42,263 bases of DNA, from NCBI GenBank assembly GCA_001823055.1, contig MHTH01000006.1, positions 1-42,263 of the forward strand. Direction: 5' to 3'. Numbering within the stretch: position 1 is the first letter of the stretch; every line of letters begins with the position of its first letter. Below are positions 1 through 42,263 of the stretch, piece after piece. A model generated the notes under the pieces. The model was not told the DNA's origin. It did not search any database and saw only the letters and a program-made list of their open reading frames with translations. Both the position numbers and the translations under genes were made by a program. Origin of the DNA: Candidatus Vogelbacteria bacterium RIFOXYB1_FULL_42_16. Lineage in GTDB: Bacteria > Patescibacteriota > Minisyncoccia > Phycocordibacterales > XYD1-FULL-46-19.

Positions 1-663
1 TTTGAAATTGAGTCCGGCCAGCTGATCATTGTCATAATAGAGCTGTTCATTGGAAATTAAAATTTTGGCTTCACTGGTGTGACCATAGCTGATTACTCGG
101 GCTTTCAATTTATCGGTCAAGTCTTTGATCACCGGATCATCAAAATTTAAAATCGCCCAGCCCGCTTCGGTCAATGATTTGACTAAAGAAGTTTTTTCTT
201 CCAAATATTGATGTTTGTTTTTAAAAAATTCAATATGAACCGGCACCGCCGGCAAACGGGTCAAAACACCGATATCAATCGGCAACCATTTCACCACATT
301 TTTGATATCGCCCGGCCGATCGGCACCCACTTCCAACACCAACCACTCCGGATATTTTTGACCAGAGATCGCCACCCATAAACCGCGCGCAATAATTTCT
401 AGCCAGCCAAGCGAACTATTCCAAGCACTTTTAGCCCCGATAATAGTCAGAGGTAGACCAAACTCGCTGTTATAACTTTTTTCGCTCTTTCTAACTTGAT
501 ATTTAACCGCTAAAACTTTGGCAATGGCGTCTTTGGTCGAAGTCTTGCCGACACTGCCGGTCACTCCGACCACTTTTGGTTGATAACGTTTGATAATTAG
601 TCGCGCTTCCAAACACAAGATTTTAGCGACAATTTTTTTAGCTAGATTTTTGATTAAAAACAT
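1..663 (-). CDS. murF: UDP-N-acetylmuramoyl-tripeptide--D-alanyl-D-alanine ligase-like (MurF), N-terminal part, truncated at window edge
   Basis: Minus-strand ORF open to position 1, ATG at 661-663; translation contains VVGVTGSVGKTSTKDAIAKVL (Mur ligase P-loop) and LVLEVGADRPGDI; directly downstream of ftsI. Confidence 0.8.
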   Translation of the reverse strand, partial: MFLIKNLAKKIVAKILCLEARLIIKRYQPKVVGVTGSVGKTSTKDAIAKVLAVKYQVRKSEKSYNSEFGLPLTIIGAKSAWNSSLGWLEIIARGLWVAISGQKYPEWLVLEVGADRPGDIKNVVKWLPIDIGVLTRLPAVPVHIEFFKNKHQYLEEKTSLVKSLTEAGWAILNFDDPVIKDLTDKLKARVISYGHTSEAKILISNEQLYYDNDQLAGLNFK

Positions 664-666
664 ATT

Positions 667-2376
667 TTAGCGATCGGGCAAAACTTGATAATAATTGATC
701 AGAAAACGGTTCAGATTGATAAAAGGATCAGTCAAGGTTTGGGAAGAGTAGGTTGCTCCCTTGGGATAGACTGACATAAAAAAGATCAAAAAACGAGGGT
801 TGGTAGCCGGAAAATAGCCAAAAAAGGAATGCAGGTATCTGTCGTCATAATAACCGCCACTGGTCGTTTTGGCAATTTGAGCCGTACCGGTTTTAGCCGC
901 GATACTATAATGAGACATTTTGACTCGGCCATCGGCCAACTTGGTGTCAACCACTGTCGTCAACATTCGACTGATTTCTCGGCTAGTTTCCGGCTTGAGG
1001 ACATGTCGTTCTACGATGGTACCGATCTCGTCGACTAAAAGATTTTTATAATTTATCTGCTTGACTAAATGCGGACGCACCAATTTTCCACCATTAGCCA
1101 AAACCGACAAGGCGCGAACGGTTTGAATCGGAGTGACAGCAATCCCCTGACCGAAAGACATATTGGCGACTTCCACCTCCCGCGGTTTTTTATCTAAATT
1201 AGTCGTCAAACCGAGCACTTCGTCCGGCAAATCAATACTAGTTTTTTCGCCAAAACCGTAACCATGAAAATAATCGCGTAAATTTTTGGCGCCCAATTTC
1301 AAACCAACAAAAGCCGAGCCGGTATTGAGCGATTGGCTAAGCACTTCTTGCATCGGTATCACTCCGCGCGCCTTGCCGTCAAAATTGCACACTTTTTTGG
1401 TATTAAGAGTAATACAACCGGTATCTTTGTAAGTAGTGCTAGCCGTGACTAAATTTAAATCTAAAGCGGCCGCCATGGTCAATGGTTTGAAAATCGAACC
1501 CATCTCATAAAATTTTTCCACCAACTGATTATTCAAAACGGCAATATCGGTTTGTTTCTCACCCGGATCAAAATTTGGTCGACTGGCCACAGCGTAGATC
1601 TCGCCGGTTTGTGGATTGATAATAATGCCAGTCACCGAATCTGGTTGCCATTTACTGGTATAAGCATCCAATTCCTTTTCTAACATATTTTGTACCAAAG
1701 GTTCGATGGTCAAAACAATATCACCGGCCTGACCAACAGTTTTGCTTTTAACCGCCCGATTAAAATCGGAAAATAACTCGGCAAAGAAATTGACAAACAG
1801 GCCGTCACGATTGCGCGACAAAACCGATTCATATTGTTTTTCCAAACCGTAACGGCCATTATAGACATCACCTTTGTAACCTAAAAAGCCAATCGCATGA
1901 GAAGCGTTTCGGCCAGCCGGATAAAAACGCCATTTTTGTTTAAAAACACTGACGCCGGTAATTTTGGCTTGCTTGATTTTATCGGCCACTGTTTTGTCGA
2001 CATGAGTAGCAACTTCTTCGTAGGGATCGGTCTGATCCGCCACTTGGGCTAAAAATTTAACCTGATCCAAAGTCGGCAAAAAAACCGTTAATTTTTGCCA
2101 AGCGATTTCGGGATTGGTTATTTGTTGCGGATTGACAGCAACAATAAAACCGGTTTTCAAAGTCGCCGCCGACACTTGGACACCATCTTTGGTGGTGAAA
2201 AAAATCGAACCGCGATCAAATAGATTATTGGCTGGACGCAAATATTGATTGTCGGCCCTTTCGGTATAATCACTGCCATGAACAATCTGCAGATAAAACA
2301 AACGTGAAGCAAACAACAAAGCCACAACAATAAAAAACAGAGCGACAATTTTTATGCGAATAGAAAAATCTTTCAT
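667..2376 (-). CDS. ftsI: Penicillin-binding protein / FtsI-like transpeptidase
   Basis: 569 aa; N-terminal TM; SxxK (GSIFKPLTM), SLN (LSQSLNTG), KTG (AAKTGTAQ); dcw context. Confidence 0.9.
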   Translation of the reverse strand: MKDFSIRIKIVALFFIVVALLFASRLFYLQIVHGSDYTERADNQYLRPANNLFDRGSIFFTTKDGVQVSAATLKTGFIVAVNPQQITNPEIAWQKLTVFLPTLDQVKFLAQVADQTDPYEEVATHVDKTVADKIKQAKITGVSVFKQKWRFYPAGRNASHAIGFLGYKGDVYNGRYGLEKQYESVLSRNRDGLFVNFFAELFSDFNRAVKSKTVGQAGDIVLTIEPLVQNMLEKELDAYTSKWQPDSVTGIIINPQTGEIYAVASRPNFDPGEKQTDIAVLNNQLVEKFYEMGSIFKPLTMAAALDLNLVTASTTYKDTGCITLNTKKVCNFDGKARGVIPMQEVLSQSLNTGSAFVGLKLGAKNLRDYFHGYGFGEKTSIDLPDEVLGLTTNLDKKPREVEVANMSFGQGIAVTPIQTVRALSVLANGGKLVRPHLVKQINYKNLLVDEIGTIVERHVLKPETSREISRMLTTVVDTKLADGRVKMSHYSIAAKTGTAQIAKTTSGGYYDDRYLHSFFGYFPATNPRFLIFFMSVYPKGATYSSQTLTDPFINLNRFLINYYQVLPDR

Positions 2377-2385
2377 TACAACCTT

Positions 2386-2718
2386 TTAGCGCAAAGACAG
2401 GGCCGGTTCTTGATTTTGCAATTTCGGACGATAAGCAAAGGTGCTGTCTTTGGGCGCCTCAATAAAACCATGAGCTAAAACAAAAGGCAGATCAATCGCC
2501 GATTGGGCCGAGAGATATTCTGTTTCCAGCAAAGCTAGTTCTGATTCGATTTGCGAGCCACCGTCTTCGGCGTCGGATCGAGCATTGACCAAAAAAACCG
2601 TCGTATTGACCAAATAAATATAAGCCACACCTAAAACCAAAAACAAAACTACCATGGCGGTAATAAAATTACTGCCATTCATATCATGATAATTAATGTT
2701 TAAAGTTTTGGTGTTCAT
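2386..2718 (-). CDS. Small single-pass membrane protein in FtsL position
   Basis: 110 aa, one TM helix then a short charged/helical segment, between ftsI and rsmH. Confidence 0.6.
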   Translation of the reverse strand: MNTKTLNINYHDMNGSNFITAMVVLFLVLGVAYIYLVNTTVFLVNARSDAEDGGSQIESELALLETEYLSAQSAIDLPFVLAHGFIEAPKDSTFAYRPKLQNQEPALSLR

Positions 2719-2744
2719 TTTTTATTTTATCGATGATAAAAAAA

Positions 2745-3641
2745 TTAAAGTTTTTTGATGACCCGCAATTGAGCGCTTCGCGACCGAGGATTGGCCAACT
2801 CTTCAGTCCGATCCGGTTTGATCGCTTTTTTCGTCAGTAATTTTCCTTCGCCGGCAACAACTTTGGTTTTTAACCAATCTTTAACCAATCGGGCTTCCAG
2901 ACTATGAAAACTGATAACCGCCAATCGTCCACCGGAGTTTAAATGGCCCCAAATCTGTGGTAAAACCGCCTGTAAAGCGCCTAGCTCGTCGTTGACAGCG
3001 ATCCGCAAGGCCTGAAAAGTCTTGGTGGCTGGATGGATTTTCCGTCGGCGATACCAGATAGGCACCGCGCCCTCAATGATCGTTACTAATTGGCCAGTAG
3101 TAATAATTTCCTTAGCGGTGCGATAGTCGACGATGGCCTTGGCAATCCGGCGAGAAAAATGTTCTTCGCCAAAACCGTAGATAATATCGGCCAAACTGGT
3201 CTCACTCCAGCTATTAACCGCGTCTTTAGCGGTCACGAGTTGACCAAGAGTGTCATCGTTGGCTAAAGTCATCGAGAGAGGCTCGTCACGTAAAAAAGAA
3301 AACCCTCGACCGGATGATTCTAATTGATCAGAACTAAAACCCAAATCCAGCAAGACCGCGTCAATTTTTTTTACTTTCAGTTGATCTAAAATTTGATCAA
3401 AATAACGAAAATTATTTTTGACCACTTTGACCGGACAAGGACAAGTTTGCAGGTTGTGTTCCGCTTTTTTTACCGCTTCGCTGTCAGCATCAATTCCCAC
3501 CACCAGACCGGTTGAGCCCAGCAGTGGACAAAGAGCAATCGTGTGACCACCAGCATTGATAGTGCCATCAACAAAGACTTCGCCAGCTTGGAGATTTAAA
3601 TACTCAATTGTTGGTTTTAAAAGAACAGGGATATGGGCCAT
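2745..3641 (-). CDS. rsmH: 16S rRNA (cytosine(1402)-N(4))-methyltransferase RsmH
   Basis: HIPVLLKPTIEYL, VFVDGTINAGGHT, LLDLGFSSDQLE, LAVISFHSLEARLVK, NPRSRSAQLRV motifs. Confidence 0.95.
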   Translation of the reverse strand: MAHIPVLLKPTIEYLNLQAGEVFVDGTINAGGHTIALCPLLGSTGLVVGIDADSEAVKKAEHNLQTCPCPVKVVKNNFRYFDQILDQLKVKKIDAVLLDLGFSSDQLESSGRGFSFLRDEPLSMTLANDDTLGQLVTAKDAVNSWSETSLADIIYGFGEEHFSRRIAKAIVDYRTAKEIITTGQLVTIIEGAVPIWYRRRKIHPATKTFQALRIAVNDELGALQAVLPQIWGHLNSGGRLAVISFHSLEARLVKDWLKTKVVAGEGKLLTKKAIKPDRTEELANPRSRSAQLRVIKKL

Positions 3642-3643
3642 TT

Positions 3644-4078
3644 TTAAAACATTCCTAGGTCGCCCATTTTCTCGGCCAAAACATCAGCTTGACCTTCTAT
3701 TCGCTTCGTATTGTCAGACCATTTGGCTTCATCCCAGATTTCCAGACGACGACTGACGCCGATGACCACCACCTTGGCGCCCAATTCAGCGAAATTTTTT
3801 AAAAAGTCCGGAATCAAGATTCGACCCAAACTGTCGATTTCGGTCTCGACCGCACCGGCAAAAACAAAACGATTCAAGTCGCGTGAGTCTATTCGTCCAA
3901 CCGGCATTTTTTCCAATTCTTCTGTAAACCGTTGCCACTCTTTGAGTGGGTGGACGAAGAGACATTTGTCAAAACCGCGACTAACAATCACTTTTTTACC
4001 CAACTCCTTGCGAAAACCGGCGGGCACAGAAACCCTCTTTTTTTCATCTAGATTGTGTCTGTATTCGCCGATTAACAT
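3644..4078 (-). CDS. mraZ: Transcriptional regulator MraZ (start moved to internal ATG at 4078)
   Basis: MLIGEYRHNLDEKKRVSVPAGFRKELG...LDSLGRILIPDFLKNFA; the upstream part of the listed ORF (to 4168) overlaps the promoter/operator. Confidence 0.92.
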   Translation of the reverse strand: MLIGEYRHNLDEKKRVSVPAGFRKELGKKVIVSRGFDKCLFVHPLKEWQRFTEELEKMPVGRIDSRDLNRFVFAGAVETEIDSLGRILIPDFLKNFAELGAKVVVIGVSRRLEIWDEAKWSDNTKRIEGQADVLAEKMGDLGMF

Positions 4079-4120
4079 AAGTTGTTGGCAGAGGGAAAAA
4101 GACTGCCCAAAATCTTTCTC

Positions 4121-4165
4121 CCACTTTTTACCACTGCATATACATTTTACTCCACTTTCCCCCAC
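4121..4165 (-). promoter_or_regulatory. Candidate MraZ operator: four GTGG boxes at 10/21/10-bp spacing overlapping a promoter
   Basis: Minus-strand GTGG (CCAC on +) at 4121, 4131, 4152 and 4162. Candidate -35 TTGCTT, 18 bp, -10 TAAAAT lie among the boxes upstream of mraZ. Confidence 0.7.
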
Positions 4166-4212
4166 CAAAGCAAACTCAAACTGTGGACAACTAGGTAGTA
4201 GATTTTAGACTC

Positions 4213-4350
4213 TTAAATTATAAAACTCGTTGAGGCAGAAACTTTTTAGGGGGTCGTGAGGCTGACGAGCTGAACGCTTCAGGATTTTCTAAGCTTCAGA
4301 AAATCCGTACCCTAAAAAGTTTGCTGGTGAGAAAGAGTTTTATAATTTAA
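4213..4350. repeat. Nested inverted-repeat element, copy A
   Basis: 16-bp perfect outer arms TTAAATTATAAAACTC (4213-4228)/GAGTTTTATAATTTAA (4335-4350); 13-bp middle arms AAACTTTTTAGGG (4239-4251)/CCCTAAAAAGTTT (4310-4322); 9-bp inner hairpin GGATTTTCT/AGAAAATCC. Shares 16-nt and 20-nt end blocks with copy B. Confidence 0.85.
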
Positions 4351-4364
4351 AAAGCAACGAAAAA

Positions 4365-4394
4365 CCCGCTGGAACGCAAAAGCGTTCCAGCGGG
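4365..4394 (-). terminator. Rho-independent terminator of the 4410-4928 gene
   Basis: CCCGCTGGAACGC-TTTT-GCGTTCCAGCGGG followed by TTTTTC on the minus strand. Confidence 0.9.
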
Positions 4395-4409
4395 AATCAA
4401 AGAGAAGAT

Positions 4410-4928
4410 CTAGGCGACCTGCTCTTTCACAAACAACATCGGCCGTCGGTCTTTGACATGATACTCCTCGTGGACAGAATGGACATCCAGATAATGCCGG
4501 CCCTTGCACGGTTCGATCGCCAGATGTTGGCCATGAGTCGGATCTTCGAGGACGACCACGGTATAATCATCCAAAACGATGCGTTCATTACTGTCGGAAA
4601 GCAGGAGGCCGGCCTTTTCTAGAAAAAGTCGGATGCCAACCTCAAATGGGCAGGGAACCAGTCCGTAGAGACGATGGACGAATTTCAAGAAATTCTGGAA
4701 GAGAATGTTTTCGGCATACTCTAACGTTGTCTTCAGTTCTGGCACCAAACAGACTACTTTCAAACCTCGTTGCGAGTTTGGCGTCGCATCGTCAAGACCG
4801 CGCCGTTCGATCAACTCCCAAACCCGTGGAGTGATCTGACTACCAGTCCGTTCCAACAAACTGATAACCACACTTTTCTCCTGATCGCCGACATTCAAGA
4901 CCTGCTGACCAACCACTTTTATGTTCAT
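4410..4928 (-). CDS. Hypothetical protein
   Basis: ORF with AGGAGG Shine-Dalgarno upstream of ATG 4928 (MNIKVVGQQVLNVGDQEK...), strong terminator downstream. Confidence 0.75.
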   Translation of the reverse strand: MNIKVVGQQVLNVGDQEKSVVISLLERTGSQITPRVWELIERRGLDDATPNSQRGLKVVCLVPELKTTLEYAENILFQNFLKFVHRLYGLVPCPFEVGIRLFLEKAGLLLSDSNERIVLDDYTVVVLEDPTHGQHLAIEPCKGRHYLDVHSVHEEYHVKDRRPMLFVKEQVA

Positions 4929-5025
4929 GATCCAAAACCTCCTTTGTTTGTAATCAAGATCGATTCTATCTTTATTTATACTCCCCAAAATTAGCCTTGT
5001 ATAGTGGACAATTGGCGCGTGATTT

Positions 5026-6501
5026 TTAGCTCAAATTTTCATTACCCTTCGGCCTCATCAGTGGAAAAATCTGAGTTTCGCGAGCCGGTTTATCACATAA
5101 AAAAGAAAAGAGACGTTCACTGACACCAAAACCAAAAGTTGGTGGCATCCCATACTCCAACGCCTCAACAAATTCATAATCATACCTCTGGGCTTCCTCA
5201 TCGCCCGCTTCCCGCAACTTGGCTTGGTCAGCAAAGCGACCGGCTTGGTCGAGCGGATCATTCAACTCACTAAAACCTTTACCATTTTCCGAACCGGCGA
5301 TAATCACTTGAAAACGTTCTACTAGCGCCGGATTTTCAGCCTGACGCTTGGCCAGCGGTTCCATGGTGACCGGCACATTAATCAAAAAACCCGGTCCGGC
5401 GATCTGTTTGCGACAATATTTCCAGAGATTATCGATCGCTCGAGTGAGATTAAAACCTTTTTGATCATAAACAATTCCTAATTCGCGCAATTTATTTTCC
5501 ATTACCCCTAAATCGGCCGATAAGATATCAATGTCAGTTTGCTCTTTGATGATGGCAACAAAATCGTAAGTCTCCCAATCCTTACTCAAATCAACTTCAA
5601 AACCGCGGATGGTAAATTTTTGGGTGCCAAAAGTCTTTTCAGCCACAAAACGATAAAGTTCTCGGACCAATTCCATCCCCTCCCGATAGTCAGAATAAGC
5701 GGAGTAAAATTCCAAAGCGGTATAATCCTGCAAATGTTCGGCGTCCATCCCCTCATTGCGAAATACTCGGCCAATCTCAAAAGTCTTGGGCAAACCGGCC
5801 ACCATTAATTTTTTCTGCCATAATTCACCGGTCGAAATGCGCAGGTAAACATCTAGATCCAGAGCATTGTGATGAGTAATAAAGGGTCGAGCTTCGGCGC
5901 CACCGGGGGTGTTTTCCAAAATCGGCGTATCCACTTCTAAAAAACCTTTGATCAACAAAAATTCGCGCATCGCTTGCCAAAATTGACTACGTTTGACTAT
6001 CAGCTGACGAGTCTCGTCATTGAGTAAAATATCCAAATAACGTTTGCGTAATCTTTCCTCGACATCTTGCAAACCAGCCCATTTGTCCGGTAGAGGATGT
6101 AAACTCTTGGCCAGAATCCGCCAACTGTCACCCTCGATTGTCTTTTCTCCTCGTTTGGTAATAAAAAAGGTGCCAGTCACTTCCACAAAATCACCGATAT
6201 CGATAGTATCGACAAATAAATCAAAAGTTTCGCCCAAGCTTTCTTTTTTCAATAAGGCCTGTAAACGAGCTGAGCCATCAAACAAATCAAAAAAAGCCAA
6301 TGCGCCCTGAATCCGAAGCGACATCACTCTCCCCCCAACAGTTTTTTTATCACCCGCCGTCGCCAATTTTTCAAAATCAGCCACAACGGTTTGTAAATCT
6401 AAATCAAGATGGCTTTGAGCCGGCCACGGTTCCTGACCAGCCTGCTTGAGCAAAGCCAGTTTTTTTAGCCTTTCGGCCCTAAGTTCTGGGAGAGAAGCCA
6501 T
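5026..6501 (-). CDS. lysS: Lysine--tRNA ligase, class II
   Basis: 491 aa; FRNEGMDAEHLQDYTALEFY, class II motifs, GFGVSERLFSFL near C-terminus. Confidence 0.93.
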   Translation of the reverse strand: MASLPELRAERLKKLALLKQAGQEPWPAQSHLDLDLQTVVADFEKLATAGDKKTVGGRVMSLRIQGALAFFDLFDGSARLQALLKKESLGETFDLFVDTIDIGDFVEVTGTFFITKRGEKTIEGDSWRILAKSLHPLPDKWAGLQDVEERLRKRYLDILLNDETRQLIVKRSQFWQAMREFLLIKGFLEVDTPILENTPGGAEARPFITHHNALDLDVYLRISTGELWQKKLMVAGLPKTFEIGRVFRNEGMDAEHLQDYTALEFYSAYSDYREGMELVRELYRFVAEKTFGTQKFTIRGFEVDLSKDWETYDFVAIIKEQTDIDILSADLGVMENKLRELGIVYDQKGFNLTRAIDNLWKYCRKQIAGPGFLINVPVTMEPLAKRQAENPALVERFQVIIAGSENGKGFSELNDPLDQAGRFADQAKLREAGDEEAQRYDYEFVEALEYGMPPTFGFGVSERLFSFLCDKPARETQIFPLMRPKGNENLS

Positions 6502-6519
6502 GTTTATTAAATTTAAATC

Positions 6520-6981
6520 TTATTTAACTTCTAGAACCGAGTAATTGACTAGTCCGCGCGGAGTGGACACGGTGACCTTGTCGCCCTTGCTCGAACCGAG
6601 AAGAGCCTCGCCAATCGGTGACTGATGAGAAATTTTACCACTCGCCATATCGGCGTCTTCGGAACCGACAATCATATATTCGGAAGATTCTCCTCCTTCT
6701 TTTTTAACGACCACTTTTGAGCCAACTTGGACCTTGCTACCATGATGTTCAGAAACAATTTCAGCACTTTTGAGCATCTCTTCAATTGTCGCAATACGAT
6801 CTTCAATATCGGCTTGTTTATCACGCGCTTCGTGATATTCGGCATTTTCCGACAAATCGCCCAAGGATTTGGCAAACTCGAGAGTCTCGGCCACCTCCTT
6901 TCTTTCTATCATTTTTAAATGTTCCAACTCGGTCTTTAACTCGTCGTATTTTTCACGACTAAGATATTGTTTATTATCCAT
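6520..6981 (-). CDS. greA: Transcription elongation factor GreA
   Basis: YLSREKYDELKTELEHLK...LGDLSENAEYHEARDKQADIEDRI...SPIGEALLGSSKGDKV. Confidence 0.95.
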   Translation of the reverse strand: MDNKQYLSREKYDELKTELEHLKMIERKEVAETLEFAKSLGDLSENAEYHEARDKQADIEDRIATIEEMLKSAEIVSEHHGSKVQVGSKVVVKKEGGESSEYMIVGSEDADMASGKISHQSPIGEALLGSSKGDKVTVSTPRGLVNYSVLEVK

Positions 6982-7024
6982 ATGGGCCTTATTTTACACG
7001 ATTTAAGATAACAGGCAAGATACC

Positions 7025-8716
7025 TCAATATATTTCTTTCAGGTATTCCGGTTCATAAACCGCCAACCAATCAAACATCTGTCTCATGACAAAAGTCGCG
7101 CCAATCGTATTGTGACGAGAACCCTTTTCCATCACCACGACAAAAGCGTAATGGGGCTTGGCATAAGGGAAAAAACCGGTCACCCAAGAATTGACCCGCT
7201 CTCGCGTTTCGCCCAATTCCGCCGTGCCGGTTTTGGCACCGACTTCCACTGCCGGCGTATTGAGACCCTTGGCCGTTCCTTCACGAACCGACAAACGCAT
7301 GCCTTCGCGAACGACTCGCAAATGTTCGGGATCAAGCGGTAAGATTTGACCGGGAGTAAATAAACCATCGGGACTTTTTAAAATCGTCGGGGTAATCATC
7401 CGACCGCCATTGGCAATAGCCGTAATTCCACGCAAAATTTGGAGAGGGGTTACCAAGACACCATATTGACCGATGGCCGTGTGATAAGTATTACCAACTC
7501 GCCACGGTTCACCGTCAAAATTTTTTGCTTTCCACTCCGGATTAGGAATAACTCCGGTTTCTTCCCCCGGTAAATTGATGCCAGTCTTTAAACTCAAGCC
7601 AAACAGTTTGGCATATTTTTCGATATTCATGATCCCGATCCCCTTTTGACTGCCAAAACCGCCACCAATTTGATAAAAATAGACATCGGAAGAAACGGCA
7701 ATCGCCCAACGCATGTCGACCGGCCCGTGAGCTTTCCAATCTTTGAAAATCGTCGGTTTAGACGGATCATAAGGATTAGGCACCACCAACTGACCGGTAC
7801 TGACAATCTGTTTTTTAGTATCGATAACATTTTGTTCCAAAGCGCCGACCGCCACAAACGGTTTAAAAACCGAACCGGGGGTATAGAGACCAGAGATAGT
7901 GCGATTAAGTAGGGGGAAATTTTTATTATTAAAATAATTGGAAATTTTTTCTTTATCTTTACCTTGAGACAAAATGTTTGGATTGTATTCCGGATAACTG
8001 ACCATCGCGATAATTTCACCGGTGTTGATATTCATGATCACTCCACTACCACCGCGAAAATCATATTGGGTGGCCACACTGCGCACGGTTTGATAAAATT
8101 TTTCCTGCACTTTGGCGTCAATCGCTAAGATCAATTCTTGACCGCTTTTAGGCTGACGAATAATATGATCGGAAATAATTCCGCCAATCGCGTTGGTTTC
8201 TTCGATCTTTAAACCTTTTTCACCGCCCAAAACCTGATTATAAAAAGCTTCCACCCCATCTCGCCCGATCAATTGTTTCGGATCCAAAAGTTGATTAGTG
8301 GATAATTCTTCTTCGCTCGGATAACCGACATAACCTAAAACATGAGCGAGACCTTCCTGATCGGCATAAAGACGATTGGGATTATTCCAAGCCAACATTT
8401 TTTTGTGACGATCATAGATGATGCCTCGTTCAGCATAAATCGGTGTATGTCTCAAAGTATTGTTGACCGATCGATCGGCATAAACCGTCCCCTGCGCCAC
8501 TTGCAGATTGAAAACTTGACCGATAAAAATCAGACCAATCAAACCAAAAAATAAACCGGAAAAAAACAAGATCTTTTTACTGATCGGCTTTTCTATTTGA
8601 CCTTCAAACTGTTGTTTATCAAAAGAAGGCAGATTGCTGTCGTCCAAAAAAATCTCGTCCGGATCGAGATCGCGGGACAGATTGCGACGACTTAAAAAAT
8701 GATGGCGTTTGAACAT
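7025..8716 (-). CDS. mrdA: Penicillin-binding protein 2-like transpeptidase
   Basis: GSVFKPFVAVGALEQ (SxxK), SSDVYFYQ, GAKTGTAELGE (KTG); start at 8716 gives a 1-bp TGATG overlap with the mreD stop. Confidence 0.9.
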   Translation of the reverse strand: MFKRHHFLSRRNLSRDLDPDEIFLDDSNLPSFDKQQFEGQIEKPISKKILFFSGLFFGLIGLIFIGQVFNLQVAQGTVYADRSVNNTLRHTPIYAERGIIYDRHKKMLAWNNPNRLYADQEGLAHVLGYVGYPSEEELSTNQLLDPKQLIGRDGVEAFYNQVLGGEKGLKIEETNAIGGIISDHIIRQPKSGQELILAIDAKVQEKFYQTVRSVATQYDFRGGSGVIMNINTGEIIAMVSYPEYNPNILSQGKDKEKISNYFNNKNFPLLNRTISGLYTPGSVFKPFVAVGALEQNVIDTKKQIVSTGQLVVPNPYDPSKPTIFKDWKAHGPVDMRWAIAVSSDVYFYQIGGGFGSQKGIGIMNIEKYAKLFGLSLKTGINLPGEETGVIPNPEWKAKNFDGEPWRVGNTYHTAIGQYGVLVTPLQILRGITAIANGGRMITPTILKSPDGLFTPGQILPLDPEHLRVVREGMRLSVREGTAKGLNTPAVEVGAKTGTAELGETRERVNSWVTGFFPYAKPHYAFVVVMEKGSRHNTIGATFVMRQMFDWLAVYEPEYLKEIY

Positions 8717-8979
8717 CAATGATAAAAAATTAAAGCTTTTTTGATCTGTTCCACCGACCAAACAATCAACAAAACCCCGATCGTCATGATAAATTGCTGG
8801 CCAAACCGACCGGCAACCGGCAAGCCGAAAAGAATATCATACCACAAAGCCGGCACTATCGGTTCCCAAAAATAAGAAAACTTAAGCGCTAAAATCAAGA
8901 CTAAAACCAGCCACCACCACCACGGCAAATAGAAAATCACTAACCATAATAAAATAAATAGCCCCCATCTAGTTTTCAT
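8716..8979 (-). CDS. mreD: Small multi-TM protein in MreD position
   Basis: 87 aa, multi-TM, between mreC and mrdA; assigned from size, topology and context. Confidence 0.6.
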   Translation of the reverse strand: MKTRWGLFILLWLVIFYLPWWWWLVLVLILALKFSYFWEPIVPALWYDILFGLPVAGRFGQQFIMTIGVLLIVWSVEQIKKALIFYH

Positions 8980-9790
8980 AAATTTCCACCCATTTTAGTT
9001 CATAGAGATTAATCGGTAGACGAAACAGAACACGAATGTAGGGATCGGAAGATTTAGCCTCGATGGCGCCGACACTACCGAGAAGCAAATTACGATAAGA
9101 ATTGGCAAAAACCGAATCGCCGACAGCGATCTCGGTGCCTCGAGGCAGAGATAAAGAAAAATTACCACTACCCAGACCCTTGGCAATGGCTGGGATTGAT
9201 TTGGGACCAATCGCCACAATCACCTGATCGCCAAAAGAAGTGAACAATTTGATCTTAGCGCTAGAGCGATAAATTTCCGCTACTCGTCCCAACAAAACTT
9301 GCCCACCACCGGTCGTAACCAAATCGCCAACTTTGATCAAACGACTCTGATCATCACCCAAAGACACGATCAAAATATCGTGAGGGGTGATAATCGGTCG
9401 AGCAGTGACCGCCAACAAAAGCGGTTTTTCGGACCGACTGTTCAAACCGACGATTTTCTTTAACTCCAAATTTTCCTGACTAATAGTTTGATTGGATTGC
9501 CAGATATTTTTTAATCGAAGATTTTCCAGTTTTAATTTTTGATTTTCGGCCACTAAACTTTTTTTGAAACGAACAAATTGTTTTAAATCGGTCGCCAAAT
9601 CAACCGTCACTTTACCCACCGCTAAAAAAGGCCGGCTGACTAAAGCAACCGGTCCATAAAACCAAGTCGATAATTTGGCTCCCCAGAAAACAATTCCTGA
9701 CAAAAACAAAATCAGAATAACCAAACTCCAACCAAAACGCCGAGGCGATCGACGTTCATCAGCGCGGCGGTAATTCATCTTCATTATCAA
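8969..9790 (-). CDS. mreC: Rod shape-determining protein MreC
   Basis: N-terminal TM, coiled coil, VTARPIITPHDILIVSLGDDQSRLIKVGDLVTTGGGQVLLGRV; adjacent to mreB. Confidence 0.85.
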   Translation of the reverse strand: MIMKMNYRRADERRSPRRFGWSLVILILFLSGIVFWGAKLSTWFYGPVALVSRPFLAVGKVTVDLATDLKQFVRFKKSLVAENQKLKLENLRLKNIWQSNQTISQENLELKKIVGLNSRSEKPLLLAVTARPIITPHDILIVSLGDDQSRLIKVGDLVTTGGGQVLLGRVAEIYRSSAKIKLFTSFGDQVIVAIGPKSIPAIAKGLGSGNFSLSLPRGTEIAVGDSVFANSYRNLLLGSVGAIEAKSSDPYIRVLFRLPINLYELKWVEIYEN

Positions 9791-10811
9791 TTAAAATATC
9801 CCGATAACGTTCGACATCTTCTAAAATCACGCCGGCCCCCCGCACCACCGCCGTAATTGGATCATCTACAATATGAATAGGAATTTCTAGTTCTTTTTCC
9901 AACAATTCTTTTAAGCCTCGCATCCGCGCACCACCGCCCACCACCACAATACCCCGCAACATAATATCGGAAATCACTTCCGGCGGAGTCGATTCCAATA
10001 CTTCTTTGACGGCATCGACAAAAATCGCGATCGAAGAAGCAATAGCTTCGCGAATATCACTATCGGTAATCACCACTTCGCGTGGCAGACCGGTCACCAG
10101 ATCTCGCCCCCGAATAGTCGCCTCGAGCGAATCGGAAAATTTATAGACCGAACCGATAGTGACTTTGACATCTTCGGCAGTTTTTTCACCCAATAAAATT
10201 TTAAACTCATCGCGAACATAAGCGATAATATCTTGATTCAATTTTTCACCGGCCACATGCAAATTTTTTGATTTGACGATTCCACCCAGAGAAATCACAG
10301 CAATATCAGTCGTGCCCCCGCCAATATCAATGATCATACTGCCGACCGGATCATAAATCGGCAAACGAATACCGAGTGAGGCCGCCATTGGCTCTTCGAT
10401 AATATGTACTTCGCGAGCGCCAGCATTTTTGGCGGCATCGCGCACCGCTCGGCGTTCGACATTGGTAATATCCGATGGCACACCGATCACCAACCGCGGT
10501 CGAAAAAATTTTCTAGTCGATCTTTCCAACGCTCGACGAATAAAATAAGCCAGCATTTCTTCGGCCACTTCAAAATTGGAGACGACGCCGTTGACCAAAG
10601 GTTTGATAGCGCTGATGTGAGCTGGGGTCCGGCCGATCATTTGGCTAGCGTCGTTACCCACCGCTACCACCCGACCGGTTTTTTGGTTGATCGCGACAAT
10701 CGACGGTTCGACCGCTACAATACCCTGACCGCGAACATAAACAAGGGTCGTGGCGGTACCGAGATCAATCCCGATATCGCTGGAAAACATTTTGTACAGC
10801 TTCTCCATCAT
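9759..10811 (-). CDS. mreB: Rod shape-determining protein MreB (paralog 1)
   Basis: DIGIDLGTATTLVYV, IDIGGGTTDIAVISLGG, RGIVVVGGGARMRGL; 4-bp ATGA overlap with proS stop. Confidence 0.93.
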   Translation of the reverse strand: MMEKLYKMFSSDIGIDLGTATTLVYVRGQGIVAVEPSIVAINQKTGRVVAVGNDASQMIGRTPAHISAIKPLVNGVVSNFEVAEEMLAYFIRRALERSTRKFFRPRLVIGVPSDITNVERRAVRDAAKNAGAREVHIIEEPMAASLGIRLPIYDPVGSMIIDIGGGTTDIAVISLGGIVKSKNLHVAGEKLNQDIIAYVRDEFKILLGEKTAEDVKVTIGSVYKFSDSLEATIRGRDLVTGLPREVVITDSDIREAIASSIAIFVDAVKEVLESTPPEVISDIMLRGIVVVGGGARMRGLKELLEKELEIPIHIVDDPITAVVRGAGVILEDVERYRDILIDNEDELPPR

Positions 10812-12058
10812 AGTCTTATCGTCTTTTCTACCCAAGCCGGAAATTCTTCCACGGGCACAAAATCGGTTTCGCCGGTCTGGCGATTTTTGATTTCATATTG
10901 ACCGGCCGACAGACCCTTGGCACTGACAACGACTCGGTATGGAACACCGAGCAAATCAGCATCGGCAAATTTAGCGCCGGCGGACAGATCACGATCATCG
11001 ATCAAGACTTCAATCCCCTTTTTAGTTAATTCATCATAAAGTTTAAGGGCTTCGTCATTTTTTTCTAACGAAATCAGATGCAATTGAAACGGCGCGACCG
11101 ACAGGGGCCAAATCAAACCTTGCTCATCGGCAAAAACTTCAGTCAAAAGACCCAACAAGCGACTAGGGCCAATCCCGTAACAGCCCATAATCACCGGTCG
11201 GCGCTCGCCTTTTTCATCACTAAAGAGTAAGCCGAGCGGTTCGGAGAAACGCGTGCCGAGTTTAAAGATATTACCAACTTCCACCGCTTTGACTTCCTCC
11301 ATTTTAGTTTTATCCAAACCTAATTTGGTCAAGACTTCTTCATTATAGACTTCCTTATTGACCGCAATTTTTTTAGCTCGATCCAGATAAATCGTATCCT
11401 CGCCAGTCTCGCAAATAGTTTGGTATTCATGACTAAATTCGGAAAAACTACCACCGCCAGCAAAAGTGACAAAAGTCTTGTCACCGATTCCCAAACGAGC
11501 GAAAACATTTTTATAAGCCTCTTGGGCCTTTAAATAAAATTCATCGAGACTGTTCGCGTCAGCATGAAAAGAATACAAGTCCTTCATTAAAAATTCTCGA
11601 CCCCGCATAATCCCACTTTTGGCACGCGCTTCATTTCTGAATTTGGTTTGAATCTGATAAATCGACAGCGGTAAATCTTTGTAGGAATTGATACTTTCGC
11701 TGGCAATAACCGTAATCGGCTCTTCGTGCGTAAAACCTAAACCGAGATCACCACCGGCTTTCAAAGACGTCTTAAACCAATTATCCACTTTGTCATCAGA
11801 CCAGCGGTCAGTTTTTTGCCACAGGTCAGCGCTCTGGAGAGCGGTCATTTGGATTTCATTCGCGCCTAGCTTGTTCATCTCATCGCGAATGATCGCGTTG
11901 ATTTTATTTAAAGTTTTGAGACCAAGCGGTAAGAGCGAGTAGGCACCCGCTAATTCCTTGTGAATATAACCCGCCCGGATTAAAAGCTTGGCATTTTTGG
12001 CGACCTCATCTTTGGGGTCTTCCCGTCGCGTTTTAACAAAAAGTTGAGATTGAAGCAT
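10808..12058 (-). CDS. proS: Proline--tRNA ligase, short form
   Basis: 416 aa; LLPLGLKTLNKI, GFTHEEPITVIASESINSYKDLP, MRGREFLMKDLYSFH, GCYGIGPSRLLG; no room for the bacterial insertion domain. Confidence 0.92.
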   Translation of the reverse strand: MLQSQLFVKTRREDPKDEVAKNAKLLIRAGYIHKELAGAYSLLPLGLKTLNKINAIIRDEMNKLGANEIQMTALQSADLWQKTDRWSDDKVDNWFKTSLKAGGDLGLGFTHEEPITVIASESINSYKDLPLSIYQIQTKFRNEARAKSGIMRGREFLMKDLYSFHADANSLDEFYLKAQEAYKNVFARLGIGDKTFVTFAGGGSFSEFSHEYQTICETGEDTIYLDRAKKIAVNKEVYNEEVLTKLGLDKTKMEEVKAVEVGNIFKLGTRFSEPLGLLFSDEKGERRPVIMGCYGIGPSRLLGLLTEVFADEQGLIWPLSVAPFQLHLISLEKNDEALKLYDELTKKGIEVLIDDRDLSAGAKFADADLLGVPYRVVVSAKGLSAGQYEIKNRQTGETDFVPVEEFPAWVEKTIRL

Positions 12059-12138
12059 ATGGGCTTATCTTAAACTAAAAAGCCCAAGGGGTCAAAGAGG
12101 AAAAAACCCTGATTTTAGGGGATGATATGAGATAGATT

Positions 12139-13251
12139 CTAAAACAACTTCAAAACGTCAAAAAAGGATACGATCAGCATCAGGCCGATCAGAAAAAAGA
12201 AGCCGAGCACATTGGCAATAGCGGTCATTTTTGGGGGTAGAGGCGAACCTTTGACCGCTTCGATCGCCAGAAAGAACAAGCGTCCACCATCGAGCGCGGG
12301 AAATGGCAACAAGTTGATGATAGCTAAATTGATCGACAAGATGGCAATAAAAGATAAGAGATAAACCAAGCCCATCTTGGAAGCGTCACCCACCAAACCA
12401 AAGAGGCCGACCGGACCGGCCACCGTATTGAAAGCTTCGCGACCGCTGGAAAATATCTGACCAAAAAATTGCTTCAAGCCTTTGCTGGTTTCAATCGTCA
12501 AGTAAACAGTTAATTTCAGACCATCATACGGAGCGCGATACCAAGCCGAACGAACTAAACCAATCCCCTCGATCCCCACTCCCACCAACGCCTTACCATT
12601 TTCGATTTTTGGCATGACCGAAACTTGCCGATCTTCCATTATTTCTGACTTCGCTGACTGTCGTTTTAAATTAAAAGTAATTTCCCGACCGATTTGAGTG
12701 CGGATGAAAGCGGTAGCTTCGGCCGAAGTTTGGGGAACAATTTCTTGACCACCGGCTTTGATGCCAACAATTTGGTCACCGGGCAAAAGACCAGCATCAC
12801 CGGCTGGATAATTTTTAAGAACCGAAGTTACAATCAACTGCCTATCTTTGACCTCACCAAAAAACTTTTCAGCCGAAGAACTTTCCACCGGTAAGCCAAA
12901 CAAGAGACTGGTCGAAAGTAGAAACCAAGCCAATAAAAAATTAAAAAAGACACCAGCAAACAAAACCCAAGCTTGAACCAATTTTGGTTTAGCGGTCAGA
13001 GCTCGAACCTGATCAACCGGCGACAAAAGTTCATCAGCATTTTCACCGAGAATTTTGACAAAACCGCCAAAAGGAATGGCATTGATGGAATAGGTCGTCT
13101 CGCCATATTTTTTGGACCAGAGTTTGGGTGGAAAACCAAAGCCAAATTCATCTACCCGAATCCCCGCTCGTTTAGCGGTTAAAAAATGCCCCAGCTCGTG
13201 CACCATAATGAGGAGCCCGAGAACTAATAAGAAAATAATTAGAGTTAACAA
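12139..13251 (-). CDS. rseP: RIP metalloprotease RseP / site-2 protease
   Basis: MVHELGHFLTAKRAGIRVDEFGFGFPP (HExxH), PDZ-like region, NLLPFPALDGGRL. Confidence 0.92.
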   Translation of the reverse strand: MLTLIIFLLVLGLLIMVHELGHFLTAKRAGIRVDEFGFGFPPKLWSKKYGETTYSINAIPFGGFVKILGENADELLSPVDQVRALTAKPKLVQAWVLFAGVFFNFLLAWFLLSTSLLFGLPVESSSAEKFFGEVKDRQLIVTSVLKNYPAGDAGLLPGDQIVGIKAGGQEIVPQTSAEATAFIRTQIGREITFNLKRQSAKSEIMEDRQVSVMPKIENGKALVGVGIEGIGLVRSAWYRAPYDGLKLTVYLTIETSKGLKQFFGQIFSSGREAFNTVAGPVGLFGLVGDASKMGLVYLLSFIAILSINLAIINLLPFPALDGGRLFFLAIEAVKGSPLPPKMTAIANVLGFFFLIGLMLIVSFFDVLKLF

Positions 13252-13316
13252 AGTATTTTAAATTAAAATTAAAAAGTTTTCCCTATTTTGACATAGTTTC
13301 CGGTTTTTACCAAACC

Positions 13317-13343
13317 TATTGTCAAGGTGTCACCTTGACAATA
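13317..13343. repeat. Perfect 13-bp-arm palindrome TATTGTCAAGGTG-T-CACCTTGACAATA
   Basis: Read directly; abuts the terminator hairpin at 13344-13376. Confidence 0.85.
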
Positions 13344-13376
13344 AAATCGCTGGCAGTAAAACACCACCAGCGATTT
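13344..13376 (-). terminator. Terminator hairpin for the 13394 gene
   Basis: AAATCGCTGG (13344-13353)/CCAGCGATTT (13367-13376) just downstream of the minus-strand stop. Confidence 0.7.
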
Positions 13377-13393
13377 AGGATTATTGATTTATC

Positions 13394-14395
13394 CTACAGT
13401 CCGCGAGAAAGACAAAGAGACTCTAGCCATGGAATAAGCTGGCTCGGTCGACGATGTTGCTGACTATTCCATTCATTCGTCTCGGCACCATAGAAGACGT
13501 TGACCATGAAGCCTTCAACAACTTCAGCCAAATTGCCGACCGGCCGAAGATGCTCGTTGATGAAACCTTCGCCCGAAAGATAGAGAGCTTCATGCATATC
13601 GCAAGCGTCATCGTACGAATAGATCTTCAGCCTTTCTTTTGACTGGCCGAGCTTTCCGAGCAGTCCCCACCAGCGAACTGTTTTTGTAAAGTTTGCAAGG
13701 TCGTTGATGGCTTTGTTGATTTCGTCTGTCGTTGCTTGCCCCGAATCAATATCTTTTGGCAAAAAGTCATCGATTGTCAACTTCATCCCGTCATCCTTTT
13801 GCTCAAAGACGGTAATCGACGCGTTGCGAAATTTCTTTTCCTGATACCGTTTCTCGGCTTCGGCGATTGAGCGCCGACACATGATTCGCCAGAAAAAAAT
13901 CATCCACGTACCATGGCCAACGATAAGCACCCGCTTACCACTCCAGAACTCTCGCAGATCAGCAAGGAAAGAGTAGATCATCAAATCAACGTCCTGCCCG
14001 TTTTGTCCGCCGAACGCCCGATAATGATACCAACCTTCTCGCTCTTTGATTTTTGCTTCAGCCGGGTAAAGCTTCTCAACCTCTTCTTTTGACATGGTGT
14101 GCCAGATTCCTCTCCAGAATTCATCCAGCCGAGCATCAATTCTCGGTACGATCTTAGGGCACATCAAGTGCAAAGTTTGTTGCGCTCGCCAGAAGGTAGA
14201 GATAAAAGCGACATCAAATCCGAAAAACTCGCTATTCTTTCTCAAATATTCGCCTGTAACCAAAGCCTGGGCTTCGCCATTTTTGGTTAACGAGAACTGA
14301 TGGTTGGGAACTTGAGCCGAAGAATTATCGTCCATTTGGCGAATATTCCCCTCAGACTCGGCATGACGAACTACAATAATTTGTTTGGGCCACAT
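13394..14395 (-). CDS. Histidine phosphatase superfamily protein with C-terminal extension
   Basis: IIVVRHAESEGN, VLIVGHGTWMIFF; about 110-aa extra C-terminal region; AAGGAG Shine-Dalgarno upstream. Confidence 0.8.
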   Translation of the reverse strand: MWPKQIIVVRHAESEGNIRQMDDNSSAQVPNHQFSLTKNGEAQALVTGEYLRKNSEFFGFDVAFISTFWRAQQTLHLMCPKIVPRIDARLDEFWRGIWHTMSKEEVEKLYPAEAKIKEREGWYHYRAFGGQNGQDVDLMIYSFLADLREFWSGKRVLIVGHGTWMIFFWRIMCRRSIAEAEKRYQEKKFRNASITVFEQKDDGMKLTIDDFLPKDIDSGQATTDEINKAINDLANFTKTVRWWGLLGKLGQSKERLKIYSYDDACDMHEALYLSGEGFINEHLRPVGNLAEVVEGFMVNVFYGAETNEWNSQQHRRPSQLIPWLESLCLSRGL

Positions 14396-14543
14396 AACTC
14401 TTTCTCCTTGTTTGTTAATGTCCGGTTTCTAGTATTAAAATAATCTTTCTAAAAAAATCGCGCTTGGGTTATAAGTCTTTATGGATGATGTTTTTAATTT
14501 TATCTAAACAATCCCATATTTTTAAAGCTTGATTTTATACAAC

Positions 14544-14567
14544 ATATGTACTAAATTAAGTACATAT
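14544..14567. promoter_or_regulatory. Dyad operator candidate ATATGTACT-AAATTA-AGTACATAT
   Basis: 9-bp perfect arms ending one base before the ATG (14569) of the TrmB-family gene; overlaps a candidate -10 (TAAATT, with TTGATT 17 bp upstream). Confidence 0.7.
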
Positions 14568-14568
14568 T

Positions 14569-15291
14569 ATGACAAATTACAAAAATCTCCTTAGACAGCT
14601 TGGCTTTAGTGCCTTGGCTGAAAATATCTATTTTACCTTAATCAGAAAAGGGTCTTGTTCGATTGCCGAGCTAGCTCAATTTAATGGCAAATTCCGGCCA
14701 GCAATCTATAGAGCGTTACCTGAACTTTTATCAGCCAATCTGATTAGCAAGATAATGAAAGGTAAAAGAATAATTTATAAAGCCGAATCACCCGTGGCTA
14801 TTTCGACCTTAATTAAAAAACAAACTAAAGATATCGAGGAAGTATTGCCAGAGCTCGTTAAATCTTTTCAGCAAAAAGATCGGAAACCAAAAATTTCTTT
14901 TTATGAAGGCAAGGAAGGTATTGCGACCGTTTATGAACAATTGATCTCCTCAACCAAAAAGGGTGGGGCGATCTGGCGCTATGAATCAGCCGAGGATTAC
15001 AAAAAGAATAAACGATATTATCCATCTCTTTATTGGAAGCGGGCCGGAGCTACTGGCGACATTGATAAATATGTCATCACCAATCTAAAAACTCATCAAA
15101 AAAGGCATAAAAATCTTAATCGTTTATCAAAAGCAGTAAATTTACCCTTTGAAGACAATATTACAGAGCTAATTGGTGATGGGAAGGTAATTTTTATTGA
15201 TTATGACACTGAAACCGCGATTGTGATTGAAAATGAACGCTTTGCCAATTTTCAGAAAACTATTTTTAAAATGTTTTTTGAAAAAATTTAG
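14569..15291 (+). CDS. TrmB-family (sugar-type) transcriptional regulator
   Basis: 240 aa; N-terminal winged helix (LLRQLGFSALAENIYFTLIRKGSCSIAELAQFNGKFRPAIYRALPELLSANLI) and TrmB-like effector region. Confidence 0.8.
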   Translation: MTNYKNLLRQLGFSALAENIYFTLIRKGSCSIAELAQFNGKFRPAIYRALPELLSANLISKIMKGKRIIYKAESPVAISTLIKKQTKDIEEVLPELVKSFQQKDRKPKISFYEGKEGIATVYEQLISSTKKGGAIWRYESAEDYKKNKRYYPSLYWKRAGATGDIDKYVITNLKTHQKRHKNLNRLSKAVNLPFEDNITELIGDGKVIFIDYDTETAIVIENERFANFQKTIFKMFFEKI

Positions 15292-15839
15292 CCTTCGATC
15301 TCTTCCCTCTTTTTTGAAGCTAAACTGTCAAATTTAGTATTGCCATCGTCAACGATTTTTTGCAATTCATCTTTCAGACGAAATTTGACGTCCTCACCAA
15401 TGCCGCCATTTTTCTCCATCACTTGAATTTCATTCCAAACTTTTTCTCGTTCTTTGCGGAGAGAGACGCGCGCTTCTTCTAATTTTTCATTAGTCAACTT
15501 GGTCAGCATTTTGCGTCGTTCTTCGGTCAAAGTCGGAAAAATGACTCGAATCCCGTCGGAATCCGGCGCGGTCGACACGCCGATATTGGCGGCGGCAATC
15601 GCTGACTCAATCCCCTTGACTTGTGATTTGTCCCACGGCGTAATACGGAGAGTCAAGGCATCTTCAATACCGATCGCGGCCACATGCTTGATTGGCAATT
15701 TACTGCCATAGGAATCTACCAGCACTGAATCAAGCAAGGCCGGCGAAGCTTTGCCAGTCCGCACCCCACTGTATTCTCCGGCCAGCCAGACTTCGATGTC
15801 AGCGAGATGAGTTTTAAGTTCAGAAAAATTGTATGCCAT
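15288..15839 (-). CDS. frr: Ribosome recycling factor
   Basis: GVRTGKASPALLDSVLVDSYGSKLPIKHVA...ITPWDKSQVKGIESAI...RIVFPTLTEERRK-type motifs. Confidence 0.95.
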   Translation of the reverse strand: MAYNFSELKTHLADIEVWLAGEYSGVRTGKASPALLDSVLVDSYGSKLPIKHVAAIGIEDALTLRITPWDKSQVKGIESAIAAANIGVSTAPDSDGIRVIFPTLTEERRKMLTKLTNEKLEEARVSLRKEREKVWNEIQVMEKNGGIGEDVKFRLKDELQKIVDDGNTKFDSLASKKREEIEG

Positions 15840-15918
15840 GTTTCAAATTTAAAATTAAAAAATCAAAATTTAAAATTAATAAAGTAGTAAGCTTACCACG
15901 TGGCGAAGCTTTACGTGG

Positions 15919-16635
15919 TTACTTCGTTTTTCTTAAATTTGGCACGATCAGCGCTAAATACTCCAAAATCATTTTAGCGGAAGAACGTTGGTTGTTCAGA
16001 AGCTTTTTGGCGTTAACAATTTCTTTGAACACCAATACCAGATTATCAGAAATTCTGGTTAAATCAATTCGTTCGTGGATAAAAACTTCCAGCCGGTCGA
16101 GCCAATCGAGTAATTCGGCCCGATCTTTGATCTGACCATCATCTAAAAAACGCTTGAGCAGATGTTCACCCCGTTCCGCCACATCGAGACCGAGAAATTT
16201 TTCCAAATCATCAACCTCGCCATCGTTTGACCGATCAAATTTTAATTGATAAACCCGTGATAAAATTGTGGGCCGAAAAAATTCGGCCGTCGGTGCGACC
16301 AGAAAAAAATAGGTATTAGTGGCCGGCTCTTCCAAAGTCTTGAGTAAAACTTCTTGGGCTTCGCTGGCCATGGCCGAAAAAATCACCACTAGATATCGGC
16401 CTTGACCGGCAAAATCTTTGCCAGTTTGAAATTGGCGCAAAAAACGGGCGTCGTCTTTATCCAGTCGATCTTTGGTCAACCACAAAACATCGGGATGAAA
16501 TTTGGGATCGACCGTGGCCGGAAAAATCGATTGCAACAAACCAAGAAGTTCAGCTGTTATGATTTTAGATTCACCGATTAGAAGATAGGCGTGATGAAGA
16601 TGGTTAGATTTGAAATGATTTTGCAGTTCGGACAT
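15919..16635 (-). CDS. holB: DNA polymerase III delta'-like (clamp loader) protein
   Basis: HHAYLLIGESK, QTGKDFAGQGRYLVVIFSAMASEAQEVLLKTLEEPATNTYFFLVAPTAEFFRPTILSRVYQ. Confidence 0.8.
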   Translation of the reverse strand: MSELQNHFKSNHLHHAYLLIGESKIITAELLGLLQSIFPATVDPKFHPDVLWLTKDRLDKDDARFLRQFQTGKDFAGQGRYLVVIFSAMASEAQEVLLKTLEEPATNTYFFLVAPTAEFFRPTILSRVYQLKFDRSNDGEVDDLEKFLGLDVAERGEHLLKRFLDDGQIKDRAELLDWLDRLEVFIHERIDLTRISDNLVLVFKEIVNAKKLLNNQRSSAKMILEYLALIVPNLRKTK

Positions 16636-16641
16636 AAACCA

Positions 16642-17655
16642 CTATCTCTTCGCGATAATACTCTTTTTATACGTCTCGAGATGATTCAAAGCTACGCCAG
16701 TCCCCTTGGCCACACAATAAAGAGCATCTTCGGCTAAATAAGCGCGGACACCGGTCCGACGATAGATTAACTCCGGCAGATTGCGTAAAATCGACGAGCC
16801 ACCAGTCATAATAATTCCTCGTTCAATAATATCAGCCGACAGCTCTGGTGGTGTATCTTGAAAAACCGTTTTAATGGCTTTGACCATTTCTCGCAATTCA
16901 CCATCGATAGCCTGGGCAATCTCATTGGTTTTGACTTCGACCGAGCGTGGTAAACCGGTTAAAAAATCTCGGCCTTTAATAATAAAAGATAGCTCATCTT
17001 CTACTGGCACCGCCGAACCGATGCTCATTTTGACATCTTCGGCGGTCTTATCTCCAATCGCCAAATTAAAAGATCGTTTGATGTAGTCAGCAATAGCTTG
17101 ATCGATTTTATTACCAGCATGTTTAACTGAAGTCGAAGCCACAATCCCTCCCAGTGAGATCACGGCTACATCGGTCGTGCCACCGCCGATATCCACCACC
17201 ATATGCCCCTTGGCTTCATAAATCGGAATACCCGCCCCAATCGCCGCCAAGATCGGCTCTTTGACCACATAAGCATTTCTGGCCCCCGCTTTCATTGTCG
17301 CTTCGATCACCGCCCGCCGTTCGGTCGAAGTAATACCAGCCGGGACCGAGACCATGACATCTGGTTTAAAGATATTAAATTTACCCAACGCTTTACCAAT
17401 GTAGTAGCGCAACATGGCTTCGGTTATCCGATAGTCCGCAATCACGCCGTCTTTCATCGGCTTGTAGGCAGTAATCGTGTCTGGCGTTTTTCCCACCATA
17501 TCTTTTGCCTCGGTTCCCACCGCCACCACTCTGTTGTCAGCCAAATTAACCGCCACCACGGACGGCTCATTGAGCACAATACCCTTGCCCGGCACATAAA
17601 CCAAAGTATTGGCCGTGCCCAAATCTACCCCTAATTTTCTGATGAAAAATGACAT
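16642..17655 (-). CDS. mreB: Rod shape-determining protein MreB (paralog 2)
   Basis: KLGVDLGTANTLVYVPGKGIVLNEPSVVAVN, VVDIGGGTTDVAVISLGG, ERGIIMTGGSSILRNL. Confidence 0.93.
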   Translation of the reverse strand: MSFFIRKLGVDLGTANTLVYVPGKGIVLNEPSVVAVNLADNRVVAVGTEAKDMVGKTPDTITAYKPMKDGVIADYRITEAMLRYYIGKALGKFNIFKPDVMVSVPAGITSTERRAVIEATMKAGARNAYVVKEPILAAIGAGIPIYEAKGHMVVDIGGGTTDVAVISLGGIVASTSVKHAGNKIDQAIADYIKRSFNLAIGDKTAEDVKMSIGSAVPVEDELSFIIKGRDFLTGLPRSVEVKTNEIAQAIDGELREMVKAIKTVFQDTPPELSADIIERGIIMTGGSSILRNLPELIYRRTGVRAYLAEDALYCVAKGTGVALNHLETYKKSIIAKR

Positions 17656-18962
17656 ATTGTTTCGTTTTCGAGATGAATTCTTTTGATTTTAGCGCCTAAA
17701 GCGGTTAATTTTCCTTCGATATTTTCATAGCCCCGATCAATATACCCGACATTATGGACTGTCGTCCGCCCTTTAGCAACCAAGCCAGCAATAATATAGG
17801 CCAAACCGGCACGCAGATCCGGACTGAACAATTCCCGACTATGCAGTTCATTGGGTCCATTGATAATCGCTCGATGAGCATCCAACAACTTAACTTTAGC
17901 GCCCATTTGTTCCAATGATTCCAAATGTCCCAAGCGTCCCTCGAAAATCGTTTCAAAAATAAAACTTTGACCGACGGCTTGAGTCAAAAAAACTGACATG
18001 GGCGCTTGCAGGTCGGTCGGGAAACCGGGATATTCGTGAGTTTTCAAATCACTAGCGATCAATTTGGGTTTTTTACGATTAATCACACGTAAAAAATTTT
18101 GGCCAACAATAATTTCGGCGCCGGCTTCGCGTAAAAAATCAATAACGGCGGTCAAATGTTTGGGTTCACAATCAGCGATAGTCACATCTTTGCCTGCCAA
18201 GGTCGCCAAAATCAAAAAACTGCCGGCCTCAATCCGATCTGGAATAGTGTGATAAATTTTTCCTTTAGCGTGTAATCTGGCACCACCTTCGATTTCAATC
18301 GTAGTAGTGCCCAAACCAGAAATTTTGGCTCCACATTTTTTCAAATATTCTCCCAAACTGATAATCTCTGGTTCCAAAGCGCAATTTTTCAACACGGTTT
18401 TTCCTTTGGCTAAAACTCCCGCCAATAAAAAAGTTTCGGTAGCGGTCACGCTCTGATTTTTGAAGAAAATTTCGGCGCCGATCAATTGACCATTTTTGGC
18501 TTTGATTTCATACAGATCATTTTTCAAAGTGACATTGGCCCCCAGAGCTTCAAATCCCGCCAAGAACAAATCAATTGGCCGGCGACCAATCACGCAACCG
18601 CCCGGATGCGGAAAACTAACCCGACCAAAGCGTGCCAACAACGGCCCAGTCAAAACAATCGAGGCGCGTAATTTTTTGGAAATTTCCGGCGTAATGACTG
18701 TCTTGGTCAGATTGGTGGTATCGATATCGCAAGTATGATCACCAGAAAAAGAAACTTCGGCGCCCAAATCGACTAAAAGTTCAGCGGTTCGACGGACATC
18801 CTCGATCTCGGGCACATTGGTCATCTTGACCCGATCGGCAAATAAAATTGTCGCCGACATCATCTTTAACACCGCATTTTTTGCTCCACCGACCTTAACC
18901 GTGCCAGCCAAAAATCGCCGACCCCGCAGACCCTCTATCTCTAGCCTTTCTTCAGTCTTCAT
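17631..18962 (-). CDS. murA: UDP-N-acetylglucosamine 1-carboxyvinyltransferase
   Basis: GTVKVGGAKNAVLKMMSATILF, HPGGCVIGRRPIDLFL, YPGFPTDLQAPMSVFLTQA. Confidence 0.95.
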   Translation of the reverse strand: MKTEERLEIEGLRGRRFLAGTVKVGGAKNAVLKMMSATILFADRVKMTNVPEIEDVRRTAELLVDLGAEVSFSGDHTCDIDTTNLTKTVITPEISKKLRASIVLTGPLLARFGRVSFPHPGGCVIGRRPIDLFLAGFEALGANVTLKNDLYEIKAKNGQLIGAEIFFKNQSVTATETFLLAGVLAKGKTVLKNCALEPEIISLGEYLKKCGAKISGLGTTTIEIEGGARLHAKGKIYHTIPDRIEAGSFLILATLAGKDVTIADCEPKHLTAVIDFLREAGAEIIVGQNFLRVINRKKPKLIASDLKTHEYPGFPTDLQAPMSVFLTQAVGQSFIFETIFEGRLGHLESLEQMGAKVKLLDAHRAIINGPNELHSRELFSPDLRAGLAYIIAGLVAKGRTTVHNVGYIDRGYENIEGKLTALGAKIKRIHLENETICHFSSEN

Positions 18963-18976
18963 CGACGGCTATTTTC

Positions 18977-20992
18977 TCATATGATGATGTCCTGATCAAG
19001 GACGCCCTTGGGCATAGCAAATGGTGCTGATTGATGAATTTTATGATAGGAACCATCGGGCATCTTTTCTTCGACGGTCAAATAATAAGTGCCGGGACGA
19101 ACCAAGACATACAGTCGGCCCAACTGATCGGTACTGGCCGACTTGATCGGCTGATCTATACCCGGCAAATATAGACGTACCAGAGAAAAAGCTAACGGCT
19201 CGCCGTTAGCGCGACGAATCGAAATAATTTTATGCTTGATAATTCGAACTTTCTGATAAACCAAAATACCGACATAGGCAATAAGCAAAGAAAAATCGAG
19301 CACCGAAGGCGCTACCACCACCTTAAACAGCGATAGGGCAAAACCGGTATAAAAAACGCCGGCCAAAACTCGACGACGAGTCGCTTCTTTTCTGGTGTAA
19401 ATTTGGAAAAAATTAATTTTGGTTTTGGCAAATTCGTTCCAATCAAAACCTATCGGATCCAGAGGTACATTCAATCTGATGATTTGATTTCCATCGTGCG
19501 CTAAAGGTGTGCCAAAATAAAGATTGTCATAAAGCTCGTCCTGCGTCTTGCCTTTTAAAGTGGTTGACGGAAAACGATAATTAGTTTTACCAACTTTGAT
19601 ATAGTAGACATCCTTGGGCAACAAAAAACCAAAACGACCATCAATATCAGTAATAGCGCTGGTGACTTCTTTACCCGTCCCATTTTCCACTGTCACATAA
19701 GCCGGATCGATCGGTTGTTTTGTCACCGCATCAAAAACCGTGCCCCATTCTGGCCGTTTACGTCTGATACCAAGCCATGATAAAAATGAATAGATTAGAC
19801 GCATTAAGAGTAAGTAAAGATCATAAACGGAATGGACATTGGTCGTCATTAAAATAATTTGCGATAAACCGGCGCCCAGGCCCATCATGGTCACAAGCGG
19901 ATCAATATATTTTTCCAAAGCGTCGATCAGGCCGGAAGTTCGTAAAAAAGAGACGCCGGCCACTTGCAAACTGCCAGTGATTTTTTTAACGGTTTGATCT
20001 TGATAATTGATGACATAGATCGTGACCGGAAAAACTCCGTTACGCCAAAAAGGTGATAGGTTGGCCAAATATCTACCCTCGCCATCATCACGCATAATAA
20101 AAGAAAAAGAGCGAGTAACATTTTTTGGATCGGAAATAACTACTCCGATCGTTTTTAGCACTGTCGGTAAAGAATTTTTATCAATCTCAATCATTAAATT
20201 TTTAGTTCCCTGAATTTTGACTTTGGCCCCAGCGCTAAAATATTTAGTCAATTCACCAATCTGGCGCAGAATAAAATCACTAATCGTGACAGTCGATTTA
20301 GCGCCAGGTAAAAAAGCAAATGGGTCACTGCCACAATTACCATCAGGACAGATTTCTCCTTCCTTTAAACCGATAGCGCTAGCCACCGCCCCAGAAGAAT
20401 ATTCCCCGGCCTGATTTTTAACGAAAGCGGTGTAATAATAACGCACCCTAAATTCAACCGCCGGATCAACCACGTTTTCAGCCGAACCTTCATAAACGAC
20501 CGCACCATCTTCCGGATTGGCGGGAATACCAAAAGTCGAACGGACAATCCGAACCGCTTCAAAACCCTCAAAATTGGGGTTGGACCAAGTTAAATAGATT
20601 TTTTGTTGATTAATATTAAATTCGGCTTGAAAATTGGAAACATTTGGCACGGTCTCACGATAAAGACAAGGCAAATCTTCACCATAATTGAAAGCTTGCC
20701 GATCTTCACATTTGGTCGAATAGACACAAGCCTCTTCCGCACCGTAATTGGTCGCTTTAGGATCATCACAAGTCAAACCACCACCCCCCCCTCCATAGGT
20801 ACAAGGCAAAGCCCCACCATAATTGTTGGCCAACGGATCGGTACAAGTCGTTGCTGTCGTCGCTGTAACACTCAAGCTGACATTGACCGCATCGGTAGCC
20901 GACCAAACAAAACCACCAATCAGCAATAAAGCAAGAACAACTGGTAAGATAAAAAAATAATTTGATTTTTTAAACATCTTTTTTAAAGACAT
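18977..20992 (-). CDS. Large membrane-anchored surface protein with triple C-x(n)-NYG-x(n)-C-x-Y motifs, FnIII-like and carboxypeptidase-regulatory-like domains
   Basis: Repeats CTDPLANNYGGALPCTYG / CDDPKATNYGAEEACVYS / CEDRQAFNYGEDLPCLYR; GTVFDAVTKQPIDPAYVTVENGTGKEVTSAITDIDGRFGFLLPKDVYYIKV; several TM segments. Confidence 0.75.
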   Translation of the reverse strand: MSLKKMFKKSNYFFILPVVLALLLIGGFVWSATDAVNVSLSVTATTATTCTDPLANNYGGALPCTYGGGGGGLTCDDPKATNYGAEEACVYSTKCEDRQAFNYGEDLPCLYRETVPNVSNFQAEFNINQQKIYLTWSNPNFEGFEAVRIVRSTFGIPANPEDGAVVYEGSAENVVDPAVEFRVRYYYTAFVKNQAGEYSSGAVASAIGLKEGEICPDGNCGSDPFAFLPGAKSTVTISDFILRQIGELTKYFSAGAKVKIQGTKNLMIEIDKNSLPTVLKTIGVVISDPKNVTRSFSFIMRDDGEGRYLANLSPFWRNGVFPVTIYVINYQDQTVKKITGSLQVAGVSFLRTSGLIDALEKYIDPLVTMMGLGAGLSQIILMTTNVHSVYDLYLLLMRLIYSFLSWLGIRRKRPEWGTVFDAVTKQPIDPAYVTVENGTGKEVTSAITDIDGRFGFLLPKDVYYIKVGKTNYRFPSTTLKGKTQDELYDNLYFGTPLAHDGNQIIRLNVPLDPIGFDWNEFAKTKINFFQIYTRKEATRRRVLAGVFYTGFALSLFKVVVAPSVLDFSLLIAYVGILVYQKVRIIKHKIISIRRANGEPLAFSLVRLYLPGIDQPIKSASTDQLGRLYVLVRPGTYYLTVEEKMPDGSYHKIHQSAPFAMPKGVLDQDIII

Positions 20993-20997
20993 AGTTT

Positions 20998-21753
20998 TTA
21001 TAGAGCGATAGCAATAATACTAACGACCGCTTGATAAGTGCCTCCGCTCAAACCACTACTGGCACCGGCTTGGGCACGCAATTTGATTGTCGTTGCGGTG
21101 CCACTGGGATTGTTATTGGAATTTCGCAAACTAATAGTTTTGGCCGAAGTCGAAAAATTCAACCAACATCTGTCGGTAGTCTCCAAAGCGCCAGTACCAC
21201 AAGTCGTGCCGTTATCCAAAAAAGAAGTCGCCACATCCGAACCTTCAGCTGTATAGCCGAAATAAGCTTGGTTGGTCGGCACACTCCAAGAAAAATCCGG
21301 CGTCCCCGCGACCGTCACTGGCAAATCGGTAAAACTTCCACCGGCTGAACGCAAAGCCGGACTGGCATCAGCCGAAAGTGTTAAAGAATAACCAGCCGGA
21401 CTATTGGTAGTTATCGTCCAAACCGCAGTCCCATCAGAAGTCCCGCCACCACTAGCATCAATCGCTGGACTAAGCGTCACGTCACTAGGAGAAGAGACGG
21501 TAAGATAAACATCTTCGCTCATCGCTTGATAACCGGCATGGAGATTGTAAGCGTCAGACGAGGTACCGGTGCCGATTTCACCCAAAGTATCTTCCATTTT
21601 ATAATTGGTCGAAGAAGACATTGAGCCACCAAAATTAACACTATCGGCTTGGAGACGATAATTGGGACTGCTGGCCACATAAGCCCCGACCGGTCCAGCC
21701 ATCAAGAGACAGAAAACAATTAAAGAAAAATTTCGAGTAATAAAATTAAACAT
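20998..21753 (-). CDS. Secreted/surface hypothetical protein with signal peptide
   Basis: N-terminal hydrophobic signal, SSPNYRLQADSVNFGGSMSSSTNYKMEDTLGEIGTGTSS, Ser/Thr/Gly-rich beta-type body. Confidence 0.7.
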   Translation of the reverse strand: MFNFITRNFSLIVFCLLMAGPVGAYVASSPNYRLQADSVNFGGSMSSSTNYKMEDTLGEIGTGTSSDAYNLHAGYQAMSEDVYLTVSSPSDVTLSPAIDASGGGTSDGTAVWTITTNSPAGYSLTLSADASPALRSAGGSFTDLPVTVAGTPDFSWSVPTNQAYFGYTAEGSDVATSFLDNGTTCGTGALETTDRCWLNFSTSAKTISLRNSNNNPSGTATTIKLRAQAGASSGLSGGTYQAVVSIIAIAL

Positions 21754-22663
21754 TTTTTCTTAATTTAAAAACCGCGCGTAAAACCAATAAAAAGCTGGTC
21801 AACAAAATAAGTGTTTGCCACCAATTAGGCAAGACCGCAAAATAAAAAGATCGATCGATTAATTGATTTTGATAACCAAGATTTAAAAATAAATCCGCTC
21901 GATAAATACCCGGTAACCATAAAGGCGACAATTCCACTTCTCGCAGACGAATCGATCGTGGCAACACAAACCAAGGTTCAAGATATTTTGAAGCCAATTT
22001 CCGACCATAAAAACTTTTGAGATAAACGGCACCATAAGGATTGAGGTGGACATTGCCACTGTTTTTATAGGCAACTTGCAGACGCGTTTTCTCGCCCCAA
22101 GTCTGATACCAGGAATCGAGCAGACTAAATTTTTCTATCTGCCCCTCTTCTCGCGTTTGGCCGTTGACTCTAATCAAAAACAAAGCGCCCGCAGAAGTAT
22201 TTAACCGAGCATTGTGAAGATTATCGGTCTCGCTGTCGGTGCCGACAGTGACCAGACCGATAACCGAAGTCGCCGGCCAATCAAAGGGAATAGTGATCTT
22301 GACCGGCATAATGACCTCTTGACCATTGGCCACTTTTTTTGATCCAGCACTAAAACTGACGAGATTAGAAAAAGAAAAAGGGCCAGTGGAAGTCGTGGTA
22401 ATAAAACCTTCTTGACCATAAGCTTGAGGCAAAAGATTACTAACTCCGAGAGAAAAAGTTTTTTCTTGACCCAAAAAATTGGCCAAGCGAAGGTTAACGG
22501 TCTGTGATTGGCCGGGCGCCAACCTGATTTCTTTGCGCGCCGGTGCAATAGAAAAAGTTCCAGCCGTCTGCGGAAGCGCGACCGCCAGCGCTTGAGTAAA
22601 AGCCATCGGACAGAGACAAAACAAACTGATAATAACGATTTTTTTGAAACAAGAAGAAAACAT
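21746..22663 (-). CDS. Signal-peptide protein resembling DUF916/WxL-type cell-surface proteins with C-terminal TM
   Basis: TFSIAPARKEIRLAPGQSQTVNLRLANFLGQEKTF..., C-terminal TM followed by KLRKNV. Confidence 0.6.
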   Translation of the reverse strand: MFSSCFKKIVIISLFCLCPMAFTQALAVALPQTAGTFSIAPARKEIRLAPGQSQTVNLRLANFLGQEKTFSLGVSNLLPQAYGQEGFITTTSTGPFSFSNLVSFSAGSKKVANGQEVIMPVKITIPFDWPATSVIGLVTVGTDSETDNLHNARLNTSAGALFLIRVNGQTREEGQIEKFSLLDSWYQTWGEKTRLQVAYKNSGNVHLNPYGAVYLKSFYGRKLASKYLEPWFVLPRSIRLREVELSPLWLPGIYRADLFLNLGYQNQLIDRSFYFAVLPNWWQTLILLTSFLLVLRAVFKLRKNV

Positions 22664-22664
22664 T

Positions 22665-24398
22665 TTATTTTTTAATCGGCGTCAAAAGAAAAATATAATT
22701 TTCATTCGGGTTGAAGACCGGAGAAATTACTCCGGCTTTGCGACTGGCATCAAAGTCAACATTGATTCGATCAGAAAACATCTCTTGGATTTTGGTCTTT
22801 AATTTTTGATCATCTTCAGCCTTGCCGGACGAAGGCGCGACAATCAAACCCTCGACTCCGCCTTGGGATAAATTATTGGCGGAAGTTTTTTGAACCACTT
22901 CGGAGAATTCCTGACGCAAATCGTTACGTAATCGGTTGGTAATTTTTTCTTCTAATAATTTAACTTGGTCGGCGTTAATCGCTGTCGCCTGCGTCGCTTT
23001 CTTCAGATCTCTTTCGTCGTCATTATTAAGACCTAAAAATTGACCCCAATTTTTAACAACCGCTTGCCAAAGGCCTTGGACAAAACCAATACTCCAATGC
23101 CCAAAAGCTTTGAGACGATCGACAATAACTTGAAAAATTTCTACTGAAGTATCATAAACACCTAGAAACTTAATCGTTGCTAAAACATAAGATTGATCAG
23201 ATTGAAGTTGGACGGTGTTTTGAATTTTTTTGATTGGTTGGCCAATCAAATGGCCAACTTTTTGCCAAAAATCTATCACAGCCGTTTTGACTTTAATCAA
23301 GAAATCGACGGCCAGCGATGAAATTGAAGTCAAAGAAAAACTCGAGGAAATTTGTTTTTCGCTCGAAACGACGACGGGCTCAACATTTTCTGTCGCCACT
23401 TGACCAACCAAAGCGACTTCACCGGCGGTAAAGCGCGTTGTCAAATCGACTAAAGGTTGAAAAAATAGAATCGGAGCTAGGTGAATAATTTGTTGCGGTA
23501 AATCATAAACCACCGACCAAGCTTTTTCCGAAGCCAGATAAATCTTTCGATTAAATTTACTCGCCCCCTCCCCCAGGCCAGTAAAGACTTGTGCTAAAAA
23601 AAGAGTCGATCGCTGATCAAATTTATCCAAAGAAGAAATGGTGGCCACCATTTTTTCTTTCGGGACGACAGCAGAAGGAAGAGAAAAATCTGGCATTGAT
23701 AATTTGGCCAAAAAACTAAAATCAAACAAAGAAAAAGTTTGAGAAAAAACTTTTTTACCTAAATTGAAAGTAAGCAATGATTTTATCTGGAGTAAAGAAG
23801 AGGTCAGACGTTGCCAAACGATATCCCGACCTTGATCAACAGAATAAACCAACCAAGTTTTAGATTGATCGACAAAATAGACTAATCCTTTTTGACTTTG
23901 GCCGGCACTCTCGGCCAACCAATCGATCGAAGAGGCTAATTGATCCGCAGTAAATTCCCAAAGTTGATGACCAAATTTACCCAATTGAGACAAACTGATA
24001 AAAACCGAGGCTTCGAGCTCGTTCCAACTTTGGTTTAGACTCGGCAACGGTGAACTAATTTTTAAATCAAGATCTAAATTTACTCTTTCCAACGATCTTG
24101 GTAAAGATTGAGAAACCGTCGCTAAACCAACCGTGCTGATCGTTGACAATCTGGCGCTTAAATCAGGAAATTGAGGCCATAAAAAACCGCCGGCTTTTTG
24201 GCCAACCAAAAAAGAAAAAACCAAAACCGCAGAAACAACAACCAAAGGCAAAAAGTCGGGTTGTTGTTTTTTTTCCGCGAGCACAGGCAAGGATATTTTT
24301 GTCGTCAGTTGAGGGCTCAATGGCAAGGCACAAAAACCATTTCTATTGACGCCACGACAAACTGCCGATGTTTTCGATTGCTTACCGGAAACAGCCAT
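22665..24398 (-). CDS. Large membrane-associated hypothetical protein
   Basis: 577 aa, one N-terminal TM, long helical/amphipathic body, C-terminal region RINVDFDASRKAGVISPVFNPNENYIFLLTPIKK. Confidence 0.6.
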   Translation of the reverse strand: MAVSGKQSKTSAVCRGVNRNGFCALPLSPQLTTKISLPVLAEKKQQPDFLPLVVVSAVLVFSFLVGQKAGGFLWPQFPDLSARLSTISTVGLATVSQSLPRSLERVNLDLDLKISSPLPSLNQSWNELEASVFISLSQLGKFGHQLWEFTADQLASSIDWLAESAGQSQKGLVYFVDQSKTWLVYSVDQGRDIVWQRLTSSLLQIKSLLTFNLGKKVFSQTFSLFDFSFLAKLSMPDFSLPSAVVPKEKMVATISSLDKFDQRSTLFLAQVFTGLGEGASKFNRKIYLASEKAWSVVYDLPQQIIHLAPILFFQPLVDLTTRFTAGEVALVGQVATENVEPVVVSSEKQISSSFSLTSISSLAVDFLIKVKTAVIDFWQKVGHLIGQPIKKIQNTVQLQSDQSYVLATIKFLGVYDTSVEIFQVIVDRLKAFGHWSIGFVQGLWQAVVKNWGQFLGLNNDDERDLKKATQATAINADQVKLLEEKITNRLRNDLRQEFSEVVQKTSANNLSQGGVEGLIVAPSSGKAEDDQKLKTKIQEMFSDRINVDFDASRKAGVISPVFNPNENYIFLLTPIKK

Positions 24399-24488
24399 AA
24401 TTAGATTAATAATACATCAAAAAAGGGTTGAATTAAACCTTTTTTACAATGTGGATAAGTTTTGCTAAATGAGCTAGGATAAACCTGT

Positions 24489-26426
24489 ATGAAGATCATC
24501 ACTGTCGCCCCTTTATCAAAAGCGATTTTTAAAGAAAACCTAACTTATTTTAGCGCTCAAGATTTGGAGATCGGCTCGATCGTTCTGATTCCCCTACGTA
24601 ATAAGATTATCGAAGCCCTAGTCACTGAGACGCACGAGACGGAAAACCTGAAAAGCGAGTTGCGATCTTCTGATTATCCGCTAAAAAAAATTAAGGCGGT
24701 TAAATATAAAAATTTTTTTGCCCCCGGCTTTATCGAGACTGCTCAAAAAACCGCTGATTTCTTTGTCGTCCCCTTAGGCCAAGTAATTAAAAGTTTTACC
24801 CCCCTCGCCCTTCTTTCATCGTCCACCAGTAAAACCAAAGAACAAAAAAATGATCGTACCGAAAAAAACGAGAAAAATTCTGCCTCAAAAACCAAAATTG
24901 AAAAATTCGTCCTGCAAGAACCGGATGAAGATCGCTTAGCTTTGTATAAAAAATTGATTCGTGAAGCCTTTGCCCAAAAACAATCGGTCTTTCTTTGTGC
25001 TCCTACTAATCACGACATCGGTCGCTTGGCTCAAACCTTGAGTCGAGGAATCGAGGATTATGTTTTTGTTTTACGGAGTGACGATCCACCTAAAAAACAA
25101 CTGACTAATTGGAAAAAAACTGCCAGCGCCGATCATCCGATCTTGATTATTGCCACCCCACTCTTTCTCTCTCTGTCTCGACCAGACATAAAGACTTTTA
25201 TTGTTGAAAGAGAAAACGCCACCGCTTATAAACAATTAACCAGACCATTCATTGATGCTCGTTTTTTTATTGAAAAATTGGCCGAAAGCCAAAGAGTAAA
25301 AATTGTTTTGGGTGATATTCTTTTGCGCAGTGAGACGATCGAACGCAGCCGCAATGGTGAATTAGCGCCCCTGTCGCCGATCACCTACCGATCTTTTACC
25401 AGCGCTCAAAAACAAATTTTAATAAATTTAAAGGAAAAGAAAGCCCAAGCGATAGATTTTGGTCTGGCAGTCAGCGAAGAATTGGCCACCTTGATCAGCC
25501 AAACCGACCCCAACGAACGCTGGTTTATTTTTTCCGGCCGACGCGGTTTAAATCCTCTAACGGTCTGCGGTGATTGCGGTTATACTTTTTCTTGTCCTCA
25601 TTGTCATATTCCCCTCACCCTCCATCAACCCAAATCAAATATCAAGAAATCAACGGAAAATTATTTTCTCTGTCATAAATGCGGTCATGTTTCGTCACCA
25701 GAGGATAAATGTCGACATTGTGGTGGTTGGAAATTGGCCTTGCTCGGATCGGGCACGGAAAAAATCGAGGCGGAACTGAAAAAATTACTGCCTCAAGCTA
25801 AAATTTGGCGTTTGGACAGCGATCAAGTCAAGACTGGTCAAAAAACAGTTGAGATTATCCGTGATTTTTATTCTTCTCCCGGTGCTATTTTAATCGGCAC
25901 CGAGATGGCTCTTTTCCATCTGACAGAAAAAATCGAAAATATCGCTATCACTAGTATCGACGCCTATTTTTCCATTCCCGAATTTCGTATTAATGAAAAG
26001 GTCTTTAACATCCTCTTGCGCTTGCGCCATCTGGCTGTGAAAAATTTTGTCATCCAAACTCGCAATTCGGAAGAAGAAGTTTTAAGCTTGGCTTTAAATG
26101 GCAACTCGACCGAATTTCATCGGCGCGAATTATTGGAAAGAAAAAAACTAAAATATCCGCCTTTTTCTCTACTGATTAAAATTTCGGTCAAAAGTAGTCA
26201 CCTAGCGCTAGTAGAAGCGCTGGAAACTCTAAAAGAAGAGCATCTCACTCCGTGGCAGACCGTCATTTATGACAGTTTCGGACCGGCCTCTTTAAACCAT
26301 GAAGCCACCACCAATCTGCTTTTACGCTTGCCAACCACTGATTGGCCTAAAAAAGAAATTTTAGATCTCTTGCGCCAATTGCCACCGACTTTTGTGATCA
26401 ACGTCGATCCGGAAAATATCTTTTAA
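24489..26426 (+). CDS. priA: PriA-like primosomal protein N' family, helicase motifs degenerate
   Basis: Four-CxxC zinc-binding block (VCGDCGYTFSCPHCH...FLCHKCGHVSSPEDKCRHCGG), GSGTEKIEAELKKLLP, IRDFYSSPGAILIGTEMALF, LKYPPFSLLIKI; Walker A GxGKT and DEEH not found. Confidence 0.75.
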   Translation: MKIITVAPLSKAIFKENLTYFSAQDLEIGSIVLIPLRNKIIEALVTETHETENLKSELRSSDYPLKKIKAVKYKNFFAPGFIETAQKTADFFVVPLGQVIKSFTPLALLSSSTSKTKEQKNDRTEKNEKNSASKTKIEKFVLQEPDEDRLALYKKLIREAFAQKQSVFLCAPTNHDIGRLAQTLSRGIEDYVFVLRSDDPPKKQLTNWKKTASADHPILIIATPLFLSLSRPDIKTFIVERENATAYKQLTRPFIDARFFIEKLAESQRVKIVLGDILLRSETIERSRNGELAPLSPITYRSFTSAQKQILINLKEKKAQAIDFGLAVSEELATLISQTDPNERWFIFSGRRGLNPLTVCGDCGYTFSCPHCHIPLTLHQPKSNIKKSTENYFLCHKCGHVSSPEDKCRHCGGWKLALLGSGTEKIEAELKKLLPQAKIWRLDSDQVKTGQKTVEIIRDFYSSPGAILIGTEMALFHLTEKIENIAITSIDAYFSIPEFRINEKVFNILLRLRHLAVKNFVIQTRNSEEEVLSLALNGNSTEFHRRELLERKKLKYPPFSLLIKISVKSSHLALVEALETLKEEHLTPWQTVIYDSFGPASLNHEATTNLLLRLPTTDWPKKEILDLLRQLPPTFVINVDPENIF

Positions 26427-26530
26427 GTAAGTTTGAGATTCAAAATATAAAGTTCAAAACGGTAAATTTTTTAATTTTCAATTATTAAAGTTTCGTGTTA
26501 TAATCTACCTATCTAAGTAAAAAGGTAAAT

Positions 26531-27043
26531 TTGATGGCAAAAATCCTCCAAAAAGACAATAAAATTTTGCGCGCTAAATCGGTCGAGATCGATCCGAAGT
26601 CAATTGGTGGCACCAAAATTAAAAAATTGCTGGCTGAAATGATTACGATCCTCGATGCTTGCCCAGACGGCGCCGCTCTCGCCGCCCCGCAAATCGGGGT
26701 CAATTGGCGAATTTTTGTAGTTTCCAAAAAAATCTTTACTGATCAAAATGACCAGCCAGATCCCAAAGCCAAAGATATCATTTTTATTAATCCTCGCTTG
26801 GTCAAAATTTCCAAGAAAAAGAAAAAGTTGGAAGAAGGTTGTTTGTCGGTGCGAGGCGTTTTTGGTGAAATCGATCGAGCCGAAAAAGCCACCGTTGAAG
26901 CCTATAATGAATTTGGTCAGAAATTTTCCTACACCGGCGCCGGCCTGATGGCGCAAATTTTTCAACACGAGTTGGATCACTTAGATGGTGTGTTGTTTAT
27001 CGATAAAGCTAAAAATCTGGCTCAAGTCGATCTCTTAAACTAG
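26531..27043 (+). CDS. def: Peptide deformylase
   Basis: GAALAAPQIGV, EEGCLSVRG, QHELDHLDGVLF. Confidence 0.95.
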   Translation: MMAKILQKDNKILRAKSVEIDPKSIGGTKIKKLLAEMITILDACPDGAALAAPQIGVNWRIFVVSKKIFTDQNDQPDPKAKDIIFINPRLVKISKKKKKLEEGCLSVRGVFGEIDRAEKATVEAYNEFGQKFSYTGAGLMAQIFQHELDHLDGVLFIDKAKNLAQVDLLN

Positions 27044-27048
27044 ATTTT

Positions 27049-27972
27049 ATGTCTGACAATAAACCAACTTTTGTTTTTTTTGGCACCGATGAATTCAGTG
27101 TCCAAGTTCTAGAAACATTAAGAGAGGACAACCTAATCCCGTCTTTGATTATTACCGTACCCGACAAACCTAAAGGCCGAAAAATGGTTTTGACTCCACC
27201 GCCAGTTAAAACTTGGGCGGAAGCGAACGAAATTGAAGTAATCCAACCAGCCTCGCTAACTCACTTGGAGGTGAAACCTCCAAGTGAGTTAATCGAAAAG
27301 CTAAAAGTTTACCCCGTAGCGAAAAATTTAAATTTTTCTGGTACTGGGGCTATAACATATAACCTTTTCCTCGTAGCCTCTTACGGTCAGATTATTCCTC
27401 GAGCGATTTTGGATCTACCTAAAAACGACACCCTAAATATCCATCCCTCGCTCCTGCCAAAATATCGCGGTCCATCACCACTCGAAACAGTGATCCTAAA
27501 TGGTGACCGAGGAACCGGCGTCACGATTATCAAACTTGATGCGGAAATGGATCACGGACCGATTATTGCTCAAGAAAAATTTTCTTTAGACGATAAGAAT
27601 GATTTTATTAGCCTGCGCGATAAAAGCGCCAGACTGGGCGCGGAAATGTTAATAAAAATTTTACCGGCTTATCTAGCTGGAGAAATCGTCCCGCAAGAAC
27701 AAGATCATTCCCAAGCCACGCTGACCAAGAAATTCACTAAAGAAGATGGCTACTTAAATCCGAATGATACCGATTTGGTTAATTGGCGTAAAATTCTCGC
27801 TCTCAATCCTTGGCCCGGCGCTTATATTTTAATTGAAAAAGATGACCTTAAAATCCGTTTGGCGGTCAAATCAGCTCATCTTGATGACCAAGGTCAATTA
27901 ATCTACGATCGGGTAGTGCCAGCCGGAAAAAAAGAGATGTCTTGGTCTGATTTTCAGCACGGGTTAAAATAA
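27049..27972 (+). CDS. fmt: Methionyl-tRNA formyltransferase with internal palindrome-derived insertions
   Basis: FFGTDEFSVQVLETL, ASYGQIIPRAILDLPKNDTLNIHPSLLPKYRGPSPLE, GVTIIKLDAEMDHGPIIAQE; extra residues between IQPASL and LFLVASYG. Confidence 0.92.
   Translation: MSDNKPTFVFFGTDEFSVQVLETLREDNLIPSLIITVPDKPKGRKMVLTPPPVKTWAEANEIEVIQPASLTHLEVKPPSELIEKLKVYPVAKNLNFSGTGAITYNLFLVASYGQIIPRAILDLPKNDTLNIHPSLLPKYRGPSPLETVILNGDRGTGVTIIKLDAEMDHGPIIAQEKFSLDDKNDFISLRDKSARLGAEMLIKILPAYLAGEIVPQEQDHSQATLTKKFTKEDGYLNPNDTDLVNWRKILALNPWPGAYILIEKDDLKIRLAVKSAHLDDQGQLIYDRVVPAGKKEMSWSDFQHGLK
27257..27291. repeat. Perfect 16-bp hairpin inside fmt CDS
   Basis: TAACTCACTTGGAGGT-GAA-ACCTCCAAGTGAGTTA. Confidence 0.9.
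27309..27353. repeat. Second palindromic segment inside fmt CDS
   Basis: 18-bp perfect palindrome GAAAAATTTAAATTTTTC (27321-27338) with imperfectly complementary flanks ACCCCGTAGC / TGGTACTGGGGCT. Confidence 0.7.
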
Positions 27973-28237
27973 GACCAAAACTTGTCGAAGGCACACCTTT
28001 TTAGGGGGTCGTCCTCCTTCGCTTCCGCTACGGCGGGACAAGTGAGGTTGTTGAACTGATGTGCGAGATTGGATGTCGCACAAAATTTGTTAAAAAAACT
28101 TACTTAATTTCAAAATGGTTGGGCTTGGGTCTGGGTTTTGAAATTAAGTAAGTTTTTAAACAAATTTATTTCGTAGTGTAAGAAAAATCCGTACCCTAAA
28201 AAGGTGGTGCCGAGTAAAAAGTTTTGGTCTTATTTTA
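27965..28237. repeat. Nested inverted-repeat element, copy B
   Basis: 19-bp perfect outer arms (27965-27983/28219-28237, left arm contains the fmt stop codon); 13-bp arms CACCTTTTTAGGG (27994-28006)/CCCTAAAAAGGTG (28194-28206); interior near-perfect palindrome of about 32 bp around TTACTTAATTTCAAAA/TTTTGAAATTAAGTAA; end blocks identical to copy A. Confidence 0.85.
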
Positions 28238-28255
28238 GTCCGCTCTTCCTCTCGC

Positions 28256-28621
28256 CTACCCCCGCCAACCGCGAAAAAGATTTTTAATCGCTCGGCCACC
28301 ACGCCGAAAAATAGATTTTTGTCTTTTATCATACTTGTTGACTTCCCGCATCATCAGGTCTTTGGCACCATCAACCGCCAAATACATATCTTCATTTTCC
28401 GCTACCGTCCGCAACTGTTTACCGCGATAAACCAGATTCATTTCCGCTCGAAAAATTTGACCAGTTTTATGATGATGAGTAATCAAGCCAACTTCCACAT
28501 TGATTTGCGAATTATCTGCTTGGTCGCCGAGTCTTTTTTCCAGATTGGATATTTTTTCCCGAATATAACTATTCAGCGCCGGCGTCAATTCCAAACTCAA
28601 GGCCTTGATATTAGTAATCAT
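28256..28621 (-). CDS. hpf: Ribosome hibernation promoting factor / RaiA-like
   Basis: SLELTPALNSYIREKISNLEKRLG...FRAEMNLVYRGKQLRTVAENEDMYLAVDGAKDLMMREVNKYDKR. Confidence 0.88.
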   Translation of the reverse strand: MITNIKALSLELTPALNSYIREKISNLEKRLGDQADNSQINVEVGLITHHHKTGQIFRAEMNLVYRGKQLRTVAENEDMYLAVDGAKDLMMREVNKYDKRQKSIFRRGGRAIKNLFRGWRG

Positions 28622-28675
28622 AGAGTTATTTTTTAAAAAAATTGTTAATTCCGACTCAAAAACTACCTCTTTTGA

Positions 28676-28909
28676 TTATAACACCAGATTGTCTGGTAAG
28701 GAAAAAATCTTGCTCGGACTATGATGCCCGCTAACAATTCTGATTTGGCCATCTTTCAGTCCCAATTCATGAGCCACGAGTTTTATAATACCCTGATTGG
28801 CCAAATTTCTCTCGGCTGGCGCCTGCACCCACACTCGCCAAGTGTCAGTCGAGATTTTTTCTATTTTATCTTCTTTGGCTTCGGGCACCGCCCGAATTTT
28901 TAAATACAC
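28676..28909 (-). CDS. DUF167 (YggU-like) protein
   Basis: 77 aa; MYLKIRAVPEAKEDKIEK...WRVWVQAPAERNLANQGIIKLVAHELGLKDGQIRIVSGHHSPSKIFSL. Confidence 0.85.
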   Translation of the reverse strand: MYLKIRAVPEAKEDKIEKISTDTWRVWVQAPAERNLANQGIIKLVAHELGLKDGQIRIVSGHHSPSKIFSLPDNLVL

Positions 28910-28950
28910 GATATCAAAAAATTAATAATTAAAAAATTAGAGGCTTTTGA

Positions 28951-29763
28951 TTACAACGGGCTCTTGATATTTTTCAGCGCCGGATTGGTCACATGAGTGT
29001 AAATCTGCGTCGTACGGATATTGGCGTGACCCAAGAGTTCCTGAACGAAACGAATATCAGTGCCATTTTCCAATAAATGCGTAGCGAATGAATGCCGTAA
29101 ACTATGAAAAGTGGCTTCTTTATTGACGCTAGACAGTTTCAAAGCTCTTTCAAAAACCATTTGCGCTGTCCGTTCGGTTAGCTTGCCACCTCGTTCGCTC
29201 TCAAAAACGAAATCATCACCCGATTTGCCGGCAATTAAATTTCTCAAATTATTGACTAGCTTGTCCGGCACCAAAGTTATTCGGTCTTTCTTGCCCTTAG
29301 CTTCTTTAAGATGGATAGTAAGTTCTTCTAAATTCAAGTCCCTGACTTTCAAATTGATGGCTTCGCTTACTCGCAAACCGGCGCCGTAAGACAATGTTAA
29401 TAGTAAAAGGTGTTTGGCATTTTTAACTGTTGCAAGTAAATCCTGTATTTCCTGACGACTCAAGACAACTGGTAACGATTTATTGCGTTTGGCAAATCTG
29501 ATATTAAATGTCTCCGATGATCTGATTACATCATGATAAAAATATTTGATAGCATTGAGATAGAGGTTAATGGTTTGCGATGAGTAATCCTTGTCTTGTT
29601 TTGATAATAAATATTCTCTAATATTGCCTTGATCCAATTTGTCTAAATTTGATTGTTTATAATTAAAATAATCCTCCAAGCATGATAAATAAGCATCGAT
29701 TGTCTTAGGGCTGTAATTGCGTATTTTTAGCTCCGTTTTTACTCGTTCTAATAATTGTTGCAT
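28951..29763 (-). CDS. Tyrosine recombinase, candidate integron integrase (XerC/D-like core)
   Basis: Catalytic R (GAGLRVSEAI), K (AKGKKDRI), HxxR (HSLRHSFATHLL), LGHANIRTTQIYTHV with Tyr, C-term NIKSPL; divergent from three attC-bearing cassettes. Confidence 0.85.
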   Translation of the reverse strand: MQQLLERVKTELKIRNYSPKTIDAYLSCLEDYFNYKQSNLDKLDQGNIREYLLSKQDKDYSSQTINLYLNAIKYFYHDVIRSSETFNIRFAKRNKSLPVVLSRQEIQDLLATVKNAKHLLLLTLSYGAGLRVSEAINLKVRDLNLEELTIHLKEAKGKKDRITLVPDKLVNNLRNLIAGKSGDDFVFESERGGKLTERTAQMVFERALKLSSVNKEATFHSLRHSFATHLLENGTDIRFVQELLGHANIRTTQIYTHVTNPALKNIKSPL

Positions 29764-29875
29764 GTATTTAGGGTTTATTGCTATAATTAGGTCATGGACA
29801 ATTTGTCTGCCATTCGTCTTTCATACGTCTATTAGTATTATATCACAAAACTATTCGCATAGAAACTAGTTGGAC
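29764..29875 (+). promoter_or_regulatory. Candidate attI region between integrase and first cassette
   Basis: Integrase ATG ends at 29763; first G^TT boundary (GTTGGAC) at 29869-29875. Internal att boundaries not determinable by eye. Confidence 0.6.
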
Positions 29876-30598
29876 GAAATAGCAAAAACCTCTTTACTTT
29901 TTATTAAAATTTTGACAGTTTATTATTAATCATACAAAATATGAAGACACCAGACCAAATGGTACCTTATCTAAAGGAGAAAAAAATGGACATCGAGAAA
30001 AAAGAGTTGCACCAGCCAGTCCTTCATATTTTAAAGGAAACGGCAGAAAAGTTTCGCTCTTTAGACCAGGAAGCAGATGTAGCCCTTCAAAGCAAGCGTG
30101 ACACTGCAACCTATAAGCAAAAACTTGAAGAACGAGCGAAACTTTTAATCAATCTTCCAAATCTTTTGTCGGGTAAATTGGAAGACCTTGATTCAGAAGT
30201 TAAGCAAAGAATTGTGCGTGATATTGAATGGTTTGCAACAAGTGCAAATGAAGCGTTGGAGAATAATAATGGTTTTGCGCTTGGAGTACTGCTCACGCAC
30301 CAAGGTAGTAAAAATACCGACAAAAACGATTTGGAAGAATTGATTGCCTTGCTTGAAAAATAAACTGTCAAAATTTCTTTTTTAATCGGAGTCGGCTTTT
30401 GCTACATCGTCCAACACGGGATAAGCGGTTCAGGATTGGCACTCATTTTATAAAATAATGTGTGTGCCAATCCTTCTCCCAAATTCGTTTCCCTTTTATT
30501 TCAAATACATCAATGATTAGTGTGTTTAAAATAATTGAGAAGTGTATATCAAGTTTAACAAATTAAATCGGGAAACGAACTTCGCTTATCCCGATACG
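29870..30598 (+). mobile_element. Integron gene cassette 1 (729 bp)
   Basis: Starts G^TTGGAC; its attC opens with GTCCAAC (30409-30415), the exact reverse complement. Confidence 0.85.
29986..30363 (+). CDS. Hypothetical cytosolic helical protein (cassette 1 cargo)
   Basis: AAAGGAG Shine-Dalgarno just upstream of ATG 29986 (MDIEKKELHQPVLHILKETAEKF...); listed ORF starts at 29941. Confidence 0.75.
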   Translation: MDIEKKELHQPVLHILKETAEKFRSLDQEADVALQSKRDTATYKQKLEERAKLLINLPNLLSGKLEDLDSEVKQRIVRDIEWFATSANEALENNNGFALGVLLTHQGSKNTDKNDLEELIALLEK

Positions 30599-30604
30599 TT
30601 ATAT
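30409..30604 (+). repeat. attC1 (about 196 bp)
   Basis: R'' GTCCAAC; L stem CGGGATAAGCG (30417-30427)/CGCTTATCCCG (30583-30593); R' GTTATAT (30598-30604); interior hairpins AGGATTGGCAC/GTGCCAATCCT and CGTTTCCC/GGGAAACG. Confidence 0.85.
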
Positions 30605-31489
30605 GAAATAATGAAAAATTCTTTTTGCCCTACTGGGCAAAATTAATCGGGACAAATTTATTTTTAAAATTAAAATATTATGAAAAAAATCGCAACTATC
30701 GTTTTAGTTATTGTGCTTTTAATCGTAGCTGGCACATTATCATTTTTAATATTTAACAAGCAAAAACCAAATAACCAAATTTCTTTAACTGGTATTGATT
30801 CATCACAAATCAGGCCGGAAATAAAAATTTATCTTGATGAATTATACGACAGCGAAATTACATCAATAGAACACACAACCGATAGTATAGAGGAAAGCAC
30901 AAGAAGGTTTCCTGATAATCCTAAAATTTTTGAAGCTGGCAGATTTAAAGTTGTTCTTAATAATGACGGCGATAAAAAAGTAATGATTTTTCAAACCGAA
31001 GAAAAAGTAGGCCATATCGCGCCAGTTATTCCCGGTAAAACTGATGTTGGCGGCTATGTTGAAATTCAAAGAAATCCAGAAAGTGACAATTCCGAGGATA
31101 TAGCGCATACGACCCAAAGTATTGAAAATCAAGATAAATTAAACAATATTGCTGATTTAAAACTAAATGAATTTGAACTGGATTATTTAATTAGAATATT
31201 GTACAAAAAGTTTGAAAAACCATTGACTGATGAGCAGGCGCAAAATTTAAATGAAATTAAAGATTATGCCCTGGCGATTAAATTTAGTGGCAGGGATGGC
31301 ATAACCCAATATCATAATAGTTTGGTTAATGAATTAAAAAAATAAATTTGTCCCGATGAATAATTCGCTAATCGCGAATTAAGAATTTTTCATTACATCA
31401 TATAACAGCGTGTATGCGGTTCGTGCTTGGCTCCGCCAAATACTCGCCCATATCCGCCTAAATCGGCGGACATCGCATACACGCGAACG
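30599..31489 (+). mobile_element. Integron gene cassette 2 (891 bp)
   Basis: Starts G^TTATAT; its attC opens with ATATAAC (31400-31406), the exact reverse complement. Confidence 0.87.
30680..31345 (+). CDS. Hypothetical N-terminally membrane-anchored protein (cassette 2 cargo)
   Basis: 221 aa, N-terminal TM KKIATIVLVIVLLIVAGTLSFLIF then soluble acidic domain. Confidence 0.75.
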   Translation: MKKIATIVLVIVLLIVAGTLSFLIFNKQKPNNQISLTGIDSSQIRPEIKIYLDELYDSEITSIEHTTDSIEESTRRFPDNPKIFEAGRFKVVLNNDGDKKVMIFQTEEKVGHIAPVIPGKTDVGGYVEIQRNPESDNSEDIAHTTQSIENQDKLNNIADLKLNEFELDYLIRILYKKFEKPLTDEQAQNLNEIKDYALAIKFSGRDGITQYHNSLVNELKK

Positions 31490-31495
31490 TTAGGC
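31400..31495 (+). repeat. attC2 (about 96 bp)
   Basis: R'' ATATAAC; L stem GCGTGTATGCG (31408-31418)/CGCATACACGC (31474-31484); R' GTTAGGC (31489-31495); interior TCCGCC-TAAATC-GGCGGA. Confidence 0.9.
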
Positions 31496-31921
31496 GAAAT
31501 TTAAATCCTCACTTAACCCATTCAATTTATGAAAAAATATTTACTAATAGCATTTATCTTTTCCGCATTAGTATTGTTGATAGTTTTCGTATTTTTTAAG
31601 AAGGACTCTTTATCAAAAAAATCTGCCACGCCACTAAATAAAGAAATTCTTATTGAGTCATGTCACCAAACGGGTGGTACTTGGAAAGAAGAATCTAATC
31701 CTTGCGAACCTACTTGCGACTATCAACGTAAAAAATTAAAAGGTGAGAAGCTCACTTGTATTGCTCTGGTAGTGCCTAATTGCGAATGCGAAAAAGATAA
31801 ATGCTGGAATGGATCAAGTTGTGAGCCACTTTAACCGGATTTAAACATCGCCTAACACGGCATATACGGTTTCATTACATTACACCCATATTGCTATTGC
31901 AACATCGTATATGCCGAAACG
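31490..31921 (+). mobile_element. Integron gene cassette 3 (432 bp)
   Basis: Starts G^TTAGGC; its attC opens with GCCTAAC (31850-31856), the exact reverse complement. Confidence 0.88.
31529..31834 (+). CDS. Short Cys-rich secreted/anchored hypothetical protein (cassette 3 cargo)
   Basis: 101 aa; N-terminal hydrophobic segment; ESCHQTGGTWKEESNPCEPTCDYQRKKLKGEKLTCIALVVPNCECEKDKCWNGSSCEPL. Confidence 0.75.
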   Translation: MKKYLLIAFIFSALVLLIVFVFFKKDSLSKKSATPLNKEILIESCHQTGGTWKEESNPCEPTCDYQRKKLKGEKLTCIALVVPNCECEKDKCWNGSSCEPL

Positions 31922-31927
31922 TTAACT
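31850..31927 (+). repeat. attC3 (about 78 bp)
   Basis: R'' GCCTAAC; L stem CGGCATATACG (31858-31868)/CGTATATGCCG (31906-31916); R' GTTAACT (31921-31927). Confidence 0.9.
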
Positions 31928-31931
31928 CAAA

Positions 31932-31970
31932 CAACAAGCTTGGGAGAAAGATATTCTCCCAAGCTTGTTG
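31932..31970. terminator. 17-bp perfect hairpin at distal end of cassette array, between convergent genes
   Basis: CAACAAGCTTGGGAGAA-AGATA-TTCTCCCAAGCTTGTTG. Confidence 0.7.
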
Positions 31971-31988
31971 AGACAATTTGAGAGGTTT

Positions 31989-32840
31989 CTACTTTAGAGC
32001 GTAGCGCACATTGACCGTCACCTCGATTTCTTGCGAACCAGCCTCGATAGCTGGCGCTGATTCAGCCACCATAGCATCACCGCCCATGCCTAGACCAAGG
32101 CTCTTGGCATACATCGGAATCGGTGAACCATATTCGTCAATAGCCAGAATTCTTCCTAATGATATGCCACTTTCTTTAGCCAGACGTTTGGCCTCAATTT
32201 TAGCTTTGGCAATCGCTTCAGCTTTGGCCAAGAGACGCGCGCCGGCCGGATCGTCCAATTCAAAACGCAATTGCGAAACATTATTCGCACCGTTAGTCAC
32301 CACGCCGGACAACAAAGTGCCGAGATTTTTTTGTTCAAAATCACGCACAGTTACCTCGACAGTATTGTTAAAACTATAACCGACAATATCAGCCGGTGGA
32401 CAAGGTTGCGGTTCGGCCAACCCAAAAGTCGGGGCACCAGCAGAACCACCGCTTGTGGCCAGACCAATACTAACGACCCCGCGGTTACCACAAGCATAAC
32501 TTTGATAGCGAGGTTCCATCGAATAACCAGTGGTTTTAATGTCTTCTTTTGGTACACCCTGCTTTTTTAGAAAAGCTACGATCTTATTTGATCGATCGTC
32601 GTTATCTTTTTTCGCTTTGGCAATATCTTTTCCACCCTCGGTTTTAATCGAATAAGAAAAGCGAGCGACATCCGGCTTGGCAATGACTTTACCAATACCA
32701 GTAATAGTGATCGCCGGACTATTCAAGGCCGTGGACTTGGCGTAGGCATCGGCATAAATAAAAACTCCCACCGCTCCAACGATCAAGGCCAGAGCCTTGA
32801 TGCCAGTGACAATCATTTTAATTTTTTCTTCTTTGTTCAT
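31989..32840 (-). CDS. SIMPL (DUF541) domain protein, membrane-anchored
   Basis: PAITITGIGKVIAKPDVARFSYSIKTEGGKDIAKAKKDNDDRSNKIVAFLKKQGVPKEDIKTTGYSMEPRY. Confidence 0.85.
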   Translation of the reverse strand: MNKEEKIKMIVTGIKALALIVGAVGVFIYADAYAKSTALNSPAITITGIGKVIAKPDVARFSYSIKTEGGKDIAKAKKDNDDRSNKIVAFLKKQGVPKEDIKTTGYSMEPRYQSYACGNRGVVSIGLATSGGSAGAPTFGLAEPQPCPPADIVGYSFNNTVEVTVRDFEQKNLGTLLSGVVTNGANNVSQLRFELDDPAGARLLAKAEAIAKAKIEAKRLAKESGISLGRILAIDEYGSPIPMYAKSLGLGMGGDAMVAESAPAIEAGSQEIEVTVNVRYALK

Positions 32841-32912
32841 TTTTTTATTTTTTATCCGCTGAAATAAATTTATTTATAAATTTAGCTTGATTATTTCACC
32901 GAAGTTGTTATT

Positions 32913-34103
32913 TTAATACCTTTCGACTTTTGAACGCAAAGTGATCTTAACCACCTGCGGATCTATTTTAATTAATTTGACATAGGCCGGATAAGAGATA
33001 TTGTCATTTTTAATTTGAACATCTTGCCAGCCCGCCTCGGCTTTAGGTAAGTCAATTATAGCCTTGACTTGACCGGAATCAAGACCGCGCAAGTCTTTTT
33101 CATTACCCGTCACTGTCACCTTGATACTTTGAGGACTAACTTGCTCCACCACCAGATTTTCTCTGATGAATCGAGCTTCAATCGGCACCGACAGGGTCTT
33201 GGTCACTGTCCCGCCGGAAAAAACATAACTAAACCAAAAAATAAAAGCCAACGAAACCGAAACAACTTTCATCCAAGTATTGCGAGCTAAAAAATAATGC
33301 CAAAAACCAGTAGTCAAATGGGTGTTAACCTTGATATGATCGCTAATTTTAACTCTCAATTCATCGACAGAAGTTATCAATTGTAACTTACCATCTCGAG
33401 CAATCGAGATATCACCTCTTTCTTCGGAGACAATCACCGCCAGAGCGTCAGATCTTTCGGTGATACCGGCCCCAGCCCGATGACGAGTCCCCGCCTTATC
33501 AAAACTCTGATAATTTTCGGCCAGAGGCAAGTGAACTCCAAAACGATAGAGACGATTGTTGTCGATAATGACTGCGCCATCGTGACCCGGACTGGAAGTG
33601 TCAAAAATACTCAAAAGAAGCGGTGAACTGACTTTGCCGTCTAAAAGCCAACCTCCTTCGACTAAAGTATCAAGCGGATAGTCACCCGGAAAAACCAACA
33701 AAGCGCCAATCTTTTTCTTGGACATAATATCGACCGCTCGCATCACCGCTAACGAAACTTCGTCGGAAATAGTTTTTTTCTTTTCCCAAACTATTTTTTG
33801 ACCGGAAATAAAAAACCAATCAAAAAAACGTCGCAGATCTCGTTGAAAAATAATCGCCAGAAAAAAGATGGCGAAGGTCAAAAAAGGTTGAAAAATCTGT
33901 CGAGTCAAGCCTAAATCAAACTTGGTCGATAAAAAATAGATGCCCGAAATCAAGACAATCGCGTAAAAAATAAAATAGGACCGAGTCTGCCGAATAAAGA
34001 TCAAGGCAACATAAAAAAGTGAAGCAACAATTAAAACGTCTAGAAAATCCTTGAGTTCAATCAAAGATAGGAAGTGAGATAAGTAATTCTGGTAGTAAGC
34101 CAT
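32913..34103 (-). CDS. CdaA-like diadenylate cyclase with C-terminal YbbR/CdaR-like domain
   Basis: Three N-terminal TM helices, DGAVIIDNNRLYRFGVHLPL (DGA) and GTRHRAGAGITE (RHR), second TM (WMKVVSVSLAFIFWFSYVFSG) and a C-terminal YbbR-type beta domain. Confidence 0.85.
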   Translation of the reverse strand: MAYYQNYLSHFLSLIELKDFLDVLIVASLFYVALIFIRQTRSYFIFYAIVLISGIYFLSTKFDLGLTRQIFQPFLTFAIFFLAIIFQRDLRRFFDWFFISGQKIVWEKKKTISDEVSLAVMRAVDIMSKKKIGALLVFPGDYPLDTLVEGGWLLDGKVSSPLLLSIFDTSSPGHDGAVIIDNNRLYRFGVHLPLAENYQSFDKAGTRHRAGAGITERSDALAVIVSEERGDISIARDGKLQLITSVDELRVKISDHIKVNTHLTTGFWHYFLARNTWMKVVSVSLAFIFWFSYVFSGGTVTKTLSVPIEARFIRENLVVEQVSPQSIKVTVTGNEKDLRGLDSGQVKAIIDLPKAEAGWQDVQIKNDNISYPAYVKLIKIDPQVVKITLRSKVERY

Positions 34104-34259
34104 AAATGAAAAACTGGGCTATTGGCCCTTTAAAATAGTAATACGTGCTCAAAAGAGCTTTTCTTTCAGGGCTATTTTAGCACAAAGGATATTTTCTGAC
34201 CACTATTTCTCCCCCAGACCGCAAGATGATATACTAGAGAATAAGCCGATTAAAAAATT

Positions 34260-35513
34260 ATGTCTCAAATAAAATCTATTATCGCTCGGGAAATTCTTGA
34301 TTCTCGTGGCTACCCCACCGTCGAAGTTGACCTAACTTTGGCTGATGGTTCTTTTGGTCGCGCCTCGGTCCCCTCCGGCGCTTCTACCGGCTCGCACGAG
34401 GCGATCGAATTGCGCGATGGCGACCAAAAACGTTATCACGGCAAAGGTGTCCTCCAAGCCGTCGAAAATATCAACCAAGAATTGACCGGCGCCTTGACCA
34501 GTCAAGACTTTGATCAAAACTCCCTCGATACTAAAATGATCGACCTTGACGGCACCGCCAACAAAAGTCGCTTGGGCGCCAACGCCATTTTAGGGATATC
34601 GTTAGCTTTTGCCAAAGCAGTCGCCCAATCACAAAAAATTCCTCTCTATCAATACTTCGCCGATTTAGGCGGGACATCATTACCTTTTAAATTACCTAGA
34701 CCACTGATGAATATTTTAAACGGTGGACAACACGCCACCCACTCGACCGACCTGCAAGAATTTATGATTATACCGATCAGCGCTCCTAATTTTCATGAAG
34801 CTTTACGTTATGGCGCCGAAACTTTTCAAGCTTTGAAAAAAATCCTTGAAGCCAGAGATTTGCGAACAACAGTCGGCGATGAGGGCGGTTTTGCCCCAAC
34901 TCTAACTTCTAATGCCGAAGCGATCGAGATTATTTTAGAGGCGATTAATTCTGCCGGTTTTAAACCGGGTCAAGATATCGCGCTGGCCATCGACGTCGCC
35001 GCTTCCGAACTTTACCTTGACAACAAATATCATTTAAAAACCGAGAATCGCCAGTTGACGAGTGAAGAAATGGTCGCTCTATTTGAAGATTGGATTGATA
35101 AATATCCGATTATTTTGATCGAAGACGGTCTAGCCGAAGATGATTGGGCTGATTACAAATTGATGACCGCCAAGCTGGGAGGAAAAATACAAATTGTCGG
35201 TGACGATCTCTTTGTCACCGATCCTGTTCGCCTGCAAATGGGCATCGATCAACAAGTCGCGACGAGTATTCTAATTAAACCAAACCAAATTGGCACCGTC
35301 ACCGAAACGATCAAAACAATCCAACTGGCTAAGAAAAATAATTATCAGACCATCATTTCTCACCGCTCGGGCGAAACCGAAGACACCACCATTGCCGACT
35401 TGGCTGTCGGTCTCAACGCTGATTATATAAAAACCGGCTCGCTTTGCCGGTCAGAAAGAATCTGTAAATACAATCAATTGCTTCGCATCGAAGAAGAATT
35501 GGAGAAAAAATAG
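34260..35513 (+). CDS. eno: Enolase
   Basis: [65 protein letters not shown]. Confidence 0.97.
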
Positions 35514-35548
35514 ACCCGACGTCGCTTGTTGCGCGTGACGCCGGGTCT
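35512..35548 (-). terminator. Terminator hairpin between eno and the 35631 gene (minus-strand T-run)
   Basis: AGACCCGACGTC/GACGCCGGGTCT (one mismatch) followed by TATTTTTTC on the minus strand. Confidence 0.7.
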
Positions 35549-35630
35549 TGGGGAGTGAAAGCCTGATCTGGTCTCACTGCCCTTTTTCAACTTTCGTTTT
35601 TGGTGGCGTGAAAATCATCGCCACCAAACT

Positions 35631-36044
35631 TCATTCGAGAGCAGTCGGATGCTCGAGATATGATTTGGCTTTGTCCGCCAAACAATACCGACCACCCGAC
35701 AGATCGTCGATAAAACCATTGGAGACCAACCATTGCCAGTTGATCTCGATGATCTCGACAAATTGACCGATATCGAGATTGCGCACTCGTCTCAGTTCGT
35801 CAAGCAAAAACGATTGCCAAGAAAAAAAGGCGTGAATCGCGCACAACAGATCAAAGCGATGGTCGCACAGATCTTCGGCAATCTTTTTTTCTCGCCAACC
35901 AGCCAACGAGACGACATTGGCTGGCAAGATCTTTTCAGCCAAATCAGCCTTGGGCTTAGCCTGTCCACTTTTCGACTTAGACGGCGGAAACATCCGTCTC
36001 GACCCCTTGGCGCTACCGGGCCAACGTCCTCTAAAGAACTTCAT
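35631..36044 (-). CDS. Hypothetical protein
   Basis: ORF with AAAGGAGG Shine-Dalgarno upstream of ATG at 36044; MKFFRGRWPGSAKGSRR.... Confidence 0.65.
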   Translation of the reverse strand: MKFFRGRWPGSAKGSRRMFPPSKSKSGQAKPKADLAEKILPANVVSLAGWREKKIAEDLCDHRFDLLCAIHAFFSWQSFLLDELRRVRNLDIGQFVEIIEINWQWLVSNGFIDDLSGGRYCLADKAKSYLEHPTALE

Positions 36045-36115
36045 AGGTTGTCCTCCTTTCTGCCAGTATTATAACATTTTAAACAAATTTAGGCAAGAAA
36101 AAAGTCCAGTAAAAA

Positions 36116-36724
36116 CTACCTCGTTTCTTTGTTTTTTATCTGGAGTGATTCGTCCAATTCATAAATTACCACTCCACCATTAGGGATTTCAAAATCAATG
36201 ATCGCTTCGTCGGCGATATTTTCCAAGTATTTAGCTAGAGCCCGTAAACTATTATGACTGGCCACAACCAAACAATTTTTGCCAGCTCGCAATTCCGGTT
36301 CGATAGCATTTTTATAATAAGGCACCACTCGCTCGTAGACATCTTGCAAACTTTCTCCTCCTTCCGGCTTGCCGGTCCAACTGCGACGTAAACGCCGATA
36401 TTCTTCCTCGCCATATTTTTGTTTGACAGCACCCTTGTCTAAACCTTGCCAAACGCCGTAATTTCTTTCATCAAAAGCTTTGTCAATTTTAATATCGGCA
36501 ATGTCTGGCCGATTTAAATATTTCAAGACCAATTCGGCCGTATTTTTGTTTCTGACTAGAGGTGAAGTAAAAACCAAATCAATTGGCTCGGCCATTAATT
36601 TATCGGCAATAATCGAAGCTTTTTCGATTCCTTCTTCACTCAAAAGCACATCGGTCCAACCGGTAAATTTATTTTCCTTGTTCCATTGCGACTGCAGATG
36701 TCGCAATAAGATAAGCTTTGCCAT
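36116..36724 (-). CDS. gpmA: 2,3-bisphosphoglycerate-dependent phosphoglycerate mutase-like
   Basis: KLILLRHLQSQWNKENKFTGWTDVLLSEEGI, ERNYGVWQGLDKGAVKQKYGEEEYRRLRRSW, LVVASHNSLRALAKYL. Confidence 0.9.
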   Translation of the reverse strand: MAKLILLRHLQSQWNKENKFTGWTDVLLSEEGIEKASIIADKLMAEPIDLVFTSPLVRNKNTAELVLKYLNRPDIADIKIDKAFDERNYGVWQGLDKGAVKQKYGEEEYRRLRRSWTGKPEGGESLQDVYERVVPYYKNAIEPELRAGKNCLVVASHNSLRALAKYLENIADEAIIDFEIPNGGVVIYELDESLQIKNKETR

Positions 36725-36746
36725 AATGGACTAGATTGTAACAATT

Positions 36747-37496
36747 TTAATCAGTTGAAACAACCACCAAACGCCAGCGACCAAATTGATCACGAGCGAA
36801 GCGCCACTGCGAATAATTTTCAGCCTTTAAAATTCTAGCGATTTTAGTTTTTTGTCCGACTCCAAATTCCAACCAGATTTGCCCCTTGGGTGCCAAATAT
36901 TTTTTAGCCGAGGCCAAAAAAGACCGAATAATATCCAGACCATCGGCACCAGCCCACAGAGCAGAAGCTGGTTCCCACCGGAGCGTAGTCCTTTGAACTT
37001 TACTACCTCGTCCTTGTTTGGCAACATAGGGCGGATTGGCCAGAATCAGATCAAATCGGCCAGACAAACCAGAAAAGATATCGGCTTTTTTGACTGAAAA
37101 CCTGGTCGGATCAAATCGATTCAAGCGTAAATTTTTTTTGATTTGACGGAGGCAATGATCTTCTACATCAGCCAAAGTCACTTTGGCCTTCGGACAATTT
37201 TTTAAGACCGCCAAACCGATGCAACCAGAACCGGAAAAAATATCCAGAATCTTGACTTGTCGCTGACCAATCTCTCCCACCACTTGTCTGACCCAAAATT
37301 CAGTTTCCTCTCGCGGAATCAATGGTCGTTCTGATAGATCGATTTTTACGCCTAAAAATTCTCGCCAACCAATAACATAATCCAGTGGTTCACCTTTGAC
37401 CAACCTCTCTAGATCGGCAAAAAAGGCCGGTGTTTCGATACCATGGTATTTATCCCGCAATAACCAATTTTTGTCTCTCTGATTCATTTTTAACAT
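36747..37496 (-). CDS. prmC: Peptide chain release factor N(5)-glutamine methyltransferase (start uncertain, 37496 or 37487)
   Basis: PLDYVIGWREFLGVKIDLSERPLIPREETEFWV, ILDIFSGSGCIGLAVLK, LILANPPYV (NPPY). Confidence 0.92.
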   Translation of the reverse strand: MLKMNQRDKNWLLRDKYHGIETPAFFADLERLVKGEPLDYVIGWREFLGVKIDLSERPLIPREETEFWVRQVVGEIGQRQVKILDIFSGSGCIGLAVLKNCPKAKVTLADVEDHCLRQIKKNLRLNRFDPTRFSVKKADIFSGLSGRFDLILANPPYVAKQGRGSKVQRTTLRWEPASALWAGADGLDIIRSFLASAKKYLAPKGQIWLEFGVGQKTKIARILKAENYSQWRFARDQFGRWRLVVVSTD

Positions 37497-37509
37497 CAAA
37501 AAATTAGGT

Positions 37510-37618
37510 ATCTTTTTCCTAACTAAATTTTTTAACCTTGCGCAGCGCGACTGGCGCGAGCAGAGCAAAAATTCAGCAGAATTTTATGTGTGTTAAAAAA
37601 TTTAGTTAGGAAAAAGAT
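37510..37618. repeat. Large inverted repeat with 27-bp perfect arms
   Basis: ATCTTTTTCCTAACTAAATTTTTTAAC (37510-37536)/GTTAAAAAATTTAGTTAGGAAAAAGAT (37592-37618); GC-rich interior TGCGCAGCGCGACTGGCGCGAGCAGAGC then AAAATTC-AGCA-GAATTTT. Confidence 0.9.
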
Positions 37619-38337
37619 CATGAAAACCGCATCGAATCACGCCATTTTTCATAAAGCGCCTTGGTCGCCTCCAGATCACCGACATTATAACGAGCAATAT
37701 CCAAGTACTGTTTATTGGCAAAAAGTTCGGCCACATTATCACCGGAGACACCATCAGCCTTAGGACTTTTAATCCCGAGCGCTCGACACCATAAGTGCAA
37801 ACTCCCCTTGGACCGTGAAGCGCCATAAAAACTAAGCTGATCAAACAAATCGATATGAACCGCGCCAAAACGCTGACTACTCAAATAACGATTAGACATC
37901 AAATCTTTGGAAATTTTTACACCATTGACCATTGAACGCACCATCAAAAAAGGTACATCAAAAGCCCGACCATTAAAACTGATGAATTCACTATAACGCT
38001 TGGCTCCTTCCCAAAAATGCTCCAGCATTTCCTTTTCGGACATCGGTTTAAATTTAATTTTACCAGCCTCCGAGTCTTCGGCCGGCTGATTAGGCGCTTG
38101 ATAATACACCACGCCCTGATCTCGATCATAGTCCAGAACACCAATCGCCACGACTTGACCAGTCAAAGGCGAAAAGCCCAAACCATTTTTTATTTTTGTC
38201 AATTCTCGGTCGTAATCTTCTTCCGATTCGAAACCTTCTTTAATCCATTTGGTTAAAATTTCTTGCGTCGTCTCGTCTAGCTCATCAAAATTTTCCCCGA
38301 CGGTTTCAATATCAAAAACTAATTTACCGGTGCTCAT
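37618..38337 (-). CDS. Predicted 3'-5' exonuclease (PolB-exonuclease-like / RNase H fold)
   Basis: LVFDIETVGENFDEL, FISFNGRAFDVPFLMVRS, HIDLFDQLSFYG, YNVGDLEATKALYEKW. Confidence 0.8.
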   Translation of the reverse strand: MSTGKLVFDIETVGENFDELDETTQEILTKWIKEGFESEEDYDRELTKIKNGLGFSPLTGQVVAIGVLDYDRDQGVVYYQAPNQPAEDSEAGKIKFKPMSEKEMLEHFWEGAKRYSEFISFNGRAFDVPFLMVRSMVNGVKISKDLMSNRYLSSQRFGAVHIDLFDQLSFYGASRSKGSLHLWCRALGIKSPKADGVSGDNVAELFANKQYLDIARYNVGDLEATKALYEKWRDSMRFS

Positions 38338-39053
38338 ATTTTTTTATTATTAATTAGTAAAAAAGAACCGATGATCCCTGCCGTTTCGGCTCGAAGAGTA
38401 AAATCGGAAACTTTAGCAATAATCAAACCTCGATTTTTAGCCCACTTTATTTCTTCATCAGTCCAACCACCTTCCGGTCCGATAAAAATCGCTCGCGCCA
38501 CTGCTTGATCAAAAAAATCTGGCCGGAAGTCCATTCCCGATTGATCTAAAAAAATAGCAGTAGTTTCCGTCGACAAATCAGCTAGAGCCGTTTCCAATTT
38601 TACGACGGGATCGATGGCTGGCCTGATCACTTGTCCGGATTGTTCGCAGGCTTCTTTAACAATTTTTTCCAACCGATCTTGACGCAAGCCTAATTTGACA
38701 GTCCGCTCGGTCACTATCGGCACAATTCTCCCCACACCTAATTCTGTCGCTTTTTGAGCCACCAATTCAAAATTTTCTTTTTTTAAAATGGCACAAAATA
38801 AACTGGTCTCAAATTTTTTTTCGGTCTTAGCCGATTTGGATTCAACAATTTTTACTTTTAAAGAGTCTCGGCCCAATTTAGTGATCGTTACCACTGCTTC
38901 CTGACCAGTCGAATCAACCAAAGTGACCCGATCACCCACCCTAAGACGCAAAACGTTTCTAATTTGAGAAATCATTTCCTGATCGTCAATCTGAATCGGT
39001 TGTGAGGCTAAATCAAAATCACCTAAAAAACGATGTATTTTCATGATGATCAT
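38334..39053 (-). CDS. rsmE: 16S rRNA (uracil(1498)-N(3))-methyltransferase
   Basis: QIRNVLRLRVGDRVTLVD, VAQKATELGVGRIVPIVTERTV, ACEQSGQVIRP, FIGPEGGWTDEEI, LRAETAGIIGSFL. Confidence 0.94.
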   Translation of the reverse strand: MIIMKIHRFLGDFDLASQPIQIDDQEMISQIRNVLRLRVGDRVTLVDSTGQEAVVTITKLGRDSLKVKIVESKSAKTEKKFETSLFCAILKKENFELVAQKATELGVGRIVPIVTERTVKLGLRQDRLEKIVKEACEQSGQVIRPAIDPVVKLETALADLSTETTAIFLDQSGMDFRPDFFDQAVARAIFIGPEGGWTDEEIKWAKNRGLIIAKVSDFTLRAETAGIIGSFLLINNKKI

Positions 39054-39079
39054 ATCATACCTGAAAATTCCTAATTTAA

Positions 39080-39126
39080 AAAATAACCTAAAAAACGGAC
39101 AGGGAGTCCGTTTTTTAGGTTATTTT
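39080..39126. terminator. 21-bp perfect hairpin, stop codon of the 39120 gene inside the stem
   Basis: AAAATAACCTAAAAAACGGAC-AGGGA-GTCCGTTTTTTAGGTTATTTT; U-tracts on both strands. Confidence 0.85.
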
Positions 39127-39611
39127 TTCTTGGCTTCAGGAGCGGTTTTGGTCACAGGCTCAGCTGTCGGAACACTGTCATCATTCATTACCGGGCCAAC
39201 ATTGATCAATTTACCCGTCTTTTCGCTATAAAGAAAAGCTTTGCGGGCCTCGGTATAAATCAAGAGCTTATCGCCATTTTCAGCACCGGCAAAAAAAGGT
39301 TGCTGGGCTTTCAAAGAAGCGGCGTCTTTCACTGTCGCTAAAACTGGTTGTTCACCGGTCGGCAAAACAATCAAGCGACCGATTTTTTTAACCAGACTGG
39401 CAATTTCTTTAGTATCATCTTGTTTTCCAGGAGCAGAGGTATTCCCCTTTTGATAATAAGTATAGCCGGCAAAACCAGCCAGAGCGAGCAGGGCTAAAAC
39501 CACAATCGCGATAATTAATTTACTGCCACGAGATTTATTATTTGAACAAAAACTGCAACCACAATCCTTTTTCCCAGAACAAATTTCCGCTGAATTTTTC
39601 ATATTTTTCAA
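39120..39611 (-). CDS. Hypothetical single-pass membrane protein with N-terminal Cys cluster
   Basis: 163 aa; CSGKKDCGCSFCSNN, TM LIIAIVVLALLALAGFAGYTYY. Confidence 0.65.
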   Translation of the reverse strand: MKNMKNSAEICSGKKDCGCSFCSNNKSRGSKLIIAIVVLALLALAGFAGYTYYQKGNTSAPGKQDDTKEIASLVKKIGRLIVLPTGEQPVLATVKDAASLKAQQPFFAGAENGDKLLIYTEARKAFLYSEKTGKLINVGPVMNDDSVPTAEPVTKTAPEAKKK

Positions 39612-39703
39612 TTATTAATTTAATAAAATGATTTTAAATTAAAACTATTTTTTTGACAAATTTGACAAATTAGAAAGAAGTACAGAGGGATTATCTCAGA
39701 AAA

Positions 39704-40195
39704 TTAGATCAAAATCAATATCAGTAACAGAATGATAAAACCGATAGTGGAAAAAATCAGTTTCGGATATTGTCGACGAATCTCAATAAAAGTGTTCAGG
39801 CCCAAAGCCATTAAAGCCAGTAAAAGCAGAAACTTATAATAAAGCGAGCTAACCAGCAAGACATTATGCAAATCGAAAGACTTAGATTGCTTCATCAGAG
39901 AATACTGTTGAAATAAAGTTGGCTTAATCACTGGTAAATTTGCCCCATCGATATCGGTCGAGACGATATTTCTATTAATTTCTAAACTTTCCCCTTGACT
40001 TTGATTATTAGCAACACTGGGAACCAAAGAGACTGATAATGGAAACATGAAGATAACTCCAATAACAAAGATTTTTATTACTATCGATGTAATAATATAA
40101 AAAAGAATTCGAAAAGGGTTGAGGGCGTGTGGTTGGAAATTATTTCCACGATGAGGAATGAACAAATTTTTAATATTTACTTTCTTTCTAGGCAT
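39704..40195 (-). CDS. Hypothetical membrane protein
   Basis: 163 aa with three hydrophobic segments. Confidence 0.55.
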   Translation of the reverse strand: MPRKKVNIKNLFIPHRGNNFQPHALNPFRILFYIITSIVIKIFVIGVIFMFPLSVSLVPSVANNQSQGESLEINRNIVSTDIDGANLPVIKPTLFQQYSLMKQSKSFDLHNVLLVSSLYYKFLLLLALMALGLNTFIEIRRQYPKLIFSTIGFIILLLILILI

Positions 40196-40314
40196 AAAAA
40201 CAATAATTAAAAAATAAAGTGATTAATATAGACCAATACTTAAAATGATACCATGATCAAACATCAAGTCCAAGATCAGAAATCAACAAGCTCTGTTAAT
40301 CACTTTTAAATTTT

Positions 40315-41016
40315 CTAGGGTCGCCACAATTGGATAACTTCCGCAATAAACACTCTTCCCTCTTTGTCGTCGGTCCGTCCGATGATTTTAATTTTTGAGC
40401 CGTTTTTCGGTCTGGCTCCACCTAGCCAATCAATATCTTCTCCTATCACCAACCAATCTTGACCGTTAAAATCACGGACCAATAGATTCTTTTGATCGGC
40501 GACCGCGATAATTTCTCCACCCAACAGACCCTTGTCTGGATTTGACCACAATTTCAAATTAGCCGAATTAAAGTTCTGATAATGAGGAATCAAGCGGGCG
40601 GAAAAATTTTCCAATTCATCACCCCAACCGATAAAATAAGAAAAAGAACCGATGAAAAAACTTAGAGTCAAAATCACCCCGATTAATTTAGGCGTTTTTA
40701 ACTGATAACCCCGTCGAGTCAACTCTAGATTATGAGAGGCCAGCCAGACCGTAACCAAAATTACCACCAACCAAAACAGGGGCAGACTGGATAAAATATC
40801 GCTGACGCTCAAACCCATGACCGAACTATAAAGTCGCCAATCATTTTGGGCTAAATAAGAAATCGCTACCGACAAAACCAAACTGCCGACAAAAACCGCT
40901 CCGCCAAAAATCACCCACCAGACCCAATCCACCAGCAAGATCTGCCAACGAGGCTTGGGATGTAGAGACTCGGTTTTTATCTTGGTGATAATTTCATTTT
41001 TTAGATCATTGGTCAT
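40315..41016 (-). CDS. Hypothetical membrane protein, downstream partner of ECF sigma gene
   Basis: 233 aa, N-terminal cytosolic segment, several TM helices, C-terminal beta domain; 9 bp downstream of the sigma gene on the same strand. Confidence 0.65.
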   Translation of the reverse strand: MTNDLKNEIITKIKTESLHPKPRWQILLVDWVWWVIFGGAVFVGSLVLSVAISYLAQNDWRLYSSVMGLSVSDILSSLPLFWLVVILVTVWLASHNLELTRRGYQLKTPKLIGVILTLSFFIGSFSYFIGWGDELENFSARLIPHYQNFNSANLKLWSNPDKGLLGGEIIAVADQKNLLVRDFNGQDWLVIGEDIDWLGGARPKNGSKIKIIGRTDDKEGRVFIAEVIQLWRP

Positions 41017-41025
41017 GATTTTATT

Positions 41026-41616
41026 TTATTGATTACTAAGACCTTTTTGTTCAGCTAATGTTTTTAATTTCTTTTTAGCACGATTGATCAGTGTCGCCAC
41101 CGTACCCAGCGGTTTTTTCATAATATCGGAAATTTCTTGATAATCTTTTTCTTCCAAAAAACGGAGAATGATCACCGCTCGATAATCCCCAGACAACTCG
41201 TCGATCAAAAGACGAACTTGAGAACCAAATTCCTGACGCCCAATTTCTTTTTCCAAATCCAATTCATCGGCCAGCGACGACCAAAAACCATCATCGGGAT
41301 CGACAGCGGTCATCGGTCGAGAACGACTTCGACGCCAGTAATCGATCACTTGATTATGGGCAATTCGATAAATCCAAGAAGAAAATTTCAAACTGTGGTC
41401 AAAATCGTTAAGATTGCGATAAATTTTAATGAAGATTTCTTGCAAAATATCTTTAATTTCATCTTCATCCACTCTGGTTAGCCGACGAATATAGCGAGCG
41501 AGAGCTTCGTTGTAACGATCAATAATCACGCCGAAAACTTCTGAGTTGGCCAGAACCAACGGGATTAAATCTTCATCTTTTTTCTTTGCCACTTCTGTTG
41601 TTAGAAGGCTACTCAT
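41026..41616 (-). CDS. ECF-type RNA polymerase sigma factor
   Basis: Region 2 DILQEIFIKIYRNLNDFDHSLKFSSWIYRIAHNQVIDYWRR; region 4 LIDELSGDYRAVIILRFLEEKDYQEISDIMKKPLGTVATLINRAKKKLK. Confidence 0.92.
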   Translation of the reverse strand: MSSLLTTEVAKKKDEDLIPLVLANSEVFGVIIDRYNEALARYIRRLTRVDEDEIKDILQEIFIKIYRNLNDFDHSLKFSSWIYRIAHNQVIDYWRRSRSRPMTAVDPDDGFWSSLADELDLEKEIGRQEFGSQVRLLIDELSGDYRAVIILRFLEEKDYQEISDIMKKPLGTVATLINRAKKKLKTLAEQKGLSNQ

Positions 41617-41628
41617 ATCAAAAAAATC

Positions 41629-42263
41629 CTACCGCAAAACTGACCAGAGATCCGGACTGCTTTCACCATCGACTTTAAACAAAGCTACCCCTTTCAAGCC
41701 GTATTTTTTGGCCATAGTTACTTTTTGAGCAATCGCTACCGGATCAGAAAAAGACACCACCCGCCATTTACCATCTTTCAAGTAAGTAAAACCTAATTCA
41801 CCGGCTTTATTGCGAGTGGGAGTAGCTTGATAATCACGAGCCAAATCCAACATCGTCTGATAAGTCAAAGCTTTTAATTTTTTGTAAGTATAAGAACCGT
41901 TTTTTTCCGTCACTTCATAAACATAACCATAATTAGCCACTCCCAACACAATTTTATTGGCCGGAATTTTATTAAGAGCGATATTGATAATTTTAGCTAC
42001 CCATTCAGCATCAGCCACCGGTGCATAATAACCATCTCGACTCTTTCTCTCGTTTAAACGCAAATCAATCGTCGTCTGATCATAAGCCATCAAACGCACT
42101 TCATCGCAAACTTTGGCTAAAACCACATAATCATTGGCAAAACGAATATCATCGGGAATCTTGTCAAAGCGCGAGGCATCGGGGGTTCGAGGCTCAATCG
42201 TGCAGATTAAAATTTTCTTCTCGGCGTGAAGTTTAGCCGACAATTCCGTCAAAAATTTAGAAA
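41629..42263 (-). CDS. Glycoside hydrolase family 18-like protein, C-terminal part, truncated at window edge
   Basis: Frame stays open to the window end; VRLMAYDQTTIDLR, IPANKIVLGVANYGYVYEV, VTMAKKYGLKGVALFKVDGESSPDLWSVLR. Confidence 0.7.
   Translation of the reverse strand, partial: SKFLTELSAKLHAEKKILICTIEPRTPDASRFDKIPDDIRFANDYVVLAKVCDEVRLMAYDQTTIDLRLNERKSRDGYYAPVADAEWVAKIINIALNKIPANKIVLGVANYGYVYEVTEKNGSYTYKKLKALTYQTMLDLARDYQATPTRNKAGELGFTYLKDGKWRVVSFSDPVAIAQKVTMAKKYGLKGVALFKVDGESSPDLWSVLR

What the first reader, a model, noticed from the sequence alone, without database searches (positions are those of the whole stretch)
29869..31856. Cassette-end complementarity extends well beyond the R box, with a fixed 2-nt mismatch
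The three cassettes start GTTGGACGAAATAG, GTTATATGAAATAA and GTTAGGCGAAATTT, i.e. GTTNNNYGAAAT. Their attCs open CTACATCGTCCAAC, TTACATCATATAAC and AACATCGCCTAAC, i.e. ACATCRNNNAAC. Complementarity continues about 20-26 nt past the crossover, e.g. GTTATATGAAATAATGAAAAATTCTT against AAGAATTTTTCATTACATCATATAAC. It is interrupted at the same place each time (TT expected, CA found). Classical descriptions confine this complementarity to about 7 nt, so this may be an extended recognition site or polarity mark specific to this integron class.
Basis: partly seen in the sequence, partly recalled or inferred. Interest (0 to 1): 0.85.

Follow-up and report, generated by a model that had tools for sequence, protein, structure and literature searches.

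The report
Integron cassettes with long self-pairing ends
In a little-studied branch of bacteria (Patescibacteria/CPR), mobile gene cassettes begin and end with matching 26-letter arms, broken at one fixed spot, that can pair only when the cassette is loose; this suggests that the cassette carries its own landing gear, and the same wrapping is reused around unrelated genes.

Summary
The window holds a small CPR integron: a divergent XerA/IntI-like recombinase without the IntI-specific domain, an attI and three cassettes. Each cassette's ends are complementary over 20-26 nt, with a mismatch at positions 10/11.

In 76 non-redundant cassettes from 48 loci (mostly Patescibacteria), own-end pairing is high to position 26 and falls to background at 27. 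Ends that meet inside arrays do not pair beyond the core, nor do shuffled ends (0 of 10,000 permutations). Position 11 is A against G in 49/51 armed cassettes, and in 23/24 not fetched by the motif. Classical controls stop at 7-12 nt (class 1) or about 11 nt without a mismatch (Vibrio); 9-11 nt was already published.

The arms are not one recognition sequence: all four base-pair types occur at most positions. Fold asymmetry and hairpin loops point to the bottom DNA strand. Some cassettes add two hairpins and an inner stem (a four-way junction), and the same wrapper surrounds unrelated genes in different phyla.

Best explanation: the arms extend the bottom-strand attC hairpin of the free circle (about 13 kcal/mol predicted), favouring capture over excision, with the mismatch as strand mark. 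That function is inferred.

The parts
28951..29763 (-). tyrosine recombinase, 270 aa, divergent from the cassettes; lacks the IntI-specific insertion
   Evidence: NF040815 224.6 bits (cut-off 220); TIGR02249 integron integrase 210 bits (cut-off 265); gap against VchIntIA 2a3v; motif spacing 58 aa against 100 in IntI1, and clade with 12 other array-adjacent integrases, support 97/97
29854..29880 (+). attI: TTCGCATAGAAACTA then GTTGGACGAAAT
   Evidence: same layout (TTCGNATANAAACNA before GTTNNNYGAAAT) upstream of most integrases of the class
29869..29890 (+). cassette 1, start arm (22 nt)
29907..29924 (+). cassette 1, inner repeat AAATTTTGACAGTTTATT; partner at 30359-30376
29941..30363 (+). cassette 1 ORF, 140 aa, no family match above cut-off
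30359..30376 (+). cassette 1, inner repeat partner AATAAACTGTCAAAATTT, overlapping the stop codon
30394..30415 (+). cassette 1, end arm with R'' ACATCGTCCAAC
30404..30609 (+). attC1 (R'' to R'), 182-nt interior, 11-bp L stem without bulge
30598..30623 (+). cassette 2, start arm (26 nt)
30624..30641 (+). cassette 2, junction hairpin on the 5' side, TTTGCCC-TACT-GGGCAAA
30646..30665 (+). cassette 2, inner stem, 5' half ATCGGGACAAATTTATTTTT
30680..31345 (+). cassette 2 ORF, 221 aa, putative membrane-anchored protein
31338..31357 (+). cassette 2, inner stem, 3' half AAAAATAAATTTGTCCCGAT, overlapping the stop codon
31362..31380 (+). cassette 2, junction hairpin on the 3' side, AATTCGC-TAATC-GCGAATT
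31381..31406 (+). cassette 2, end arm with R'' ACATCATATAAC
31395..31500 (+). attC2
31489..31508 (+). cassette 3, start arm (20 nt)
31529..31834 (+). cassette 3 ORF, 101 aa, Cys-rich, putative membrane-anchored protein
31837..31856 (+). cassette 3, end arm with R'' ACATCGCCTAAC
31845..31927 (+). attC3, last site; its R' GTTAACTC is not followed by GAAAT (end of array)

Best explanation
This is an integron of the CPR/Patescibacteria whose cassettes carry an arm of up to 26 nt at each end, complementary to each other. When a cassette is a free circle its two ends lie on either side of attC. The bottom strand can then fold into a much longer hairpin: the 11-bp L stem, the asymmetric spacer, the R box, and the arm extension. 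Once the cassette sits in an array, each arm lies next to an unrelated neighbour's arm and the extension is lost. The arms therefore make the free cassette a strong, pre-folded substrate for capture and the inserted cassette a weak one for excision. The fixed irregularity at positions 10/11 is two mismatches on the top strand (A.A and A.C) but one mismatch plus a T.G wobble on the bottom strand. It marks the recombining strand, and which side is R', in a system whose recombinase lacks the IntI domain and whose L stems lack the extrahelical bases that classical IntI uses for this. Shown: the anatomy, its unit-specific covariation, the bottom-strand bias, the missing domain and the predicted energy difference. 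Inferred: the role in capture, the one-way effect and the polarity role of the mismatch.
For: Own-end pairing is high up to position 26 and at background from 27; in-array junctions and shuffled ends are at background beyond the core (at least 10/14 at positions 13-26 in 45/76 own pairs, 6/150 in-array, 139/7410 shuffled; 0 of 10,000 permutations). Compensatory change: all four pair types at positions 13-25. Arms are maintained: two homologous cassettes with 72.6% ORF nucleotide identity have 52/52 identical arm bases, p = 1.3e-7. Mismatch: position 11 A/G in 49/51, 23/24 unbaited. Bottom strand: arms more stable there in 38 against 12 cassettes with DNA parameters; attC apical hairpin loops are TNC/TNNC on top, that is GNA/GNNA on the bottom, 64 against 7. 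Circle against array: mean gain 13.3 kcal/mol, circle more stable in 50/51. Classical controls: 7-12 nt in class 1, about 11 nt without mismatch in Vibrio. The integrase lacks the IntI-specific region; 11-bp L stems without bulge.
Against: No recombination has been measured and no excised circle seen. The arms could serve another step (expression, replication, uptake) or record how cassettes are made. The strand bias of the arms themselves is modest with DNA parameters and comes partly from the fixed mismatch; other wobbles show no bias (12 against 13). Eighteen of the first 60 array-defined cassettes show no extension, some perhaps because an intervening attC was missed. A few cassettes have a GC-rich insert of about 47-80 nt between R'' and the arm. 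Because cassettes share ancestry, the p-values treat related rows as independent.
Confidence: 0.5

Rival explanations
1. The arms are a trace of how cassettes are made: a palindromic wrapper (outer stem, two hairpins, inner stem, attC) is the vehicle, and genes are inserted into it or swapped in its centre. Complementarity then exists because wrapper and gene have separate histories, whatever it does in recombination.
For: 27 cassette pairs share the start arm at 12/14 or better; 25 of them have no detectable ORF homology, including the window's cassette 2, a Pacearchaeota MAG (L106) and a Patescibacteria MAG (L136), while several pairs with homologous ORFs have different arms. Wrapper identity stops close to the start and stop codons. 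A gene-less cassette of two 21-nt arms back to back sits between two attCs in L075.
Against: Only one empty wrapper was found in all loci. Arms are conserved more strongly than the gene, so they are also maintained now. No enzyme or mechanism of gene insertion is identified.
Confidence: 0.25
2. The structure works in RNA: the ends of the cassette transcript pair, bringing 5' and 3' untranslated regions together to control stability, termination or translation.
For: Inner stems lie close to start and stop codons, and the arms are transcribed if the array is.
Against: The fold is more stable on the bottom strand, which is not the mRNA. Hairpin loops follow GNA/GNNA on the bottom strand (64 against 7) and the junction hairpins lean the same way. 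Position 11 is A.C, unpaired, in the mRNA.
Confidence: 0.12
3. The complementarity is a by-product of quasi-palindrome correction (template switching) around the extruded attC hairpin and has no function.
For: Such correction makes imperfect inverted repeats perfect, and a hairpin-forming site is a good substrate (established knowledge; not tested here).
Against: It should erase the mismatch at positions 10/11, which persists; it would not stop at position 26; the Vibrio control, with strong hairpins, stops at about 11 nt.
Confidence: 0.08
4. It is the ordinary 9-11 nt self-pairing of classical cassettes, looking longer by chance in AT-rich DNA.
For: Published extension of 9-11 nt (PMC2727003).
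Against: Shuffled-end and in-array nulls with the same composition; a sharp edge at 26 and a mismatch inside the classical range.
Confidence: 0.03

Closest known systems
Chromosomal integron of Vibrio (VCR cassettes, IntIA/IntI4)
   Same: Array of cassettes with attC hairpins; own-end pairing that goes beyond the 7-nt R box (about 11 nt here; 9-11 nt published, PMC2727003).
   Different: No mismatch at 10/11, no 26-nt arm and no junction hairpins were seen; the integrase has the extra domain (2a3v).
Class 1 integron cassettes (IntI1)
   Same: R''/R' boxes, bottom-strand attC, cassette polarity, divergent integrase.
   Different: Own-end pairing 7-12 nt; IntI1 has the IntI-specific insertion (motif spacing 100 against 58).
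Archaeal integrons (PMC9668308)
   Same: Arrays in MAGs, attI next to the integrase, spread across domains.
   Different: Archaeal IntIs are reported to carry the IntI-specific domain; the archaeal integrases found here (L106, L096) lack it. Extended arms are not mentioned in the sections and passages read.
XerA-type recombinases (NF040815; 4a8e, 5hxy)
   Same: Integrase length and domain layout; passes NF040815.
   Different: Sits beside an attI and cassette array and groups apart from the housekeeping Xer of its relatives.

Membership tests
integron | tyrosine recombinase gene next to attI and an array of cassettes bounded by attC sites | tested here: met
   Window layout and further loci with the same integrase family, mostly divergent from the array
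integron | attC folds by R''/R' and L''/L' pairing with an asymmetric central spacer; AAC/GTT ends | tested here: met
   11-bp L stem, 1/4-nt spacer asymmetry, AAC and GTT
integron | IntI-specific additional domain near patch III (described as necessary for integron recombination, PMC9668308 citing Messier and Roy 2001) | tested here: not met
   Window residues 178-194 stand against 182-241 of VchIntIA; spacing 58 aa against 100 in IntI1; below the TIGR02249 cut-off. A canonical IntI it is not; an integron-type system by architecture it is
integron | extrahelical bases in the L'' box of attC | tested here: not met
   Uninterrupted 11-bp L stems in the three window sites and 90 sites in the main register; the detector favoured unbulged stems
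integron | IntI-mediated recombination of the attC bottom strand | not testable with these tools
   Only sequence evidence for a bottom-strand fold
XerA-type recombinase (NF040815) | profile match above the curated cut-off | tested here: met
   224.6 bits against 220
Rfam RNA families | match above gathering score in the array | tested here: not met
   No match reaches its gathering score

The most novel reading that the evidence does not exclude
The wrapper (26-bp outer arms with a fixed mismatch, two tetraloop hairpins forming a four-way junction, an inner stem ending at the start and stop codons) is an autonomous gene-packaging module: unrelated ORFs are placed into the same palindromic wrapper and thereby become integron cassettes. 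This would be a route for the origin of cassettes, which is still unexplained.
Probability: 0.2. Interest if true: 0.95.

Novelty: new variant of a known kind. Interest (0 to 1): 0.78.

Why it matters
Integrons are understood almost only from Proteobacteria. Here is a class with a domain-less integrase, bulge-less attC stems and long unit-specific arms, so it may choose strand and direction in another way. Arms that pair only in the free cassette offer a simple physical reason for favouring capture over loss. Shared wrappers around unrelated genes make the old question of where cassettes come from open to comparative tests.

Tried and rejected
Chance in AT-rich DNA: rejected by shuffled-end and in-array nulls. 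Retrieval bias from the search motif: checked on 24 cassettes with neither end baited. An RNA element: no Rfam match at gathering score, and the strand bias points to the bottom strand. Wobble asymmetry in the arms outside positions 10/11: not significant. Papers on integrons in CPR: none found on the point in the library searched. Other hits of the viral pattern scan such as L042-L072 were mostly lone motif pairs without arms. Xer-like hits of relatives (L004-L022) had no array of this type, apart from one stray pair in L004. Folding of the integrase was not attempted.

Full report
WHAT IS IN THE WINDOW. At 28951-29763 (minus) lies a 270-aa tyrosine recombinase. It passes NF040815 ('site-specific tyrosine recombinase/integron integrase', 224.6 bits, cut-off 220) but not TIGR02249 integron integrase (210 bits, cut-off 265). 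Its genome has a separate Xer on another contig. Divergent from it run an attI and three cassettes (starts 29869, 30598, 31489; R'' ends 30415, 31406, 31856). The three ORFs have no family match above cut-off.

The start of each cassette, compared with the reverse complement of its own end, agrees over 22 nt (one extra mismatch), 26 nt and 20 nt, interrupted only at positions 10-11 (AA against TG). Starts and ends of different cassettes share only GTT..GA..T.

IT IS A CLASS PROPERTY. The loose attC pattern hit 10 of 399 genomes of the order, the reversed control pattern none; G197, G311 and G317 held arrays on inspection. A scan of 85,488 species genomes with a stricter pattern gave 90 stretches, mostly Patescibacteria, with some archaeal MAGs (Pacearchaeota, Altarchaeum, Aenigmatarchaeota, Thermoplasmatota) and Omnitrophota. 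I then defined cassettes by consecutive attCs found through their inner stem. In 76 non-redundant cassettes with a recognisable motif at both ends (48 loci), own-end agreement is 0.70-0.96 at positions 4-9, 0.07 and 0.01 at positions 10 and 11, 0.88 at 12, 0.53-0.82 at 13-26, and 0.32 at 27. Ends that actually meet inside arrays (n = 150) and shuffled ends stay at background beyond position 12. No permutation of 10,000 came near the observed mean. All four Watson-Crick types occur at positions 13-25. The filter admits a perfectly complementary arm (L088 is one such case), and 24 cassettes with neither end fetched by the bait motif keep A against G at position 11 in 23 cases. Position 10 is looser: mismatched in 46/51 armed cassettes.

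CONTROLS. Class 1 cassettes pair over 7-12 nt. Vibrio sp. HDW18 cassettes pair over about 11 nt with no mismatch. The non-CPR array in L073, whose integrase also lacks the extra domain, has arms of about 19-20 nt with the interruption at the same place.

WHY POSITION 26. In a subset of cassettes, including the window's cassette 2, a local hairpin stands on each side right after the arm, followed by a second, inner stem of about 20-30 bp close to the ORF: a four-way junction. Hairpins at this place occur in 10/51 (5' side) and 13/51 (3' side) armed cassettes against 2.8% elsewhere; all 8 cassettes with both hairpins have an inner stem matching at 15/22 or better, against 7% for shuffled partners.

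WHICH STRAND. Loops of local hairpins inside attC read TNC/TNNC on the top strand, hence GNA/GNNA on the bottom strand, 64 against 7 in the reverse sense (binomial p about 1e-12; related sites are not independent). From general knowledge, GNA and GNNA loops closed by C-G are unusually stable in DNA, GCGAAGC being the textbook case (papers on that hairpin exist). The arms are more stable on the bottom strand in 38 against 12 cassettes with DNA parameters. The interruption at 10/11 contributes: on the bottom strand position 11 is a T.G wobble that pairs in the predicted fold, leaving one T.T mismatch. This fits the bottom-strand chemistry of integrons and speaks against an mRNA structure.

THE INTEGRASE. 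Array-adjacent integrases form a clade of 13 (97/97), apart from the housekeeping Xer of relatives; L073, L094 and L096 lie near it, unresolved. Spacing between the KG..DR and H.LRH motifs is 58-59 aa in 13 of the 14 array integrases measured (73 in one) and 100 in IntI1. Against VchIntIA (2a3v) the alignment breaks exactly at the IntI-specific region. L stems are 11 bp without a bulge. Both classical strand determinants, the domain and the extrahelical bases, are therefore absent. The mismatch at 10/11 is a natural candidate for a substitute; this is inference.

MECHANISM PROPOSED. In the free circle the two arms flank attC and extend the bottom-strand hairpin; in the array they are separated. 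Predicted free energies: -38.3 (circle) against -25.0 kcal/mol (array), circle better in 50/51. Hence a one-way bias toward capture. Arms are kept while genes diverge: 52/52 arm bases identical at 72.6% ORF identity.

WRAPPERS AND CARGO. Twenty-seven cassette pairs share the start arm at 12/14 or better; 25 have unrelated ORFs. The window's cassette 2, L106 (Pacearchaeota MAG) and L136 (Patescibacteria MAG) have near-identical arms, and similar junction hairpins and inner stems, around different genes, with identity ending close to the start and stop codons. L075 holds a 42-nt cassette that consists of the two arms alone. This suggests that wrapper and gene have separate histories and may bear on how cassettes arise. 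It is the most novel reading and is not shown.

LIMITS. MAG contigs may be misassigned (the archaeal cases above all). Cassette boundaries come from my attC detector; missed attCs create composite cassettes and probably explain part of those without arms. A few cassettes carry a GC-rich insert of about 47-80 nt between R'' and the arm, with the arm pairing resumed behind it. Nothing here measures recombination.

Noticed in passing
L075 (G311:C5), minus strand, positions 5772-5813 of the reverse complement: A gene-less cassette of 42 nt: two 21-nt arms back to back, flanked by attC sites on both sides.
   Followed up: partly
L140 3048-3622, L193 reverse complement 11131-11913, L084 reverse complement 524-1082, L075 second cassette: A GC-rich element of about 47-80 nt inserted exactly between R'' and the end arm, replacing the ACATC motif; arm pairing resumes behind it.
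   Followed up: partly
L084, L100, L120, L138, L147, L166, L200 (5' ends of cassettes): A wrapper family of about 100 nt with a further conserved segment AGAGGGGTATAAGGTGTT after the inner stem; in several of them the 3' side carries a matching CACCCC..CCCCTCT. Function unknown.
   Followed up: no
window 31932-31970: A perfect 17-nt inverted repeat (CAACAAGCTTGGGAGAA / TTCTCCCAAGCTTGTTG) right behind the last attC, perhaps a bidirectional terminator.
   Followed up: no
window 30416-30597 and other attC interiors: attC interiors of this class share sub-hairpins and a CACCCAAAT/CACCCATAT segment in the apical part; attC1 of the window is unusually long (182 nt).
   Followed up: partly
L073 (IMG/VR contig, reverse complement): An integron with a 366-aa open frame holding an integrase with an N-terminal extension and no IntI insertion, in the same orientation as the cassettes; arms of about 19-20 nt.
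   Followed up: partly
attI in most loci: Some attI sites contain an inverted repeat upstream of the crossover (e.g. L140 TTTCTATACGAA...TTCGCATAGAAAC), possibly a further integrase binding site.
   Followed up: no
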